Below are positions 1 to 64,000 of a stretch of DNA of 64,000 nucleotides, piece after piece. Every line of letters starts with the position of its first letter. Within the stretch, counting starts at the first letter, position 1. The DNA is from an uncultured Draconibacterium sp. (GTDB taxonomy: Bacteria > Bacteroidota > Bacteroidia > Bacteroidales > Prolixibacteraceae). The translations under genes were made by a program, and so were the position numbers. Where the stretch lies: contig NZ_OY781884.1 of NCBI RefSeq assembly GCF_963677155.1, positions 4,522,501 to 4,586,500 on the forward strand. Reading direction: 5' to 3'. The notes under the pieces are model-generated. The model was not told where the DNA came from. It did no database searches and saw only the letters and a list, made by a program, of their open reading frames with translations.

Positions 1-214
1 GCAGAATAACGTAATGCTTATCTTTTAAAAGTACATCGTCGCTGTTGTGCTCGTGAATATGCGAGGTTATTTTGAGGCCGGTAATGGGAGCTTGTTTGGA
101 TAATGACTCGATTACACGACAGGCAAAGTAGGTTTTCCCCACATTTCTCCCGTTACCTGCAAGCAACAGCAAGTTGGGATAATCGATTTTGGTATCTTTT
201 TGTACTTGTGTCAT
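1..214 (-). CDS. MobB-like P-loop NTPase, N-terminal part (runs off the window)
   Basis: Reading leftwards from the ATG at 214, the protein starts MTQVQKDTKIDYPNLLLLAG and has a Walker A loop, GNGRNVGKT, at about residues 20-28, followed by a GLKITSHIHEH stretch that resembles the lysine/histidine segment after the P-loop in MobB (molybdopterin-guanine dinucleotide biosynthesis adaptor). An in-frame TAA directly precedes the ATG, so this start is firm. The gene is cut by the window edge and only 71 codons are visible. The upstream Moco riboswitch supports a role in molybdenum cofactor or molybdoenzyme biology. It could also be another P-loop protein of a molybdoenzyme operon. The family call rests on motif resemblance only. 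Confidence 0.55.
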   Translation of the reverse strand, partial: MTQVQKDTKIDYPNLLLLAGNGRNVGKTYFACRVIESLSKQAPITGLKITSHIHEHNSDDVLLKDKHYVIL

Positions 215-220
215 TTAATA

Positions 221-484
221 ACCTGAGTTCAGTTATAGATGTTAACCTCAGAATTACAGAAATGTGCGAGATTTGGACTGAAAATATCGCAAGAATAGCG
301 GGCTATTTTAAGAGGTTTTCTGTTTAAAGATTGTGCATTTCTGTAATTTCCTTCGGATTTCTCAAATTTTTGCATAAATCACTCCACATTTTTTTGAATT
401 ATCCCGATAGTCCTTCAAAAATCTGCAATAATTTCTGCTAAAAGTTTTCAGAAATTGAGGCAAGATTTATAATTGAACTCAGGT
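221..484. mobile_element. MITE-like element with inverted ends and a 5-bp target duplication
   Basis: The left end reads ACCTGAGTTCAGTTATAGAT and the right end, read inwards on the other strand, ACCTGAGTTCAATTATAAAT (18 of 20 identical), with weaker similarity continuing inwards. The 264-bp body has no plausible gene. The pentamer TAATA lies directly outside both ends (216-220 and 485-489), as expected of a target-site duplication. Removing the element and one TAATA would put the riboswitch tail next to the ATG at 214. The transposase family that would move it is not present in the window. Confidence 0.7.
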
Positions 485-534
485 TAATATGTTTCAGGGA
501 AGGGAAGGAGCTTCAGTTCTCCCAATGCAAAATT

Positions 535-645
535 TGCTCTTTCTCCTTTCCAATTTATCCCGACCTTGCCGGGATGCGGGAGGATCACCTGTTTCCGGGT
601 AATCCCATCGGCCAAAATCCCTTGGTTTACACTTTAGGAAAATTG
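535..645 (-). promoter_or_regulatory. Molybdenum cofactor (Moco) riboswitch
   Basis: On the minus strand the RNA carries the conserved core segments I associate with the Moco motif: TTTTGGCCG, then GGTGATCCTCCCGCAT, a variable hairpin (ATCCCGGCAAGGTCGGGAT) and TTGGAAAGG. The E. coli moaA leader has matching TTTGGCCG, CCTCCCGTAT and TGGAAAGG blocks. The closing stem can form between TTTTCCT (about 640-634) and AGGAGAA. A short GGCTC/GAGCC hairpin precedes it, just after a predicted promoter -7 box. The RNA lies upstream of the MobB-like gene, which fits feedback control of Moco genes. A Moco versus tungsten-cofactor variant cannot be told apart by eye. Confidence 0.8.
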
Positions 646-659
646 GCTCGGAGCCGTTA

Positions 660-667
660 CAAATATA
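660..667 (-). promoter_or_regulatory. Promoter -7 box for the riboswitch transcript
   Basis: The minus strand reads TATATTTG, matching the Bacteroidota -7 consensus TAnnTTTG. Transcription would start a few bases downstream, at the 5' edge of the riboswitch. No convincing -33 TTTG is seen at the usual spacing. Confidence 0.5.
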
Positions 668-830
668 GCAAAGAATCTAGATGTGTGGATGTGATTGTTT
701 GAAAACTGTTGAAGAGCATTTTAGCTAGAATAAAATGCTGAAGGGTGTTAAAAAAATGAGAATGTAAATATGGACAACGGGAAAGATATTCAAGGGCAGG
801 TTATCAAATACTAGCCTGCCCCTGAATTAT

Positions 831-3800
831 TTAGTCTTCACTAACAACTTCTTCCTCTACAATCGGATTTGTCTTTTCGGAAAAATAGGCTGAAACAATA
901 ACAAGGACAACAATTGCCACCGCAATGTAAACGCCTGAAGGAATTGGTGCCGCTTCGCCTTGTGCATACGAGTGCAAACCTGAGAGGTAATAGTTTACTC
1001 CAAAGTAAGTCATCAGTACCGAGCTGATACCCAAAACAGCAGCCACACTCATTGCAAAACTACCACGCATTCCGGGAATGCGGTGCATGTGAGAGATGAA
1101 TGTATATACCAAAACAGTTACCAACGCCCAGGTTTCTTTTGGGTCCCAGCCCCAGTAACGGCCCCAGCTTTCGTTGGCCCAAACACCACCAAGAAATGAA
1201 CCGAGCGTAACCATTAATAAGCCAATGATCAAAGCAACTTGAATGATATTAACAAGTTCTTTTATGGTGTGATTAATTCTTTCGGAATTGTGTTTATTTC
1301 TGAAAATCATTAAAATGAGATTCAGGAAGCCCAGCAATGCACTAATTCCCAAAAATCCGTAGCTGGCTGTAATAACCGCTACGTGAACAATTAACCAGTA
1401 CGATTTTAAAACGGGTACCAGGTTGGTTATTTCCGGGCTCATCCAGCTCATTCCTGCCACCATAAGCGTTAAACCGGCTAAGACTGATGTTAATGAGAGT
1501 GTAATTTCCGAGCGTTTGGCAAAAATCAAACCTCCAAGTGCAGTTGCCCAACTAATAAACACCATCGATTCGTAACCATTACTCCATGGCGCATGTCCTG
1601 ATATGTACCAGCGAATTACCAGTCCCGCAGTTTCGGCCAAAAACAGTACCAGAATAAAGTAGAACGCAAAATTTTTCAGGAAGCTTAATTTAATATTCGG
1701 ATTAAACAGAGTAAGCAACTGTAACATCAACAGAATTAAACCAGTAAACATGAAAATTTTTGATAATTTCCCAAATATGTTCAGTTTATTATAGAGCACT
1801 TCCATTTTTACTCTTGTTGCCGATGGAATGATCTTCGCTCCAATAGTTTCCTGGTTTTGTTTCAGATTGTTCAGCAATTGGTCAGCTGTTGCCCAATCGC
1901 GTTTTTGTACCGATTGAAGATAAGACGAAACCGTTTGTCTTGCGAAATCTGCATTTTGGGCAGGAAGTTCCTTTGCTTCGTTAATCGATACCCATTTATG
2001 ATTGTCATGATTGGGGACGGGAAAAATAGTGAGGAAATCGCCGGTGAAAATGGCCATCAGAATATTAACGCGTTCGTCAACATTCATAATTTCCTTGTCG
2101 AACTTATTCCGGCTATTACTTTCTTTATTATAAGCTGCCTGAACTGCGGAGCTTAGTATATAGCCTCCCATCTTGCGAGGCCGAACGATTGAATTAAATG
2201 AAGCATATTTTCCACTGATCCCAATTGTTCTTCGTAATTCGGGATTGGCAATTTTTATAATGGCAACGTTCTTCCATAGTTCAGGATTTGCCTGCATATC
2301 AAGAAAAACTTCAGTTGGCGACATTCCTTCCCAACTGGTTTTTTTAGCCACTTTACGAAGAATTTCGGATGCCAACGTAGAAATCGGCTCTACACGGCCT
2401 TTTCTGTCTTGTATGAGTAAACTTTCGAATGACTTGGCGTGGTCGCTGTTTACTGGTGCAGGTGATAAAACTTGTGCCTGTGCACTAATACTCAGCAACA
2501 CACCCGTTACTAAAACAGCAAATAGCTTTTTACGTTTTTCGCGCAGTTGTGCCGATGTTTTTAGCAGAGTTTTAAAACGACTATTTCGATTAAACAAAGT
2601 CAGCACCATTCCGATGGCCATAATCAGGTAGCCAAAATAAGTTACCGATGTTCCTGCTGAATCGTGGTTTACGGAAAGGATGGTGCCGCGCTCATCCGTA
2701 TCGTATGATGATTGGAAAAAACGATATCCTTTGTATTTCAGGATGTTGTTCATGAAAATACGGAAAGGCATTTCGGTGGTGCCGTCTTTTAAAACTACTT
2801 CGCTGGTATACGACGAAGGACTCATAGAACCCGGATAACGTTCGAGTTGGAAATCGTTAAGCTGAATGGCAAAAGGTAGTTTTATTATTCGAGAACCGTA
2901 TGATACCGACACCTTCATTCCATCGATGGATGTGGTGTAAAAATCTCCAACTTCGCCGGTACGGCCATAAACGATCAACTCCTTACTTTTGTCATTAGTT
3001 GATATTGCAGCTTTAAAAGCATCCGGCGGGCTCATTTCCTGCGTTGGTTTTTGGTAAGCCAGTTGAACCGAAGCATTTGGCAGAAACTGTTTAACGGCAA
3101 ATGTGAGGTTTTTATACGTATAGGCCTTTTGTGTGTCCACAAGTTTTGCGGTACGTGGAGCTATCAACTCACTATTATCGGACAGCATTCCGGAAACCTG
3201 AATAGTGTCGATGGCAGAAAGGTACAGGTTGCCATCTTTCAAACTCAGTTTTATATCTGTATTTGTATTGTTGCCAAAACCCAGTGTTAACCCATTTAGT
3301 GTTTTCGTGTTATCGTTTCTAAGTGTAAAGTCTTTTCTTGATGAACCATTTGTTACAGTAATCAGCGAAATAATTGGTTCGCCATTTGGATCGAGAACAA
3401 TGTTTTCTACTGCCGATGGCATGAACTGTTGATTGCTAATATGTATCGTTTTTCCTTTGAAATGTATTTTTTCTGAAAAGCGGTTGGTGGTATAGGGCGA
3501 GAATTTTACTTCGCTTGATTCTTCAATCGTTTCAGTACCATCGCTTACCTTAACCGTTACATACGATGCTTCGGAAGTAATAAAATCAGAAGAGCTGTTT
3601 TCGCGAATATGCATATTTCCCTCATAACCGTAATAACGTGTAATCATCGCACCTACGCCAATAACGATAAAGGAGATATGAAAAAGCAGGATTGTCCATT
3701 TCTTCCGTGCGATAAGTTTGTATTTAATTACACTCCCAAGGATGTTGATGCAGAGTATAAATAACAAAATCTCGAACCATCTGGAATTGTAAATGAGAAT

Positions 3801-3923
3801 TTTTGCTGTAGTGGTGCCATAATCGTTTTCTATAAAGGTGGCGTAACCAATGGCAATAGCAAAAATTACCACCAAAATTCCGGTAAAAAACATGGAAAAA
3901 AGGAATGAGCTCAGCTTCTTCAT
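831..3923 (-). CDS. ccsBA: Cytochrome c biogenesis protein CcsBA (ResB-CcsA fusion)
   Basis: System II cytochrome c synthetase, which moves haem across the inner membrane and attaches it to CXXCH motifs in the periplasm. The 1030-residue protein is a natural fusion: a ResB/CcsB-like part with N-terminal membrane helices and a large periplasmic domain, then a CcsA part from about residue 720. The CcsA part shows the haem-binding WWD region (GRYWGWDPKETWAL, about residue 920) and flanking periplasmic histidines (SGHAPWSNGYES about 770, the VHVAVITASYG helix, FISHMHRIPG). It lies downstream of seven c-type cytochrome genes that need this maturation. A bidirectional hairpin at 3960-3994 separates it from the tetraheme gene, so it may have its own promoter. 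Confidence 0.95.
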   Translation of the reverse strand: MKKLSSFLFSMFFTGILVVIFAIAIGYATFIENDYGTTTAKILIYNSRWFEILLFILCINILGSVIKYKLIARKKWTILLFHISFIVIGVGAMITRYYGYEGNMHIRENSSSDFITSEASYVTVKVSDGTETIEESSEVKFSPYTTNRFSEKIHFKGKTIHISNQQFMPSAVENIVLDPNGEPIISLITVTNGSSRKDFTLRNDNTKTLNGLTLGFGNNTNTDIKLSLKDGNLYLSAIDTIQVSGMLSDNSELIAPRTAKLVDTQKAYTYKNLTFAVKQFLPNASVQLAYQKPTQEMSPPDAFKAAISTNDKSKELIVYGRTGEVGDFYTTSIDGMKVSVSYGSRIIKLPFAIQLNDFQLERYPGSMSPSSYTSEVVLKDGTTEMPFRIFMNNILKYKGYRFFQSSYDTDERGTILSVNHDSAGTSVTYFGYLIMAIGMVLTLFNRNSRFKTLLKTSAQLREKRKKLFAVLVTGVLLSISAQAQVLSPAPVNSDHAKSFESLLIQDRKGRVEPISTLASEILRKVAKKTSWEGMSPTEVFLDMQANPELWKNVAIIKIANPELRRTIGISGKYASFNSIVRPRKMGGYILSSAVQAAYNKESNSRNKFDKEIMNVDERVNILMAIFTGDFLTIFPVPNHDNHKWVSINEAKELPAQNADFARQTVSSYLQSVQKRDWATADQLLNNLKQNQETIGAKIIPSATRVKMEVLYNKLNIFGKLSKIFMFTGLILLMLQLLTLFNPNIKLSFLKNFAFYFILVLFLAETAGLVIRWYISGHAPWSNGYESMVFISWATALGGLIFAKRSEITLSLTSVLAGLTLMVAGMSWMSPEITNLVPVLKSYWLIVHVAVITASYGFLGISALLGFLNLILMIFRNKHNSERINHTIKELVNIIQVALIIGLLMVTLGSFLGGVWANESWGRYWGWDPKETWALVTVLVYTFISHMHRIPGMRGSFAMSVAAVLGISSVLMTYFGVNYYLSGLHSYAQGEAAPIPSGVYIAVAIVVLVIVSAYFSEKTNPIVEEEVVSED

Positions 3924-3959
3924 AATAAGTAGTTGTCTAGTTGTCTGAATAAAACATTA

Positions 3960-3994
3960 AAAAAATTCCTTTGTTTTCAAACAAAGGAATTTTT
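3960..3994. terminator. Long A/T-flanked hairpin terminator
   Basis: An inverted repeat, AAAAATTCCTTTGTTT with AACAAAGGAATTTTT and a 3-base loop, gives a strong stem with A/T tails on both sides. It follows the tetraheme gene by 22 bases and would limit readthrough into ccsBA. Confidence 0.7.
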
Positions 3995-4016
3995 CAAAAT
4001 AAAAATCTTGCTTTCA

Positions 4017-4523
4017 TTAATTTGTTGTAGGATCGTCGTGAGCAATTACTTTTACAAACTCATCAAAGTTCCATGTTTTTTTAGGAGCCACATGGCCTTC
4101 TGGTTTCTCACCTAAATGGCAGGCTTTACAAGTTTCTTCTGTTGGTTCTACCATCCCCTTTGCGAGTGCCAACTTTTTGTTCTTCATAATTGCTGCCGAT
4201 TTGTAGTGGCTTCCAGGTCCGTGGCATGATTCGCACGAAACACCTTCGTCAGCTTTAAGGCCGGCAAGTGATCCTTTGTCAACCGAACCGGCAGTTGAGT
4301 GGCATTTCAAACATGTTGCATTGTTTTTTTCGTCACCTTTCAGCGCATCCATTGCTTTTGCGTGTGGCCCGGCTTCCCAAACTTTAAACTGCTGACCTTT
4401 ATCAGGTTTGTTATGGCACATTTTACATTTTGCTGCACCAATGTACTTGTAGTTTTGAGCGGTTACTACAGGGCTAAACAGAACTGCAAGGGCTAAAAGG
4501 AAAATTAATTTCTTGAGTTTCAT
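4017..4523 (-). CDS. Periplasmic tetraheme cytochrome c (c554-like)
   Basis: A 168-residue exported electron carrier. Residues 1-22 form a signal peptide ending TAQ. Four CXXCH haem sites are at about 33-37 (CKMCH), 71-75 (CLKCH), 97-101 (CESCH) and 132-136 (CKACH). The HGPGSHY segment after the third site and the overall spacing resemble the cytochrome c554/c-prime-type family. It lies 54 bases downstream of the NapC/NirT-type gene and is probably co-transcribed with it, taking electrons from that quinol-oxidising partner. Redox partner and substrate are not visible. A soluble shuttle is more likely than an enzyme, since no extra catalytic domain is present. Confidence 0.85.
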   Translation of the reverse strand: MKLKKLIFLLALAVLFSPVVTAQNYKYIGAAKCKMCHNKPDKGQQFKVWEAGPHAKAMDALKGDEKNNATCLKCHSTAGSVDKGSLAGLKADEGVSCESCHGPGSHYKSAAIMKNKKLALAKGMVEPTEETCKACHLGEKPEGHVAPKKTWNFDEFVKVIAHDDPTTN

Positions 4524-4577
4524 AATCGTCGTATTTAAAATATATTACTTGTTTTCTATAAAATATTGTTCCAAAAT

Positions 4578-6080
4578 TTAATACAATGCTGTATGGCACA
4601 TTGAACACATCTCTGTCCTCCAGGCTTCTGCAATGTCAACTGGATGTTGAAAATCCAAGGCCTCGAAAGCAGTAGAATATTGCATGTTGTCTTGCGTGCC
4701 CTGTGCTATAATATTATGGCATAGCGAACAGTCTTTTGAAATCGTTTTGTTTTCAGTTGTTGTATGGCGGTCGTTATGGCAACGGTAACATCCATCTGAT
4801 TCCATATGTCCAATGTTATTTGGATATTCTTTCCAGCTGGCTTTCATAAACGGGAAAATATTGTTTGAATAATCATCCTGAATAGCGGCAATTGCCTGGT
4901 CGATTTCAGCTTTCTTAGTTTCGTAAACATCGGGGTAACCACTTTCAAACCAGTCTGTAATCTGGCTTTCGATGGCTGTCATTGCGGTGTCTTTATTCGG
5001 ATAATCCTGATAAAGTGCCATCATTGCCGCCAGTTTTATGGCGGGTAGTTCGGTTGATATTTTTCCCTCTGCCATCGACTGATCGATAAAGTTTTGCGGA
5101 GCATTATAATTGTGCGATGGCCTGTTGTGACAATCTAAACAATCCATTACCCGGGTTTCCAGCGAATCGAGCTCAGCTTCAGAAACCATCCTCATTTCAT
5201 CGGTATATATGTATTCTTCACCGGTTTTTGTATTGGTATATTTTACCCACGGAATAATCTGGCGTTTCTCATCAAGTGCTTTGTATTCAATTTTTACCTC
5301 GGGGCTAATGTGTTGATGAATACCTTTTATCACACCCTGAGGTGTTACCTGTGTACTTGTTTTTACCTGTAAGTGAATAATATGCTCGGTGTTTTCTTCA
5401 TCGGTTAAAAATGAATGTTTAATCCGCATTTTATTATCGTAGAATTTCTCCGGCCAGTGGCATTCTTCGCAGGTTTCGCGCGCCGGACGTAAGTTGGCAA
5501 TTGGGGTAGGGATGGGTTGCGGGTATTTATTTGCCAAAACAGAATACACCTGGTATAAACCCGAAAGTTTACTTTTTACATACCAACTGGCTCCCGTACC
5601 AACATGGCACTCCACACAGGCAACACGTTCGTGCGACGATCCGTGATAGGTTACGTATTCAGGCTCCATAACTTCATGGCATAACTTACCACAGAATTCT
5701 ACCGATTCGGTGTAATGAAATGCTTCATAACTTCCTACCGAAGAAAGAATAAGTAGAAAAATTGTTCCAACGATAAAAATTGTACTGGCGTTACGTGTTG
5801 CCAGATTATTAAAATCTAAAACAGGCCAGTTTAAACGTTTGCCTTCTTTTTCTGCCAACCGCGCTTTTTTGCGGTAGATTCGCATTCCGAGCGGAATCAT
5901 CAGCAATCCTACAATCAAAAATACAGGAAGGATGATAAAAATGAATAGTCCAATGTATTGCCCTCCAAACCCGAAAGCAATGTTGAGTAAAAATAAGGCA
6001 ATAATACTGGCCAGGTTAAAAATGGCTAATACCGCACCCGATATCGAAATCCAATTTCTAATTGATGGTGGTAATTTCAT
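4578..6080 (-). CDS. NapC/NirT-type multiheme cytochrome c, quinol-linked
   Basis: A 500-residue inner-membrane cytochrome that probably takes electrons from menaquinol and passes them to periplasmic carriers. Three predicted membrane helices (about 10-35, 40-65 and 100-120) precede the haem domain. Six normal CXXCH sites are seen (CVECH, CEECH, CLDCH, CYRCH, CSLCH, CSMCH). The first site, just after the third helix, reads FCGKLCHEVM, that is CX3CH, at the position where NapC/NrfH proteins bind the haem near the quinol site. The protein is much longer than NapC (about 200 residues), with a second haem-binding half. It forms an operon with the tetraheme gene. Confidence 0.85.
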   Translation of the reverse strand: MKLPPSIRNWISISGAVLAIFNLASIIALFLLNIAFGFGGQYIGLFIFIILPVFLIVGLLMIPLGMRIYRKKARLAEKEGKRLNWPVLDFNNLATRNASTIFIVGTIFLLILSSVGSYEAFHYTESVEFCGKLCHEVMEPEYVTYHGSSHERVACVECHVGTGASWYVKSKLSGLYQVYSVLANKYPQPIPTPIANLRPARETCEECHWPEKFYDNKMRIKHSFLTDEENTEHIIHLQVKTSTQVTPQGVIKGIHQHISPEVKIEYKALDEKRQIIPWVKYTNTKTGEEYIYTDEMRMVSEAELDSLETRVMDCLDCHNRPSHNYNAPQNFIDQSMAEGKISTELPAIKLAAMMALYQDYPNKDTAMTAIESQITDWFESGYPDVYETKKAEIDQAIAAIQDDYSNNIFPFMKASWKEYPNNIGHMESDGCYRCHNDRHTTTENKTISKDCSLCHNIIAQGTQDNMQYSTAFEALDFQHPVDIAEAWRTEMCSMCHTALY

Positions 6081-6524
6081 TATTCTTATTTTTTGTAACT
6101 CACTGATATCTACGTATTCTAAGATTGAAAAATTCCATTAAATTTTCAAGAGCAAAACCTTATTTATAAGCTGTCTATATACGTGATTTCGTTTTGAGAA
6201 TAAGTTCGAAAAGAAGGAGTTGGGCATGAATTGTATTGATTTTAAATGCTAGTAAATCAGTAGGGTGTGAGTTCTGATTTATTACGGTTGATATCTTAAT
6301 TTGTATAATTTTTATACGTTCGATCCTATTGATTTTAATGAAAATAAAGAGGTAGATGTCTGTAATAGTGTCTTTTAGATGTCGAAAAAAAACTTGAGCT
6401 GTAACTCTCTGTTTTAATAATGGTTTAGAGCAGGGAATAGAATAGAAACATATGTGAAAAATTCAGGGAATGAGGGACTAAAAAATCATTTATCTACTAC
6501 TTTTCTGAAAATACGAAAACAAAA
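6081..6524. other. Intergenic region with no gene seen
   Basis: This AT-rich stretch separates the cytochrome b operon end from the NapC-type gene and should hold the promoter of the latter. No convincing ORF or RNA was found. It contains TATGTGAAAA (6451-6460) and TGAGGGACTAA (6471-6481). Related words occur upstream of the FNR-like regulator gene near 11715-11757. Confidence 0.5.
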
Positions 6525-6554
6525 GGGAGCACTACCGTTTTTTGATAAGCTCCC
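6514..6554 (-). terminator. Terminator of the 10.7-6.6 kb cytochrome operon
   Basis: The minus strand has GGGAGC, an 18-base loop and GCTCCC, followed by TTTTGTTTTC. It lies about 50 bases downstream of the cytochrome b stop codon. Confidence 0.6.
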
Positions 6555-6605
6555 ATAATAAATCAATCTAATATAGAATAAGTTTTATAAAATTAGCCAG
6601 CTGCT

Positions 6606-7223
6606 TTAAACATGATGCCAGCCACTAATAATACTTTTAAAATTTTCGATTGGTGATTTCCCAATTGATGCAACATATAAGTGAATAATCAGGAAAATGG
6701 AAATAAAGAATCCCATTGCCGAATGAGTAACCGCAGTTATTAGCACTCCACTAACATTGTATATATCATCAAAAATTAATTCAGGAAACATTAACCCGAT
6801 TCCACTTACAATAACCAGTGGTACAGCAACGTACATTACCATTAAATAGAAATATTTTTGAAGTGGATTAAATTTTCTTTTTTCCGAAAGCGGATAGGGG
6901 GCTTTCATTCCGTGAAACATACCCCAGGCATAATAATAGGCTTGTTTCATCGGCCTTTTCAGAAAATTTCGTGGTTTTACGATGTAAAACTTTTTATTAT
7001 TGGTAAACATGTTTCCAAAAATAAAAAGCAGGTAATTCAGCGATACCAATGCACCAACAATATTATGAAGCTGAACACTAAGGCGAAAGTTAATCAGCGA
7101 CTCCTTAAAACCACTGTTCATACTTATTCCGGTAATAATAAGAATAATGATGCCTAAGGCGTTTATTCCGTGCCAAATGCGCAGCCACATTGGATAGAAG
7201 TATATTTTATTTTCTGAGCTCAT
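6606..7223 (-). CDS. Cytochrome b/b561-type membrane protein
   Basis: A 205-residue integral membrane protein with about four to five helices, resembling the bacterial cytochrome b561 / Ni-Fe hydrogenase cytochrome b fold. Candidate haem-ligand histidines occur in WLRIWHGINALG (helix 1), SVQLHNIVGALV (helix 2), AVTHSAMGFFISIF and FLIIHLYVAS. Its start lies 2 bases after the stop of the heptaheme gene, so the two are translationally linked. The likely job is to exchange electrons between the quinone pool and the heptaheme subunit. The direction of flow cannot be read from sequence. It is the last gene before a terminator. Confidence 0.8.
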   Translation of the reverse strand: MSSENKIYFYPMWLRIWHGINALGIIILIITGISMNSGFKESLINFRLSVQLHNIVGALVSLNYLLFIFGNMFTNNKKFYIVKPRNFLKRPMKQAYYYAWGMFHGMKAPYPLSEKRKFNPLQKYFYLMVMYVAVPLVIVSGIGLMFPELIFDDIYNVSGVLITAVTHSAMGFFISIFLIIHLYVASIGKSPIENFKSIISGWHHV

Positions 7224-7225
7224 TG

Positions 7226-8164
7226 TTATTTCTTTTTAATGATGATTCTGAAAATTAAATGAATGACAATTCCCAGTACAGTTGCAAAAAAGATGATTAA
7301 ACTGATTGTTTTAAGGATTGGAATCTGGTGCGATCCAATCACATAACTTTCGTTGGTTATTAGTCCTTTTACAGTACCATCTTCTGCCCGTTGTTGTAAA
7401 TTCTGATATTTATACAGTGATGCTTTTAACAGTGAATTTGATGAGTGGCATTCTGCACAGCGACGCACGGCTTCTTCTTTTGATAGAATGTTGTGCGACA
7501 CCATTAAATCATCTTCGGTTGCGGTGTGGCACTCAATACATCGAACGTGTTTAAAGTGTAATTCCTGGTTAGGTAGCCAATCGTGAATATCAACAACAGC
7601 CAGTTGTTTGTTTTCTGAAATCAGGCTAAATTGTTTCATATCGTTGTGGCACGACAAACACATTGCATTACTGTTTTCAACAATTTCTACAACACTGCTG
7701 CTTGTACGGGCAGTTGTAGAATAATAGTGCTGATCGTGACATTTTGAACAAGTGAAGGTGTCGCCAAATTTTTGATAATGAACACTTTTTTGTACCTCCT
7801 CGTCAATTTTTTCAAACTGGTAGTGGGCGTATGATTCGTCGCCGGCATGACAATCTAAACAGGTCATCATGGGCTCCAGTTTTAACGATGCAGCATGAGG
7901 ATACGTTAAATAATCGTACGAATGGCAATCAGTACAATCAAAACTTTGATGAACTCCAGCCCGTAAACGCACAGTATCGATTATCAGGTATGGATTCATC
8001 AGTCTTCTTTCTTCGGTATCCATCATATCGTTATGAAACGAATATGTTTGTTGCGAGTGACATTTTAAACAGTCGTGACTTTTCGGATCAGCGTAAAATT
8101 GCCCAGAACTCTGAAACGAGATAGCCAGAAACAACAGAATTTGTAATGAGATGAAATATTTCAT
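7226..8164 (-). CDS. Membrane-anchored heptaheme cytochrome c
   Basis: A 312-residue exported cytochrome with an N-terminal signal peptide (ending near SFQSSGQ) and seven CXXCH sites in order: CLKCH, CTDCH, CLDCH, CSKCH, CLSCH, CIECH, CAECH. Additional histidines between them could be distal ligands. A C-terminal helix (TISLIIFFATVLGIVIHLIF) followed by RIIIKKK would anchor it in the inner membrane with the haem domain in the periplasm. The next gene, almost touching it, is a cytochrome b, so the pair looks like a quinone-linked dehydrogenase or reductase module. No known catalytic signature such as that of NrfA, hydroxylamine oxidase or Otr was recognised. Confidence 0.85.
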   Translation of the reverse strand: MKYFISLQILLFLAISFQSSGQFYADPKSHDCLKCHSQQTYSFHNDMMDTEERRLMNPYLIIDTVRLRAGVHQSFDCTDCHSYDYLTYPHAASLKLEPMMTCLDCHAGDESYAHYQFEKIDEEVQKSVHYQKFGDTFTCSKCHDQHYYSTTARTSSSVVEIVENSNAMCLSCHNDMKQFSLISENKQLAVVDIHDWLPNQELHFKHVRCIECHTATEDDLMVSHNILSKEEAVRRCAECHSSNSLLKASLYKYQNLQQRAEDGTVKGLITNESYVIGSHQIPILKTISLIIFFATVLGIVIHLIFRIIIKKK

Positions 8165-8219
8165 GGATTAATCGGTATAACTAAGTCTTAAATTTAAGAA
8201 CATCCTACTTGTATGAAAA

Positions 8220-8250
8220 ATGGTAATATCGCTTTTACTGATATTACCAT
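8220..8250 (-). terminator. Intra-operon terminator after the DUF5777 gene
   Basis: A perfect 11-bp stem, ATGGTAATATC / GATATTACCAT, with a T-run on the minus-strand side. It lies between the barrel gene and the heptaheme gene and may lower expression of the downstream pair. Confidence 0.65.
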
Positions 8251-8276
8251 CTTCAAAATAAAATTTTATAAACCGT

Positions 8277-9173
8277 TTAGAACATCCAGATACGGGTTAT
8301 GGTAAAACCAATAGCTAAACCTTTGTCAGTCCAGTCTTGTTGGTTATACATCATCATATCTTGCGGAAGTATTCCTTGTGCAGTTCCAACATAAATTTGG
8401 AACGCATGGGTGAACGTAAAAAACTCAACACCAAACGATACATTTTCCTTAGCATGTGTATCCCAGGTGTATTGTTCTGTTATATCTTTTATTTTTAGAG
8501 GATTGTCGTAGTTGAAAATAAATGACCCTTGTGGCGAAAATTTAATTTTTCCACTAAAATGAAGTCCGATTACATCGTGGTCGTAATCCCAACCTACCAT
8601 ATTGTAGTGCGTAAAACTTGCCGCAGCCTGTAGTGTTAACCAATCGCTGAATTTACGGGTTACCATTGCTTGTGAAAAATACGATAATCTATCGCTAAAA
8701 TCGATGTAACTAGGCATTGTTTGTCCTTTTGTATCAACAGTTTTTCCCGTTCCAATCGATTCAGCGTTTCTTCCATCAATGGCAACATTGCCAAATAATG
8801 TAAACGATATTGGCATGCCGCTTGTTTTTTGCTGAAGTACTTTCCACTTCGCATTAAGATCGGTATACATGAATTTTTTTGTAATACCTGCTCCGAATTG
8901 AAAATTTTTAATCGGTACGTAGTTTAGTCCTAACCTTACATTAGATCCCGGAGCATAAATCCCCCACAAATCGGATTTCCCGTTTTCGAGCGAACCAAAT
9001 TTGTGTTGAATAACAAATTCCAATGTCCTGGCATCAGGAATAAAAGATGTTTGCGCATCAATCAGTATTCCGCTGTTAAAAGCGTATACCGGATCCGCGT
9101 CCTCCTCCTGAGCGAACGAATTGGAAAAAGTTACTCCTAAAATAATCAGAATCAATATATATTTTTTCATCAT
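8277..9173 (-). CDS. DUF5777-family outer-membrane beta-barrel protein
   Basis: A 298-residue protein with a signal peptide (ending NSFAQ) followed by alternating aromatic beta strands. Recognisable stretches (ARTLEFVIQHKFG, GSNVRLGLNYVPIKNFQFGAG) match my memory of DUF5777 proteins, predicted Bacteroidota outer-membrane barrels that often sit beside cytochrome genes. The C-terminus (FTITRIWMF) ends in phenylalanine, as outer-membrane barrels often do. The gene lies between two exported cytochrome lipoprotein genes and the inner-membrane cytochromes. This suggests a porin-like sleeve or scaffold for electron transfer across the outer membrane, but that is inference from position. Confidence 0.7.
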   Translation of the reverse strand: MMKKYILILIILGVTFSNSFAQEEDADPVYAFNSGILIDAQTSFIPDARTLEFVIQHKFGSLENGKSDLWGIYAPGSNVRLGLNYVPIKNFQFGAGITKKFMYTDLNAKWKVLQQKTSGMPISFTLFGNVAIDGRNAESIGTGKTVDTKGQTMPSYIDFSDRLSYFSQAMVTRKFSDWLTLQAAASFTHYNMVGWDYDHDVIGLHFSGKIKFSPQGSFIFNYDNPLKIKDITEQYTWDTHAKENVSFGVEFFTFTHAFQIYVGTAQGILPQDMMMYNQQDWTDKGLAIGFTITRIWMF

Positions 9174-9189
9174 TAATCAGTTTAGGTTT

Positions 9190-9579
9190 TTAATTGTTTT
9201 GAGCTCCTTGCGTTATCCATGTTAGCACCAGCGCAGCTTCGGCTTCAGAATACTTTACGTGGTTTCCTGTTGGGCTTGGTTTTGTGTAAATCAAGCTCGA
9301 TGCCGGATCTGAAGTGTTTATGTAGCGGCTGCTGTTAAGCGAATTATACGCATTGGCAGAAGTAAGGTCTGGATTTTGATTGCCGGTGGTATGGCACGAA
9401 GTACATTTTGAAGCATAAATAGGAGCGATCTCAGCTGAAAACGATACATCAGGAGTATTCGGATCATTAGGATCTACAACTTCTTCTTCAACAATAAAAT
9501 TGTACGTGCAGCCACCAAAAATCAATCCCATAACAACTATTGATAATATAATTTTTAGTGCTTTCATAATAATATTCAA
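9190..9579 (-). CDS. Monoheme cytochrome c lipoprotein
   Basis: A 129-residue exported protein. A lipobox, FGGC, at about residues 21-24 predicts lipid attachment. The single haem site is CTSCH near residue 60, inside the context SAEIAPIYASKCTSCHTTG, typical of small cytochrome c domains. The C-terminal KYSEAEAALVLTWITQGAQNN matches the end of that fold. The first ATG (MNIIMKALK) and the second at codon 5 are both possible starts; the second gives a more usual signal peptide. It lies 16 bases upstream of the barrel gene. A role as a single-electron relay on the periplasmic or surface side is likely. Confidence 0.8.
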   Translation of the reverse strand: MNIIMKALKIILSIVVMGLIFGGCTYNFIVEEEVVDPNDPNTPDVSFSAEIAPIYASKCTSCHTTGNQNPDLTSANAYNSLNSSRYINTSDPASSLIYTKPSPTGNHVKYSEAEAALVLTWITQGAQNN

Positions 9580-9590
9580 GTTTGTGAAAA

Positions 9591-9616
9591 AAAAGACTTC
9601 CCGAGAGAAGTCTTTT
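9591..9616 (-). terminator. Terminator after the hexaheme gene
   Basis: Stem AAAAGACTTC / GAAGTCTTTT with a 6-base loop, followed by a T-run on the minus strand, 18 bases past the stop codon of the hexaheme gene. Confidence 0.7.
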
Positions 9617-9633
9617 CACTCTGTTTCTTTTGA

Positions 9634-10695
9634 TTAATTAGCCGCAGTTGTTTCACTCAGTGCTTCTATGGTATTGGTAAGCAGTGCAACAACATAGGTT
9701 GGATTATGAACACCTTCACTTTTGTCTTCTTCAACAACAGCATAATTATAAAAGGCTCCTGCTATATCAACCGGATATGTTCCGGTAACCACATGACCAT
9801 CATGAAGTATACCTTCTGCTTCCAGTAACTCCGCGAGTTCATCTAATAAAGTATGAACCTCTGTTATTTTATCGTTTACGTTGTAATCAGGAATGTCGCC
9901 GTGACAAGTTGCACAAGCTGTAACTTCAGGAATAGTAAAATTATGATTTGTATTTTCCATGTGGCAAGTAATACAATCGGCTGATTTTCTATGAGGATGG
10001 GCTTTTGTTCCCGGATATGTCATTGATCCGGGGAATTCGTATCCACCCCATCCTTCAAGTAACATACTTTGCGGACTATGGTGTGGGCCGTAATGTGAGC
10101 TGGTAATGGTATACATTCCATCTCCGGCTGGATCTATTATAACATCATCATCATATTGGTCTATATCAGTTGGAGAAGCTGTTCTTGGCTGATGGCAGTT
10201 AACACACAAGTTAGCGTTTGATTCCAAATCAATGATTCTCGATTCATCAATCATTAATTTAACAGCTGCTGTAGTCATCATAAAAACAGGATTACCTTCG
10301 TTATCCTGGAATACTGGTGGTTCTCCGTGGCTGTGACATGCTGAACATCCAATTGGTGATCCTGATATATCTTCCATGTTGTTTAGTGAGGCTACGAAAC
10401 CAACACCCGAGTGACAAGCTGCACAGCCTGATCGTGTTCCGGCGTATCCCAAAGATCCACCAGAGGCGTGACCTGATGGTGCCCATTCTGCAGTTAGGTT
10501 GTCAATAGTTGTACTGGTATGACATTCCAAACAGAATGCAATTCCATCAACACCGTCAGTTCCATCGGTTCCGTTCGTTCCGTTAGTACCGTCAGCGCCA
10601 GCAGGTCCCATAGGTCCTTCCTTTGTACATGATGAAAACATGAATGCCAGAATGAACCCCAGCATGAATAATTTTGAGATAGATTTGTAGTTCAT
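9634..10695 (-). CDS. Hexaheme cytochrome c lipoprotein with collagen-like linker
   Basis: A 353-residue exported lipoprotein. The start at 10695 (MNYKSISKLFML) is preferred over an upstream ATG at 10800 because it directly gives a signal peptide with lipobox FSSC at about 20-23. A Gly-X-Y linker of about nine triplets (GPMGPAGADGTNGTNGTDG and onward to about 51) follows, then six haem sites: CLECH, CAACH, CSACH, CVNCH, CITCH, CATCH. The collagen-like spacer between lipid anchor and haem domain would hold the haems away from the membrane, consistent with an outer-membrane surface position. It is the first gene after an FNR box (10828-10841) and is followed by a terminator, so it may be the most highly transcribed gene of the set. 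Confidence 0.85.
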   Translation of the reverse strand: MNYKSISKLFMLGFILAFMFSSCTKEGPMGPAGADGTNGTNGTDGTDGVDGIAFCLECHTSTTIDNLTAEWAPSGHASGGSLGYAGTRSGCAACHSGVGFVASLNNMEDISGSPIGCSACHSHGEPPVFQDNEGNPVFMMTTAAVKLMIDESRIIDLESNANLCVNCHQPRTASPTDIDQYDDDVIIDPAGDGMYTITSSHYGPHHSPQSMLLEGWGGYEFPGSMTYPGTKAHPHRKSADCITCHMENTNHNFTIPEVTACATCHGDIPDYNVNDKITEVHTLLDELAELLEAEGILHDGHVVTGTYPVDIAGAFYNYAVVEEDKSEGVHNPTYVVALLTNTIEALSETTAAN

Positions 10696-10827
10696 AACGT
10701 AGTATATTAGGTATTTATATTTTTTTATTCCTGTTAATGGAATAAAAGTAGTAGGATAACTATTATGAACTATAAGGGGGGAAATGATATAATCGAACAA
10801 TGAAATTGATAATAAATAACAGATGTA

Positions 10828-10841
10828 TTGATATATATCAA
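10828..10841. promoter_or_regulatory. Perfect FNR box
   Basis: The sequence is TTGATATATATCAA, an exact match to the FNR consensus TTGAT-N4-ATCAA. It lies 133 bp upstream of the hexaheme start codon and directly beside the stop codon of the FNR-type regulator gene, inside the only gap between them. This supports oxygen- or redox-dependent control of the cytochrome operon. Confidence 0.75.
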
Positions 10842-11573
10842 TTATCCGTTTTCGCTAATGGAAACTAATGAACTTTCGTCTAATATACTGATTGTGTTTC
10901 CCTTGGTGTCAATATATTCTGAATCTTTAAATTGATGAAGTATCCGAACAAAGCTTTCTTTTGTCATGTTTGACATTTCTGCTAATTCTTGCCTTGTAAG
11001 TGGTACTGAAAAGGTATGAGAATTAAAAATCTCATTCTTTAAATACAATAAGGTATCAGCCACTCTTCCTGGCATGTATTTCTGTGTATGATCGACCAGT
11101 TTTTTTAGCAGATAATTGTTTTGTTTGGTGTGGCTGCGTAATAGTTTAACTGCAAATTCGTTGTTTTTGCCAAAAATGCTGGTTAGGTTGGCCGAATCAA
11201 TCATACAACATTTTACTTTGGTGATTGCTGAAACGCTAAAATGTTGAAAGTTTCCGTTAAAAAGACCGCCTCCAGAAATAAAGTCGCCAGCTTTGGCGAT
11301 ACGCACAATTACGTTTTTGCCATTCGCGCTTTCAACATAAAATTTAGCTAAGCCTTCGTTAATACAAATTACTGAAGTTGATGCCGTATTTTGTTTTGTA
11401 ATTGTTTCTCCAACATTATATGTAATTTGTCTTTTTTTGTCAATTAAAAAGTCAATCTCCTCTTGGTTTAGTGGAGAAAAAATGCTGTTTTTATGTTCCT
11501 GGATACACAACTTGCAACCTCCTCCATGCGACTTATTTCTATTGTTACAATTGTTGGTACTGTCTTGCGTCAT
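10842..11573 (-). CDS. Crp/Fnr-family transcriptional regulator
   Basis: A 243-residue regulator with a cyclic-nucleotide-binding-like sensor domain (about 40-150) and a C-terminal winged helix. The recognition helix region PLTRQELAEMSNMTKESFVRILHQF keeps the E and R (ESFVR) that correspond to FNR E209 and R213, while the FNR serine between them is valine. The N-terminus has C9 and a C20-K-L-C23 pair, and further cysteines lie at VICINEG and KCCMID. These could hold an Fe-S cluster as in FNR, but the spacing is not identical to E. coli FNR. It is transcribed in the same direction as the cytochrome genes, with an FNR box just after it. Confidence 0.85.
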   Translation of the reverse strand: MTQDSTNNCNNRNKSHGGGCKLCIQEHKNSIFSPLNQEEIDFLIDKKRQITYNVGETITKQNTASTSVICINEGLAKFYVESANGKNVIVRIAKAGDFISGGGLFNGNFQHFSVSAITKVKCCMIDSANLTSIFGKNNEFAVKLLRSHTKQNNYLLKKLVDHTQKYMPGRVADTLLYLKNEIFNSHTFSVPLTRQELAEMSNMTKESFVRILHQFKDSEYIDTKGNTISILDESSLVSISENG

Positions 11574-12101
11574 TCTAAGTTTTTGGTATTAAATCTTTTA
11601 AGTCTTTTTATGTCTCTCTCTGCATAATATTGTGTAGGTTTTCATTTACAACTTCAACATAGTAAAAAAAATCATATTCAGAAAACGATATATGTGATTT
11701 CATTTATATGAACCAATGTGAAAATATGTTTTGTGAGGACGAAATATTAGTCCCTCACTTTTGTAATGATAAGTAAATACGCCTTTGTATCTATTCGTAG
11801 GCATTAATACATAATATAAACAAGAAAAGGTGTATAAGGTTTACTTACAGAGGAGTTGGCAAAATTAGACTGATTGTTTGAATTTTAATTACAAAGTGTA
11901 AAATGATACAATCATTTGCATGTAGCCAAATTGTTGCAGAGATTAATGTGGGGAGAATAAATAGCGTACTGTCAAATCGTATTAATATGTACTTGGGCTA
12001 TTGGCTATTATTCATCAACATTTCAAATTATATGAGACATTAAACAGATGTAATAAGCCAAGTATTGAGGGGAACGAAAGAGTGGGGGACAGAACGATAA
12101 A
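11574..12101. other. Intergenic region upstream of the regulator; no gene seen
   Basis: 528 bases between argB and the regulator gene. It must contain the regulator promoter. No RNA gene or ORF with coding character was found. AATGTGAAAA (11715-11724) and TTAGTCCCTCA (11747-11757) recur in related form in the 6.4 kb intergenic region. Confidence 0.5.
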
Positions 12102-12869
12102 TCAGGTTAAACGGGTACCTCTTCCCGTTGCAATATTTTCAGGGTTGGTGATTAGTATTTCCTGAACGCCTTTTGCTTTTGCTCTGAAGCCATTGTCCAG
12201 TTTTGGTATCATTCCATCGCTGATAACACCTTCGTTTTTATATTGATCAAATAATTTGTAGTCGAGATCGTAAATTACTGAGGTTTCGTCGTTTGGATCG
12301 GTTAAAACGCCACGTTTCTCGAAACAATAGAAAAGATAAACCTTAAAATAATTCGATAATTCAATCGCTAATTCCGAAGCAATTGTATCGGCATTGGTAT
12401 TTAATAACTGGCCTTTTGCATCGTGGGTTAGTGGGGCAACAACCGGAATAACGTTTTCATCAATCAGCATTCGCAGTTCGCGGGCATTAACATCGTCAAC
12501 ATCTCCAACAAAACCGTAATCAACATCTTGTACCGGTCGCTTATGCGCTTTTATTAATCCGAGATCGGCTCCGGTAAGCCCCACTGCATTCATATCGCGA
12601 GCCTGTAATCCGGCAACAATCTTTTTATTCACCAAACCTCCATAAACCATGGTTACTACTTCAAGCATGTCGGCATCGGTAATCCTTCGGCCATCAACCA
12701 TTTTGGTTTCAATATCTAATCGTTTAGCTATTTCGGTAGCTGTACGACCTCCGCCATGAACCAGCAATTTATTTCCTGAAATTTTACGAAACTGATCGAG
12801 CAGTGCGTTTAACGATTCTGGTTCTTCAACTACTTTTCCTCCTACTTTTATGATTGTTAGCCTATCCAT
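12102..12869 (-). CDS. argB: Acetylglutamate kinase (ArgB)
   Basis: The 255-residue amino-acid-kinase-family enzyme phosphorylates N-acetylglutamate (in many Bacteroidota possibly the N-succinyl form) in arginine synthesis. Visible motifs are IIKVGGKVV at the N-terminus, LLVHGGGRTATEIAKRL (acyl-glutamate and phosphate binding), DGRRITDADMLEVV, GLTGADLGLI and LLNTNADTIASELAIEL near the nucleotide site. It follows hisH after a 92-bp gap that contains a TAACTTTG -7-like box (12943-12950), so it probably has its own promoter. No other arg gene is in the window. Confidence 0.93.
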   Translation of the reverse strand: MDRLTIIKVGGKVVEEPESLNALLDQFRKISGNKLLVHGGGRTATEIAKRLDIETKMVDGRRITDADMLEVVTMVYGGLVNKKIVAGLQARDMNAVGLTGADLGLIKAHKRPVQDVDYGFVGDVDDVNARELRMLIDENVIPVVAPLTHDAKGQLLNTNADTIASELAIELSNYFKVYLFYCFEKRGVLTDPNDETSVIYDLDYKLFDQYKNEGVISDGMIPKLDNGFRAKAKGVQEILITNPENIATGRGTRLT

Positions 12870-12961
12870 GATTTTGCTGATTACTTATTGTTATTTGCTT
12901 GTTTCGATTGATGAACGTTAGTTTCAGATTTTAATTGTTATGCAAAGTTACGTTAGTGTGC

Positions 12962-13561
12962 TTAGAGTTTTAGAAAGTTCTCCAATATTTTTGCACCAAC
13001 AGTTCCACTTTTTTCCGGGTGAAATTGGGTGGCATAAAAATTATCGCGATGCAAAGCAGCACTAAACGGAAGAATATAGTTGCATGTGGCAATGGTATGC
13101 TCACTTTTTTCGGCATAATACGAGTGCACAAAGTAAACGTATTCATTTTCCAGATCAGTCGTAAAAAGCTCGCTTTTCAGGTCTTTTATGGCATTCCAAC
13201 CCATGTGCGGAACTTTGGTAATGTATTCTTCGCCTGGTTTTGGAATAAAACGTTTTACCTTCTCATTGAAAATACCCAGGCACTGGGTATCGTTCTCTTC
13301 CGAATGCGAGCACATCAACTGAAGTCCAAGGCAAATACCCAAAACAGGTTGTTTTAGCGAAACAATCAGTTCGTCGAGCTTGTTCTCGCGCAGGTACGCC
13401 ATTGTTGTGCTGGCCTCGCCAACTCCCGGAAAGATCACTTTATCTGCATTTCTGATTTTGTCGTGATCTGCCGTTATTTCTGCATTTACCCCCAACCGGT
13501 TGAGTGCATTGTTTACCGATTCAATGTTCCCGGCGTTATATTTTATTATTACAATGTTCAT
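12962..13561 (-). CDS. hisH: Imidazole glycerol phosphate synthase subunit HisH
   Basis: The 199-residue class-I glutamine amidotransferase supplies ammonia to HisF in histidine synthesis. The nucleophile lies in LGICLGLQLM, the oxyanion segment in VIFPGVGEAS, and the catalytic His/Glu in TQFHPEKSGTVG. It starts 11 bases after the TlpA-like gene, so it is in the his transcript. Its partners hisF, hisA and hisIE do not follow it and must be elsewhere in the genome. Confidence 0.95.
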   Translation of the reverse strand: MNIVIIKYNAGNIESVNNALNRLGVNAEITADHDKIRNADKVIFPGVGEASTTMAYLRENKLDELIVSLKQPVLGICLGLQLMCSHSEENDTQCLGIFNEKVKRFIPKPGEEYITKVPHMGWNAIKDLKSELFTTDLENEYVYFVHSYYAEKSEHTIATCNYILPFSAALHRDNFYATQFHPEKSGTVGAKILENFLKL

Positions 13562-13572
13562 TTTTTTCGGTT

Positions 13573-14121
13573 TTATTCGTTCAACAAAAGATCGATAACT
13601 TCCACCATTTCATTAAATTCATCTTCTTTAAAAAGGCGGGTCATATATACAATCTTTCCTGTTTTGTCTATGATCACGTTTCTGGTAACACCAGCACCTT
13701 CAGCGGCAAAAGTGTAAAAAATATCGGCGCCAGGATCGAGTGCCAGCGGATAGGTAATTCTCATTGTTTCCTTAAAATCTTTCACCTTATCAAGCGGCTC
13801 GTCCATGTCAACGCCAATCAGTATAAAATCGTTGTTATCCTTGTGTTTTTGCCAGATATCTTTTTCAATGTGTGGCATTTCTTTTCGGCATACCGAACAC
13901 CAGCTGGCAGTAAATTGTAGCATGGTAACTTTTCCTTTTAGGTCGGCTGTTGAAATTGTGGTGCCGTCGGTAAGTTTCATTTCGATATTGGGCATTTGCT
14001 GGCCAATTTTTACAAGGTAACCGTAATCGGCCGGAATTTCTTTTTCGGGGATTGCACTAAGTTGGGCAAATGCAGACATGGCATATAATATTATACTGAG
14101 TATGGATAGTAGTTTTTTCAT
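13573..14121 (-). CDS. TlpA-like thioredoxin-fold protein
   Basis: A 182-residue exported thiol protein. The start at 14121 (MKKLLSILSIILYAMSAFAQ) gives a clear signal peptide. The thioredoxin-fold part contains FTASWCSVCRKEMPHIEKD with the redox pair CSVC, an acidic DMDEP segment and a cis-proline-type region (GAGVTRNVIIDKTGKIVY). It is of the TlpA/ResA/AhpC-TSA type. It lies between purU and hisH with short spacings (13 and 11 bases), although it has no obvious tie to histidine synthesis. A periplasmic disulfide reductase helping cytochrome maturation is possible but not shown. Confidence 0.85.
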   Translation of the reverse strand: MKKLLSILSIILYAMSAFAQLSAIPEKEIPADYGYLVKIGQQMPNIEMKLTDGTTISTADLKGKVTMLQFTASWCSVCRKEMPHIEKDIWQKHKDNNDFILIGVDMDEPLDKVKDFKETMRITYPLALDPGADIFYTFAAEGAGVTRNVIIDKTGKIVYMTRLFKEDEFNEMVEVIDLLLNE

Positions 14122-14134
14122 ATTCTTTCTATTT

Positions 14135-15019
14135 CTAGTTAAACACAACCGTTCTGTTTTTATATACCAACACTTTACGCTGGAGGTGTTTGTAAACGGC
14201 TTGCGAAAGAACGATTTTTTCCAAATCGCGACCTTTTCGTATTAGTTTTTCTACGGTATCAACGTGGCTGCAACGAGTAACATCTTGTTCGATAATTGGC
14301 CCTGCATCCAGCTCGGTAGTAACGTAATGGCTTGTTGCTCCAATAATTTTAACGCCACGTGTATGTGCGGCATGATAAGGTTTTGCACCCGCAAATGCCG
14401 GTAAGAAAGAATGATGAATATTGATCACTTTATTTGGATAATTCTTTACAAAATCTTCCGAAAGAATTTGCATGTAACGTGCCAGTACCACAAAATCGAT
14501 GTTGTTTTCCTTTAACAGTTTTAGTTCCGCGGCTTCCTGCTCTTCCTTGTTTTCTTTATTAATCGGAAAGTAGTGAAAATCGATATCAAAACGTTCGGCA
14601 ACCGGGCGTAAAGTTTCGTGGTTACTAATAATCATCGGTATTTCCACATCCCATTCGCCGGCAGTGTAACGCGCCAGGATATCGAACAAACAATGTGGCA
14701 TTTTCGATACAAACAGTGCCATACGTGGAATTTCATTAGAGAAGTAAATCTTCCAGTTCATTTGCAGCGGACTGCCAATTAGGGTGTGAAAATACTCTCC
14801 GACCTTATCGGCAGGAATCGCAAAATTTTCCAATTCCCATTCTACCCGCATGTAAAAGATCTTTTCCTGACGATCGACATGTTGATCGAGGTAAAGGATG
14901 TTTCCTTTGTTTTTATTCAGAAACTCAGTTACTGTAGCTAGAATTCCTTGTTTATCCGGACAGTGAATTAACAGTATTGCGGTGTCCTTTCTTTCGTGTA
15001 ATGTTTTTATTGTCTTCAT
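14135..15019 (-). CDS. purU: Formyltetrahydrofolate deformylase (PurU)
   Basis: A 294-residue enzyme that hydrolyses 10-formyl-THF to formate and THF, balancing one-carbon pools. The N-terminal ACT domain (DTAILLIHCPDKQGILATV, about 12-90) is typical of PurU. The C-terminal formyltransferase-fold domain has INIHHSFLPAFAGAKPYHAA and LDAGPIIEQD, with the His and Asp of the catalytic site. It is inserted between hisB and the TlpA-like gene in an otherwise histidine operon. Histidine synthesis releases AICAR, which uses formyl-THF, so a link through one-carbon balance is plausible but is inference. Confidence 0.93.
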   Translation of the reverse strand: MKTIKTLHERKDTAILLIHCPDKQGILATVTEFLNKNKGNILYLDQHVDRQEKIFYMRVEWELENFAIPADKVGEYFHTLIGSPLQMNWKIYFSNEIPRMALFVSKMPHCLFDILARYTAGEWDVEIPMIISNHETLRPVAERFDIDFHYFPINKENKEEQEAAELKLLKENNIDFVVLARYMQILSEDFVKNYPNKVINIHHSFLPAFAGAKPYHAAHTRGVKIIGATSHYVTTELDAGPIIEQDVTRCSHVDTVEKLIRKGRDLEKIVLSQAVYKHLQRKVLVYKNRTVVFN

Positions 15020-15073
15020 ATCGTTATAACCGCAGCGTAAACAGAGAATTGCACAGAGTACTGCGGAGTTTTT

Positions 15074-16195
15074 TTATAATGTCCCTTTTGTTGATGGCAA
15101 ATCAAAGTTAAATACATCGCGGCGAATGGCCATTTTAATAGATTTCGCCAAGGCTTTAAAAATAGCTTCAATTTTATGGTGTTCGTTGGTGCCTTCGGCT
15201 TTAATATTCAAATTACACAAAGCTGCATCGGAGAACGATTTAAAAAAATGCATAAACATTTCGGTAGGCATGTCGCCAACCATTTCTCGTTTAAAATCGG
15301 CGTCCCAAACTAACCACGGACGTCCGCCAAAGTCAATAGCAGCCATTACCAGGCACTCGTCCATTGGCAGGCAAAATCCGTAACGTTCCATGCCCAGCTT
15401 ATTGCCAACAGCATTTTTAAATGCCTCGCCTAAAGCCAGCGCTGTGTCTTCAATGGTATGATGTTCATCCACTTCCAGATCTCCTTTTACCTGAATATCG
15501 AGATCAACGCCACTGTGGCGGCCTATTTGTTCCAGCATGTGATCGAAAAAGCCCAAACCTGTTGAAATATTGCATACTCCCGATCCATCAAGATTCAATG
15601 AAACAGAAATTGCCGTTTCTTTTGTGGTTCGTTCAACTTTTGCTGTTCGTTGCGGCGAGGCCACACAAGCGTATATATCGTCCCAGTCGTCGGAAATCAA
15701 AGTGCAAACATCTGCAAGTCCTTCTTTTTCCAGTTCTTCAACCTGATCGCCGTTATTAATGAAAATACCTTTTGCTCCGAGGTTTTTCGCCAGCATAATA
15801 TCGGTTTTCCGATCGCCGATAACAAAACTATTTGCCAGGTCGTATTCACCTTCAATATATTTTGTAAGCATTCCGGTTGCCGGTTTGCGGGTGGTAGAAT
15901 TATCCTCAGGAAAGTGGCGATCGATACAAATATCGTCGAAAACAACACCTTCGTTCTCAAAGGCTTTCAGTATAAAATTATGTACCGGCCAAAACGTATC
16001 TTCCGGAAATGAATCGGTGCCCAAACCATCCTGATTGGTAACCATTACCAGCTCGTAATCCAGATTTTTACGGATGTAATGCATATTGCGGAAAACCTTG
16101 GGAAGAAACTCCAGCTTCTCAAAAGCATCGATTTGCTCATCAGCAGTTTCGTAATTCAAGGTTCCGTCGCGGTCTATAAACAGTACTTTTTTCAT
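15074..16195 (-). CDS. hisB: Bifunctional histidinol-phosphatase / imidazoleglycerol-phosphate dehydratase (HisB)
   Basis: A 373-residue fusion enzyme for two steps of histidine synthesis. Residues 1 to about 165 are a HAD phosphatase with the nucleophile motif DRDGT (8-12) and GDRKTD. Residues from about 180 are the Mn-dependent dehydratase, with [33 protein letters not shown] and [16 protein letters not shown]. The start follows the hisC stop by 5 bases. The length and order of domains match the E. coli type. Confidence 0.96.
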
Positions 16196-16200
16196 CGTTT

Positions 16201-17232
16201 TTAAATTAGTTTTCTTAGCGCACTTAACAGGTTTTCGTTTTCCTCTGAATTACCAATGGTTATTCGCAAACTCTCGTCGCACAAATGAACTTTCGAGCGA
16301 TCGCGAACAATAATTCCTTCTTCAACCAGATAATTGTAGATACCACGGGCATCGTGCATTTTAACCAGTAGGAAATTTGCTTCGGATGGATAAACCTTTA
16401 CTACAAACGGAAACTCCACAAGCAGCTTTGCCATTTTATCGCGCTCGGCAATAAGCAGTTTTACCCACTTCTGCACCGTAACTTTTTTATCAAGCAATAA
16501 CATTGCTTTTTCCTGCGTAAGAATATTCAGGTTATATGGGTACTTAATTTTATTGAGAACTCCAATCAATTCTGTACTTCCAAAGGCCATTCCCAAACGA
16601 ATGCCGGCCATTCCCCATGCTTTCGAAAAAGTTTGCAGAATTACCAGATTGGGGTAGTGTTCCAGTTCCGGCATCAGGGTTTTCCCCGGTGCAAAGTCGA
16701 TGTACGCTTCGTCAACAATAACCAGTCCGTGAAATTGATTGGCGAGCTCCAGCATTGCTTCTTTTTTTAAACTGTTGCCGGTTGGATTGTTGGGCGAGCA
16801 TAAAAAAATCAGTTTGGTATTTTTGTCGGTTTCGCCAAGAATGTCATTAATATTCAGCTGAAAATCTTCGGTTAATGAAACTTTACGAAGTTCAACACCC
16901 GAAATATCGGCAGCCACTTTGTACATCCCGTAAGTTGGGTCGATGGTAATCACATTGTCTTTTCCTGGCTCACAAAAGGCACGAATCAGTAAATCGATCG
17001 GTTCGTCGCTACCATTTCCAAGGAATATATTCTCTGATCCAACTTTTTTTAAGACCGCTATTTTTTCTTTAACCAGTCGTTGCAACGGATCCGGATAACG
17101 ATTGTAAGGTTCGTTAAACGGGTTTTCGTTGGCATCAAGAAAAACCATGGCGTCGCCACTAAACTCGTCGCGTGCCGATGAGTACGGTTTTAGGTTTTTT
17201 ATGTTCTCTCTTAATAGATTATTTAGTTCCAT
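16201..17232 (-). CDS. hisC: Histidinol-phosphate aminotransferase (HisC)
   Basis: A 343-residue PLP-dependent class-I/II aminotransferase. Signature segments are LDANENPF near the N-terminus, [39 protein letters not shown] and the PLP lysine in [15 protein letters not shown]; the C-terminal [19 protein letters not shown] carries the substrate-phosphate arginine. It lies directly upstream of hisB. The gap to hisD upstream is filled by a GIY-YIG nuclease unit (17245-17597), whose end is 13 bases from the hisC start. Confidence 0.95.
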
Positions 17233-17244
17233 AACATGTTTTAT

Positions 17245-17597
17245 ACGTCATGCCGAACTTGTTTCGGCATCTGTTTTTTATCTTACTTCTCAATAAAGAT
17301 CATTCATTTCAGGATTAACAGATTTTATAAGGTTGACTTTCCAATCGCGATGCCAGTTCTTCAGTTGTTTTTCCCGATCGATGGCCTGACAAATATCCGG
17401 AAAATCTTCGAAGTACATTAAATCTGTTAGTTTATACTTTGATGTAAATTCAGAACCAATTCCATTTTTGTGGTCAGCAATTCTTGTTTTCAGATCACTT
17501 GTTACACCGATATAAAACGTGGTTCTTTTTACATTACTCATTATATAAACATATCCTCCTTTCATAATAAGAACCTGAAACAAGTTCAGGTTGACGT
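17245..17597. mobile_element. GIY-YIG unit bounded by inverted 28-bp palindromic ends
   Basis: The left end (17245-17272) reads ACGTCATGCCGAACTTGTTTC... and the right end (17570-17597), read on the other strand, ACGTCAACCTGAACTTGTTTC.... Each end is itself a palindrome (for example ATGCCGAA..TTCGGCAT and AACCTGAA..TTCAGGTT), and the two are inverted relative to each other. The unit fills the hisD-hisC gap: the right end stops one base before the hisD stop codon. A gene-free pair of the same ends is at 44256-44342. It is either a small mobile unit or a pair of REP sequences associated with the nuclease. Confidence 0.65.
17290..17565 (-). CDS. Small GIY-YIG nuclease-domain protein
   Basis: A 91-residue single-domain protein, starting at MKGGYVYIMSN (17565) rather than 6 codons earlier. 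It has the GIY-YIG pattern as GYVYIM ... FYIGVTSD, the arginine in LKTRIADHK and the metal-binding glutamate in IDREKQLKNWHRDWK, as in the UvrC/YhbQ-type fold. It sits within the his operon but has no role in histidine synthesis. Palindromes immediately flank it, which suggests a mobile or repeat-associated nuclease. Such short GIY-YIG proteins are common and mostly uncharacterised. Catalytic activity cannot be judged beyond motif integrity. Confidence 0.85.
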   Translation of the reverse strand: MKGGYVYIMSNVKRTTFYIGVTSDLKTRIADHKNGIGSEFTSKYKLTDLMYFEDFPDICQAIDREKQLKNWHRDWKVNLIKSVNPEMNDLY

Positions 17598-17598
17598 T

Positions 17599-18885
17599 CT
17601 AATCAGCTAAAAATTTCAAACGTAAAGTTACTGCATTTTTGTGCGCTTCAAGTTGTTCAGTAGCGGCCATTTTTTCAATAGAGGGACCAATTGTCAAAAG
17701 TCCTTCTTCATTTATTTCCTGGAAGGTGATCTTTTTTAGAAAGCTATCGAGATTTACTCCGCTGTATGAGCGTGCCCAGCCGTTTGTCGGCAGCGTATGG
17801 TTGGTGCCCGAAGCATAATCTCCGGCACTTTCAGGTGTAAATTCGCCCAGGAATACCGAACCTGCGTTGGTGATTTTATCTGCCAACTCCATATATTTTT
17901 TTGTGCTGATGATTAAATGTTCCGGCGCGTACTCATTGATCAGATCGACACGTTCTGCATCATCCGAAACAACGATCAAAACACTATTCGAAAGCGCTTT
18001 CTCGGCGAGATCTTTTCTTGGCAGTTGAGCAACTTGTGCTTCAACTTCAGCAACTACTTCTTTTAACGTATTTTCGTTATCGGTAACCAATACAACCTGG
18101 CTATCGGCACCGTGTTCGGCCTGCGACAACAGATCGGAAGCAACAAAAGCTGCATTTGATGTTTTATCGGCAACAACCAATACTTCCGAAGGACCGGCTG
18201 GCATATCGATTGAAACGTCATTCATGCTAACCAGTTGTTTGGCAGCCGTTACGTATTGGTTTCCCGGGCCGAAAATTTTGTAGGTTTTCGGAACCGTTTC
18301 CGTACCATAAGCCATTGCTCCGATAGCTTGTACGCCACCCAGTTTGTAGATTTGGGTTACGCCTGCAACCTTTGCGGCATACAAAATTGCCGGATGGATT
18401 TCTCCATTTTTATTTGGAGGAGAACAAAGTACTATTTGTTTACAACCCGCAATTTTTGCCGGAAGAGCCAACATCAAAACTGTTGAAAAAAGCGGCGCTG
18501 TTCCTCCCGGAATATACAATCCAACTTTTTCGATGGCCACCGGCTTTTGCCAGCAAGTTACCCCGGGTCTGGTTGCCATTTTTTTGACTTCCGGCATTTG
18601 GGCGCTGTGGAAAGCCTTTATGTTTTCAGCCGCTAAAGCAATCGCGTCTTTCAAATCCTGGTCGATTGTGGCTTCTGCTTTGGTAATTTCTTCAGCCGAA
18701 ACTTCAAAACTATCGAGTTTAACACCGTCAAAACGTTCTGTGTATTCGCGAAGTTTTTCATCGCCCTGCTCACGAATTTCAGTTAATATATTTTGCACGC
18801 GACCGTACAACTCCGAAACATCGAAAAGCGGACGTTTTAAAATATCGGGCCAGGTATTTCTTCCCGGATTTATATAAGTCTTCAT
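17599..18885 (-). CDS. hisD: Histidinol dehydrogenase (HisD)
   Basis: A zinc- and NAD-dependent enzyme for the last two steps of histidine synthesis. The start at 18885 (MKTYINPGRNTW) is chosen over an ATG 26 codons upstream, giving 428 residues, the usual family length. Visible motifs: GLYIPGGTAPLFSTVLMLALPA, GPGNQYVTAAKQLV, DMPAGPSEVLVVAD, LLSQAEHGADSQV (zinc ligands), NEYAPEHLII (catalytic Glu-His) and GDYASGTNHTLPT. It lies 99 bases downstream of hisG. Confidence 0.96.
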   Translation of the reverse strand: MKTYINPGRNTWPDILKRPLFDVSELYGRVQNILTEIREQGDEKLREYTERFDGVKLDSFEVSAEEITKAEATIDQDLKDAIALAAENIKAFHSAQMPEVKKMATRPGVTCWQKPVAIEKVGLYIPGGTAPLFSTVLMLALPAKIAGCKQIVLCSPPNKNGEIHPAILYAAKVAGVTQIYKLGGVQAIGAMAYGTETVPKTYKIFGPGNQYVTAAKQLVSMNDVSIDMPAGPSEVLVVADKTSNAAFVASDLLSQAEHGADSQVVLVTDNENTLKEVVAEVEAQVAQLPRKDLAEKALSNSVLIVVSDDAERVDLINEYAPEHLIISTKKYMELADKITNAGSVFLGEFTPESAGDYASGTNHTLPTNGWARSYSGVNLDSFLKKITFQEINEEGLLTIGPSIEKMAATEQLEAHKNAVTLRLKFLAD

Positions 18886-18984
18886 GTAACTGTTTTTTGT
18901 TTTAAATCGTAAAGCCAGAATGCTGCCCGAAAATAGCAAAAGTATTGTTTTGCCCTTTTGCAAGCTCGCTTGAAACGTACAACG

Positions 18985-19842
18985 TTAAAAAATCATTTTC
19001 TCAATGGGAACAACCAATATTCCTTCGGCACCGGCTTTTTTCAATTTGCCAATTACTTCCCAAAAGTCATCTTCTGCAATAACCGAGTGCATCGAACTCC
19101 AGCCTTCTTTTGCCAGCGGAACCAGTGTTGGTGCTTTCATTCCCGGAAGCAGCGAAGTAACTTCTTCCACTTTCTCGTTTGGAACGTTCAGAAGAATGTA
19201 TTTTTTGCCTTCAGCGCGTTGTACCGATTCAATTCTGAAGATCAGCTCATCAAGAATTTCCTGTTTTTCAGCCGAAAGTTTTGGATTGGCAATCAATACG
19301 GCTTCCGATTTCATTACCACTTCCACTTCTTTCAGGCGGTTGCTCACCAGCGTTGATCCTGAGCTTACGATATCGAAAATAGCATCAGCCAAACCAATTC
19401 CCGGTGCAATTTCTACCGACCCGGTAATGATGTGAATATCGGCCGTGATGTTGTTCTTTTCCAGAAATTTTTTCAGGATAACAGGGTAGGAGGTGGCAAT
19501 TTTTTTGCCGTTAAAGAATTCAACTCCCGGATAATCAATTGACTTTGGAATGGCCAGCGACAGTCGGCATTTCGAGAAACCAAGACGTTTCGCAATTACC
19601 ACGTTTTCTTCTTTCTCTGCCATTTCGTTTTCGCCAACAACACCAATGTCAGCAACACCGTCGGCAACAGTTTGCGGAATATCATCGTCGCGTAAAAACA
19701 AGGCATCCATTGGGAAGTTTTTCGCTTCCGATACCAATTTACGTTTACCAACACTCAATCCAATTCCGGCCTCGTTGATTAGCCCCATTGAGTCTTCGTT
19801 TAACCTTCCTTTAGTTTGAATTGCAATTTTAAGTTTTTCCAT
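18985..19842 (-). CDS. hisG: ATP phosphoribosyltransferase, long form (HisG)
   Basis: First enzyme of histidine synthesis, joining ATP and PRPP. The 285-residue length and the C-terminal domain (about 210-285, ending GILVVPIEKMIF) mark the long, self-contained HisG, whose C-terminal domain binds histidine for feedback inhibition. Catalytic-part motifs are LKIAIQTKGRLNEDS, DGVADIGVVGENEM and DAIFDIVSSGSTLVSN, the PRPP-binding region. It is the first structural gene after the his attenuator, starting 12 bases past the terminator T-run, so it is controlled both by attenuation and by feedback. Confidence 0.96.
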   Translation of the reverse strand: MEKLKIAIQTKGRLNEDSMGLINEAGIGLSVGKRKLVSEAKNFPMDALFLRDDDIPQTVADGVADIGVVGENEMAEKEENVVIAKRLGFSKCRLSLAIPKSIDYPGVEFFNGKKIATSYPVILKKFLEKNNITADIHIITGSVEIAPGIGLADAIFDIVSSGSTLVSNRLKEVEVVMKSEAVLIANPKLSAEKQEILDELIFRIESVQRAEGKKYILLNVPNEKVEEVTSLLPGMKAPTLVPLAKEGWSSMHSVIAEDDFWEVIGKLKKAGAEGILVVPIEKMIF

Positions 19843-19854
19843 GTCTGTTTATAT

Positions 19855-19884
19855 AAAAAAAGGCCTGCCTTTTACGGCAAGCCT
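19855..19884 (-). terminator. his attenuator terminator
   Basis: A 9-bp stem, AGGCTTGCC / GGCAGGCCT (one G-U pair), with a GTAAAA loop and a T-run, ends about 12 bases before the hisG ATG. With the His-rich leader peptide upstream it forms a transcription attenuator. Confidence 0.8.
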
Positions 19885-19919
19885 TTATAAATTAATATCG
19901 TTGAGTTTGAACAAAACAA

Positions 19920-19982
19920 CTACAGCCTACCCGATGGTTGGTTCTTCCAATGATGGCCGTGATGTAATGTTCTTCCTGTCAT
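19920..19982 (-). CDS. his operon leader peptide (HHGHH)
   Basis: A 20-codon reading frame on the hisG transcript encodes MTGRTLHHGHHWKNQPSGRL then TAG. Four of five consecutive codons are His (CAT CAC GGC CAT CAT). It begins about ten bases after the predicted transcription start and ends 35 bases before an intrinsic terminator that precedes hisG. This is the classical architecture of ribosome-mediated attenuation: ribosomes stalling at His codons when charged tRNA-His is scarce would let an antiterminator form. I did not resolve a full antiterminator fold by eye; AGGCT in the leader can pair with GGCCT in the terminator 3' arm. Confidence 0.8.
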   Translation of the reverse strand: MTGRTLHHGHHWKNQPSGRL

Positions 19983-19998
19983 ATCAGTTATTTTGTTG

Positions 19999-20029
19999 CA
20001 AGTATAATTATAATATTGAATTCAGCAAA
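19999..20029 (-). promoter_or_regulatory. his operon promoter
   Basis: The minus strand has TTTG (20029-20026), a 19-base spacer and TATACTTG (20006-19999), one base from the Bacteroidota TTTG-N19-TAnnTTTG promoter. The expected start is about ten bases before the leader peptide ATG. Confidence 0.65.
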
Positions 20030-20125
20030 CACCTGTGGTGTTAATTTAAAATTAAAGTTAAGTAGAATCGATTTTAAGTGATTGACTGTTGTTAAAATAA
20101 TCGCATAATAATTTGGTAAATGAAT

Positions 20126-20156
20126 TTTGTGGTTTGCAATCGATTGCATAAGTTTG
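20126..20156 (+). promoter_or_regulatory. GH105 gene promoter with a palindromic operator in the spacer
   Basis: TTTG (20126-20129), a 19-base spacer and TAAGTTTG (20149-20156) match the Bacteroidota promoter exactly. Within the spacer is a perfect 14-bp palindrome, TGCAATCGATTGCA (20135-20148), well placed for a repressor that blocks the polymerase. Start codon at 20175. Confidence 0.7.
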
Positions 20157-20174
20157 TATTAAACTTAAATCAAC

Positions 20175-21278
20175 ATGTATAAAACGATCATTATTTTAAT
20201 GGCCGCGTTAGTTTTGGGAGGAACAACGCAGGCACAAAAAGCGGGTAACGAAAAGCTTTTTAAAGACAAAATCATTAAGGAAACGATGAAAAAGGCTTTG
20301 GATTGGCAATTGGATCATCCAAAGCACGAGTTGTACGACTGGACCAACGGTGCATTTTACGCTGGAGTATTTGCGGCCTATGAAACAACGGGCTCGAAAA
20401 AGATTTGGAAAGCCATGCACGAAATGGGAGAGGCCAACGAGTGGAAACCGGGGCCGCGTTTACATCATGCCGACGACCATGTAATATGTCAGACTTATAT
20501 TGATATGTACCGGGTATCGGGCGAAAAGAAAATGCTTGAACCGTTCATGCTAACCATGGATGAGTTTATGAAAATGCCATACGAAGCCGATGGAATTTTC
20601 AAAATAACATGGTGGTGGTGCGATGCCTTGTTTATGGCTCCACCGGCATTTGTAAAGTTGGGAGTTACTCTTGATGATGATAAATACCTGAAACTTTCGG
20701 ATAAACTGTGGGAAGAAACTTACGATTTGCTTTGGGACAAAGAACACCATTTGTATGCACGAGATATGGGTTACAAATGGAATGAACCCGGAATTGAAAA
20801 AAAGCAGGAAGCCAACGGGAAGAAAATTTTCTGGTCGCGTGGAAACGGTTGGGTAATGGGCGGTTTGGTTCGTGTGCTTTCTGAATTGCCAGTGGATTAT
20901 CCGAATCGTGATTTTTATATTCAGAATTACAAAGAAATGGCTGCTAAAATTATATCGTTGCAACAGGAAGACGGTTTGTGGCGAGCAAGTTTGCTCGATC
21001 CTGAATCGTTTCCCGGAGGAGAAGCCAGTGGCTCAGGATTTTATTGCTATGCATTGGCCTGGGGAATAAATAATGGTGTTTTAGATAAAGAAACTTATTT
21101 GCCTGCAGTTGAAAAAGCGTGGGTAGGATTGAATGGTTTGATTCAGCCCGACGGACATGTGGGTTGGTGCCAACCTATTGGTGCCGACCCTCGGAAAAAC
21201 TTCGAAGCAGACAGCTGGGAAGTATACGGAACAGGTGCCTTTTTACTTGCCGGCAGTGAGGTGATAAAACTGGATTAA
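20175..21278 (+). CDS. GH105/GH88-family unsaturated glucuronyl/galacturonyl hydrolase
   Basis: A 367-residue exported glycoside hydrolase of the YteR type, removing unsaturated uronic acids left by polysaccharide lyases (for example from rhamnogalacturonan or ulvan). A signal peptide ends TTQAQ. The (alpha/alpha)6-barrel fold is suggested by DWTNGAFYAGVFAAYETTG, PRLHHADDHVICQTYIDMY, TWWWCDALFMAPPAFVKLG, WSRGNGWVMGGLVRVL and GSGFYCYALAWGINNG. HHADD carries the conserved Asp used for hydration. It stands alone, with its own promoter and operator and a terminator, rather than in a visible utilisation locus. Substrate is not determinable here. Confidence 0.88.
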   Translation: MYKTIIILMAALVLGGTTQAQKAGNEKLFKDKIIKETMKKALDWQLDHPKHELYDWTNGAFYAGVFAAYETTGSKKIWKAMHEMGEANEWKPGPRLHHADDHVICQTYIDMYRVSGEKKMLEPFMLTMDEFMKMPYEADGIFKITWWWCDALFMAPPAFVKLGVTLDDDKYLKLSDKLWEETYDLLWDKEHHLYARDMGYKWNEPGIEKKQEANGKKIFWSRGNGWVMGGLVRVLSELPVDYPNRDFYIQNYKEMAAKIISLQQEDGLWRASLLDPESFPGGEASGSGFYCYALAWGINNGVLDKETYLPAVEKAWVGLNGLIQPDGHVGWCQPIGADPRKNFEADSWEVYGTGAFLLAGSEVIKLD

Positions 21279-21300
21279 TCTATCGAATTTCAACATATAA

Positions 21301-21334
21301 AAAGGCCGCTGTAAAATTGAATACAGCGGCCTTT
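21301..21334. terminator. Bidirectional terminator
   Basis: A perfect 13-bp stem, AAAGGCCGCTGTA / TACAGCGGCCTTT, with A/T tails on both sides lies between two convergent genes. Confidence 0.85.
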
Positions 21335-21351
21335 TTCGTATTTTATCGTAG

Positions 21352-21723
21352 TTATTTCACCTTTTTGGCTGTAAACGGAATTTCGCCTTCAGGGCTGTTT
21401 ACAATTCCCTTCATTTCTTCTCCTTTAACGTTAATTTTTAATGTTACGTAATCGTAATCAACGTACAAGCCAAATTTTAGTATGCCGTCTTCATAGGTCA
21501 CATTTTTCAGGTCGATCTTGTAACCGTCTTCCAATTTCGTATGACCGGTTAGTTTGCTTGCCTTTTCTTCAATTACAATGGTTCCGGCATTGTAGCCGTA
21601 TGGTGCATTCGGAACTTCGTATTTCCATTCACCAATAACTTCTTTATTGTTCGACGAGTTGCTAGCATTAACTGTTATCGTTGCAGCAACGAAGATAAAA
21701 ACAAAAAACATTAATTTTTTCAT
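21352..21723 (-). CDS. Small secreted protein of unknown function
   Basis: A 123-residue protein with the start taken at 21723 (MKKLMFFVFIFVAATITVNA, a clear signal peptide). The mature part is beta-rich and contains VIGEWKYEVPNAPYGYNAG, IVIEEKASKLTGHTKLEDGYKIDL and KINVKGEEMKGIVNSPEGEIPF. This looks like a small lipocalin-like or DUF-type barrel often seen with hydrolases, but I do not recognise the family. It converges with the GH105 gene on a shared terminator and is otherwise isolated. Confidence 0.65.
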   Translation of the reverse strand: MKKLMFFVFIFVAATITVNASNSSNNKEVIGEWKYEVPNAPYGYNAGTIVIEEKASKLTGHTKLEDGYKIDLKNVTYEDGILKFGLYVDYDYVTLKINVKGEEMKGIVNSPEGEIPFTAKKVK

Positions 21724-21846
21724 CGTATTAAATTTATGTGTGAATTTAAATTGCACTTGTTTAGTGTGTTACAAAGATTGTGTGCAACATTTATTTTTGC
21801 AAATTAAAGGGACGAAACCCGCTATTTAGGGATGAAATTTTGGTCG

Positions 21847-22674
21847 CTAGGATAAAACGGATAAAAGCAGGGGCGAATATTTTTCAGACACCGGAATAGT
21901 GGTTTCTGAAGAATTGAGATGAAGAAATAGTTTTTTATTTTCTTTCTGAACAAAGTCGACATTTTGCGTATTTACCATGAACGATCGATGACAACGTAAA
22001 ATAGATTGAGATCCTATCTGGCTCTCCATGTTTTTCATTGTATTTCGCAGAAGTTTCCGTTGCAATTTTCCCTCTAATATAAAGGTCACTGTTACATAGT
22101 TGTCGGTTGATTCGATGTAAAGAAAGTCCTTACTTCTAACTGAAAACCTTGGTTTGCCTTTGTCATCGGTAAAAGTTAAAAGCCGATTTTTATCGGTTCC
22201 TGAAAGCTTGTTTTTTAGCTGTTCAATTTCTTCGCTGTGCTTTTTATAATAAATCAGAAGAAGTGCAAAAGAGTAGGGAAGGAGAATTCCAAGTACAGTA
22301 TATTTCAACGAAAAAAGGAAGTCGTTTATAAAATTACCAATTGGATTGCCATAAAGAAAAATATATACAAGGCTGATCAATACAATCTCAATGAGAATCC
22401 ATAACAAGTAATTTTTTAGTTTAAATGTTTGTTGATGCAGTAATTTCCGGAGTGGAAATTGCGTGAACAAAAGTATCAGCGACGAAATAAAACCATAACT
22501 CGAAAGCCTGAGGAATTGAATAATTGGAGAATCGGAATACCAACGGCCTATATTCCACGGTTTAAATACATTGATGAAGAAAATGCTAAAAGCCAGAACT
22601 GTAATGACGAGAAAGTATCTGTCTTTTTTGCGGTCGAGCAAACTGAAACTGTTATTCAAAAATTTTAGGTTCAA
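21847..22674 (-). CDS. Membrane-anchored LytTR-family transcriptional regulator
   Basis: A 275-residue protein with about four membrane helices in the first 150 residues, then a short linker and a C-terminal LytTR DNA-binding domain (about 175-275: RFSVRSKDFLYIESTDNYVTV, LRNTMKNMESQI, ILRCHRSFMVN). No response-regulator receiver domain is present, so the sensor is probably the membrane part itself. It is divergent from the beta-propeller lipoprotein gene at 22846, which might be its target, but nothing in the sequence proves this. Confidence 0.85.
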   Translation of the reverse strand: MNLKFLNNSFSLLDRKKDRYFLVITVLAFSIFFINVFKPWNIGRWYSDSPIIQFLRLSSYGFISSLILLFTQFPLRKLLHQQTFKLKNYLLWILIEIVLISLVYIFLYGNPIGNFINDFLFSLKYTVLGILLPYSFALLLIYYKKHSEEIEQLKNKLSGTDKNRLLTFTDDKGKPRFSVRSKDFLYIESTDNYVTVTFILEGKLQRKLLRNTMKNMESQIGSQSILRCHRSFMVNTQNVDFVQKENKKLFLHLNSSETTIPVSEKYSPLLLSVLS

Positions 22675-22845
22675 TGTATAGCTGTTTATTTGTCAATATT
22701 AAATGATTGCTTCATAATTTCAAAAAAATGCTTTAATTATTCTCTTGTGGTCGATTCCCAAATAATATTTATTGTTTTGTGTCTTCAAAGGCATGGTATT
22801 TGTCAGAACGGAACACAATTAAACAATTACAGAAAGATTCAAATC

Positions 22846-23958
22846 GTGAAACATACCAATATTATTTTATTATTCGTAACGCTGTTTGTCGCCTCGTGTA
22901 CCGAAAAGCCGGTTGAGAACAGCGGTTTGCCGGAAATACTGTTGAAAAAATCGCAGGATATTTTACCGATCTCAAGTTTTGTTGAAAATCTGGATTACCT
23001 GGAGTTAAAAGTAAACGAAGCCCAAATTGAGCTGGGCGATATATTAAACGTGAAGGAACTGGATGGCGATCTGATCATTCATCAGCGCCGGGCGCGTGAA
23101 ATCAGTTTTATCCGTTTTACACAGAAAGGCGATTTTATAAATACCATTGTGAGTAATAATGAAGGAAATGGTAAAATCAAAAATCCACTGGATATTATTA
23201 ACTACAAAAAGGATTTTGCCGTTTTAGCCGAAGATGGAATTTACATTGTTGGAAAAGACGGGAAATACAAAAGCAAATTGGTTGCTGCTAAAATACCGGG
23301 AACAAAATTCTTTGAATCGAAAGGCAGGTTTTATGTGGTAAACGATGTGCCCGGTTATGGGTTGTACACCGTTTATTCGCCAAACGTGAAAGTGAAAAAC
23401 GTGAAATTTCCCGAGGAGCGTTTAACAGATTTGGGACGTTCGAATCTGGCAGCTTCGGAAGGTGCAAACATTTCGCTGGTATCGTCATACAGCGACACGG
23501 TTTTTACCTATAAAAAAGCTGCTTTTGAACCCGAATATTTAATTGAAAGCGACGGTTATCCATCGTTTGCTGAAGTGTGGAGAAACACCGACGATAAGGA
23601 CGACATTAAGACATTGAAATACATCCACAATACCCACCACTCGAAAATTAAAAGTTATTTCGAAAACAAAAATTATATTTTTCTAACCTACTGGCTGGGC
23701 TCGCATCAAACTACCGCGTTAATTAGAAAGAAGGATTGGGAAGCTACTTATTTTGCAGAAGCCGTGAATAACATCGACGGTGGTATTTGGGATAATCCTT
23801 TATTCCTTTCGCAGAAAAATGAACTTTACATACCAATTACTGCCTACAAAGTTGGTGGACACAAAATATCGGATAAACGACACAACGAGTTTGAAAAAGT
23901 GCAATTACATATTGCAGCTTCCGGCAATCCGGTGCTTATGCGCTGTCGTTTGAAATAG
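22846..23958 (+). CDS. 6-bladed beta-propeller-like lipoprotein
   Basis: The likely start is the GTG at 22846, which gives (V/M)KHTNIILLFVTLFVASC, a signal peptide with lipobox VASC; the ATG at 22690 would add 52 unlikely residues. The mature ~350-residue protein has repeated beta strands typical of the 6-bladed propeller lipoproteins common in Bacteroidota (LEIHQRRAREISFIRF-like first blade, FAVLAEDGIYIVGKDGKY, NDVPGYGLYTVYSP). No catalytic residues are recognised. A surface or periplasmic binding role is usual for the family but unproved. Confidence 0.65.
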   Translation: MKHTNIILLFVTLFVASCTEKPVENSGLPEILLKKSQDILPISSFVENLDYLELKVNEAQIELGDILNVKELDGDLIIHQRRAREISFIRFTQKGDFINTIVSNNEGNGKIKNPLDIINYKKDFAVLAEDGIYIVGKDGKYKSKLVAAKIPGTKFFESKGRFYVVNDVPGYGLYTVYSPNVKVKNVKFPEERLTDLGRSNLAASEGANISLVSSYSDTVFTYKKAAFEPEYLIESDGYPSFAEVWRNTDDKDDIKTLKYIHNTHHSKIKSYFENKNYIFLTYWLGSHQTTALIRKKDWEATYFAEAVNNIDGGIWDNPLFLSQKNELYIPITAYKVGGHKISDKRHNEFEKVQLHIAASGNPVLMRCRLK

Positions 23959-24030
23959 TCTGAGTGTAAAGTTCAGAATCAATTCTACAATTTAGCAGTT
24001 GTACAATCTTGTAACCTCAGTCTTCAGGTT

Positions 24031-24384
24031 TTAATGTTCTTTTTTTACCAGCATTAGTTTGTTTCCTTCCAGCTCGGAATACCCCTGGTCGTAAACAAAA
24101 TAATAAATGCGCCCGGTTTTGGTGGTATAGGTATTGGTGAAATAGGTAAAATTAAAGCCGCGTTTTTTGAGTGAACTTTTGTAGGTCGTAGTTTTTTCTT
24201 CCGGATTCAGCTCCTCTAAAATCGAATGATTGTTTTTTAGAATTCGATTGATCTTTCGCATAAAATTGGTCGATCTGCTGGCCTTTTTATTGTTGTAAGC
24301 ATTGCGGCAACTGTCGTTACAAAACTTCTGGTCGGCGCGTCCTTTTAATGGCTCTCCACATTCGAGGCAGGTTCTTTTTTCCAT
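24031..24384 (-). CDS. Zinc-ribbon protein of unknown function
   Basis: A 117-residue protein starting at MEKRTCLECGEPLKG. The N-terminal zinc ribbon has CLECG and FCNDSC (four cysteines: CxxC-x13-CxxxC), followed by RNAYNNKKASR, resembling small DUF2116-type zinc ribbons. The C-terminal half (SLKKRGFNFTYFTNTYTTKTGRIYYFVYDQGYSELEGNKLML) is a compact beta domain I do not recognise. It is divergent from ssb, with three phased AAACGTTT boxes in the shared upstream region, so the two genes may be co-regulated and concerned with DNA. Confidence 0.7.
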   Translation of the reverse strand: MEKRTCLECGEPLKGRADQKFCNDSCRNAYNNKKASRSTNFMRKINRILKNNHSILEELNPEEKTTTYKSSLKKRGFNFTYFTNTYTTKTGRIYYFVYDQGYSELEGNKLMLVKKEH

Positions 24385-24442
24385 TTTATTGCTTTTAGTT
24401 CGAGTCGCTAAAATGCTAATATACAAAAATATATCCGTTTGT

Positions 24443-24480
24443 AAACGTTTGCAAACGTTTATTGTCGACTATAAACGTTT
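24443..24480. promoter_or_regulatory. Three phased AAACGTTT palindromes
   Basis: AAACGTTT occurs at 24443-24450, 24453-24460 and 24473-24480, that is with 10- and 20-bp steps (one and two helical turns), in the divergent promoter region between the zinc-ribbon gene and ssb. A protein binding one DNA face is likely. Confidence 0.6.
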
Positions 24481-24509
24481 AAAAACCGGCTAAGCTTGCC
24501 GGGGCACTT

Positions 24510-24517
24510 TACATTTG
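24510..24517 (+). promoter_or_regulatory. ssb promoter -7 box
   Basis: TACATTTG matches TAnnTTTG and lies about 70 bases upstream of the ssb ATG. The AAACGTTT boxes lie directly upstream of it. A -33 element is not clear. Confidence 0.45.
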
Positions 24518-24585
24518 TTTCAACAATTGCGTTAAGGAGCTCGCATAAGACACAGCTCCATTATTATAAACTAAAAATAGATATC

Positions 24586-24927
24586 ATGAATGCATTAAGA
24601 AACAGCGTACGATTGTTGGGCCACCTTGGAGAAGATCCAAAAGTAAAAAGGTTAGAGAGTGGAAAAGTGGTTGCTAATTTTAACATTGCTACCAATGAAA
24701 TTTACCGCGACAGCAACGGGAATAAACAAACCGAAACCACCTGGCACCATTTGGTGGCATGGGGCAAAAATGCCGAGGTTGCTGAAAAGTACCTGAAAAA
24801 AGGAAAAGAAATTGCCATTGAAGGGAAATTGACCAATCGCCAGTGGGAAGATAAAAACGGAGAAAAACAGTACATGACCGAGATTGTAATTAACTCGCTG
24901 TTGATGCTGGATAAAGCATCGAATTGA
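24586..24927 (+). CDS. ssb: Single-stranded DNA-binding protein, short form
   Basis: A 113-residue OB-fold protein. The start at 24586 (MNALRNSVRLLGHLGEDPKVK) is standard for SSB. The core motifs VANFNIATNEIYRD, TTWHHLVAWGKNAEVAEKYLKKGKEIAIEGKL and TNRQWEDKNGEKQYMTEI are intact. It lacks the long linker and acidic DDIPF-type tail that recruits partner proteins in typical SSBs, ending LMLDKASN. It is therefore probably a secondary SSB rather than the replicative one, possibly for repair or DNA uptake. The terminator at 24956-24993 follows. Confidence 0.92.
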   Translation: MNALRNSVRLLGHLGEDPKVKRLESGKVVANFNIATNEIYRDSNGNKQTETTWHHLVAWGKNAEVAEKYLKKGKEIAIEGKLTNRQWEDKNGEKQYMTEIVINSLLMLDKASN

Positions 24928-24955
24928 CAAGACGCTAAGGTTAATCCACAAAAAA

Positions 24956-24993
24956 GCAGTAGTATCGGTTTGTAGGGATGCTACTGTTTTTTT
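24956..24993 (+). terminator. ssb terminator
   Basis: Stem CAGTAGTATC / GGATGCTACTG followed by TTTTTTT, about 30 bases after the ssb stop codon. The rest of the 24928-25255 gap shows nothing else I can name. Confidence 0.7.
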
Positions 24994-25255
24994 ATTGGCT
25001 TAGTGCTGAAGTTTAAACGCCGGAATGTCTCCTTTTAAAGAACAAGTACTAGCCAATATGTCTTTTGGGTCTACCGCTTAATTTATAAAATAGGAGAAAT
25101 TTTATTTCATTAGCGGCAATATACTTGTTTGAAAACATATCCATAGATTACCAGATTCGAAAATTGTGTTCTATTTTTAACATTGGTTGGGCAACCCATT
25201 AGAATTGGGAAGAGCGACCGGCTTTTTTTATTTTAAACTAATTAAACCAGAGTTT

Positions 25256-25693
25256 ATGGCTATTCAACAAAAAGATAGAATTTACCTCAACGGGGAGTTG
25301 TTTGAGCTGTTATCAACTCCATTAGAAACTTTTTTTGAAGGGCAGCCTGATATTCCTGTTTTCAGCGGAAAAGTAGCCGAATGCAGAAGAGGTTATATGG
25401 CCTCATGGCGCATCCGGAATAATGTACTTTACCTAACAGGTTTCCAGCAGGTGAATCCAACCGTTGTTATCAATCCTGGAGATGTCCTTAGCCGTCCTAA
25501 AATAATAACAGATTGGTATGATGGAACACTTCGGATTCCCATTGGATCTGATATGCCGAATTCGGATGGAGACGATGACTCTCATAAAAAGGAGCTTCAT
25601 ATTTATATTCAGAAAGGCGTTGTTTATACCCACGAAATTGTACAAAAGAATCATGTTCCTTCTAAAGATTCAAAAAAGAATAATGTTTTATAA
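25256..25693 (+). CDS. Unknown protein of 145 residues
   Basis: The start at 25256 (MAIQQKDRIYLNGELFEL) is preferred to an ATG 23 codons earlier, because the upstream residues look non-coding. The protein has LSTPLETFFEGQPDIPVF, a conserved-looking CRRGYMASWRIRNNVLYLTGFQ segment and RIPIGSDMPNSDGDDDSH. It has no signal peptide or membrane helix. The family is not recognised. The gene stands alone between ssb and the CAP-domain gene; the following 25694-25960 stretch holds no gene I can support. Confidence 0.55.
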   Translation: MAIQQKDRIYLNGELFELLSTPLETFFEGQPDIPVFSGKVAECRRGYMASWRIRNNVLYLTGFQQVNPTVVINPGDVLSRPKIITDWYDGTLRIPIGSDMPNSDGDDDSHKKELHIYIQKGVVYTHEIVQKNHVPSKDSKKNNVL

Positions 25694-25960
25694 AAGGGTG
25701 TTTCCGTCTTTTAGAGGAGCTAGAATTAATAGTACTGTTTAAGTATTTTTATATAACCGTATAATGCCAGGTTTGATTGTGCATAGATCTCAACGCTAAA
25801 ATGTGTAAATGAGTATGAATAACGTTTTTTCATATTGAATCCAGTTCAATTATGTAGTATTTATTTTTCCAAATTTTGTGAATGAAGAATTGTAGTTAAA
25901 TATGCTGCTTGTTTTTTCCCAATCGTACATCTGAAATTGTTAATCGATATTCGTAATTCA

Positions 25961-26632
25961 TCATTTGTTTTCCATACCTCCCGCAAATTCCATTACGCAC
26001 ATGGTAGTGTAACGTGGATGTGTGCCGCAGGCCACGCCAATTAGTTTAAAATCAGGTTGAAGTAGATTTGCCCGGTGACCACGACTCTTTACGTTATCGT
26101 CGATTAGAAGAAAAATTACGATTTGCCGTGCTGAAGTATTTCCATAAGCAATATTTTCAGCAATTCGCACCTGCCATTTTCCGTAACGTTCGATCCTGAT
26201 TCTTGAGTTTGATCGATCTTTTCCAATGTGTCCTGTTTTGCCGGTTTTTGCCTGATCTTTTTGGTGATCATTGGCTGCTTTAGTCAACAATTTGTCGGGG
26301 TATAAAACCGGAGCAGGAGCCGCTTTCTTTAGCGCGCGCGCACATTCACGCAAAGCGTTTACACCTTCCTTTGTCAATATCGATTTATCGCCGGGATAAT
26401 ACAATATCTTTTTATCGTAATATTGGGCGAGGGGAGCAATATATTTCTCAGCGTACGCCGACGGATTCGACCGGAACAAATTGATTTCATAGACCACTTC
26501 TTTTTCCAATTCCGACAAGTAATTGACATCGGCTGCAGTGTTTAGTGTGCGGTCTTTTAACTCTTCTTTGCCCGAAACTCTCAGGCATAAACCAATTAAT
26601 AAAATCGCTATGCAAATCGTCGCGTTTCTCAT
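25961..26632 (-). CDS. CAP (SCP/PR-1)-domain secreted protein
   Basis: A 223-residue exported protein with a signal peptide (IAILLIGLCLRVSG) and a CAP domain over about 50-220. Recognisable parts are VVYEINLFRSNPSAYAEKYI, ANDHQKDQAKTGKTGHIGKDRSNSRIRIERYG (the CAP histidine), AENIAYG and DDNVKSRGHRANLLQPDFKLIGVACG (CAP glutamate/histidine region). The function of bacterial CAP proteins is mostly unknown; sporulation-type YkwD relatives exist. It lies next to an ABC ATPase fragment. Confidence 0.85.
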   Translation of the reverse strand: MRNATICIAILLIGLCLRVSGKEELKDRTLNTAADVNYLSELEKEVVYEINLFRSNPSAYAEKYIAPLAQYYDKKILYYPGDKSILTKEGVNALRECARALKKAAPAPVLYPDKLLTKAANDHQKDQAKTGKTGHIGKDRSNSRIRIERYGKWQVRIAENIAYGNTSARQIVIFLLIDDNVKSRGHRANLLQPDFKLIGVACGTHPRYTTMCVMEFAGGMENK

Positions 26633-26673
26633 TGTTTAATTTTAATGGTTAAAGCATACCAATACGGTGGCTT

Positions 26674-26868
26674 CTACTTTCTCTCATCGCTGATAATTTT
26701 TCCATCCTCGATGGTAATTACACGCCGCGCTTTGTTAATCACCCGCTGGTCGTGTGTTGAAAATATAAACGTTATTTTTTTCTCTTTATTAAGTTGTTCC
26801 ATAATATCGAGCAGATTTTCGGTAGAATGCGAATCAAGATTGGCAGTAGGTTCATCGGCCAGTACGAA
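26674..26868 (-). pseudogene. C-terminal remnant of an ABC transporter ATPase
   Basis: The minus strand encodes 64 residues, VLADEPTANLDSHSTENLL to GKIISDERK and a TAG stop. They contain Walker B and D-loop (VLADEPTANLDS) and the switch histidine (FIFSTHDQRV) of a LolD/MacB-like ATPase. The upstream part with Walker A and the signature motif is missing: similarity stops abruptly near 26868, where AT-rich sequence follows. No start codon or partner permease is nearby. This is a decayed gene end, probably left by a deletion or rearrangement. Confidence 0.85.
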
Positions 26869-27060
26869 TTAAATATAGAATATTAGACGAAATAGTTCGA
26901 ATAAAATGCCAGTGATTTAGTATTAAGAGATAAATATTTGGACAATTTTGGTAATGCACCAATTGTTGCTAGCAAATGTAAAATAACTTGCTTTCTTTGC
27001 GCCCAATTGTTTTTAATAGGAACGGGGCGTAATTAACCTCGTCTTACATAATTTACGTAA

Positions 27061-28827
27061 ATGAAGATATTTGAAGGACATTCTTTTCATATACCCGTTC
27101 TGGGTGTAGGATATTCAATAGACACTCCTGTAAACGTTGCTCCATTCGGAATTTCATCAGTTATTTCATTGGTTGACGATGGAACAATTGAAAAAATGCG
27201 CGAATTTTACTGCAACAAATTTGATATTCCGTATAAGGCTATATCGAAAAAAGTAGAAGACTTTAGGGCAGAACGAATTACCTCCTACCTAAATGTGGTG
27301 GAAGAGATTGTGAACAGGAAAGTTGAAGAGATTAAAAATGCAACATCGAACGCAAGTGGCGAATTGGAAAAGTACATTGATATGCTTCCCAATACTTCGT
27401 TGTTAAAATCGAAATTTGCCGATAAAGGTCGAATTGCTGCCGACGATTTTTCAAAATGGGTGAAAGAAAAATTGCATGTGGGGTCGATTGATGTAAACAT
27501 CATGACAAAACTGGATCAGGCACACTACAAAAGTGGCGAGCAATTACCGATAGAACAGAACGATGCGCATGCTGCTTTACGCGGTTATGCCAACAGTAAT
27601 TTAAGTTCGTCGTTGGTACTTTCTGCCGGAATGAGTCCGCGTTTGTACAGCTACATCGAGAATTTTAAAGACTTTTTCCCCGATGTGAAAGGTCGGATTA
27701 AAAAGAAAATTATTCTGAAGGTGAGCGATTTCCGTTCGGCTTTTATCCAGGGAAAAATGTTTGCAGCAAAAGGTTTGTGGGTGTCGGAATACCGCATTGA
27801 ATCGGGAGTAAATTGCGGCGGCCATGCTTTTCCAACTGATGGAGTTTTATTTGGACCTATTTTGGAAGAGTTTAAACAAAATCGCGAAAAACTTTTTAGC
27901 ACTTGTGCCGAAGCTTATAAGGCTGCACTCACTAAAAAAGAAATGCCACAACCTGCTGAAGAACCAGAGCTAAAAGTTACTGCTCAGGGTGGGGTAGGCA
28001 CCAGCGAAGAGCATAATTTCCTGCTCGATGAGTACAATATGGACAGTGTGGGATGGGCAACTCCGTTTATGTTGGTGCCCGAAGTAATAAGCATCGACAC
28101 CGAAACGATGGATATACTGGCTAAGGGAAAAGAAAAAGATTATTACTATAGCGGATTATCGCCACTTGGTGTTCCATTTAATAGTATTAAAGGGGCATCG
28201 ATGAGTAAAAGAAGGTTGCAACTTGCCCGGGATGGAAAACCGGGGACTCCTTGTACTAAAGGGTTTTTACGTTATAATACTGAATTTACCGAAAAGCCAA
28301 TTTGTACCTCATCACGCCAATATCAAACGCTTAAATTAGAACAACTGGACGAAATGAATTTACCGGAAGCTGAATACAAAAAGGCCTACGAGAAAATTAT
28401 TGAACCCGAATGTTTGTGTATAGGTTTAAGTGTTTCAACCATGCTTTCGAAAGGGATGGAAGTGAAAGAAAACGAAAAAGTAACTGTTTGTCCGGGGCCC
28501 AACCTGGCTTATTTTTCAAAAATATCTTCGCTGAAAGAGATGGTTGATCATATTTACGGGCGCATCAATTTGTTGGATAAAGGGTATCGGCCGCATATGT
28601 TTTTGAAGGAACTGAGTATGTATCTTGATATTTTTAAGGAGCGTATCGAGGCTTTCCAGAAAACCCCGGAAGACGTGAAGGAAAAGCGTAATCTGGTAAA
28701 ATTTAAAAAGAATTTAATGGCCGGAATCGACTATTACAAAAATCTTTTCGGCGAAAAGAAAAAGGATGTGGTTCTGGAATTGGAAAAACTTGTTCAGAAA
28801 TATACAGTGCTGAACACGGAATTGTAA
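27061..28827 (+). CDS. Large conserved-looking protein of unknown function
   Basis: A 588-residue cytoplasmic protein, not recognised. The N-terminus (HSFHIPVLGVGYSIDTPVNVAPFGISSVISL) and internal blocks ESGVNCGGHAFPTDGVLFGPI, TAQGGVGTSEEHNFLLDEY and YYSGLSPLGVPFNSIKGAS have the glycine-rich look of an FMN-binding TIM barrel (nitronate monooxygenase or glutamate-synthase type), and several cysteines (CNK, NCGG, TPCTKG, PICTSS, ECLCIG, VCPGP) could bind a cofactor. This is a suggestion only. It stands alone, has its own terminator and borders the CRISPR locus. Confidence 0.6.
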   Translation: MKIFEGHSFHIPVLGVGYSIDTPVNVAPFGISSVISLVDDGTIEKMREFYCNKFDIPYKAISKKVEDFRAERITSYLNVVEEIVNRKVEEIKNATSNASGELEKYIDMLPNTSLLKSKFADKGRIAADDFSKWVKEKLHVGSIDVNIMTKLDQAHYKSGEQLPIEQNDAHAALRGYANSNLSSSLVLSAGMSPRLYSYIENFKDFFPDVKGRIKKKIILKVSDFRSAFIQGKMFAAKGLWVSEYRIESGVNCGGHAFPTDGVLFGPILEEFKQNREKLFSTCAEAYKAALTKKEMPQPAEEPELKVTAQGGVGTSEEHNFLLDEYNMDSVGWATPFMLVPEVISIDTETMDILAKGKEKDYYYSGLSPLGVPFNSIKGASMSKRRLQLARDGKPGTPCTKGFLRYNTEFTEKPICTSSRQYQTLKLEQLDEMNLPEAEYKKAYEKIIEPECLCIGLSVSTMLSKGMEVKENEKVTVCPGPNLAYFSKISSLKEMVDHIYGRINLLDKGYRPHMFLKELSMYLDIFKERIEAFQKTPEDVKEKRNLVKFKKNLMAGIDYYKNLFGEKKKDVVLELEKLVQKYTVLNTEL

Positions 28828-28847
28828 TTGTTTTCAAATTACCATAT

Positions 28848-28882
28848 AAAAGCGGGATTCATTTAGTTGGGTTCCGCTTTTT
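28848..28882 (+). terminator. Terminator after the 588-residue gene
   Basis: Stem AAAAGCGG / CCGCTTTT with an 18-base loop and a following T-run, about 20 bases past the stop codon. Confidence 0.65.
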
Positions 28883-28898
28883 GTTTACCGGTTTGAAA

Positions 28899-28971
28899 CA
28901 CCCGAAGGTAGTAAAAGACACTTTGGGGTTGGGAATACCTTTCGGAGTCTGGCAGACCCGAAAGTGTTTTT
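28899..28971. repeat. REP copy a (CRISPR-locus REP family)
   Basis: Two-hairpin repeat: ACACCCGAAGGT..CTTTGGGGT, then CTTTCGGAGTCT..AGACCCGAAAGTG. The second half folds as CTTTCGG-AGTCT / AGAC-CCGAAAG. The same unit recurs six more times (one half copy) up to 36.66 kb and nowhere else that I saw in the window. Confidence 0.8.
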
Positions 28972-28984
28972 AATACTTGGGCAT

Positions 28985-29075
28985 AAAAAAACTCCCACCG
29001 AAGCAGGAGTACAGGATTTCATATCCTTCGGCATATAGCCTTATTGTGATAAGATATAAAATTGAATTTCTATGT
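28985..29075 (-). ncRNA. tracrRNA of the type II-C CRISPR system
   Basis: On the minus strand an anti-repeat, TTCAATTTTATATC-TTAT-CACAAT (about 29068-29043), pairs with the first 24 bases of the CRISPR repeat except for one 4-base bulge. It is followed by AAGGCTATATGCCGAAGG, a short second stem region, and a terminator hairpin, ACTCCTGC-TTCG-GTGGGAGT, with a T-run. The CACAATAAGGC junction is the same as in known II-C tracrRNAs such as that of Neisseria. The RNA is divergent from cas9, whose start is about 110 bases away. The exact 5' end is not determined. Confidence 0.85.
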
Positions 29076-29185
29076 TTTTGAACAGGTGCTTTATAAAAGC
29101 AAGGCTAATATACTGTTTTTTTGTCAGAATCTGTTTATATTTAACAACATAACTCTGATTGTAACCTATTAAAAACGCATTCGAA

Positions 29186-32100
29186 ATGGCTAAAATTTTA
29201 GGACTCGACCTCGGAACAAACAGTGTTGGATGGGCTGTTGTGGATACTGAAAAACTCATCTCAGATTCGAAAGTTGAACAAGTAGAATCTATATTGGCAT
29301 GCGGTAGTCGTGTTTTCAAAGAGGGAGTAAATAAAAACTCTGCCGGAAAAGAAGTTTCGAAGAATGCTGCAAAAAGAATAGCTAGAGGAACACGTATTAA
29401 AAACAGACGTTTTAAAAGTAGAAGAAAAAGACTGATTTTAGAATTGAGTAAACTAGGAATGATGCCAACAGATAAGCATTATTCGTTTACCAAAAAAGAT
29501 AAAAAAAATCATACAAGAGATCTTTTTGAATTACGTAAAAGAGTTTTGGATGAAAAGCTACAGTTGGAAGAGATTGGGAGAATTTTTCTTCAAATAAATA
29601 ATCACCGCGGATTTAAAAGTAATAAGAAAGAAGATGCCTTAACCAAATCTAATCCGGATAAAGAAAAGGAGTTGGCTGGAGTAAAAGGTAGAATTAAAAA
29701 GCTTGAAAAACGCATTTCGGATTGTAACTGTAGAACCATAGGAGAATACTATTTTTATTTAATTGATAGAAACAAGGATTCCCATAATCCTAATGCCCCA
29801 AGACTTGAGCATGAGGATGATATGATAAGAGGAGAAGGGGCTTATACTTCAAGAAATTTATATGCAAAGGAGTTTGATACAATATGGAAAAAACAAAAAG
29901 AATATTATCCAGAGATTTTGACTGATGAAAACAGAGAGATTATTGAAGGAGAGTGTATTTTTTACCAACGAGACTTACGCTCGGCAAGGCATTTAAGAAA
30001 TCGTTGCCGCCTGGAGTACAAGGGATATAGATGGATAAATAGCGGAGGTGAAAAAGTCAAACAATATAACTACTTACCGTGTTGCCCTAAAAGTTCCTTC
30101 GAGTTTCAGGAATATCGGATTTGGGAACAACTAAATAAAATTCGATATACCAATACAGAGCATATCCACGAACCTCTTTCTCTAGAGCAAAAGCAAAAGT
30201 TGGCAGATAAATTAATGTACTGTGAAAAGCTAAGTTTAGCACAAGTTAAGAAAATTGCGTTGCTGAGTAGGGATACTAAGTTCAATGATGTGGACAAAGA
30301 ACTTAAAGGAAATGTGACACAGACGAGATTAATAAATGCATTGGGAAAAGATTTTTGGCTAAAGCATTCTGCTGTTGTCGAAGAAAGTTGTACGGCTTCA
30401 TATTCGAAGGTTCAATATCAGTTATGGCATAATATTGAGTTTTCGAAAGATAAGGAATGGTTGAAAGGGGATAACTATTTTTTAAATAATCGACATCGTT
30501 ACAATTCGCGTCAGGCAAACAGAGCTAATAGAAAATATGAATCACATCAAAATTGGTTGAATAGTATTAAGAATTTAGGTTTGACCAAAGGGCAATTGTG
30601 TGAATATTCAGAAACGACATTTGAACCCGGTTATGCCAGTCTTAGCCTGAAAGCCATTAGAAAACTATTACCTTACTTAAAAAATGGAGAAGATCCTGTT
30701 TCTGCTTCGTATAAGGTTTATGGAGATTACAGTTCTACAATTCAGAGCGCAGATACAGTATTAGAATTTAAGGTGCCTCAGTTATCGAATAATACTCTGA
30801 AAAATCCCGTAGTTGAAAAAGCAGTAAAAGAGGCTATAAAATTGGTAAATGCAATAATTGATAAATACGGGAAACCAGACATGATTAATCTTGAGATGAC
30901 TCGGGATTTGAAAATGCCCAAGGAGCATAGGGAGAATATCAGAAGACGAAACCAGGATAAAGATAAAGCAAGAGAAGAATATTCGGAGTTTTTAAGCAAA
31001 AGATTGTCTAGAAATATTGATAAAACCAGCCCCGAAATAAAAAAGTTTGAAATGTTTCTTCAGCTAAATTACACTACTGAAGGTTTCAATAATAATATTA
31101 AGGGACAAATTTCTGAATCAGAAATAAAAAGGTTTTTGGCTTTAAGAATTCCAACAAATAAAACAAAATATCATCTGTGGCTTGAATGTGACAGAAAGGA
31201 TCCGTATGAGGGGAGGCCGATCAACCTGGAAACTTTGTTTTCGTCTGATATTGAAATAGAACATATAATTCCGTATAGCATAAGCGGAGATGACTCATTT
31301 GCGAATAAAACCTTATCGTTTAAAAGTTTTAATGCCAAAAAAGGTAAGTTAACTCCGATGCAATACTTTGTAGACAAACCCGACCAACTTGATCTATTTA
31401 AAAAGAACATTAGTAATTTCCCAGACAATAAGAAAGACCGGTTTCTGTTGGAAGATGATAAAATTGAAGGTTTTAAGAACAGCCAATTAAATAGCACGTC
31501 GTATATTTCAACTGAGGTCAGAAAACACTTATTGCGTTCATATAAAAATGAAAATATAATTCTAACAAATGGAACAATGACTTCATTGGTAAGAACTCTT
31601 TTGGGATTTAATGGGATACTAAATAAGGCTGTTCGTGTGGAGGATTGTTATCGAAATATGGGCAAGGTTTGGGCGATTGTTGATGACTTTGATAATATAA
31701 CTGACTTTATACCAAGAAATGAAAATAAAGAACCGGAAAACACAAAAACAATTAAGGGGGTAATTAACCATTTTACATTTTTTCCATCAAAAAGTAGAAA
31801 TGATCACCGACATCATGCTGTAGATGCTCTTGTAACTGCAATTTTAAATAGAAAAATAAATACTTCAATTTTAAAATTGACAGAGGGTGTTGTTGTCGTG
31901 GAAACAGGAGAGTTCTTTCCCAAATTTTATACAAACGAAAAAGGAGAACATCGATTAACTAGAGAGGCGGTAGGTGATATAAAATCGATGCTTCAAGAAG
32001 AATTAAATCTTGTTGAAATGGATGATTTACTTCCAATCGCAAAAGAAAAAATTGAGTACCTTTTGGTTTCGTATCAAAATAGGAAACTGGTCACGTATCC

Positions 32101-33097
32101 TCGAAAGAAATTATTTGAACCCAATGGCCGACCTTTAAGAACCAAGGATGGCCGACATTTGCGAAGTGGAGGAATTTCAGAAAGGGCAGAGTTGCATGAA
32201 GCCAATTATTATGGGAAAACAAATGATTGTAGTGAAGGAGAATTTGTCCGTCGTGTTCCGCTTTCATCAATTACTCCAAAACAGGTCGATAATATAGTAG
32301 ATAAGGTTATAAAATGTATTGTACGAACCGATAGGGAAAAAGAAGAGGAATTAAATTCAAAATTAAAAGAACTTAATGCTAAAAGAACTAGAAGTTCAGA
32401 TGAAGAGGAATCAGAAATTGAAAAACAAATTGAGGAAACTTTGACAGCATTAAATCAACTATATAAATTGCCCAATAAAAATGGAGAAAAAGTGCCAATT
32501 AAAAAAGTACGGGTTAAGTTTAAAACCAGCACTGCACAGCCGCTTAAAAGTGAAAAAATTGTGGCTCAATTGACTCCAAATTACAGAAAGAGTATCGATA
32601 CAACAAAATATCAATATATCAAACCAGGTAATAATTATATGTATGTAATTTATGGGGATGCGGAAGGAGAGAGTAGGGATAAACATGTAGTTTCCTGGTT
32701 TGATAAAGCTCAAATTGATATTGAAAACAGACGCTTAAAAAAACAGGTAAAAGCGACTACACAGAAGCCTGAATTACTGCCTTACTATCCAATTAAAGAA
32801 TTACCAGTACTTTGTACTCTACAGCATAATGATATGGTTATTATGTATGACGAAACTCCAGAAGAGATTAATTGGGACGATGAAAAAGAACTTTTTAATC
32901 GTCTGTTTACGCTGGTAAAGTTTACCGAGGCTCAACTTTCATTTATGAGGCATAATGTTTCAGGAATAGATGCTGATAAAGGGCAGTCTGTTGTAAATAT
33001 TTTATCTGGAGAAGGACAGGTAAAAAGACCAACTGCAAATACTTTTAGAGGAATAAAAGTAACGATAAATGAACTTGGAGAAATTGAAGAATTTTGA
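29186..33097 (+). CDS. cas9: CRISPR-associated endonuclease Cas9 (type II-C)
   Basis: A 1303-residue RNA-guided nuclease cutting both strands of target DNA. RuvC-I is ILGLDLGTNSVGWA with D8. An arginine-rich bridge helix (KNAAKRIARGTRIKNRRFKS) follows. RuvC-II is INLEMTRDL with E570. The HNH domain has DIEIEHIIP with catalytic H693 and the NKTL..N..KKG part with N707 and N716. RuvC-III is HRHHAVDAL with H877 and D880. All active-site residues are present, so the enzyme should be functional. The C-terminal ~350 residues would recognise the PAM, which cannot be predicted here. The start at 29186 gives the usual MAKILGLDLG. No csn2 or cas4 is present, which supports II-C. Confidence 0.97.
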   Translation: MAKILGLDLGTNSVGWAVVDTEKLISDSKVEQVESILACGSRVFKEGVNKNSAGKEVSKNAAKRIARGTRIKNRRFKSRRKRLILELSKLGMMPTDKHYSFTKKDKKNHTRDLFELRKRVLDEKLQLEEIGRIFLQINNHRGFKSNKKEDALTKSNPDKEKELAGVKGRIKKLEKRISDCNCRTIGEYYFYLIDRNKDSHNPNAPRLEHEDDMIRGEGAYTSRNLYAKEFDTIWKKQKEYYPEILTDENREIIEGECIFYQRDLRSARHLRNRCRLEYKGYRWINSGGEKVKQYNYLPCCPKSSFEFQEYRIWEQLNKIRYTNTEHIHEPLSLEQKQKLADKLMYCEKLSLAQVKKIALLSRDTKFNDVDKELKGNVTQTRLINALGKDFWLKHSAVVEESCTASYSKVQYQLWHNIEFSKDKEWLKGDNYFLNNRHRYNSRQANRANRKYESHQNWLNSIKNLGLTKGQLCEYSETTFEPGYASLSLKAIRKLLPYLKNGEDPVSASYKVYGDYSSTIQSADTVLEFKVPQLSNNTLKNPVVEKAVKEAIKLVNAIIDKYGKPDMINLEMTRDLKMPKEHRENIRRRNQDKDKAREEYSEFLSKRLSRNIDKTSPEIKKFEMFLQLNYTTEGFNNNIKGQISESEIKRFLALRIPTNKTKYHLWLECDRKDPYEGRPINLETLFSSDIEIEHIIPYSISGDDSFANKTLSFKSFNAKKGKLTPMQYFVDKPDQLDLFKKNISNFPDNKKDRFLLEDDKIEGFKNSQLNSTSYISTEVRKHLLRSYKNENIILTNGTMTSLVRTLLGFNGILNKAVRVEDCYRNMGKVWAIVDDFDNITDFIPRNENKEPENTKTIKGVINHFTFFPSKSRNDHRHHAVDALVTAILNRKINTSILKLTEGVVVVETGEFFPKFYTNEKGEHRLTREAVGDIKSMLQEELNLVEMDDLLPIAKEKIEYLLVSYQNRKLVTYPRKKLFEPNGRPLRTKDGRHLRSGGISERAELHEANYYGKTNDCSEGEFVRRVPLSSITPKQVDNIVDKVIKCIVRTDREKEEELNSKLKELNAKRTRSSDEEESEIEKQIEETLTALNQLYKLPNKNGEKVPIKKVRVKFKTSTAQPLKSEKIVAQLTPNYRKSIDTTKYQYIKPGNNYMYVIYGDAEGESRDKHVVSWFDKAQIDIENRRLKKQVKATTQKPELLPYYPIKELPVLCTLQHNDMVIMYDETPEEINWDDEKELFNRLFTLVKFTEAQLSFMRHNVSGIDADKGQSVVNILSGEGQVKRPTANTFRGIKVTINELGEIEEF

Positions 33098-33120
33098 TCT
33101 CCTTTAATGAAATAATCTCC

Positions 33121-33153
33121 AATCCTCCAAGGCTCCCCAAACCTTGGAGGATT
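33121..33153. repeat. Perfect 12-bp stem-loop after cas9
   Basis: AATCCTCCAAGG and CCTTGGAGGATT with a 9-base loop, 24 bases after the cas9 stop. It lacks a T-run, so it may be a REP-like palindrome or an RNA stabiliser rather than a terminator. Confidence 0.65.
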
Positions 33154-33218
33154 AGAAATATAACCGAATAGAATAACCACAAAAACAACACATCATGCTA
33201 AAAACCAAAAAGAAACTA

Positions 33219-33390
33219 CCGGAAACCATCCGGTTTTCGCTCCAACCAACCGGAAATACGAAAAACCATCCGGAAAAGGCTTCCAACCACACGGGAAAGC
33301 TATAATCCCGCCCGGAATCGCAAAAAACGGCGCGGAAATTCCAAAAACCAGACGGAAATACAAAAAACCAGGCGGAAATGCCACACAACG
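33219..33390. repeat. Degenerate ~20-bp tandem repeat, (C)CGGAAATnCnAAAAACCA type
   Basis: CGGAAAT recurs at exact 20-bp steps (33333, 33353, 33373), CGGAAA at 33251 and 33271, and weaker units lie between, each followed by an A-run and ACCA. ORFs through it have no protein-like composition. The rest of the 33098-33621 gap holds nothing else recognisable. Confidence 0.6.
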
Positions 33391-33621
33391 ACGTTAAGTG
33401 CCATTTCCGTGGCGTATTTATCATTTCTGCCGGGATTCTGATAAAAGAAAACGTAAATCACCCGGAAAAATATTGTTTAACGACCCTGAACAGCCGAAGA
33501 ATTGATGGGTATTATTCAATGGTTTAATTACTATCGGTTTTTCTTCTTGTTCGCCCTTAAGCTGCCGGTAGTGCAGAATACGATGTTAATTTTTCAAAAA
33601 AAAACTCAAAAATCTTTTATT

Positions 33622-34278
33622 ATGAACATGTCAGATCTGACGACTGAAGAGATTATTTATGAATCAGGATTACGGATTAACAACAGTTTAAGCGATACTA
33701 AAGTGTTAAATGCAGTAGCTCCTTTGGGTTATACCGAGGGCAAATTAAACGAGGGAGCAAGCTTGCTTAACGAGGCAACAACCCTTGTTGAAACCCAGAA
33801 AAGTGAATATGGCGAGGTTGATGCCGCACAAGAAGCTTACGAAACACTCCGAAAGCAGGCGCACAAAAGTTATATGGCAATTCTGGCTATAAGTAAAATT
33901 GCATTTAAAAACGATGCAAAAGCAATTTCAACCCTCGATTTAACCGGACGACGAGCAACTACTTTAAGCGGATGGTTAAATCAAACCCGTAATTTTTATC
34001 ACGCTATTTTGGGTGACGAAAGGTGGAAGGCAGCCTTGGCTTCCTATGGACAAACCGAAGACATTTTAACTGCCCAATTAGCTGCTGTTGACACAGTGGC
34101 ACTAGCATCGGAAGCCAGAAAAAGAGAGATGGGCGATGCTCAGAATGCCACACAGGAACGCGACGAGAAACTGGAAGAGTTGCTTGATTGGGTTTCGGAT
34201 TATGAAGTTATTGCCCGTATTGCCCTGGCCGATAAACCTCAGTTGCTCGAAAAACTTGGTATTGTGGTGAAAGGATGA
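33622..34278 (+). CDS. Helical protein of unknown function inside the cas locus
   Basis: A 218-residue protein with the start taken at 33622 (MNMSDLTTEEIIYES). It looks almost entirely alpha-helical and acidic, with LNEGASLLNEATTLVETQKSEYG, a KSYMAILAISKIAFKND segment, TGRRATTLSGWLNQTRNFYHAIL and a C-terminal LLDWVSDYEVIARIALADKPQ. It has no signal peptide, membrane segment or nuclease motif. It lies between cas9 and cas1, in the same direction, with a REP at its 3' end. I have an impression of similar orphan proteins in other Bacteroidota, which would argue against a CRISPR role, but cannot check it. Confidence 0.65.
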   Translation: MNMSDLTTEEIIYESGLRINNSLSDTKVLNAVAPLGYTEGKLNEGASLLNEATTLVETQKSEYGEVDAAQEAYETLRKQAHKSYMAILAISKIAFKNDAKAISTLDLTGRRATTLSGWLNQTRNFYHAILGDERWKAALASYGQTEDILTAQLAAVDTVALASEARKREMGDAQNATQERDEKLEELLDWVSDYEVIARIALADKPQLLEKLGIVVKG

Positions 34279-34289
34279 TGTGTATATGG

Positions 34290-34379
34290 CACCCGAAGGT
34301 TTGAAAAAACGCTTCGGGGTCTTCTTGTCAAATAAATCCATTAATCAAACCTTTCGGCGTTTTCCAAACCCGAACGTTT
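34290..34379. repeat. REP copy b
   Basis: ACCCGAAGGT..GCTTCGGGGT, then CTTTCGGCGTTTTCCAAACCCGAACG. It has about 20 extra bases between the halves compared with copy a. It lies just upstream of the RAYT gene. Confidence 0.75.
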
Positions 34380-34392
34380 AAAGTAAAACAAG

Positions 34393-35064
34393 ATGAAAAC
34401 CACTCCACTCGAATACGGCTGGTTTTACCACATCTACAACCGCGGAATAAACGGCTGTAACCTGTTTCGCGAAAATGAGAATTATGAATATTTTCTGCAT
34501 TTGTACGATAAATATATTTCTCTGGTAGCCGAAACGTATGCCTGGGTGTTGATGCGAAATCATTTTCATTTGCTGGTTCAGGTAAAATTGGAAAAAGATA
34601 TTCCTTTTATGGGCGAGACACCCGAAGGTTTGAAAAACACTTCGGGGGCTGGAAAAAACCTTTCGGCGTCTTCCAGACCCGAAAGTGTTTTAAAAAAGTA
34701 TAAGCCAATAAATCAGTTTTCACATCTTTTTAACGCCTACACCAAAGCCATAAACAAACGATACCACCGCACAGGTAGCCTTTTTGAACACCCGTTCCGA
34801 AGAATAAAGGTTGAATCGGATATTCATCTGAAATATCTGGTTTACTACATTCATCACAATCCAATCCATCACGGCTTTTGCGATCATTACCTTGATTATC
34901 CGTGGAGCTCGTATCTAACAATTGTATCGCCAAAAGCTACAAAACTAAGTAGGGCAGAAGTGCTAAAGTGGTTTCGTGATAAATCGAATTTCGAGAAATT
35001 TCATTCGCAGGAACAGATACGAAAGTTTCAAGAATTGGATATTGATTTTGTGGGCGATGGATGA
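34393..35064 (+). CDS. REP-associated tyrosine transposase (RAYT, Y1/HUH family)
   Basis: A 223-residue single-strand DNA transposase-like protein of the IS200-related TnpA_REP group, which acts on REP hairpins. The HUH motif is MRNHFHLLVQV (about 55-65) and the tyrosine helix FNAYTKAINKRYHRTGSLFEHPFRRI contains candidate catalytic Tyr residues. LKYLVYYIHHNPIHHG and YPWSSY complete the family pattern. Between the two motifs lies an unusual ~25-residue stretch, TPEGLKNTSGAGKNLSASSR, encoded by a REP copy (34619-34694) that keeps the frame. REPs also flank the gene on both sides. The enzyme appears intact. Confidence 0.9.
   Translation: MKTTPLEYGWFYHIYNRGINGCNLFRENENYEYFLHLYDKYISLVAETYAWVLMRNHFHLLVQVKLEKDIPFMGETPEGLKNTSGAGKNLSASSRPESVLKKYKPINQFSHLFNAYTKAINKRYHRTGSLFEHPFRRIKVESDIHLKYLVYYIHHNPIHHGFCDHYLDYPWSSYLTIVSPKATKLSRAEVLKWFRDKSNFEKFHSQEQIRKFQELDIDFVGDG
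34619..34694. repeat. REP copy c, in frame inside the RAYT gene
   Basis: CACCCGAAGGTTTGAAAAAC..TTCGGGGG, then CTTTCGGCGTCTTCCAGACCCGAAAGTG, nearly identical to the intergenic copies. It adds TPEGLKNTSG...SSRPESVLKK to the transposase without a stop codon. Confidence 0.85.
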
Positions 35065-35080
35065 TCTTAATTTGTTTAAA

Positions 35081-35152
35081 CACCCGAAGGTCTGTAAGAC
35101 TCATAGGGGTATCTAAAAACCTTTCGGTGTCTAACAGCCCCGAAAGTGTTTG
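35081..35152. repeat. REP copy d
   Basis: CACCCGAAGGTCTGTAAGAC..ATAGGGGT, then CTTTCGGTGTCTAACAGCCCCGAAAGTG. It lies 16 bases after the RAYT stop codon. Confidence 0.8.
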
Positions 35153-35190
35153 AAAAAATTAGAAAATACAATATCCTTTTATGGGAATAA

Positions 35191-35264
35191 ACGCCCGAAG
35201 GTCTTCAAGACTCTTCGGGGGCGAGAAATAACCTTTCGCTGTCTAATAGACCCGGAAGCGTTTA
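35191..35264. repeat. REP copy e, with RAYT-derived flank
   Basis: CGCCCGAAGGTCTTCAAGAC..CTTCGGGGG, then CTTTCGCTGTCTAATAGACCCGGAAGCG. The preceding bases (35173-35184, TCCTTTTATGGG) match the RAYT coding sequence just before REP copy c. It lies 26 bases upstream of cas1. Confidence 0.75.
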
Positions 35265-35290
35265 ATAAAAACAAAAAACCAATTTGAACC

Positions 35291-36181
35291 ATGATAAAAC
35301 GTACGTTATTCATTTCCAACCCCTATTACCTCTCGTTAAAAAACAAACAATTGCAGGTGAGCGAGCGGGGAGGGATGGTGCTAAAAACCGCGCCGGTTGA
35401 AGACATTGGCTTTCTGGTGCTCGATCATCCGCAAATTTCATTTTCTATGAAACTGGTGGAAGAACTGAGCGAATACAACGTGGCAACCGTTTTTTGCGAC
35501 AGTAAACACATGCCATCGTCGATGTTGCTGCCGCTTGACGCTCACCATATTCAAAGTGAACTGTTCAGGGCACAGGTGGCTGCATCGGAACCACTAAAGA
35601 AAAACCTGTGGAAACAAACCATTGAGGCTAAAATTAAAAATCAGGCCCGTTTGCTCGATAAACTGGGCAAAAAAAGCCTTCAGCTAAAAAACATTGCGCA
35701 GGCAGTAAAAAGCGGCGACAGCGATAACCGCGAGGGTTTTGCGGCACGTATTTACTGGACTGCCTTGCTGGGAAAGGAGTTTATTCGCGATCGCTATGGC
35801 GAACCGCCCAACAATTTCCTGAATTATGGCTATATCCTTCTGCGCTCGGCTGTGGCACGTGCTTTGGCCGGGTCGGGATTACTGGCCACACTCGGCATTC
35901 ATCACCGAAACCGTTATAATGCCTTTTGCCTGGCCGACGATATTATGGAACCTTACCGCCCCTATGTTGATGAAATTGCTTACGATCTGGATGAAAAATA
36001 CCCCGGAACTTTTGCTCTGGAGAAGGAACATAAAGCCGAGCTTTTACAGCTTATGGCTACCGATGTGAAAATAGGGGAGAACAAACGCCCGCTGATGATT
36101 GCCCTGTCGCAAACCACGGCCTCGCTTTCTCGTTGCTTCAATGGCGAACAACGTAAAATCGATTATCCGATTTTTGGATGA
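35291..36181 (+). CDS. cas1: CRISPR-associated Cas1, type II
   Basis: A 296-residue integrase that, with Cas2, inserts new spacers. The N-terminal beta domain begins MIKRTLFISNPYYLSLKNKQL. The helical catalytic domain contains NREGFAARIYWTALLGKEF (metal-binding Glu), GIHHRNRYNAFCLADDIMEPYRPYVDEIAYD (His and Asp of the active site) and the usual C-terminal LSQTTASLSRCFNGEQRKIDYP. The length and sequence pattern fit type II Cas1. It is followed by cas2 across a REP copy. Confidence 0.95.
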   Translation: MIKRTLFISNPYYLSLKNKQLQVSERGGMVLKTAPVEDIGFLVLDHPQISFSMKLVEELSEYNVATVFCDSKHMPSSMLLPLDAHHIQSELFRAQVAASEPLKKNLWKQTIEAKIKNQARLLDKLGKKSLQLKNIAQAVKSGDSDNREGFAARIYWTALLGKEFIRDRYGEPPNNFLNYGYILLRSAVARALAGSGLLATLGIHHRNRYNAFCLADDIMEPYRPYVDEIAYDLDEKYPGTFALEKEHKAELLQLMATDVKIGENKRPLMIALSQTTASLSRCFNGEQRKIDYPIFG

Positions 36182-36190
36182 TAATAAAAA

Positions 36191-36267
36191 ACGCCCAAAG
36201 GTTTGAAAGACACTTTGGGGTGGAACATTACTAACCTTTTGGAGTCTATCAGACCCGAAAGTGTTTT
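36191..36267. repeat. REP copy f
   Basis: CGCCCAAAGGTTTGAAAGAC..CTTTGGGGT, then CTTTTGGAGTCTATCAGACCCGAAAGTG. It fills the cas1-cas2 gap. Confidence 0.8.
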
Positions 36268-36278
36268 AAAAGGGAAAT

Positions 36279-36617
36279 ATGCAACAAACTCGGCTAAATG
36301 CCTATCATATTATGTGGTTATTTGTTTTTTTCGACCTCCCGGTTACTACCAAAAAGGAGCGCCGCCTGGCAACCCGTTTTCGGAAAGATTTGATGAAAGA
36401 CGGTTTTAGTATGATGCAGTTTTCGGTATACAACCGCCATTGTGCCAGTAAAGAAAGTGCCGAAGTACACATAAAACGAATAAAAAGTTTTATTCCTGAA
36501 CATGGGCAGGTAAGTATCCTTACCGTTACCGATAAACAATACGGCAACATTGTTAATGTATGGGGAAATAAATCGAGCCCCTTACCCGAAGGCCCCAAAC
36601 AACTCGAAATGTTTTAG
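36279..36617 (+). CDS. cas2: CRISPR-associated Cas2, type II
   Basis: A 112-residue ferredoxin-fold partner of Cas1 in spacer acquisition. The N-terminus MQQTRLNAYHIMWLFVFFDLP includes the conserved metal-binding Asp (FFDLP); the upstream RLNAYHIMW block is typical of Bacteroidota type II Cas2, so the 36279 start is preferred to the internal Met. RRLATRFRKDLMKDGFSMMQFSVYNRHC and the C-terminal PKQLEMF match the family. It is the last cas gene before the array. Confidence 0.94.
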   Translation: MQQTRLNAYHIMWLFVFFDLPVTTKKERRLATRFRKDLMKDGFSMMQFSVYNRHCASKESAEVHIKRIKSFIPEHGQVSILTVTDKQYGNIVNVWGNKSSPLPEGPKQLEMF

Positions 36618-36629
36618 TCAATTCCAAAA

Positions 36630-36662
36630 ACCTTTCGGAGTCTAACAGACCCGAAAGAGTTT
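36630..36662. repeat. REP half copy g
   Basis: Only the second hairpin is present: CTTTCGGAGTCTAACAGACCCGAAAGAG. It lies 12 bases after cas2. Confidence 0.7.
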
Positions 36663-36844
36663 AATTTCGAATAGAAAATTGTACATTCGTAAACCGTTCT
36701 TTGATATTTTGATCCGAATATCAATTTTGCCAATTAGAATTAAAAAAAACGTGCATCATTCTGCTTCCCTGTCGGGAACAGGATATTATTCCCATTGTAT
36801 TTTTACCGGAAACACCAGTAAAAACAGGGCTAGTCCGCCGCTTG
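36663..36844 (+). promoter_or_regulatory. Putative CRISPR leader
   Basis: 182 bases between the last REP and the first repeat: AT-rich at the left with TTTGATATTTTGATC (36701-36715) and GAATATCAATTTTG, more GC-rich near the repeat. The leader is assigned to this side because the degenerate repeat is at the other end of the array. Confidence 0.5.
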
Positions 36845-37867
36845 GTTGTGGTTTGATGTAAAATTGAAAAGATATTCAACAAAAAAGACCATTGAAGCCG
36901 AAGCACAGGCGTTGTGGTTTGATGTAAAATTGAAAAGATATTCAACGTTTTATCATTCACGGGAAGTGTTCCTGTTGTTGTGGTTTGATGTAAAATTGAA
37001 AAGATATTCAACATAACCCTTGTTTTTATCAGCACCAGTAGTGTTGTGGTTTGATGTAAAATTGAAAAGATATTCAACCATATGATCCCGTTGAAATTAA
37101 AGTAGATGTTGTGGTTTGATGTAAAATTGAAAAGATATTCAACCAACCCTAGAAAGGTTAGTAGTGTCCAAAAGTTGTGGTTTGATGTAAAATTGAAAAG
37201 ATATTCAACGTTCATCATCCAAAGGATGAGATTCAGAAGGTTGTGGTTTGATGTAAAATTGAAAAGATATTCAACCGCAACCGTGGGGACATGCCAACCA
37301 ACATTGTTGTGGTTTGATGTAAAATTGAAAAGATATTCAACTTTTCAAAAGTCGTTACGCAGCGAGCTAAAGTTGTGGTTTGATGTAAAATTGAAAAGAT
37401 ATTCAACCCTGGGCCAGTACTTGCTTATCGCGTGTGCGTTGTGGTTTGATGTAAAATTGAAAAGATATTCAACGATTACCAAGTTGTGTGCGGCTGTACA
37501 CTTGTTGTGGTTTGATGTAAAATTGAAAAGATATTCAACTTGATAAGTGTGTAGGATACTGCCCACACTGTTGTGGTTTGATGTAAAATTGAAAAGATAT
37601 TCAACGCACCTAAGTCCGTCTCTAAACCCGATGTGGTTGTGGTTTGATGTAAAATTGAAAAGATATTCAACCATATACAAATTAAGTGCGCTGGCCGATT
37701 AGTTGTGGTTTGATGTAAAATTGAAAAGATATTCAACCTTGTTTGCTTTTCGCCTTTACAATATTTGTTGTGGTTTGATGTAAAATTGAAAAGATATTCA
37801 ACGTAACAAAATCATTTGTTCCTCCTTTTATGTTGTGGTTTGATGTAAAATTGAAAAGATCAGTAAC
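36845..37867 (+). CRISPR. CRISPR array, 16 repeats and 15 spacers, type II-C
   Basis: The 36-base repeat starts GTTGTGGTTTGATGTAAAAT and ends GAAAAGATATTCAAC. Fifteen copies are identical and the sixteenth (37832-37867) has a degenerate 3' end (CAGTAAC instead of ATTCAAC). Spacers are 29-30 bases and all different; none was seen to match another part of the window. The degenerate terminal repeat marks the old end, so new spacers would enter beside cas2. The first 24 bases of the repeat pair with the anti-repeat at 29043-29068. Confidence 0.98.
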
Positions 37868-37874
37868 AGACTCA

Positions 37875-37911
37875 GACCCTGAAGGTTTCCAAAACCTTCA
37901 AGGTTTGGGTC
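37875..37911. repeat. Palindrome between array and tsaC-like gene
   Basis: GACCCTGAAGGTTT / AAACCTTCAAGG..GGGTC forms a hairpin, with inner stem CTGAAGGTTT/AAACCTTCAAG. It lies just past the stop codon of the minus-strand gene and may act as its terminator or be another repeat family. Confidence 0.55.
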
Positions 37912-37917
37912 ACCTGG

Positions 37918-38874
37918 CTATTTATCCTGGTATTGATAAACTGCCTTTTTCAGGCGGTCCATAATGGCAATCCCGATACCTTTTTCAGGCACAGGTTCTG
38001 CAACGATCAGGTCGACATCCGAATCCTCAAGGCGATGCAATGCTTCAAAAAAATTGGCGGCAGCTTCGCTTAAATCTTCGTTCGATGATAAACGTTCGAT
38101 CTGATGATATTTTTCCGGTTCCTGTACTTCTGAAAAAGCCAGGAAACCATACTTTTTGTTTGCTGAATATTCGGGCTCATGGCCTAATAGGTACATCGGT
38201 TTGCGTGGGCTGTAATGCGATTTTAACAATCCCGGCGATTTTATCGGTGAATTGGCTTCCGTACTTTTACTTTGCGGAAGAACCTTCAATAAATCCTGCT
38301 CTGTAATAAATCCGGGTCGTAGTATTTTAAATTCTCCCTGGCACAGTTCGATAACAGTGGACTCGATACCAACTTTCGGAAGTTCGCCGTTTAATATACA
38401 TTTTAGCTCGGGTAGTTGCTTTTGAACGTGGTCGGGTGTTGTTGGGCTTAACATGCCAAATCGGTTGGCACTGGGGGCTGCAATCGATTTTCCCGAAAGC
38501 TTTAACAGTTCGCGGGAGGTTTGGTTGGCTGGCATCCGAACGGCTACAGTGTCCAATCCGGCGGAAACAATGTTGGGTACCGATTTTTGTTTTTTAGCAA
38601 CAATAGTTAATGGCCCCGGCCAAAAATGTTCTGCCAGTTTTAATAGTGCGTCATCAATCTCAACAAATAGTTTTTCCAGTTCTGAAATATCCCGAATGTG
38701 CACAATTAACGGATTAAATGTTGGCCGTTCTTTTGTTGCAAATATTTTTGCAACCGCGTCGGCATTAAATGCATCTGCCCCTAAGCCATATACCGTTTCG
38801 GTAGGAAAAGCCACCAACTCACCATTTTTAATAAGTTTGGCCGCCAATTTTATATCGTTGCTAATCGAACTCAT
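37918..38874 (-). CDS. L-threonylcarbamoyladenylate synthase (Sua5/TsaC type)
   Basis: A 318-residue enzyme (from MSSISNDIKLAAKLI; an ATG 8 codons earlier is possible) that makes threonylcarbamoyl-AMP for t6A modification of tRNA. The YrdC domain (about 1-200) has GELVAFPTETVYGLGADAFN, KIFATKERPTFNPLIVHI, WPGPLTIV and SIAAPSANRFGMLSPT. The ~115-residue C-terminal extension (KSPGLLKSHYSPRKPMYLL onward) is the Sua5 domain, so it is Sua5-like rather than short TsaC. Confidence 0.93.
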   Translation of the reverse strand: MSSISNDIKLAAKLIKNGELVAFPTETVYGLGADAFNADAVAKIFATKERPTFNPLIVHIRDISELEKLFVEIDDALLKLAEHFWPGPLTIVAKKQKSVPNIVSAGLDTVAVRMPANQTSRELLKLSGKSIAAPSANRFGMLSPTTPDHVQKQLPELKCILNGELPKVGIESTVIELCQGEFKILRPGFITEQDLLKVLPQSKSTEANSPIKSPGLLKSHYSPRKPMYLLGHEPEYSANKKYGFLAFSEVQEPEKYHQIERLSSNEDLSEAAANFFEALHRLEDSDVDLIVAEPVPEKGIGIAIMDRLKKAVYQYQDK

Positions 38875-39027
38875 TCTACGCTTCTGTTTTATGGGCACAA
38901 ATATCTTAAAAATTAGGGAGAGTTGTTAAAACAAATCTCCTTTCATTATTAAAGTTTTTCTGAACGCGGATAAGTTAGCAGCTAATAGCTGTTTGTTGCG
39001 GTAATTATGTAACTGGTGAGAATCCGG

Positions 39028-39600
39028 TTATTTTCCTTTTCGGATGCGGAAACGAACCGGATGAATGGGGAAAACACCTTCATTTACAAATTTGATATCT
39101 TCAACCGAATAGAAAGCTTTTGGGTTGGTTGTTTGCACAATTGTTTCCACTTTCTTAATTTCCGAACGCTGGATAATACTATAAATGATGCTCACCTGTT
39201 CGTTGGCTCCCTGGGCATGGTGGTGCGTAATTCCGTATCCGGCAGCAGTAAGATTTTCAATAAGTTTACTGGCTTCTTTACGGGTAATAATTTGTAGTTT
39301 AACAATACCTACTGCCAGTTTTTCTTCAATACGCAAACCTACATAATTTCCACAGGCAAAACCGGCTGCATAGGCTATGTAACAAAACCAGTTGTCGAGA
39401 TTTTGAAAGATTTTTGAAATGGCAATCAACCAAATCAGAATTTCGAAAAATCCCAGTAACGGAGCCCATAATTTGTGCCCTTTCGAAACCATAACGATTC
39501 GAATCGTTCCAATAGTTACATCCATAACACGCGAAAGAAAGATCAGCGCAGGAAGCAACACGTAGGTGAATAATGCACTATCGTAAAAACTTATTTCCAT
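39028..39600 (-). CDS. UPF0316/DUF2179-family membrane protein
   Basis: A 190-residue protein with three N-terminal membrane helices (LPALIFLSRVMDVTIGTIRIV, APLLGFFEILIWLIAISKIF, YIAYAAGFACGNYVGL) and a C-terminal DUF2179-like cytoplasmic domain (VKLQIITRKEASKLIENLTAAGYGITHH, EQVSIIYSIIQRSEI). The DVTIGTIRIVMVSKG start region is typical of UPF0316 proteins. Related DUF2179 domains may bind small nucleotides, but the function is unknown. The gene stands alone; 39601-39783 has no feature. Confidence 0.85.
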   Translation of the reverse strand: MEISFYDSALFTYVLLPALIFLSRVMDVTIGTIRIVMVSKGHKLWAPLLGFFEILIWLIAISKIFQNLDNWFCYIAYAAGFACGNYVGLRIEEKLAVGIVKLQIITRKEASKLIENLTAAGYGITHHHAQGANEQVSIIYSIIQRSEIKKVETIVQTTNPKAFYSVEDIKFVNEGVFPIHPVRFRIRKGK

Positions 39601-39783
39601 AAGGGTAAATGTATCAATTCTTTTGTCATTTTTAAGAAAGAATGACTGAGAAATCTTATTGGCGAAGGTAGAGATTCTTCTCCGTCAGTTTACGGATAGA
39701 AATGACACTTCCCCTTTGTTTTTGCTCTGGATATTTCGATCGGGATTTTGACCGGCACTGCCGTTCTCAGCTTTTCCCTTGTT

Positions 39784-41358
39784 TTAAAACTCTGAAGTAA
39801 AATGGAACTTAATGTCTTTGAATTCGTCTTGTGCCATTTGCAAAATAAAGGGTGAATCAGCCATAAATACATCGCGACCAAGTTTGTCTTTTGCCATTTT
39901 CTGGTGTTTACGTTTTTTAAACTCGGTTAGTACTTTTTCATCGTCGCACTCAATCCAGCAGGCTTTGTGCATCGACAGTGGCTCGAAACGGCATTTTGCA
40001 CCGTATTCATGTTCCAAACGATACTGGATAACCTCGAACTGAAGTTGTCCAACCGTACCAATAATTTTGCGTCCGTTAAAGGCGCTGGTAAAAAGCTGCG
40101 CCACACCTTCGTCCATTAACTGGTCTACACCTTTTGCCAATTGCTTTGATTTCATTGGATCGGCATTTTCAACAAAACGGAACATCTCAGGAGAGAAGCT
40201 CGGCAGACCTTTGAAGTGGATATCTTCACCATCGGTAACAGTGTCGCCAATAATGTAATTTCCGGTATCGGGCACACCTATAATATCTCCCGGGAAAGCC
40301 TCTTCCACGATTTCTTTTTGTGAGGCCATAAAAGCGGTCGGGCTCGAAACACGGAATGATTTTCCCAGCCGAACATTCTTATACATTTTGTTTCGTTCGA
40401 ATTTACCCGAGCAGATTTTTACAAAGGCAATCCGGCTGCGGTGGTTCGGATCGATATTGGCATGAATTTTAAAAACAAATCCTGTAAATCCTTTTTCCTC
40501 GGGTTTTACCACACGTTCTTCGGTAGTACTTGGTTGTGGAATAGGAGAAATTTTAACGAACGAGTCGAGCAGTTCCTGTACCCCGAAATTATAAAGTGCA
40601 CTACCAAAAAATACCGGTGCCAATTCCCCCGCCAGGTAATCTTCGTTATTAAACTCCGGGTAAATTCCTTCAACCAGTTCCAGTTCTTCGCGCAATACGT
40701 CTGCATCGTCGCCAATGTGGTCTTCCAAAGTTGGATCCGAAACGTCTTCAAACTTAATACGTTCTTCAATTTCCTGAATATCGGGCGTAAACAATTTCAG
40801 GCTACGGTTAAAAATATTGTAAACACCTTTAAAATCCGGGCCATTGTTAATTGGCCAACTTAGCGGGCGCACTTTAATTTTTAGCTGATCCTCAATTTCG
40901 TCCATTAGAGTAAACGGATCTTGTGCCGGGCGGTCCATTTTATTTACAAAAACGATAACTGGTGTTTTGCGCATCCGGCAAACGTTCATCAGTTTTTCGG
41001 TTTGTGGCTCAACACCTTTTGCTGCGTCAATAACGATAATTACACTGTCAACCGCGGTAAGTGTACGGAACGTATCTTCCTGGAAATCCTGGTGACCAGG
41101 GGTATCCAGAATATTTACCTTGTAGCCGTTGTATTCGAAACCCATTACCGATGTAGCCACAGAAATACCACGCTGGCGCTCGATTTCCATAAAATCGGAA
41201 GTGGCACCTTTTTTTATTTTGTTGCTTTTTACAGCACCTGCCACACGAATTGCTCCACCAAAAAGAAGCAGTTTCTCGGTTAAGGTGGTTTTTCCGGCAT
41301 CCGGGTGACTCACAATTCCAAAAGTGCGACGACGTTGTATTTCCTCTAAAAAACTCAT
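39784..41358 (-). CDS. prfC: Peptide chain release factor 3 (RF3)
   Basis: A 524-residue translational GTPase that recycles RF1/RF2 from the ribosome. G1 is [16 protein letters not shown]2 lies in [15 protein letters not shown]3 is DTPGHQDF and G4 VNKMDR. Downstream domains include [23 protein letters not shown] and the C-terminal [21 protein letters not shown] typical of RF3. The position of a TATTTTTG box (41392-41385, minus strand) fits its promoter. Confidence 0.96.
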
Positions 41359-41471
41359 TTGCTATCGTATATGTAATGCGGGCGCAAAAATAGAAAAGAT
41401 ATTTTAATTCATCTTATAAAACAGAAAGAGCTGTTTGGTGTTAATTCTATAACGGAAAAAGTAGCAGCTAC

Positions 41472-42008
41472 ATGATATGTATAAATGTCGACAAATTGAA
41501 ATTTGAGTTATATAAAAATGACCTGGTAAATTTATATATCGATACCTTTTCGACAGGTAAAAGTTTTCAGTACCATTCTGAAGAAGAAACTGCAGCCTAT
41601 CTGCAGTCGATTTTTGATGTTGGATACGGAATTTTTGCCATGGAAGAGAATACTCTGGCAGGTGCAATTCTGCTCACACCTTTAAGTTTCGATCAATTGC
41701 TACCGGAAGAAATCGTTAAAAACTTTGATGTGAAACGCTCTGTTTATGTCGCAGAAATGATGGTGGAAAAATCGAAACAAGGGCAGGGGATCGGGAAAAA
41801 GTTACTGACCTTTTTTCTTGAAGAGGTAGATCGAAACCAATGTGACCACGCTTTTATTCGTGTTTGGGTAGAAAATGCTGCTGCTGTTGGTTTGTATAAA
41901 AAAATGGGATTCGAAGTCTGTTCAAAAATCGTTCAGCCCAAATTACTGGCCGATAAAAGCGGAACTTTTGATTTTGAAAAGTTTTATCTGCACCAGAAGC
42001 TTGGTTAA
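41472..42008 (+). CDS. GNAT-family N-acetyltransferase
   Basis: A 178-residue acetyl-CoA-dependent transferase. The acetyl-CoA pyrophosphate loop is KSKQGQGIGKKLL (Q-x-x-G-x-G/A type), preceded by VYVAEMMVE and followed by HAFIRVWVENAAAVGLYKKMGFEVCSK. The substrate cannot be inferred. It is divergent from prfC and followed by the ovoA gene in the same direction. Confidence 0.88.
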   Translation: MICINVDKLKFELYKNDLVNLYIDTFSTGKSFQYHSEEETAAYLQSIFDVGYGIFAMEENTLAGAILLTPLSFDQLLPEEIVKNFDVKRSVYVAEMMVEKSKQGQGIGKKLLTFFLEEVDRNQCDHAFIRVWVENAAAVGLYKKMGFEVCSKIVQPKLLADKSGTFDFEKFYLHQKLG

Positions 42009-42119
42009 TTTTCAGCAGAAATATTTATCAATAACTTAAACAATTTTACTCTTTAATTTGCTTTAACCTGATTACTTTCGTTTTAATTTGAATACCGATT
42101 TACTCAAGTAGATGATATT

Positions 42120-44225
42120 ATGAACAATTTGATAGCCCATACAACCGATTTGATAAATGGAGATGCTGAACAAAAAAAGGCTGAAATCCGCGATTATTTT
42201 TTGAAAACATTTGCGCTCGATGAAAAACTATACGAGTATTTAAAAAACGACAAAGCTTTTTTTCGCAGGGCCGATCCACTGCGGCATCCACTAATATTTT
42301 ATTACGGGCATACGGCCGTGTTTTTCATTAATAAACTGGTGTTGGCGAAAATACTGGATTATCGAATTAACTCCCATTTCGAGTCGGTTTTTGCCATTGG
42401 TGTAGACGAAATGAGCTGGGATGATTTAAACGAATCGAATTATGATTGGCCTACTATAAAAGAGGTGTTTGAATACCGCGAGAAAGTAAAAGAAGTGGTG
42501 CTGGATATAATTGATTCAACTCCACTGACTTTACCCATAAACTGGGAGAATCCGTTTTGGATTATTATGATGGGGATTGAACATCAGCGTATTCACATTG
42601 AAACATCTTCGGTGTTGATAAGGCAATTACCGCTGGAATTTTTAAAGCCGAATGTATTTGATGTGCCGTGCAAAGAATCGGGTGACGTGCCTGCAAATAG
42701 AATGTTAGCTGTTGAAGGCGGTGAAATTACATTAGGCAAACCATACGATCATCGGTTTTATGGTTGGGATGTGGAATACGGCGAGCACAAGGTTGAAGTA
42801 GATGAATTTAAAGCGTCGGAATATCTGGTTTCAAATGGCGAATTTCTTGGATTTGTAGAGGATAACGGTTACAAAACGGAGGAATACTGGACTGAAGAAG
42901 GCTGGAGTTGGTGTCAATATCAGGGCGCAGAATTTCCTTTGTTTTGGCGAAAAGACGAGAGTAAGTACTTTTTGCGGCTTTTTGATCAGGAGATTGAAAT
43001 GCCCTGGAATTGGCCGGTTGAATTGAATTACCTGGAAGCAAAAGCGTTTGCGAATTGGAAAACAAAACAAACAGGTAAAACCTATCGTTTGCCAACCGAA
43101 GCGGAATGGTATCGATTGGCAGAACAAAACGGCATAACTGACGATAATTTTGAATCGGTGCAGGCAAATATTGGTTTGGAACCGTTTGTTTCGCCGTGTC
43201 CGGTAAATCAATTCAAACAAGGTGATTTTTACGATATTGTTGGAAATGTGTGGCAGTGGACCGAAACGCCGGTTACGGGTTATCCCGGATTTAAAGTGCA
43301 CCCTTTGTACGACGATTTTTCTACACCAACTTTCGATGGCAAACACAACATGATAAAAGGAGGTTCGTGGATTTCAACAGGAAACGAAGCTACATGGCAC
43401 GCACGTTATGCGTTTCGCCGACATTTTTATCAGCATGCAGGATTTCGTTTGGTAGAGTCGGACAAGCCATTGATTATCCGAAACGATTCGTACGAAACCG
43501 ATTCAGAAGTGGCGCAGTCGTGTGAATTTAATTATGGAAAGCCGGTTTTAGGATTCGACAATTTCCCGAAGAGCATTGCCGAAATCTGCAAGCAATATTC
43601 CGGCGACCAAAATTCGCTAAAACTGCTCGATTTAAATTGCGATACCGGACGAACAGCTTTCGAATTGTCTGGTTCTTTTAAACAAATTACGGGAATTGAT
43701 TTTTCGGCGCGTTTTATCCGAATGGCCATTCAATTGCAGGAGCAGGGCTTTATTCGTTACGTTACCAAAGACGAAGGCGAATTGGTTCATTATAACGATG
43801 TGCAGCTATCAGAGTTGGGACTGAATCCGAAAGATAACCTGCAGTTTATGCAGGCTGATGCCAACAACCTGAAGCCAATTTATACCGGTTATGATGTAGT
43901 TCTGGCCGTTAACTTATTGGAGGAACTGTATAACCCAAAACAATTTTTGGCAACTATTCATGAGCGTTTAAATGCTGGTGGAATTTTTATTCTCGGTTCT
44001 ACCTATGATTGGGAGAAGAACAAAATAAAACGAGAAAACTGGCCGGGAGCATATAAAAAAGATGGCGAGCCGGTTACCTCATTTGAGGGCATAAAGACGC
44101 TGTTGAAAGATAATTTTGAGCTGATTTCAGAACCTGTAAATCATCCTGCAGCCTTACCTTTGTCATCACGAGATGTTGAAGTTTCTGTGGTTGAAATCTC
44201 CGTTTGGCGAAAACTTAAAAAATAA
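42120..44225 (+). CDS. ovoA: 5-histidylcysteine sulfoxide synthase with methyltransferase domain (OvoA)
   Basis: A 701-residue ovothiol-synthesis enzyme that joins cysteine and histidine with O2 and, through its C-terminal domain, can methylate the mercaptohistidine product. The N-terminal DinB-like domain carries the iron ligands H155, H159 and E161 (EHQRIHIE, the HX3HXE motif). The FGE-sulfatase-like domain (about 215-450) has EYLVSNGEFLGFVED, YRLPTEAEWYRLAE, VGNVWQWTETP and KGGSWIS. The SAM-dependent domain (about 480-700) has LKLLDLNCDTGRTAFEL. This three-domain order separates OvoA from the ergothioneine enzyme EgtB. No partner PLP lyase is adjacent. Confidence 0.92.
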   Translation: MNNLIAHTTDLINGDAEQKKAEIRDYFLKTFALDEKLYEYLKNDKAFFRRADPLRHPLIFYYGHTAVFFINKLVLAKILDYRINSHFESVFAIGVDEMSWDDLNESNYDWPTIKEVFEYREKVKEVVLDIIDSTPLTLPINWENPFWIIMMGIEHQRIHIETSSVLIRQLPLEFLKPNVFDVPCKESGDVPANRMLAVEGGEITLGKPYDHRFYGWDVEYGEHKVEVDEFKASEYLVSNGEFLGFVEDNGYKTEEYWTEEGWSWCQYQGAEFPLFWRKDESKYFLRLFDQEIEMPWNWPVELNYLEAKAFANWKTKQTGKTYRLPTEAEWYRLAEQNGITDDNFESVQANIGLEPFVSPCPVNQFKQGDFYDIVGNVWQWTETPVTGYPGFKVHPLYDDFSTPTFDGKHNMIKGGSWISTGNEATWHARYAFRRHFYQHAGFRLVESDKPLIIRNDSYETDSEVAQSCEFNYGKPVLGFDNFPKSIAEICKQYSGDQNSLKLLDLNCDTGRTAFELSGSFKQITGIDFSARFIRMAIQLQEQGFIRYVTKDEGELVHYNDVQLSELGLNPKDNLQFMQADANNLKPIYTGYDVVLAVNLLEELYNPKQFLATIHERLNAGGIFILGSTYDWEKNKIKRENWPGAYKKDGEPVTSFEGIKTLLKDNFELISEPVNHPAALPLSSRDVEVSVVEISVWRKLKK

Positions 44226-44255
44226 TTTGAATGTTCGCAATTAGTCACAACCAAG

Positions 44256-44342
44256 ACGTCACCCTGAACTTGTTTCAGGGTCTTTCTCTCAAGCAACTGG
44301 TTATTAGATGCGAAAGATGCTGAAACGAGTTCAGCATGACGT
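44256..44342. repeat. Gene-free pair of inverted palindromes (same family as the GIY-YIG unit ends)
   Basis: The left copy (44256-44283) reads ACGTCACCCTGAACTTGTTT... and the right copy (44315-44342), on the other strand, ACGTCATGCTGAACTCGTTT.... Spacing and orientation mirror the ends of the 17.2 kb unit, but only about 31 bases lie between. Confidence 0.75.
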
Positions 44343-44396
44343 GCTAAAGACTAATTATGACGTAGAACGGATATTCATAAAAATAACTTTGGAGAA

Positions 44397-45512
44397 CTAA
44401 TGTTTCGGTCTTTTAACTGATTTAAACGAATCAGAAATATATTTCCAGTAGTTTTTGTGAAATTTAACATCAGATTTCCCGAGGATATCGTGGTAGCTTT
44501 TGGGCTCATCTTCCGGATGGAATATTTTCAGTCCCATATCTTCGTACAAGGCCGAAACTTCGGGATGAAACTGAACGGCAAAAACATGCGGGTATGTATT
44601 GTGTGCAACGCCTTCAATAATTTTCCCGTCGGGCGATAAACAGGTTACTTCCAAACCTTTTCCCAATTTTTCAATGGCTTGGTGGTGACTGCTGTAAATG
44701 CGTGGTGTTGCTTTTTTCGAGACTTTAACTGTCTTTCCAAAAAACGGATTATCGGTAAATTGTATCGTGTGCAGGTTTATACCCATAAAAAGCGAATCTT
44801 CCTTGATTAACTGCCAGTAGTTACGGTGCATGTTGGTACGGCCGATAGCAACGGTTTCTTCAGGTGTTTCGGCATTGTATATTTCAGAAGGAATATCCTG
44901 AATCAATGTTCCGCCGGTGCCCACGTTCATGGTTTGCATACCCAGGCAAAAGCCAGTTACCACATAATCCGGTCGTTCGGCCAGAAATGGTTTAAACGAT
45001 TCGTTCTGGTAGCCTCCCAGCAAGTGAAACATAAAAGTGGCTTCGTAATAATGCCGGGCAGGAGTGTACACTGCCGATTTTGTGTTTTCTTCGCCATAAA
45101 TGGCCGGCGGAATATCTGCACCACCAAAAAAGATAATCCCGATTGAGTTGTCAAATACCTTTTTCAGTTGGGCGGTAACATCATTTTCCTGGTATAAATT
45201 CGTTTCGTTCAGCTTGCCGCTAATTTCGTGCAGAAAAAAGTTATCAAGCCCGTTTTCCGTTATGTAATCCTGCGTTTTTGTATAATCAGTTTTTTGGCCT
45301 TCGTAGTAAACGCCAACAAATTTCACCTTGTTTTTATTCACTTTCAGAATATTGTTATCGGTAAGGTATTGAATGGTTTTTATACGATGAACCGTGGGGT
45401 CGCAAAGAATAATGTACTTTTTGCGGGTATTAAAATCAGTATCGAAAAAATGTTGTGCGAATGCGTTACTAAGCAACAGAAACGCAAACAGGAGTAATAG
45501 CAGCTTTTTCAT
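44397..45512 (-). CDS. Secreted class-I glutamine-amidotransferase-like hydrolase (peptidase C26 type)
   Basis: A 371-residue exported protein (signal peptide ending SNAFAQ). The amidotransferase-like core has IIFFGGADIPPAIYGEE, the nucleophile elbow VTGFCLGMQTMNVGTGG and VFAVQFHPEVSALYE with the catalytic His-Glu. The order and LIQDIPSEIY segment resemble gamma-glutamyl-gamma-aminobutyrate hydrolases. Export is unusual for the cytoplasmic PuuD group and suggests a periplasmic gamma-glutamyl peptide or peptidoglycan substrate; this is inference. Confidence 0.82.
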   Translation of the reverse strand: MKKLLLLLFAFLLLSNAFAQHFFDTDFNTRKKYIILCDPTVHRIKTIQYLTDNNILKVNKNKVKFVGVYYEGQKTDYTKTQDYITENGLDNFFLHEISGKLNETNLYQENDVTAQLKKVFDNSIGIIFFGGADIPPAIYGEENTKSAVYTPARHYYEATFMFHLLGGYQNESFKPFLAERPDYVVTGFCLGMQTMNVGTGGTLIQDIPSEIYNAETPEETVAIGRTNMHRNYWQLIKEDSLFMGINLHTIQFTDNPFFGKTVKVSKKATPRIYSSHHQAIEKLGKGLEVTCLSPDGKIIEGVAHNTYPHVFAVQFHPEVSALYEDMGLKIFHPEDEPKSYHDILGKSDVKFHKNYWKYISDSFKSVKRPKH

Positions 45513-45677
45513 TTTTTAATAAATTATTTTTTTCTGACCAGAGTTTTCATCACCAAAATTAAAAGTTTAATACTTCCAACAATGCTTTCATCGAGGTATT
45601 TAAATAAAACATAATTTAGGCAGTACACCTCCTCTAAACTTTGTACATTTGTCTAATCATATAAAACAAAAAAGGTT

Positions 45678-46496
45678 ATGAAGTTCAATTTTAAATCATC
45701 TTACCTGATACTGGGTGCTGTTGTATTAATTGTTTTGCTGCTTTTTGGTGGCCGCATGTTTAAAATATTAAAGCCTGGTGAAAAGGCGGTGATTTTTAAA
45801 CCTTACACAACCGGTTTGGATAAGGAAAATATTTTTGGAGAAGGATTCCATGTAATAGCTCCCTGGAACGAACTGGAGGTATATAATGTAAGAGAACAGC
45901 AACGCGATGAAACAATGGATGTGTTGGATAAGAATGGTCTTTCGGTAAATGTGGATGTTACCGTTCGTTTTAATCCATCGTATAGTAAAATTGGATTTTT
46001 GCACGAACAGTTCGGTGTAAATTTTATAAATGTGTTGGTTATTCCCGAAGTTCGGTCATCGGTAAGGCAGGTTGCAGGTCGTTATACTGCCGAGGAAATT
46101 TATTCAACAAAAAGAGCAGAAGTTGAGCAGACCATAATTGCCGAAACCAAAAAAGCATTAAGTGCAAACTTTATCGATATGCGCGCTTTGTTAATCCGTT
46201 CGATTAATTTGCCTGCTCAAATTAAAGGGGCAATAGAAAATAAATTGCAACAGGAACAGGAAGCTTTGGCTTATGAATTCCGTTTGAAGCGCGAACAGTC
46301 TGAAGCTGAACGACGCAGAATCGAAGCAGAAGGTATTGCCAATTATAACCGAATAATTAATGCCAGTTTAACTGATGCTATTTTAACTCAACGCGGTATT
46401 GAGGCAACAACATCGTTGGCAGAGTCGGCCAATTCGAAAGTTATTGTAATTGGTGGCGGAAAAGACGGATTACCTATTATTCTGGGAAATAATTAG
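45678..46496 (+). CDS. SPFH/prohibitin-family membrane protein
   Basis: A 272-residue protein with one N-terminal membrane helix (LILGAVVLIVLLLFGGRMF), then an SPFH/band-7 domain (LKPGEKAVIFKPYTTGL, VNVDVTVRFNPSY, VLVIPEVRSSVRQVAGRYTAEE) and a long charged coiled coil (KLQQEQEALAYEFRLKREQSEAERRRIEAEG). Such proteins form large ring assemblies at membranes. It resembles prohibitin more than HflK/HflC. A TACATTTG -7 box lies 27 bases upstream (45644-45651). Confidence 0.9.
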   Translation: MKFNFKSSYLILGAVVLIVLLLFGGRMFKILKPGEKAVIFKPYTTGLDKENIFGEGFHVIAPWNELEVYNVREQQRDETMDVLDKNGLSVNVDVTVRFNPSYSKIGFLHEQFGVNFINVLVIPEVRSSVRQVAGRYTAEEIYSTKRAEVEQTIIAETKKALSANFIDMRALLIRSINLPAQIKGAIENKLQQEQEALAYEFRLKREQSEAERRRIEAEGIANYNRIINASLTDAILTQRGIEATTSLAESANSKVIVIGGGKDGLPIILGNN

Positions 46497-46518
46497 AAGA
46501 TTAAAATAGTTGGATAAG

Positions 46519-46544
46519 CGAGCTGGTTTATACCGGCTCGTTTT
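46519..46544 (+). terminator. Terminator after the SPFH gene
   Basis: Stem CGAGCTGG / CCGGCTCG (one G-U) with a TTTATA loop and TTTT tail, about 20 bases past the stop. Confidence 0.7.
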
Positions 46545-46599
46545 GGTTACGGAAAAGTGCGCTAGTTGATAGCCCCTCTGTCGCTTCTTCGGCGCTCCT

Positions 46600-46617
46600 G
46601 TCCCCCTGCAGAGGGAC
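46600..46617. repeat. Near-perfect 18-bp palindrome in a GC-rich patch
   Basis: GTCCCCCTGCAGAGGGAC lies in a GC-rich segment (46570-46645) unlike its surroundings, with CCCTCTG and AGGGGGT outer arms. It is probably another dispersed palindrome family; only one copy is in the window. Confidence 0.45.
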
Positions 46618-46670
46618 AATCGGAACAAAGTGACGATAGGGGGTGAAGAAAAATAAAGAATGAATTACTA

Positions 46671-47156
46671 ATGATGAAAAAAATTAAAAATCCCTGGAGA
46701 GATCCTAAAAACATTGGCGAATACAATTGTTTTGCCTGTTCGCCATACAACAGTGCAGGCTTGCAGCTCGAGTTTTGGGAAGATGATGAAGAGATTATCA
46801 CAAAATGGATCCCAGAGCGTAGTTACGAAGGCTGGATAGGTGTGTTACACGGCGGAATTCAGGCCACTTTACTCGACGAAATTGGAGGCTGGGTAGTGAT
46901 GTTAAAACTAAAAACAGCAGGCGTAACCAGCGATATGCAAGTGAGTTATTTAAAACCGGTGAAGGTTTCAAAAGGCGAAGTAACCATAAAAGGAAAGCTG
47001 TTATCGTACGAAGGGCGGACGGCAAAAATAAGCGCATCATTATACGATGGTGCAGGCGAAGAATGTGCAAAAGCAGAACTTTCGTATTTTGTATTTCCTG
47101 AAAAAATAGCAAAAGCACGTTACCAATACCCCGGTTTTGAAGCATTTTACGATTAA
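46671..47156 (+). CDS. PaaI-type hotdog-fold thioesterase
   Basis: A 161-residue acyl-CoA thioesterase-like protein. The hotdog signature is GWIGVLHGGIQATLLDEIGGWVVM, with the helix Asp/Glu and HGG loop, followed by SDMQVSYLKPVKVSKGEVTIKGKL. An extra N-terminal segment (NPWRDPKNIGEYNCFACSPYNSAG) is common in the 4HBT subgroup from Bacteroidota. Two adjacent ATG codons are possible starts. Substrate unknown. Confidence 0.88.
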   Translation: MMKKIKNPWRDPKNIGEYNCFACSPYNSAGLQLEFWEDDEEIITKWIPERSYEGWIGVLHGGIQATLLDEIGGWVVMLKLKTAGVTSDMQVSYLKPVKVSKGEVTIKGKLLSYEGRTAKISASLYDGAGEECAKAELSYFVFPEKIAKARYQYPGFEAFYD

Positions 47157-47207
47157 TTGATCTGCAGCCTCTGCTTTGCAGAAAAGATGAAAGAATGTGG
47201 AAGTAGA

Positions 47208-47390
47208 TTATTCTTCTTCGTCATCGAATTCGGAAGTATAGTCTGGCAAATCGCCATCTTCATCGAATTCGTCGTAAATAGAGAATTTTTGTTTTGAACT
47301 TTTTTCACGGGAACCTCCGTGTTTTTTCTGTTTTCGGTCGAATTTGTCCAATTCCGGGTGTCGGGTTTTGTTTACTTTCTTTTTCATCAC
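47208..47390 (-). CDS. Small highly charged protein of unknown function
   Basis: A 60-residue protein with a basic N-terminal half (MMKKKVNKTRHPELDKFDRKQ) and a very acidic C-terminus (DEFDEDGDLPDYTSEFDDEEE). The strong charge split and clean frame suggest a real gene of the type often found as conserved small ORFs in Bacteroidota, perhaps nucleic-acid or ribosome associated. Nothing in the sequence proves this. Confidence 0.55.
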   Translation of the reverse strand: MMKKKVNKTRHPELDKFDRKQKKHGGSREKSSKQKFSIYDEFDEDGDLPDYTSEFDDEEE

Positions 47391-47536
47391 GTCAGCAAAC
47401 CAATGTCATTAAATATAAAACTGTTAGAATAAAATTTACGAAGGCAAAATAGAAAAAAAATAAATAAAACAAATCAATCGTTTATTATTTTTACCAAATT
47501 GTATTTTTATACGAAAGTATTTGTAATATTTTATCA

Positions 47537-49444
47537 ATGAGTAAATTAAAAAATGTTGTATTGCTAATAATCTGTGGAATGTGTTGGAGCAGTACATTTG
47601 CACAGGATAATAAGCGTACTGACAAGTTGTTTGAAGAGGCCAGAAAGTATTATGTGGAAGATAATTATCAGGCTGCAATTGAAACCGCAGACAAGATTTT
47701 ACAAAAGAATACGGAGTATGCACCAGCGCATCTGCTTTTAGCAGAAATTTATAAAGATATTGACTCATCGCGGCTGGAAATAAAACACTTGACCAAAGCT
47801 GTGGAACTGGATGATAACCCGCTTATCGATTTCAGACTGGGAGAAGCTTTTTACAAACAGGGAATGTATTCCGAAGCACTCAGTTTTTACGAAAAATACA
47901 AGGAAAACAAGAATATTCCGGAGAAACGACAGTTTCTTTTGGCCTGTAAAATTGCCAGTTGTCGGTTTGCACTGAACAGCATCGAGAATCCGGTAGCATT
48001 TGAACCCACCAACCTGGGTGATGAGATTAATACCACAAATGATGAATACTGGCCAACTCCTTCGTTAGATGGAAAACATTTGGTATTTACCCGTTTAATG
48101 AAAGACGGTGCCCGGCCGCAGGAAGATTTTTTTATGGCCGAGATCGATTCGTTTAATTGGGATAATGCCGTGCCGATGAGCGAAGTAAATACCAGCGATA
48201 ACGAAGGGGCACAAACCTTATCCGCCGATGCCAAAATACTGTTCTTTACTGCTTGCAACCGCGGAGACGGATTGGGCAGTTGCGATATTTATTTCTCTCG
48301 GCTGGTTGAAGGTAAATGGATTGAGCCACAAAATGCAGGAGCACCGCTAAACACGTCATCGTGGGAAGGACAACCTTCGCTCTCGTCGGATAATCGTTAT
48401 CTCTATTTTTCGAGTAATCGGCCCGGAGGAAAAGGGCAGAAAGATATCTGGCGAATTGCTTTTAACGGATTTTCAGCCGAAGGGAAACCGCAATGGGGAA
48501 AGCCGGAAAACATGGAAGCGCTAAATACTTCAGGTGACGAGATTTCACCATTTATTCATGCCAACAACCATAACTTTTACTTTGCTTCCGATACACATGT
48601 TGGTATGGGCGGACTTGACCTGTTTACCGCTGAAATAAACGAAAAAGGGCAGGTGGAGAATCTGAAAAATATGGGCTATCCGATTAATACCTATAAAGAT
48701 GACATGGGGCTGACTATCAGTTCTATTGGTAATGTCGCTTATTTCTCGTCGGCCAGAGAATCAGATAACGGACTTGATATTTTTTCGTTTAACCTCGATC
48801 GTGGTTTGCAGCCGCGTCCGGTTACGTACATCAAAGCAAAAGTTACTAATAAATCAACCACACAACCGGTTATGGCCGATATCGAATTGGTTAACCTGAA
48901 TTCGGCTGTTGAAGAACCACGAATGGAAAAAGCCGACGAGAATGGCCAGATTATGCTCGCGTTACCTGTTGGCCGTAATTATGCCTTTAATGTTTCGGAA
49001 GATGGATTTATGTTCTACTCGCAATCTATGCGCTTGGCTGATGAGAATTCCCTGACCGATCCGTTTATTCTGAACATTGAATTGGAACCGATAGAAGTTG
49101 GTGCAGAAATGGATCTTCACAATATTTATTATGAAACCGATTCGTTCGCCATTCTTACCCAGTCAGAACCGGAATTGCAGAAGCTGGTTAGCTTTTTTAA
49201 AAACAATAGTGGATTAAAAGTGGAGATTCAGGGACATACCGATAGCTCGGGTAATTCGGAAAGTAATCTTGAACTTTCGAAACTCAGAGCAAAATCAGTG
49301 GTTGATTATCTCGTAGAAAATGGTATTGCTGGTAGTCGTTTACAATCGGAAGGTTATGGCGACACAAAACCTGTGGCTAGCAACGAAACGGTTGAAGGAC
49401 GCCGGTTAAATCGTAGAACAACGATTAAGATTATTGCAAAATAA
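47537..49444 (+). CDS. PorE-like OmpA-family protein (TPR, beta-propeller, CRD, OmpA)
   Basis: A 635-residue exported protein with signal peptide MSKLKNVVLLIICGMCWSST and four parts: TPR repeats (about 25-130, YYVEDNYQAAIETADKIL), a PD40-type propeller (about 155-420, with repeated YLYFSSNRPGGKGQKDIW-like blades), a carboxypeptidase-regulatory-like beta domain (about 430-510) and a C-terminal OmpA domain that binds peptidoglycan (VEIQGHTDSSGNSESNLELSKLRAKSV). This order is that of PorE, the peptidoglycan-anchoring part of the type IX secretion system, but paralogues with this layout exist and no other T9SS gene is nearby. Confidence 0.85.
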   Translation: MSKLKNVVLLIICGMCWSSTFAQDNKRTDKLFEEARKYYVEDNYQAAIETADKILQKNTEYAPAHLLLAEIYKDIDSSRLEIKHLTKAVELDDNPLIDFRLGEAFYKQGMYSEALSFYEKYKENKNIPEKRQFLLACKIASCRFALNSIENPVAFEPTNLGDEINTTNDEYWPTPSLDGKHLVFTRLMKDGARPQEDFFMAEIDSFNWDNAVPMSEVNTSDNEGAQTLSADAKILFFTACNRGDGLGSCDIYFSRLVEGKWIEPQNAGAPLNTSSWEGQPSLSSDNRYLYFSSNRPGGKGQKDIWRIAFNGFSAEGKPQWGKPENMEALNTSGDEISPFIHANNHNFYFASDTHVGMGGLDLFTAEINEKGQVENLKNMGYPINTYKDDMGLTISSIGNVAYFSSARESDNGLDIFSFNLDRGLQPRPVTYIKAKVTNKSTTQPVMADIELVNLNSAVEEPRMEKADENGQIMLALPVGRNYAFNVSEDGFMFYSQSMRLADENSLTDPFILNIELEPIEVGAEMDLHNIYYETDSFAILTQSEPELQKLVSFFKNNSGLKVEIQGHTDSSGNSESNLELSKLRAKSVVDYLVENGIAGSRLQSEGYGDTKPVASNETVEGRRLNRRTTIKIIAK

Positions 49445-49487
49445 AAGCATTGAGGAAGGAAAATAAAAAATGATTTTTGACGATCAT

Positions 49488-51566
49488 TTATTCTTTTCCG
49501 GTTAAACCAATAACAATACTAACATAGATGTTTCGCGGATTTCCCGGGTAATAGTAGCGGGGAGGATTTCCGCCAAACGATGGAGCATTAACTGCCAGCA
49601 TTGAAGCATAATGAATATCGAAAATATTTTGAATGCCTCCGCGTATATCAAATTTAAAGTTGTTCTTTTTTCCTTCGTATCTGATTTCAGCATTGGTTAA
49701 TCCAAAGGCATCAGAAAAAGTGGAATTAGCGTCGTTAACAGGCATCTTGCCGTTATAACGGTACCAACCGTTTATCGATATATTCTTGATAGGGATTAGA
49801 ATTGTACCAATATTAAAAGTTTCTTTTGCCGTTCCGGGAAGACGATTCCCCGAATAATCGTTCCCTAAATTCACAAAATCGTTAAAATGATAGTTCGCCA
49901 ATGTCGCGCTTCCGTATAGGGTTAGCAGTGGATTTCGATGGTGTGTAATGGTTACCCAGGTAAATTCGGCCTCAAAACCCGGGTGTACCGATTGTCCTGC
50001 ATTAACACCTACATAAGCATCTTCGCCGGTGCGGTGTGCAACTAGCAGGTTGTCGATATAAATGCGGTAGTAGCTTGCCGAAAGTTTAAATCGGTTGGTA
50101 ATTTGGGTTCTGAATCCCGTTTCAAAACTCCATCCCGATTCCGGTTTTATATCGGGATTGATGCTACCTTCTGGCATCAGCGTTTCTTCAAAAGAAGGCG
50201 TTGAAAATCCATGGCTGATATTTGCAAAAACTGAATTCTCATGATTCAAAAGAAGGTTAACACCCAAACGGGGCGACAAAACCGGTTTGTAATTTCGGTT
50301 GCCCGACTGGTCTCCGTTTTCGGTATAATAATCGGTGTATTTAAAACGCGTGAGGTTTCCGTTCAATCCGGCAGAAATAAATACGCGCTCTTTAATGTTC
50401 GTTTCCAGCTGAACAAAAAGATTTTCGTACTGCCGTTTTTCTCTATTATCTGAAAGTAGCTGGTTGTTATAGTTGTCAAAAGTCTGCCAGTCGTAGGTTT
50501 CTCGAAACATCTCAAGTCCGGTTGTCATTACCAGACGAAACTCTTCGGTGGCAATAACTTTTTGAATGTAAGCGCGCCATCCAATATAATCTGATGATTC
50601 TTTCAGGCGATTAAACGGGCGCAGTTCATCTAAATTGCGTATGCTTCCGAAAACGCCAACCGATATTTTGCCGTCGTTAAGCGTAAAACGGTTAAACGAA
50701 GCGCCAAACTGCGAGTTGGTGTATTCTTCAAATCCTTTTGCCGAAGCCCAGTTTTGTGCAGCACTTTCCGGATTGTTATTATAGGTATCCAAATCGAGGG
50801 AACTTGGAATATAGCCTTTCATTTTTGTGGTTTTAACCAATAACTGAAGGTTCGATTTTTCCGAGAAATTGTATATTGAATTAATAAGCAGGTTGCCTCG
50901 GTTTGTCGAATTATTTTCGCGGTAGCCATCGCTTGAAAGTAATGCCCCAAGTGCGTAGATCTGTAATTTATTGGAAGTAACTCCGGCCGACAGCGTGTTT
51001 TTATACGTTCCAAATGAGGCCACCGTAGTTTTGTTTTGCACAAAATCTTTTACTACTGTTTTTGGGTGAAAGAGCAGTACGCCGGCAAGTCCGGCACCAT
51101 ATAAACTTGATGAAGGCCCTTTTATAATTTCAACACGTTGAATGGCAGAGTTCTCAAGGTCTTCCAAAATGGTTTCTCCATCGCCGGTAGTAAGTGGTAT
51201 TTCGCCAAAGTAAGCTTTTATTTTATTGGTGCCGTATGGTGTGCGGGAGCCAATACCGCGAATGGTTAAGCGGTTGGTGTTAAAAGTGCCGTGGTGCATC
51301 AAAATCCCCGGAATGCGGTTCAATGCATCGATGGGGGTGAGTGCATCGCCCGATTCGAGTTGTTCGGATTGCAGCAAATTTACCGGTGCAGGTGTGTTGA
51401 AAATATTGTACGGCGAACGAAATGCAGTGATGGTAATTTCTTCTATATGATCACTTAGTGGCGTTGTATCTTGACGTGTTAACGGTAACTGCGCATATAA
51501 TATACCTGTAGGAATAATTCCGGAAATGAGCAGAAAGACCAGAAATGTACACCATCTTGTTTTCAT
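49488..51566 (-). CDS. TonB-dependent outer-membrane receptor
   Basis: A 692-residue 22-strand-type receptor. After the signal peptide comes a short N-terminal region and the plug (DALNRIPGILMHHGTFNTNRLTIRGIGSRTPYG, GDGETILEDLENSAIQRVEIIKGPSSSLYGAGLAGVL), then the barrel, which ends with IYVSIVIGLTGKE rather than the more usual terminal aromatic. The segment HEEITITAFRSPYNIFN may include a degenerate TonB box. No SusD partner or carboxypeptidase-like domain is present, so a metal chelate (siderophore-like) substrate is more likely than a glycan. Confidence 0.9.
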   Translation of the reverse strand: MKTRWCTFLVFLLISGIIPTGILYAQLPLTRQDTTPLSDHIEEITITAFRSPYNIFNTPAPVNLLQSEQLESGDALTPIDALNRIPGILMHHGTFNTNRLTIRGIGSRTPYGTNKIKAYFGEIPLTTGDGETILEDLENSAIQRVEIIKGPSSSLYGAGLAGVLLFHPKTVVKDFVQNKTTVASFGTYKNTLSAGVTSNKLQIYALGALLSSDGYRENNSTNRGNLLINSIYNFSEKSNLQLLVKTTKMKGYIPSSLDLDTYNNNPESAAQNWASAKGFEEYTNSQFGASFNRFTLNDGKISVGVFGSIRNLDELRPFNRLKESSDYIGWRAYIQKVIATEEFRLVMTTGLEMFRETYDWQTFDNYNNQLLSDNREKRQYENLFVQLETNIKERVFISAGLNGNLTRFKYTDYYTENGDQSGNRNYKPVLSPRLGVNLLLNHENSVFANISHGFSTPSFEETLMPEGSINPDIKPESGWSFETGFRTQITNRFKLSASYYRIYIDNLLVAHRTGEDAYVGVNAGQSVHPGFEAEFTWVTITHHRNPLLTLYGSATLANYHFNDFVNLGNDYSGNRLPGTAKETFNIGTILIPIKNISINGWYRYNGKMPVNDANSTFSDAFGLTNAEIRYEGKKNNFKFDIRGGIQNIFDIHYASMLAVNAPSFGGNPPRYYYPGNPRNIYVSIVIGLTGKE

Positions 51567-51681
51567 GACACGTTTTTTTGTTCTCTAATCAAAGTTAATG
51601 AAAAGTAGGGAATTTTTTTAGCTGCGAGAAATGTGCAAAAATGTAAGAAATACTTTGGCGTTTTTTGGTATTTCTATTCGT

Positions 51682-52791
51682 TTAAACGGTTGCTTTTTTT
51701 AAGCCTTTCAGAAAATCTGCATTAATGCTGGCGCCTAATCCGGGTGTTTCGGTAATGGTAATCTTTCCTTTCTCACCATATAGTATACCTCCTTCAACCG
51801 GATCTTCTTCCATCATTAGCGGCGTATCAAAATCGTAATAAACAATATTCCTGGACGAAAGAGCAAAATGGGCTGCTGCAGTAAATCCCAGACGAGTTTC
51901 AAGAAAACCACCAACCTGAATTTCCATTTTTGCAGCTTTGGCAAATTCCACAATTTTAAGTGCTTTAAAAATACCGCCTGATTTGCTCAGCTTAATATTG
52001 ATCAGGTCGCAGGCATATAAATCGATCAGTCGTTTTGCATCGATATGATCGCAACAGGTTTCGTCAGCCATTATGGGAATTGGGCTAAACCGCCTGATTT
52101 TAGGTAGAGCCATATAATCCCAACGCGGAATCGGTTCCTCGCAATGTTGAATTTTATAAGGTGTCAGCGCTTTTAAAATGCCGAGTGCTTCTTCGCTTTT
52201 CCATCCCTGGTTGGCATCTAAACGAATAGGGATTTTCGGGCCAATTGTTTCGCGTATTCTTTTTACACTTTCCACATCTTGTTCTTTCGAGTGGCCAAGC
52301 TTTACTTTTACAATTTCAAAACCGTTATCAACAATACGTTTTGCGTCGGAAGCCATTTTCTCCGGATTGGTAAGGCTTACCGTGTAGTCAATTTGCATTT
52401 CCTTGTTATTTTGTCCACCAAGGAATTGGTAAAGAGGTACGCCGGCCATTTGTGCTGATATGTCATACAACGCCATATCGAAAGCACTTTTTATGCTCGA
52501 ATTACCATAAATAGTTTTATCCATTGCGTGTGTGCATGACTCAATGTCTTCCGGATTTTTTCCTTTTAAAACCTGGGCCAGATACTGACCGACAATAAAA
52601 CAGGTCTCCATACTTTCTCCGTTAATAGTCATAAACGGACTGCATTCGCCAAAGCCGGTAATACCTTGGTTTGTATGAATAACAACGATCACATTTTGGG
52701 CGTGATACATAGGGCCTAATGATATAACAAAAGGCTCTTTTAATTTGATAGGGGATTGGTAAATATCAATCTTGTCGATAATAATATTCAT
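51682..52791 (-). CDS. Enolase-superfamily dipeptide epimerase / muconate-cycloisomerase-like enzyme
   Basis: A 369-residue member of the muconate lactonizing enzyme group. The catalytic lysine region is GFEIVKVKLGHS (KxK), metal ligands are in IRLDANQGW, HCEEPIPRWDY and MADETCCDHIDA, and the second lysine in LINIKLSKSGGI. The substrate may be L-Ala-D/L-Glu or another dipeptide. A second enzyme of this type (61568-62581) is clearly tied to peptidoglycan recycling; this one stands alone next to ilvN. Confidence 0.88.
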   Translation of the reverse strand: MNIIIDKIDIYQSPIKLKEPFVISLGPMYHAQNVIVVIHTNQGITGFGECSPFMTINGESMETCFIVGQYLAQVLKGKNPEDIESCTHAMDKTIYGNSSIKSAFDMALYDISAQMAGVPLYQFLGGQNNKEMQIDYTVSLTNPEKMASDAKRIVDNGFEIVKVKLGHSKEQDVESVKRIRETIGPKIPIRLDANQGWKSEEALGILKALTPYKIQHCEEPIPRWDYMALPKIRRFSPIPIMADETCCDHIDAKRLIDLYACDLINIKLSKSGGIFKALKIVEFAKAAKMEIQVGGFLETRLGFTAAAHFALSSRNIVYYDFDTPLMMEEDPVEGGILYGEKGKITITETPGLGASINADFLKGLKKATV

Positions 52792-52928
52792 AGTAAAAGT
52801 GCAGTTTTTTTACAAAGGTGATAAATCTTTTTAATGAATTTGTACGACAAATGATAAATTTTGAGGTTCAATAAAATAATTATGATTGAATAATTCTTTT
52901 GTTTGTTACAGGAAAACTATAAATGCAT

Positions 52929-52956
52929 AAAAAAGCCCGTCAGAATTTCTGACGGG
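52929..52956 (-). terminator. ilv operon terminator
   Basis: A perfect 11-bp stem, GCCCGTCAGAA / TTCTGACGGGC, followed on the minus strand by TTTTTT, about 27 bases past the ilvN stop codon. Confidence 0.9.
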
Positions 52957-52982
52957 CAGGTAGTTTGGGACTATAGATTTTT

Positions 52983-53525
52983 TTAATCTAAACTTGTTAA
53001 AAAAGCATCGCGCTCTTTCAGGAATTCAGATAAACGCTCAATTGGGTCGCGCATAAGAGCAACTCTTCCCGAACGGATAAACTGCATAACTTTAAATTGG
53101 TTTAATTCCTCGAATAGTGCCTGCGTATCTTTTTTGTGACCGGTTTTTTCAATCACCACATAATCTTTGGTAATTTCAAGAATACGGGCACCTGCTCTAC
53201 GCACGATCTTTTCAATAGTATCGCTTTCGTAAATCGGTTCAATAGGAACTTTATACAGCGCTATTTCCTGAAAGATCATTTCTGCGTTGGTATGATAAAA
53301 AGCCTTCAGAACATCGATTTGTTTTTCAATCTGGCTGACCAGTTTTTTCGCCATTGCATCGGTACATTGCACCACAATGGTAAATTTGAAAATGCCTTGC
53401 AATGCCGATTCTGATACGGTAAGACTGTCGATATTTGTTTTTCTGCGTGTGAAAACATTTGTGATCCTGGTTAAAAGACCAATATGGTTTTCAGAATAAA
53501 CTGTAAGGATATATTCTTTTTTCAT
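52983..53525 (-). CDS. ilvN: Acetolactate synthase small subunit (IlvN/IlvH)
   Basis: A 180-residue regulatory subunit, starting at MKKEYILTVYSENHIG (53525; an ATG 8 codons upstream is less likely). The N-terminal ACT domain (YSENHIGLLTRITNVFTRRKTNIDSLTVS) senses branched-chain amino acids, and the C-terminal domain includes ARILEITKDYVVIEKTGHK and FIRSGRVALMR. It lies 33 bases after ilvB and ends at the operon terminator. Confidence 0.94.
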   Translation of the reverse strand: MKKEYILTVYSENHIGLLTRITNVFTRRKTNIDSLTVSESALQGIFKFTIVVQCTDAMAKKLVSQIEKQIDVLKAFYHTNAEMIFQEIALYKVPIEPIYESDTIEKIVRRAGARILEITKDYVVIEKTGHKKDTQALFEELNQFKVMQFIRSGRVALMRDPIERLSEFLKERDAFLTSLD

Positions 53526-53558
53526 TTTTTTACTTTTTTCGTTATTCAAGTTACGAAT

Positions 53559-55256
53559 TTAAGGCTCTAAAATTACATCAGAAACTGATGCTCCCGTTGG
53601 AACCATTGGGAACACGTTGTCTTCTTTCTCAATTTTTACCTCCAGTAAATAAGGACCATCATGGTCGAGCATTTTTTGAATACTTGCATCCAGATCCTCG
53701 CGTTTGTCAACGGTGTGGCCATCAATACCAAATCCTTTACCAATAGTAATAAAATCAGGATTATGCAGTTCGGTAAACGAATAGCGTTTGTCGAAGAATA
53801 GTTGTTGCCATTGTCTTACCATTCCCAGAAAGTTGTTATTCAGCAACATGATTTTTACCGGCAACTTATTCTGTGCTATTGTTCCCAGCTCCTGAATAGT
53901 CATTTGGAAACCACCATCGCCAACCACTCCAACAACAGTACGGCCAGGCGCTCCAAGTTGCGCTCCCATTGCAGCTGGCAAACAAAATCCCATTGTTCCC
54001 AAACCTCCGGAAGTTACATTGCTTCTCGATTTCTTGAATCCGAAATAACGCTGGGCGATCATTTGGTGCTGACCAACATCGGTAACAAGAATAGCCTCGT
54101 TATTAGTTTTTTCTGATACTATTCTAACAGCTTCTCCCATTGTTAATCCCGGCTTTGTTGGGTACAGGTCTTTCTGTATAACCTTTTCGTTTTCAATAGC
54201 ATCACATTTTTTGAATTCGTTATGCCAGTTCTCGTGGTTATTGGGATTTACATTGTCGATAAGCATCTTTAATGCTTTTTTAGCATCAGCCAATACACTC
54301 ACGTCTGTTTTTACGATCTTATCGATTTCTGCCGGATCAATCTCAATGTGAATGATCTTGGCATTTTGGGCATATTCACTAACCTTGCCAGTAACACGGT
54401 CGTCAAAACGCATTCCCACTGCAATAATAAGGTCGGCTTCGTTGGTGAGTTTATTCGGACCATAATTTCCGTGCATACCCAACATCCCAACATTTAGCGG
54501 ATGGTCGGTAGGCAGTGCAGAAAGTCCCAATAAAGTCCAGGCTGCAGGAATTCCGGTTTTTTCGATAAAAGTTTTTAATTCTTCTTCGGCATGGCTGATA
54601 ATAATTCCCTGACCAACAAACAGCAATGGTTTTTTAGCCTCATTTATTAAATCAGCAGCAGCTTTAATTTGGTGCGGATCAATATTGGTTTCCGGCACGT
54701 AGCTGCGGATTTTTTTACATTTCTCGTATTGGTATTCCAGTTCTCCAAATTGTGCATCTTTTGTAACATCAATTAAAACCGGGCCCGGACGACCTGTTGT
54801 TGCAATATAAAAAGCCTGTGCCATTACGCTCGGAATTTCTTCCGGCGTGGTTATCTGGTAATTCCATTTGGTAACAGGAATTGACATGCCCACAATGTCC
54901 GATTCCTGGAAAGCATCGGTTCCCAACAGTGGCGATGCAACTTGTCCGGTAATACATACCAGAGGCGTTGAGTCTATCATTGCATCTGCAATGCCTGTCA
55001 TCAGATTAGTGGCACCAGGGCCTGAGGTTGCAAAAACAATTCCGGGTTTGCCACTGACGCGGGCATAGCCCTGGGCACCGTGAATGGCTCCCTGTTCGTG
55101 GCGGGTTAAAATATGTTTTACCTCTTTGTCAAAGTCATACAACGCATCGTAAACGGGCATAATTGCACCGCCCGGATAGCCAAAAATGGTATCCACCCCT
55201 TCTTCCATAAGCGACAGAATCAATGCTTGTGAACCGGTAACTTTTTTTGCTGTCAT
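53559..55256 (-). CDS. ilvB: Acetolactate synthase large subunit (IlvB)
   Basis: A 565-residue ThDP enzyme condensing pyruvate, or pyruvate and 2-oxobutyrate, in Val/Leu/Ile synthesis. The catalytic Glu is in LTRHEQGAIHGAQGYARV. The ThDP-binding block runs from VVGDGGFQMTIQELGTI to LLNNNFLGMVRQWQQLFF (GDG...NN). FDDRVTGKVSEYA lies in the FAD-type central domain. It lies between ilvD and ilvN with short gaps. Confidence 0.96.
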   Translation of the reverse strand: MTAKKVTGSQALILSLMEEGVDTIFGYPGGAIMPVYDALYDFDKEVKHILTRHEQGAIHGAQGYARVSGKPGIVFATSGPGATNLMTGIADAMIDSTPLVCITGQVASPLLGTDAFQESDIVGMSIPVTKWNYQITTPEEIPSVMAQAFYIATTGRPGPVLIDVTKDAQFGELEYQYEKCKKIRSYVPETNIDPHQIKAAADLINEAKKPLLFVGQGIIISHAEEELKTFIEKTGIPAAWTLLGLSALPTDHPLNVGMLGMHGNYGPNKLTNEADLIIAVGMRFDDRVTGKVSEYAQNAKIIHIEIDPAEIDKIVKTDVSVLADAKKALKMLIDNVNPNNHENWHNEFKKCDAIENEKVIQKDLYPTKPGLTMGEAVRIVSEKTNNEAILVTDVGQHQMIAQRYFGFKKSRSNVTSGGLGTMGFCLPAAMGAQLGAPGRTVVGVVGDGGFQMTIQELGTIAQNKLPVKIMLLNNNFLGMVRQWQQLFFDKRYSFTELHNPDFITIGKGFGIDGHTVDKREDLDASIQKMLDHDGPYLLEVKIEKEDNVFPMVPTGASVSDVILEP

Positions 55257-55326
55257 ATTGTTTTAATTTTTAGGCCGGCGCTGTTAACCGGCTATCTGTT
55301 TGTTCTTTTTTATTCTTTCTTCTCAA

Positions 55327-57156
55327 TTAGTCTATTAATCTTACGGCTCCCATATCGGCCGATGAAACGAGGCTTGCATAAGCTTTTAGCGCTTTCGATA
55401 CATTACGTACTCGCGTTGCAGGTTTCCAGGCTTTTGCTCCTTTTGCTTCTTCTTCGTCGCGGCGTTTTTGCAATTCTCCGTCAGAAATTACCAGATTGAT
55501 TGAGCGCTCGGTAATATCGATAGCAATTTTATCGTTGTTGCGAATTAATCCAATTGCTCCACCACCTGCAGCTTCAGGAGAAACGTGACCAATAGACAAT
55601 CCTGATGTTCCACCAGAGAAACGTCCGTCGGTAATCAGTGCACAGTGTTTATCCAATTGCATCGATTTTAGGTACGAAGTAGGGTAGAGCATTTCCTGCA
55701 TACCCGGCCCTCCTTTTGGCCCTTCAAAACGAATAACAATTACATCACCTTTCTGAACGTCATTGCCAAGAATGCCATTAACTGCATCTTCCTGCGAATC
55801 GAAAACTTTTGCTGTTCCTGTGAATTTGAAGATTGATGGATCAACACCTGCAGTTTTTACTATACATCCTTTTTCGGCAATGTTGCCAAACAGAACAGCT
55901 AATCCGCCGTCTTTGTTGTAAGCATTTTCAAAACTGCGGATACAGCCATTGGCTCGGTCGTCGTCCAATTCTTTGTAGACACTTTGTTGCGATCCCATAA
56001 CCAGATTTCGGCCTCCGCCCGGAGCCGACTTAAAACGGTTGATGGCATCTTCGGTAACGGTATCGCGTTTAATATCGTATTCGGCAATGGCTTCGGCGAG
56101 TGTTCTTCCATCGATACGCGAAACGTTGGTTTCCAGCAGGCCACCACGTTCCAATTCGCCTAAAATGGAAAGGATTCCTCCGGCACGGTTTACATCCTGA
56201 ATATGATAATGACTGTTAGGTGCTACTTTACACAAGTTGGGTGTAATGCGCGAAAGCTGGTCGATGTCGTTCATGGTAAAGCTTACTTCAGCCTCGTGTG
56301 CAATGGCGAGCAAGTGAAGAACTGTATTAGTTGATCCTCCCATGGCAATATCCAGCTTCATGGCATTTAAAAAGGCATCGCGCGATCCGATGCTTCGTGG
56401 AAGTACCGAGTCGTCTCCATCGAAATAATAGGCTTTTGTTGCTGCTATAATTTTTTGTGCAGCTTCTTGAAAAAGTTTCTTGCGGTTGGCATGTGTAGCT
56501 ACAATTGTTCCATTTCCGGGAAGTGCTAAACCAATTGCTTCGGCCAAACAGTTCATCGAGTTTGCGGTAAACATTCCCGAGCACGATCCGCAGGTAGGAC
56601 AGGCATTTTCTTCTACCTGTTGTACATACGAATCTTCAATTTTGGTATCGGCAGCCATAACCATGGCGTCAACAAGGTCAAGGAATTTGTCATCTACTTC
56701 GCCGGCTTCCATCGGTCCGCCCGAAACAAATACCGCAGGAATATTCAGACGCATGGCAGCCATCATCATTCCCGGAGTAATTTTGTCGCAGTTCGAGATA
56801 CAAACCATTGCATCTACTTTGTGTGCATTACACATGTACTCAACACTGTCGGCAATTACATCACGCGACGGCAGCGAATATAACATTCCGTCGTGGCCCA
56901 TTGCAATACCATCGTCAATAGCAATGGTATTAAACTCTGCAGCAAAATAGCCTTCTTTTTCAATTAAACTTTTTACATACTGGCCAATTTCGTGTAAATG
57001 AACATGTCCCGGAACAAACTGTGTGAACGAGTTGACAATTGCGATCAGCGGTTTCCCGAAGTGTTCTTCTTTCATTCCGTTAGCTCTCCAAAGGCTACGT
57101 GCCCCGGCCATTCTGCGGCCCTGCGTGGTTGTGTTGCTTCGTAATGTGTTATGCAT
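55327..57156 (-). CDS. ilvD: Dihydroxy-acid dehydratase (IlvD)
   Basis: A 609-residue Fe-S dehydratase making 2-oxo acids in branched-chain amino-acid synthesis. Fe-S cysteines occur in [14 protein letters not shown] and [19 protein letters not shown], with further motifs [17 protein letters not shown] and [13 protein letters not shown]. It is the first structural gene after the ilv leader/terminator (57190-57294). The start at 57156 ([20 protein letters not shown]) is standard. Confidence 0.96.
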
Positions 57157-57194
57157 ACTTTTTTGTCTTTTTCTGTCTGTTATAACATTAAAAA

Positions 57195-57220
57195 AGCCTT
57201 TCTCTGTTTTGAGAAAGGCT
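57195..57220 (-). terminator. ilv leader terminator (candidate attenuator)
   Basis: A perfect 10-bp stem, AGCCTTTCTC / GAGAAAGGCT, with a 6-base loop and T-run, about 39 bases before the ilvD ATG. Confidence 0.8.
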
Positions 57221-57294
57221 TATAAATATCTTAAGTATCTATACAAATTAATGGACTTTCTCAGTTTTTCCAAGAATGACAACGAGTAGGACAT
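57220..57294 (-). CDS. Leu-rich ilv leader peptide (candidate)
   Basis: A 24-codon frame on the ilvD transcript begins MSYSLSFLEKLRKSINLYRY and ends LRYL. Six codons are Leu and one Ile. Its stop codon overlaps the base of the terminator stem. The position between a good promoter and a terminator before ilvD suggests attenuation. The overlap is unusual, because a ribosome that finishes the peptide would cover the terminator, so the mechanism may differ from the classical one. The peptide is less specific than the HHGHH his leader. Confidence 0.5.
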   Translation of the reverse strand: MSYSLSFLEKLRKSINLYRYLRYL

Positions 57295-57339
57295 TAATAT
57301 TGATAGATAAAACTTTCATAATTTTTTGTAACGATGAAG

Positions 57340-57369
57340 CAAATGTAAAAATTAAAATTTATTATCAAA
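57340..57369 (-). promoter_or_regulatory. ilv operon promoter
   Basis: The minus strand has TTTG (57369-57366), an 18-base spacer and TACATTTG (57347-57340), matching the Bacteroidota promoter. Beyond it, up to the fucosidase stop at 57502, nothing else is recognised. Confidence 0.65.
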
Positions 57370-57501
57370 ACGAATTGAAATCAAAAAGTAATATTTTAAA
57401 TGAATTCTTAAAAAAAGCGACGTTTTATTATTGAATTGATAATTACCGTCGGTTGATTCTGATAGTTTTTATTATTTTCTGAAACAGAGGCGATGATTTT
57501 G

Positions 57502-59163
57502 CTAATATTTAGAAAACGAAGTTGATTTGGTTTTTCCATAAATAGTAGCTTTTGGGTGTTTTGCAACCGTTCGGTACTGGTAGGTAATTTTTTTATTCTT
57601 TACCGGAAGTCTGAACATAAAGATGTTGTCCTTAACTTCCAGGTATTTTGTTTCTGTCCATTCTTCAGATATAAGCTCATCAGTAGAGTCGGGACGTGGA
57701 CGATATTGAAAGCAGACTTTAAGATCTTCCTGGTCGTCCTGGTTAATAATTTTACCGTTGAATTGTATGTAGCTCGTTCCGCCTGCTTGTATAATTTCTG
57801 CTTTTTCGGTAACCACAACAGGCGGGTTAAACGCAGGCTGGACATTGGTGATTTTTAAAACCAGCGGATAGTTCCATTTATGGTTATTGTATAAACGTTG
57901 TGCACGCACACAGGAAATGTGTAAACCATCTTCTTCCTGTTCAAACAAAGTGGTTGCATTTATTTTCGGCATGTATTCAACGCGTTCTCCCGATTGCCCT
58001 AAAACTTCAACTTCGGTATTTTCCGTCGCGTTAACCGATTTCAAAACAAATTCGCGACGTTCGCCACGAGGCCACTCCGCTTGTTTGGTAAGAATAGCAT
58101 AAAGTGTTTTTTCTTCCGGTTTCCAGGTAAACCATATATTTTCTTCGTTCGGAATAATCCACGGTTTTGTAGCCTCAATTGCTTCGCCGTTTACAAAATT
58201 CCAGGCGGCAATTTCTCGTAACAGGTTTTCCTGTTTTTCAGCAATTGTACCATTTGGTTTTGGCCCGATATTAAGTAGTTGGTTACCTCCTTTTGCACGT
58301 GTTTCAATCAGTATTTCAATTAGTCGGGTACCGGTTTTATAATCTTCGTAGGCCGGTTTGTAGGCCCATTGGGTTCCCATGGTTAAACAAGCCTCCCAGG
58401 GATCGGTAAGCGTGGTGCCAGGCACGGTTTGTTCCGGTGTTTCCATGGCGCCGCGTGTTATTACCACATCGGGGTGAAGTTCCCAGGCAACTTGTTTACA
58501 TTTTTCAAGCAAAGGTCCTTCACCACCATCGTAAAATAAAATATCAATATCGCCATATTTTGCCATTAATTCAATGGTCTGAAGTTCGTTCAGTTCCTCA
58601 TATTTCTTCATTAAATGTGGTGGAATATCGTTAATGTTTGTGCGGCGAATTTCAAGCCCGTTTTTATGCAGGAAATGAAAATCTTCAGGCGAAAAATAGA
58701 ATCCAACTGCCAACCCTGCTTCGCGTGTAGCTTCAACATATTCTTCTAACAGATCTTTTTTATAAGGAGTGTTGGTGATGTTAAAGTCGGTGGTTTCGGT
58801 GTCCCACATGCAAAAACCCGAGTGGTGTTTTGTGGTTAACACAATGTATTTCATGCCGGCAAGTTTGGCAAGAGTTGCTATTTCTTTTGCATCAAAATCT
58901 TTTGGATTAAACGTTTTTGGAAGCTCGTTAATATAGCGGTTCAGATAATCTTCGGACGCACCAACCATCGAGTGGCTGATTACAATGCCCAACTGACTGT
59001 CGAAACTAAAATGAATGAATAGTCCAAAACCAAGATCACGAAACCATTCAACACGCTCGGGTTTGTTTAGGTTTAAAGTTTCAGGAGTGGTTGTTTCTGT
59101 CGGTTGTGCCCACAAAATTACTGAAAGTGTTAGTAGCAGAAATGTTATGCCTGACTTTATCAT
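57502..59163 (-). CDS. GH29 alpha-L-fucosidase
   Basis: A 553-residue exported glycosidase (signal peptide ending VILWAQ). The catalytic barrel (about 30-360) has WFRDLGFGLFIHFSFDSQLG, KYIVLTTKHHSGFCMWDT and the nucleophile region KYGDIDILFYDGGEGP. A C-terminal beta domain follows (about 370-550). GH29 enzymes remove fucose from glycans. The gene lies alone between ilv and the peptidoglycan-recycling group, without a Sus pair. Confidence 0.92.
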   Translation of the reverse strand: MIKSGITFLLLTLSVILWAQPTETTTPETLNLNKPERVEWFRDLGFGLFIHFSFDSQLGIVISHSMVGASEDYLNRYINELPKTFNPKDFDAKEIATLAKLAGMKYIVLTTKHHSGFCMWDTETTDFNITNTPYKKDLLEEYVEATREAGLAVGFYFSPEDFHFLHKNGLEIRRTNINDIPPHLMKKYEELNELQTIELMAKYGDIDILFYDGGEGPLLEKCKQVAWELHPDVVITRGAMETPEQTVPGTTLTDPWEACLTMGTQWAYKPAYEDYKTGTRLIEILIETRAKGGNQLLNIGPKPNGTIAEKQENLLREIAAWNFVNGEAIEATKPWIIPNEENIWFTWKPEEKTLYAILTKQAEWPRGERREFVLKSVNATENTEVEVLGQSGERVEYMPKINATTLFEQEEDGLHISCVRAQRLYNNHKWNYPLVLKITNVQPAFNPPVVVTEKAEIIQAGGTSYIQFNGKIINQDDQEDLKVCFQYRPRPDSTDELISEEWTETKYLEVKDNIFMFRLPVKNKKITYQYRTVAKHPKATIYGKTKSTSFSKY

Positions 59164-59343
59164 AGCAAGAAAGATTGATGTTTTAAGGCCTGTTAAAGTA
59201 CTAAAAAATTATTGGCGTACAAGTTGTGAAAATGGCCATATTTTTACAGAAATTGCAATGTTTTACTAATCAGATGTATATGATTTTTGCACATTGCATA
59301 CAATCAATATGGTTTTATAAATATTTATTTTCTATTAAAATGC

Positions 59344-59368
59344 TACATTTGTAATATGTAGTACATTA
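59344..59368 (+). promoter_or_regulatory. Operator and -7 box of the GntR-family gene
   Basis: TACATTTG (59344-59351, -7 type) overlaps ATTTGTA-N8-TACATTA (59347-59368), a partly symmetric site. A near-identical, perfectly symmetric site precedes the NlpC/P60 gene at 60328-60351. Confidence 0.6.
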
Positions 59369-59401
59369 AACGTATCTACCACTTGAGCAAAATTTACGAA
59401 A

Positions 59402-60127
59402 ATGGATGAAATCTTTAGAAAAATTGGAAGTAAGCTAACTTTGAGCCAAAAAATTGAGCGAAGGATAGAAGCTGCTATCAGGGAGAAAAAGCTACCTGTG
59501 GGATCCAGACTTCCAACAGAACGTGAGTTGTGCGAATCGTTTGGTGTTAGCCGAACAGCATTGCGCGAAGCACTTCGTCGTTTAAGTGCGCGCGGGCTCA
59601 TAGAGATTACAAAAGGTAGTGGGATGACTGTTACCGGGTTAAAGATTGATGATGCCATTGAAAATCTGAACTTGTATTACGACATGCAGTTCAATCATAA
59701 CCTGATTGCTCAAATAATTGAAGTACGCAGGTTGTTTGAACCCGAAATTGCAGGACTGGCTGCTAAACAACGAACTCAAAACGATTTAAGCGATATTCAG
59801 GATAATATTGAAGCTTTTAAAGCTTGCAATCCCGATAATATTCAAATGGAGGCCGACCTGGATAATAAATTCCATCTGATGATTGCCAAAGCAACGCATA
59901 ACCCGATCGTGCAGATTTCGATGGAGCCTATTTATTCGCTTTTGCCACGTATGCGAAACCTGATTTATGCAAACGTAGAGGGTGAAAAAGACATTACTCT
60001 CGAATATCACCTGAAAATATTTGATGTAATAAACAAACAGAAGAGTGATGAGGCAGCCGAATTGATGAAAGTGCATTTGCGTCGTACAATGGAGATTTAC
60101 CAGAAATACCTCCATAGTTCTATTTAG
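59402..60127 (+). CDS. FadR/GntR-family transcriptional regulator
   Basis: A 241-residue regulator with an N-terminal winged helix (IEAAIREKKLPVGSRLPTERELCESFGVSRTALREALRRLSARGLIEI) and an all-helical FCD effector domain (about 90-235, with DLDNKFHLMIAKATHNPIV giving the metal-binding Asp/His pattern). It probably autoregulates and controls the downstream recycling genes through the shared TTTGTA-N8-TACA operator. The effector may be a muropeptide-derived sugar or acid, but this is inference. Confidence 0.93.
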   Translation: MDEIFRKIGSKLTLSQKIERRIEAAIREKKLPVGSRLPTERELCESFGVSRTALREALRRLSARGLIEITKGSGMTVTGLKIDDAIENLNLYYDMQFNHNLIAQIIEVRRLFEPEIAGLAAKQRTQNDLSDIQDNIEAFKACNPDNIQMEADLDNKFHLMIAKATHNPIVQISMEPIYSLLPRMRNLIYANVEGEKDITLEYHLKIFDVINKQKSDEAAELMKVHLRRTMEIYQKYLHSSI

Positions 60128-60325
60128 GGGATTAATATGTAGTTTCTGAAAAGTTTATTTTAATAGGTTTAGTGATCTTGTCTGCTCTTGTCAAAATGAA
60201 AAAGTGATGGTTTCTGTCGTTTTAACGAAGAGGTTGGAAAGCTTATGATTACATGGAAGATTTTCAGCAGATTGTTAGTCTGAATTTTTCGTGGGGTTAT
60301 TTTTAGAAAAAGCTACTAAAAAATT

Positions 60326-60351
60326 TATATTTGTAATATGTAATACAAATA
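60326..60351 (+). promoter_or_regulatory. Operator and -7 box of the recycling operon
   Basis: TATATTTG (60326-60333) is a -7 box overlapping the perfect inverted repeat TATTTGTA-N8-TACAAATA (60328-60351). Repressor binding would cover the promoter of the peptidase-epimerase pair. Confidence 0.7.
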
Positions 60352-60361
60352 TTGAAGAGCA

Positions 60362-61549
60362 ATGAAATTTACTCACATTATTTTTCTATTTTTTTTGGTT
60401 ATGGCTTCGTGTACACAACAGCAGCAATCTTCTGAATTGGAACAGCAAGTTGATCAGTTGATCAATCAGCAAATTAAAGATAAACGAGTCGATTATTGTA
60501 ATGTAAGTGTTGCTGTTAATAACGGAAAGCCGGCAATAACTGGAGCCACAGTTTCGAAAACTACTTTTGATGCCTTGAAAACTTTTGCATCAGAAAAGAG
60601 ATGTGATTTTTCTGTTGAGCTTTTGCCTGATACTGGTTTCAGCGAAAATCCATGGGGCGTTGTTACAATTTCTGTTTGTAATATCCGGAGCAACTCAAGG
60701 CATTCGGCCGAGATGTTGACGCAGGCTATTATGGGAACTCCTGTTAAGGTATACCGCAAAGATGATGGATGGTATTTAATTCAAACGCCCGACCGCTATT
60801 TTGGCTGGGTTGATGGTGCCGGGATTGCTTTGAAAAGCAATAGTGAAATGGCCGAATGGAAAAACTTTAAGAAAGTACTTTACAAAAAACAGTACGGTTT
60901 TGGCTATGCCGAAGCGGATGTAAAATCAAGCATTGCAACTGATTTGATACTTGATAACCTGCTAAGTGTGGTAGCTGAAACAGCTGGTTTTTATAAAACA
61001 GTTTTGGCCGATGGGCGTGAAGCCTTCGTGAAAAAGGATGAATGTATGGGCCTTGATATTTGGTACAATAAAAGTGTCGCCGCAAAAGATGTATTGCTAA
61101 CTGCCGAAAAGTTTATGGGCGTTCCGTATTTGTGGGGCGGTACTTCGGCAAAAATGGTCGATTGCAGCGGTTTTGTAAAATCGGCTTATTACAATTATGG
61201 AGTAATTCTTCAACGCGATGCATCGCAGCAAACATTTTACGGAGAGTTGGTTGACACGCAAAATGGCTACGAAACATTAAAACCCGGGGACCTTGTATTT
61301 TTTGGACGAAAAGCTACCGAAGATCAACGCGAAAGCGTAACGCATGTTGGGTTGTGTTTGGGCGATCAGGAGTTTATTCATGCATCCGGGAAAGTGCGTG
61401 TAAACAGCTTGAACCATGATAGTGAAAAATATACCGAACATTACGAAAAAGGCTTTGTACGTGCCCGCCGTATTATCGGTAACGTTAATGGCGATGGAAT
61501 TGAGTGGGTAGTCGACAATACGTTTTTCAAACAGGTTTTGCCGGAATAA
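60362..61549 (+). CDS. NlpC/P60 cysteine peptidase lipoprotein with SH3-like domains
   Basis: A 395-residue exported lipoprotein (lipobox MASC near residue 17), probably cutting gamma-D-Glu-meso-DAP bonds in peptidoglycan fragments. SH3-like segments precede the catalytic domain (about 250-370). The nucleophile is in AKMVDCSGFVKSAYYNYG and the His in VTHVGLCLGDQEFIHASG. The next gene, 18 bases away, is the epimerase acting on the released L-Ala-D-Glu, which makes the pairing YkfC/YkfB-like. Confidence 0.92.
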   Translation: MKFTHIIFLFFLVMASCTQQQQSSELEQQVDQLINQQIKDKRVDYCNVSVAVNNGKPAITGATVSKTTFDALKTFASEKRCDFSVELLPDTGFSENPWGVVTISVCNIRSNSRHSAEMLTQAIMGTPVKVYRKDDGWYLIQTPDRYFGWVDGAGIALKSNSEMAEWKNFKKVLYKKQYGFGYAEADVKSSIATDLILDNLLSVVAETAGFYKTVLADGREAFVKKDECMGLDIWYNKSVAAKDVLLTAEKFMGVPYLWGGTSAKMVDCSGFVKSAYYNYGVILQRDASQQTFYGELVDTQNGYETLKPGDLVFFGRKATEDQRESVTHVGLCLGDQEFIHASGKVRVNSLNHDSEKYTEHYEKGFVRARRIIGNVNGDGIEWVVDNTFFKQVLPE

Positions 61550-61567
61550 CATCAATAATCAGAACAC

Positions 61568-62581
61568 ATGCAATTAAGTTTTAAACCTTTTGAGCTTCAG
61601 TTAAAACATACTTTTACGCTGGCTACAAGTTCGCGTACAACCACGCCTGTAATGTTGGTTGAATTGAAACACGACGGATTAATTGGATATGGAGAAGCAT
61701 CTATGCCGCCTTATTTGGGTGAATCGCACGAAACAGTTGCCCGCTTTTTGAAAAAAGTGGACTTATCGGGTTTTAACGATCCGTTCCGCATGGATGAAAT
61801 CCTTGAATACGTTGATCAGTTGGAGCCGGGAAACCGTGCGGCAAAAGCCTGTGTTGATATTGCATTACACGATCTGGTGGGTAAGATATTGGGGCAACCG
61901 TGGTATAAAATCTGGGGATTAAAATCGGAAGACACGCCTTATACAACCTATACCATTGGTATCGATACGCGCGAAATGGTAATTGAAAAAACCAAAGAGG
62001 CTGCCGGGTTTAAAATGCTGAAGGTTAAAATGGGGCGCGATAACGACAAAGAACTGATTGAAACTATTCGTTCGGTTACCGATGTGCCTTTGTGTGTGGA
62101 TGTAAACCAGGGCTGGAAAGACAAACATGAGGCTTTGGAAATGATTCACTGGATGAATGAAAAAGGGATCGTTTTTGTAGAGCAGCCTATGCCCAAAGAT
62201 CAGTTGGATGATATGGCCTGGCTAACGGCACATAGCCCACTGCCAACCATTGCCGACGAAGCCTTTCAGCGAATTTATGATATACCGAAATTTAAAGATG
62301 TTTACTCCGGAATAAACATTAAGCTGATGAAAAGCACTGGTATGCGCGAAGCCAAAAAGATGATAGATGTAGCACGAGCACTTGATATGAATGTAATGAT
62401 TGGTTGTATGACCGAAACGTCGTGTGCTATTTCTGCAGCTTCTCAGTTGTCGCCACTTTGCGATTGGGCCGATCTTGACGGAGCTTTGCTGATAACCAAC
62501 GATGTATTTGATGGAATGAAAGTGATTGACGGCAAGGTTACTTTGTTTGATCTTCCGGGAATTGGCGTAGTTAGGAGCTAA
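61568..62581 (+). CDS. L-Ala-D/L-Glu epimerase
   Basis: A 337-residue enolase-superfamily enzyme converting L-Ala-D-Glu to L-Ala-L-Glu during murein recycling. Catalytic lysines are in GFKMLKVKMGRD and SGINIKLMKSTG; metal ligands in LCVDVNQGWKDK, VFVEQPMPKDQ and TIADEAFQ. It is directly downstream of the NlpC/P60 gene and closes the operon with a terminator shared with convergent murQ. It resembles YkfB/YcjG. Confidence 0.92.
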   Translation: MQLSFKPFELQLKHTFTLATSSRTTTPVMLVELKHDGLIGYGEASMPPYLGESHETVARFLKKVDLSGFNDPFRMDEILEYVDQLEPGNRAAKACVDIALHDLVGKILGQPWYKIWGLKSEDTPYTTYTIGIDTREMVIEKTKEAAGFKMLKVKMGRDNDKELIETIRSVTDVPLCVDVNQGWKDKHEALEMIHWMNEKGIVFVEQPMPKDQLDDMAWLTAHSPLPTIADEAFQRIYDIPKFKDVYSGINIKLMKSTGMREAKKMIDVARALDMNVMIGCMTETSCAISAASQLSPLCDWADLDGALLITNDVFDGMKVIDGKVTLFDLPGIGVVRS

Positions 62582-62597
62582 GGGCATATAGCATAAC

Positions 62598-62641
62598 AAA
62601 GAATCGTATATAGCTATAGCATCAGATATATACGATTCTTT
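62598..62641. terminator. Bidirectional terminator
   Basis: A perfect 15-bp stem, AAAGAATCGTATATA / TATATACGATTCTTT, between the convergent epimerase and murQ genes. Confidence 0.85.
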
Positions 62642-62666
62642 ATTTTTGTACAGATAGTAACCTGTA

Positions 62667-63488
62667 CTAAACCGGTTGATGTCCCTTTTTCTTGTAATTA
62701 TCGAGTACGTCCCGAACTGATCCGTGTAAAAGTAAAAGGCGTTTGGCTTCGTCAAACTCAATGCCTAGTTCATCAACGATCATTGTCGATCCGCGTTCAA
62801 CCAGTTTTTTATTGGTAAGCTGCATGTCAACCATTTTGTTGCCTTTTACGCGCCCCAGTTTTATCATCAGCGAGGTAGTTATCATATTCAGCACCATTTT
62901 CTGCGCTGTTCCGGCTTTCATACGTGTGCTTCCGGTTACAAATTCAGGGCCTACAATTGGTTCAATGGCGATCTTTGCCACTTTGGCAATTTCCGAGTTT
63001 GGGTTACAGGTAATGCAAGCGGTAAGTAAACCATTGATGTTGCCGTCTTGCAAAGCTCCAATAACGTATGGGGTGCCTCCTGAGGCTGCAATTCCAACAA
63101 TGGTGTCGCGTTCGTTAATCTGATACTTTTGCAGGTCTTCCCAACCACCGTGAATATTGTCTTCGGCAGCTTCAACAGCCTTGCGAATGGCGCGGTCGCC
63201 ACCGGCAATGAGGCCTATTACAACGCCATCGGGCATGCCATAGGTTGGTGGAATTTCTGATGCATCAAGAATCCCCAGTCGGCCACTGGTTCCTGCACCT
63301 AAATAAAACAGACGACCACCCGATTTTACGCGGTCAACAAGTTGGCTTACTAACTTTTCTATTTGTGGAATTTCTTTTTGTACGGCAAGATGAATTTTTG
63401 CATCCTCGTTGTTAATTCCGATTAACAGCTCTTCAACTGTCATTTGGTCGAGGTTGTCGTATAATGATGATGATTCTGTGACCCTCAT
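62667..63488 (-). CDS. murQ: N-acetylmuramic acid 6-phosphate etherase (MurQ)
   Basis: A 273-residue SIS-domain enzyme that cleaves the lactyl ether of MurNAc-6-P to give GlcNAc-6-P. Motifs include RLFYLGAGTSGRLGILDASEIPPTYG, GIAASGGTPYVIGAL and PEFVTGSTRMKAGTAQKMVLNMITT. It is slightly shorter than E. coli MurQ (about 300). The kinase-like gene upstream ends 6 bases before its start, so they form an operon. Confidence 0.95.
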   Translation of the reverse strand: MRVTESSSLYDNLDQMTVEELLIGINNEDAKIHLAVQKEIPQIEKLVSQLVDRVKSGGRLFYLGAGTSGRLGILDASEIPPTYGMPDGVVIGLIAGGDRAIRKAVEAAEDNIHGGWEDLQKYQINERDTIVGIAASGGTPYVIGALQDGNINGLLTACITCNPNSEIAKVAKIAIEPIVGPEFVTGSTRMKAGTAQKMVLNMITTSLMIKLGRVKGNKMVDMQLTNKKLVERGSTMIVDELGIEFDEAKRLLLLHGSVRDVLDNYKKKGHQPV

Positions 63489-63493
63489 TTTTC

Positions 63494-64000
63494 TTATATA
63501 TTGGTATGAAATTTTTTAAGTCCGTTTATCGGTTTGTCAATAATGTTTCCGATCTCTATTTTTCGGTTGAACGCGACTTCTTTAAGTAAATCTGAATAGT
63601 AGTACGCAATCGATCCTACAAAGTTTACCGTGTAATTTTGATAGTCGTTATAACGTTCAATATTCCTGAAAAAGAAATCGGTAAAACTTCTCTTTATCAG
63701 GTTTTGTACGTAGTTCTGATTTCTGTTTTTGCTTATAAATTCTGAAAATTTAGCCAGGTAGCGACTTGGGTACTCTTCTCGATAAACCGAGTTTAAAACA
63801 TCTGCTAGCTCAAGGTGCAGTTCGTTTTCTATTTTTTGTTTCAGGGTTTCGGGTACGGCACGTTTAAAGTAATCGTTTATAAGAAGTTTACCCAGATAGG
63901 CACCACTGCCTTCATCGCCCAAAATAAAACCCAAGGTAGGGACTTTGTCCACAATTTCGGAGCCATTATATAGGCACGAATTGGTTCCGGTGCCCAATAT
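63494..64000 (-). CDS. BadF/BadG-type sugar kinase, C-terminal part (runs off the window)
   Basis: The last ~168 residues of an ASKHA-fold kinase. LGTGTNSCLYNGSEIV and GFILGDEGSGAYLGKLLINDYFK are the phosphate/ribose-binding loops of the N-acetylglucosamine-kinase-like BadF/BadG group; NFVGSIAYYYSDLLKEVA is the C-terminal nucleotide loop. Directly upstream of murQ, it probably phosphorylates MurNAc and/or GlcNAc from recycled cell wall (MurK-like). The start lies outside the window. Confidence 0.85.
   Translation of the reverse strand: MLGTGTNSCLYNGSEIVDKVPTLGFILGDEGSGAYLGKLLINDYFKRAVPETLKQKIENELHLELADVLNSVYREEYPSRYLAKFSEFISKNRNQNYVQNLIKRSFTDFFFRNIERYNDYQNYTVNFVGSIAYYYSDLLKEVAFNRKIEIGNIIDKPINGLKKFHTNI

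Follow-up and report, generated by a model that had tools for sequence, protein, structure and literature searches.

RAYTs have been called domesticated transposases. One group of them, TnpAREP subclass 2.4 or RAYT group 4, is portrayed in the passages devoted to it as abundant in Bacteroidetes, with HuH and Tyr motifs, a variable loop, and REPs both at the flanks of the gene and, without breaking the reading frame, in the segment that separates HuH from Tyr (Quentin et al. 2018, PMC6006769); the word "CRISPR" does not occur in the main text of that paper. For a REPIN model paper, in the part concerned, the relevant size is 91–323 REPINs per genome (PMC8049555). Structured RNAs occurring in CRISPR operons are the subject of another study, whose main text contains neither "transposase" nor "repetitive extragenic" (PMC9067536). 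Among CRISPR-linked gene modules, Mu transposases linked to CRISPR have been presented as CasMu; "HUH" is absent from the main text of that work, and the passages covered name no HuH enzyme for type II-C (PMC10910872). The literature searched contained no recognised report of a RAYT in cas loci, although a mention in the supplements, which the search did not cover, is possible. We found no earlier report of a link between RAYT genes and CRISPR loci, while in-frame REPs in such genes are already published (PMC6006769, in the passages mentioned).

The window analysed here, i.e. the whole stretch of 64 kb, carries a type II-C CRISPR-Cas locus, a classification based on cas9, cas1 and cas2, the tracrRNA and the array. 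On the plus strand follow type II cas9 (29186–33097, 1303 amino acids; TIGR01865, 518 bits), a PQLLE-family gene (33625–34278; NF052641), the RAYT gene (34393–35064), type II cas1 (35291–36181; TIGR03639, 298 bits), cas2 (36279–36617; TIGR01573, 71 bits) and an array of 16 repeats of 36 nt, the last one degenerate (36845–37867). A tracrRNA with anti-repeat, hairpins and a terminal T-run is predicted on the minus strand (28980–29075) from its fold and an anti-repeat duplex of −25 kcal/mol; it had no Rfam match at E ≤ 0.1. The PQLLE-family protein yielded an all-helical model (pLDDT 94.8) without PDB fold match at E ≤ 0.001, and neither this protein nor the RAYT matched PADLOC at E ≤ 0.001. The gene was rejected as an obligate partner of the RAYT, with matches in 35 of 149 related genomes and more than one in several of them.

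An earlier note on this DNA had described six full REPs and one half REP accompanied by a RAYT gene. Covariance model and folds confirmed this set: six full REPINs, each with two hairpins in inverted arrangement, and one half element lie between 28895 and 36665, all on the strand of cas9, RAYT, cas1 and cas2. Copy 1 (28895–28972; model and fold) lies beyond the end of the tracrRNA. The other full copies were located by the covariance model: copy 2 (34286–34384) ends 8 nt 5′ of the RAYT start codon, copy 3 (34615–34693) is in frame within the RAYT (residues 75–101), copies 4 (35077–35154) and 5 (35188–35266) share the RAYT–cas1 gap, the latter ending 24 nt 5′ of the cas1 start, and copy 6 (36188–36269) fills the cas1–cas2 gap up to 9 nt 5′ of cas2. 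The half REPIN, a right hairpin only (about 36623–36665; fold and model), follows between cas2 and the leader. Two placements differ from the earlier note: copy 3 is inside the open reading frame and not in a gap, and copy 1 does not separate the minus-strand tracrRNA from cas9. Furthermore, the PQLLE-family gene between cas9 and RAYT had been missed, and no REPIN lies between cas9 and this gene.

The RAYT is a single-copy gene encoding a TnpAREP-like HuH/Tyr enzyme of 223 amino acids. It matched NF047646 (NCBIfam REP_Tyr_transpos) only at profile positions 82–146, with 48.1 bits against a cut-off of 80. The predicted model found PDB 4er8 as the sole fold match at E ≤ 0.001 (TM score 0.70 by target and 0.53 by query). 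Among 24 diverse proteins, His57, His59 and Asn156 were invariant and Tyr152 was present in at least 90%. In the profile alignment with 4er8, Tyr152 and Asn156 correspond to Tyr115 and Asn119 of this E. coli TnpAREP, the former of which we take to be its catalytic tyrosine. Residues 76–99, the loop carrying the in-frame REPIN copy 3, are predicted to be disordered (pLDDT < 50). The median dN/dS of 0.087 indicates that the RAYT is under purifying selection.

Two core patterns of the REPIN, with up to three mismatches, gave five and four matches in the window, all inside the locus, as the earlier note had observed for the REP family in the 64 kb, and no match in 100 dinucleotide shuffles. The elements fold with z-scores of −2.1 to −6.5, and 0–7 of 200 shuffles were equally stable. 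In the own genome, a single contig of 5,268,975 bases, the right-half pattern (up to three mismatches) occurred at six places and a shorter pattern at seven, in both cases exclusively at the cas locus, and the reversed right-half pattern used as control gave no match. The covariance model added one diverged full copy (2709398–2709488) and one non-significant match elsewhere (E 6.2) in a scan that scored 150 of 1,555 first-look candidates, so that weak copies could be missed. An even spread over the genome, which would have spoken against enrichment at the locus, is contradicted by six of seven full copies lying within 7.8 kb (chance probability about 7e-17, for a stretch chosen after the fact); these numbers likewise do not describe a dispersed high-copy REPIN population. 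Copies 1 and 6 each contain the sequence GT[AG]G a single time, as we read it not at a hairpin foot, and the other five elements do not contain it. Since the REPINs lack a GT[AG]G foot, recognition by this RAYT may differ from that by characterised TnpAREPs.

Linkage of RAYT and cas1 extends beyond this genome. Relatives provided 51 type II cas1 loci (52 cas1 matches less one weak one, G060:C328), and at 28 of them a RAYT directly adjoins cas1 on the same strand, where about 0.1 would be expected by chance assuming two RAYTs per genome. Across the class Bacteroidia, 84 genomes had a type II cas1 match and 78 of these were searched for RAYTs; in 16 of the 78 a RAYT lies directly beside cas1 on its strand, and all 17 RAYTs within about 150 bases of cas1 share its strand. 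Eight of the 18 RAYT loci of relatives without type II cas1 are CRISPR loci as well, seven of type I-B and one of Cas13b (VI-B). In a tree of 112 RAYT proteins, type II linkage changes 13 times (at least eight changes are forced) and CRISPR linkage overall 14 times: homologous RAYTs have gained or lost their place at CRISPR loci on many occasions. The RAYT is not a CRISPR-only gene. Among the best 52 class-wide matches, a sample not chosen for cas genes, 12 lie at type II cas loci, while the other 40 have none of the queried cas genes nearby. It is thus repeatedly encoded inside cas operons, as a cas accessory gene would be, without residing mainly at CRISPR loci.

Across 13 related genomes, counting the own one, the REPIN pattern was found at 44 places. 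Of these, 34 lie at type II cas loci; at the remaining ten no type II cas locus was detected. In two relatives all places (7/7 in G008, 5/5 in G009) fall into one 8 kb stretch and on one strand. Other lineages carry other palindrome families, alike within a locus, which also gather at cas loci (7 of 23 places in G006, 4 of 5 in G003, 6–7 of 12 in G024, 5 of 15 in G029, 4 of 9 in G031 and 4 of 5 in G043). In close relatives the palindromes occupy the same slots despite the turnover of their sequence, which suggests constraint. Comparison of cas loci with and without RAYT showed that such families track the gene: they were present at 17 of 29 RAYT-bearing versus 4 of 23 RAYT-free loci and, in a second sample whose RAYT-free loci were hand-picked from those without RAYT match class-wide, at 7 of 16 versus 1 of 20. 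Counts at RAYT-bearing loci, here and in the slot counts below, are understated, as the single-hairpin measure scores the two-hairpin family of the window as absent. Exceptions are L105, L106, L128 and L186, which have a family despite lacking a RAYT at cas1; L106 has one beyond cas9. RAYT-free relatives with the same REPs had been named as potential counter-evidence, and one was found: G034 has the right-half hairpin of the window's family after cas2, a weaker match in the cas1–cas2 gap and one palindrome at the usual RAYT place, and it has kept its cas genes and array. This looks like loss of the RAYT inside a RAYT-bearing clade.

Palindromes were also found at 47 of 57 RAYTs outside CRISPR loci, as a REPtron predicts. 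Against the REPtron reading, the density of REP kin far from the RAYT was no more than slightly raised for CRISPR-linked RAYTs, with 1.21 per 10 kb versus 0.36 for the others (MWU p 0.046, Fisher p 0.12). In an earlier, partly mislabelled RAYT set, the density of distant REP kin did not differ.

The reading we favour, with a probability of roughly 0.6, is that the type II-C cas operon houses a REPtron, i.e. a RAYT with its cognate REPINs, as a mainly tolerated resident whose REPs spread locally. By analogy with E. coli TnpAREP, the RAYT would cleave and rejoin REP hairpins in single-stranded DNA, and new copies would therefore land mostly near the RAYT. They would persist where they are least harmful, at gene junctions and in the RAYT loop. 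A defence operon might be a good home for such a resident, which would be expressed and inherited together with the cas genes. Neither a transposition event nor a target duplication was observed. The clustering of REPINs here supports the suggestion of the earlier note that this locus serves the RAYT as a home, and the 34 of 44 places and the recurrent RAYT–cas1 adjacency on many branches generalise it. The alternative in that note, by which the hairpins would act on cas transcripts or spacer uptake, is taken up below.

Purifying selection, same-strand placement and recurrent residence at cas1 are nevertheless more than a mere guest needs. The RAYT could, with a much lower probability, be a recruited accessory of CRISPR adaptation, an HuH nuclease-ligase co-expressed with Cas1–Cas2 that readies DNA in single-stranded or hairpin form to be captured, or that relies on the REPs around operon and leader when guiding or protecting integration. 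The many linkage changes, mostly at cas1, the strand agreement of all 28 adjacent RAYTs of relatives and all 17 class-wide, the kept catalytic residues and the presence at I-B and VI-B loci are consistent with this idea. Against it stand the 23 of 51 type II loci with no adjacent RAYT, the kept cas genes and array of G034 and the 40 class-wide RAYTs without any of the queried cas genes. Moreover, at those I-B loci whose stretch includes cas8b, the RAYT is located upstream of this gene, a weak RAYT match in G341 is encoded on the strand opposite to cas1 at a distance of about 0.4 kb, and matches in G194 and G351 are 1.3 kb from cas1, on its strand. We regard it as equally doubtful, though worth considering, that group-4 RAYTs in general are recurrently recruited HuH single-strand nuclease-ligases which, with REP hairpins at cas junctions and leader, contribute to acquiring spacers or maintaining the array in II-C (and I-B and VI-B) systems of Bacteroidia.

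It is unlikely that the REP hairpins are regulatory parts of the cas transcripts, acting by way of differential stability, attenuation or control of translation, the RAYT being the binding protein and self-regulator. The short distances of copies 2, 5 and 6 from the RAYT, cas1 and cas2 starts would suit such a role, as would palindromes of other families in the same slots, mostly 9–32 nt 5′ of cas1 or cas2 (two at 54–55), and the orientation of 46 of 49 copies along the operon. Shared descent of the slots, however, explains the uniform direction, and the palindromes of some other lineages occur in both orientations. The strand bias of wobble pairs is weak (26 G·T versus 13 A·C, with a model built on the sense strand), and 19 of the 23 RAYT-free loci do without such a family.

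It is very improbable that the hairpins have no relation to the RAYT and are just ordinary terminators or palindromes. Palindromes downstream of cas2, many with T-runs, are indeed equally common at loci with (16/29) and without RAYT (11/20), but those upstream of cas1 (10/29 versus 1/20) and of cas2 (11/29 versus 1/20) track the RAYT; these slot counts leave out six loci (duplicates, fragments, contig edges) and loci without cas2 match. In addition, 39 of 55 CRISPR-linked RAYTs have a palindrome within their open reading frame, and the families differ between lineages but resemble each other within a locus. Exchange of defence loci between genomes is common, and clustering at one locus could be the footprint of a transfer, yet import of the whole cas–RAYT–REP locus from a REP-rich donor is hardly credible, with the same gene order in relatives of the same genus and no such donor among 149 related genomes, whose highest REPIN count, seven, is itself at the cas locus.

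The repeated same-strand link of RAYT and cas1 provides a concrete context for asking what RAYTs do for their host, and it ties REP biology to CRISPR adaptation. Even if the RAYT is no more than a guest, a cas operon with a confined REP population offers a compact, testable REPtron with a handful of copies. Compared with the 91–323 REPINs per genome considered in the relevant part of the model paper (PMC8049555), there are seven full copies here, six of them at one locus. CasMu, as far as the passages on it go, shares the link between transposase and CRISPR, but these are DDE enzymes and the RAYT is an HuH enzyme (PMC10910872). The E. coli TnpAREP REPtron, in the sections describing it, likewise combines two inverted hairpins, a single RAYT and the same protein fold (PMC8266576, PDB 4er8). 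By features and taxon, the RAYT resembles TnpAREP subclass 2.4: like members of this subclass in the passages devoted to it, it has HuH and Tyr, flanking REPs and, in a peripheral loop that separates HuH from Tyr, a REP kept in frame, whereas its hairpins lack the GT[AG]G typical of the REP foot, its REPs are confined to the cas locus and the gene is embedded in cas operons (PMC6006769).

The six full REP elements and one half element that the earlier note had described at the CRISPR-Cas locus were borne out by a covariance model built from the six full copies of the window. All lie on the plus strand, at positions 28895-28972 (REPIN 1), 34286-34384 (REPIN 2), 34615-34693 (REPIN 3), 35077-35154 (REPIN 4), 35188-35266 (REPIN 5) and 36188-36269 (REPIN 6), with the half element between cas2 and the leader, at about 36623-36665. 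Every full element is an inverted pair of hairpins, i.e. a REPIN. The gene order is a 588-aa ORF, tracrRNA (minus strand), cas9, a PQLLE-family gene, the RAYT gene, cas1, cas2 and the array. The genome-wide count suggested in the same note as a check for enrichment placed all six right-half pattern matches of the genome (one contig, 5.27 Mb) at the cas locus, and the covariance model added, at 2.71 Mb, a single full copy that has diverged. Strong, terminator-like palindromes of a sequence unlike the REPINs follow cas9 (33115-33159) and the array (37869-37911).

The genome carries a single RAYT gene; two other weak matches were neighbouring REPINs aligned to the RAYT residues encoded by REPIN 3 (residues 75-101). 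The NCBIfam RAYT model matched only the C-terminal part of the protein with a score under the cut-off, and a PDB search with a profile of 24 relatives returned E. coli TnpAREP (4er8, E 2e-7) as the sole match. This structure was also the best fold match of the AlphaFold2 model (mean pLDDT 83), with IS200/IS608 TnpA ranking behind. The HuH motif and Tyr/Asn pair are retained, and pLDDT falls below 50 in just one internal segment, residues 76-99, which REPIN 3 encodes. Median dN/dS values across seven close loci were 0.087 for RAYT (finite dS for 18 of 21 pairs), 0.044 for cas1, 0.039 for cas2 and 0.13 for the PQLLE gene. The local scatter of the elements, their same-strand residence and the in-frame insertion in a predicted disordered loop fit a REPtron, a RAYT gene with its own REP family, resident in the cas operon.

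Matches to the REPIN pattern were found at 44 places in 13 of 149 genomes, including the own one, and 34 of them lie at type II cas loci (genomes G000 and G008, seven each; G009, five; G060, four; G064 and G051, three each; G003, G024, G029, G034 and G039, one each). The other ten, in G004, G060, G052, G039 and G064, are not at any visible type II cas locus. Both G004 places fall within RAYT genes, and type II cas1 was not matched in this genome; its locus L059 holds RAYT copies, two of which carry in-frame REPINs of the window family. The G060 place, at a contig end, adjoins CRISPR-like repeats. No type II cas gene occurred in the stretches examined around four G052 places and one G039 place, the fourth G052 place lying about 14 kb from cas1 of that genome, beyond the stretch examined. 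One place each in G039 and G064 is on a contig outside the mapped set.

Among 51 type II cas1 places mapped in relatives (52 before removal of one weak row), RAYT stands immediately ahead of cas1 on the same strand at 28 and beyond cas9 at two; no RAYT was seen at 21, a few of which are contig-edge fragments. Identity of these RAYTs to that of the window goes down to about 30%. Class-wide, type II cas1 was matched in 84 of 395 Bacteroidia genomes, and in 16 of 78 searched type II genomes a RAYT shares the strand of cas1 and lies no more than about 150 bases from it, in four of them downstream of cas1 (G155, one of the four, has a RAYT on both sides). Less clear cases are G194 and G351 (1.3 kb from cas1) and G341 (a weak match on the opposite strand, about 0.4 kb away). 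The reverse survey listed 96 RAYT places at E<=1e-30 in 69 of the 395 genomes. Twelve of the 52 best places belong to type II cas loci, 11 of them at cas1 and one beyond cas9. Around the remaining 40, neither a queried cas gene nor an array was seen over about 6 kb, where the contig was long enough; cas types outside the query set could have escaped. CRISPR linkage is therefore a minority habit of the RAYT family. By a simple density estimate, chance would give 0.01, and the linkage to cas is about a thousandfold higher. Such a preference for cas loci, above all for cas1, exceeds what residence alone explains, and we therefore retain, as an unlikely alternative to the resident REPtron, that RAYT was recruited for CRISPR adaptation.

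Linkage extends to other CRISPR types. Seven of 18 high-scoring RAYT loci of relatives without type II cas1 are at I-B systems (cas8b, cas7, cas5 and cas3, or cas1b in one case). RAYT lies upstream of cas8b in L142, L143, L148, L152, L154 and L157. The distance is a few to about 190 bases in four of these and about 0.9 kb and 1.4 kb in the remaining two; in L153, RAYT is 1 kb from cas1b. At an eighth locus, L145, RAYT has Cas13b, an array and a PQLLE gene in its vicinity; ten lack a visible CRISPR link (neighbours sampled for most). In L146 (873-6913), two large genes with WD40 repeats come after RAYT.

The slots ahead of RAYT, cas1 and cas2 and the one within RAYT (mostly 10-37 codons past HuH; exceptions L115 and L138) are occupied in other lineages by different palindromes. 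They are similar within many loci and dissimilar between lineages. Palindrome families were commoner at RAYT-bearing than at RAYT-free type II loci (17/29 vs 4/23, p 0.004; second sample 7/16 vs 1/20, p 0.012), the p values being optimistic for phylogenetically dependent loci. The CCTTCAAGG palindrome is present elsewhere in genomes too, also in those where no RAYT of this kind was matched, e.g. G030 and G034. A palindrome lies within the RAYT ORF in 39 of 55 CRISPR-linked vs 21 of 57 unlinked cases (p 3e-4). At CRISPR loci, the density of REPs far from RAYT is raised only modestly, and it did not differ in a previous comparison whose locus labels were mixed. Thus, REPs spread locally around RAYT in general, and the location of RAYT is the special part. 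Cyanobacterial RAYT relatives (L053 9373-10760, L055 9273-11075, L054 8971-9965) have rows of repeated inverted-repeat units on their flanks, at a spacing of about 83-102 nt, resembling a REPtron with amplified REPs.

On a tree of 112 RAYTs, with bootstrap not fully settled, type II linkage requires 13 changes against a mean of 36 after shuffling, and well-supported branches force at least eight of them; the number is 14 for any CRISPR linkage and one for I-B linkage. Repeated gain or loss of CRISPR linkage can be read from this tree; ancestral states cannot, because rows were picked partly for cas linkage. The cas locus of G034 lacks RAYT and has a single palindrome at the PQLLE-cas1 junction, its left flank like the PQLLE-RAYT junction of relatives and its right flank like their RAYT-cas1 junction. 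This would be the expected remnant of a deletion between two REPs, or else a pre-insertion site. Loss is favoured, since G034 is close to relatives that bear RAYT (its cas1 shares 95% identity with that of G024).

For many pairs among the window (cas9 at 29186-33097), L043, L057, L058 and L064-L067, cas9 identity is 28-39%; these pairs share 83-94% identity in cas1 and 85-97% in cas2, with nearly alike CRISPR repeats. By sequence comparison, cas9 has been swapped among these loci. An apparent 5' end of an older cas9 precedes the current one in G034 and G024. The cas9 of Draconibacterium orientale (L043 4631-8688) may be broken, as it is divided among three overlapping ORFs. In most close relatives, too, a PQLLE-family gene (window 33625-34278) separates cas9 from RAYT, and their genomes hold further copies elsewhere; the protein was modelled with long helices.

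No report of recurrent RAYT-CRISPR linkage was found in the literature searched. E. coli TnpAREP is reported to recognise its cognate REP in single-stranded form and, in vitro, to cleave and recombine it (PMC8266576). As a homologue, the RAYT of the window should likewise recognise, cleave and recombine its own REPIN, although the GT[AG]G foot of subclass 2.4 REPs is absent from the REPINs of the window. Subclass 2.4 is the published RAYT group that it resembles, and for this group in-frame REPs in the genes, flanking REPs and abundance in Bacteroidetes are already described (PMC6006769).
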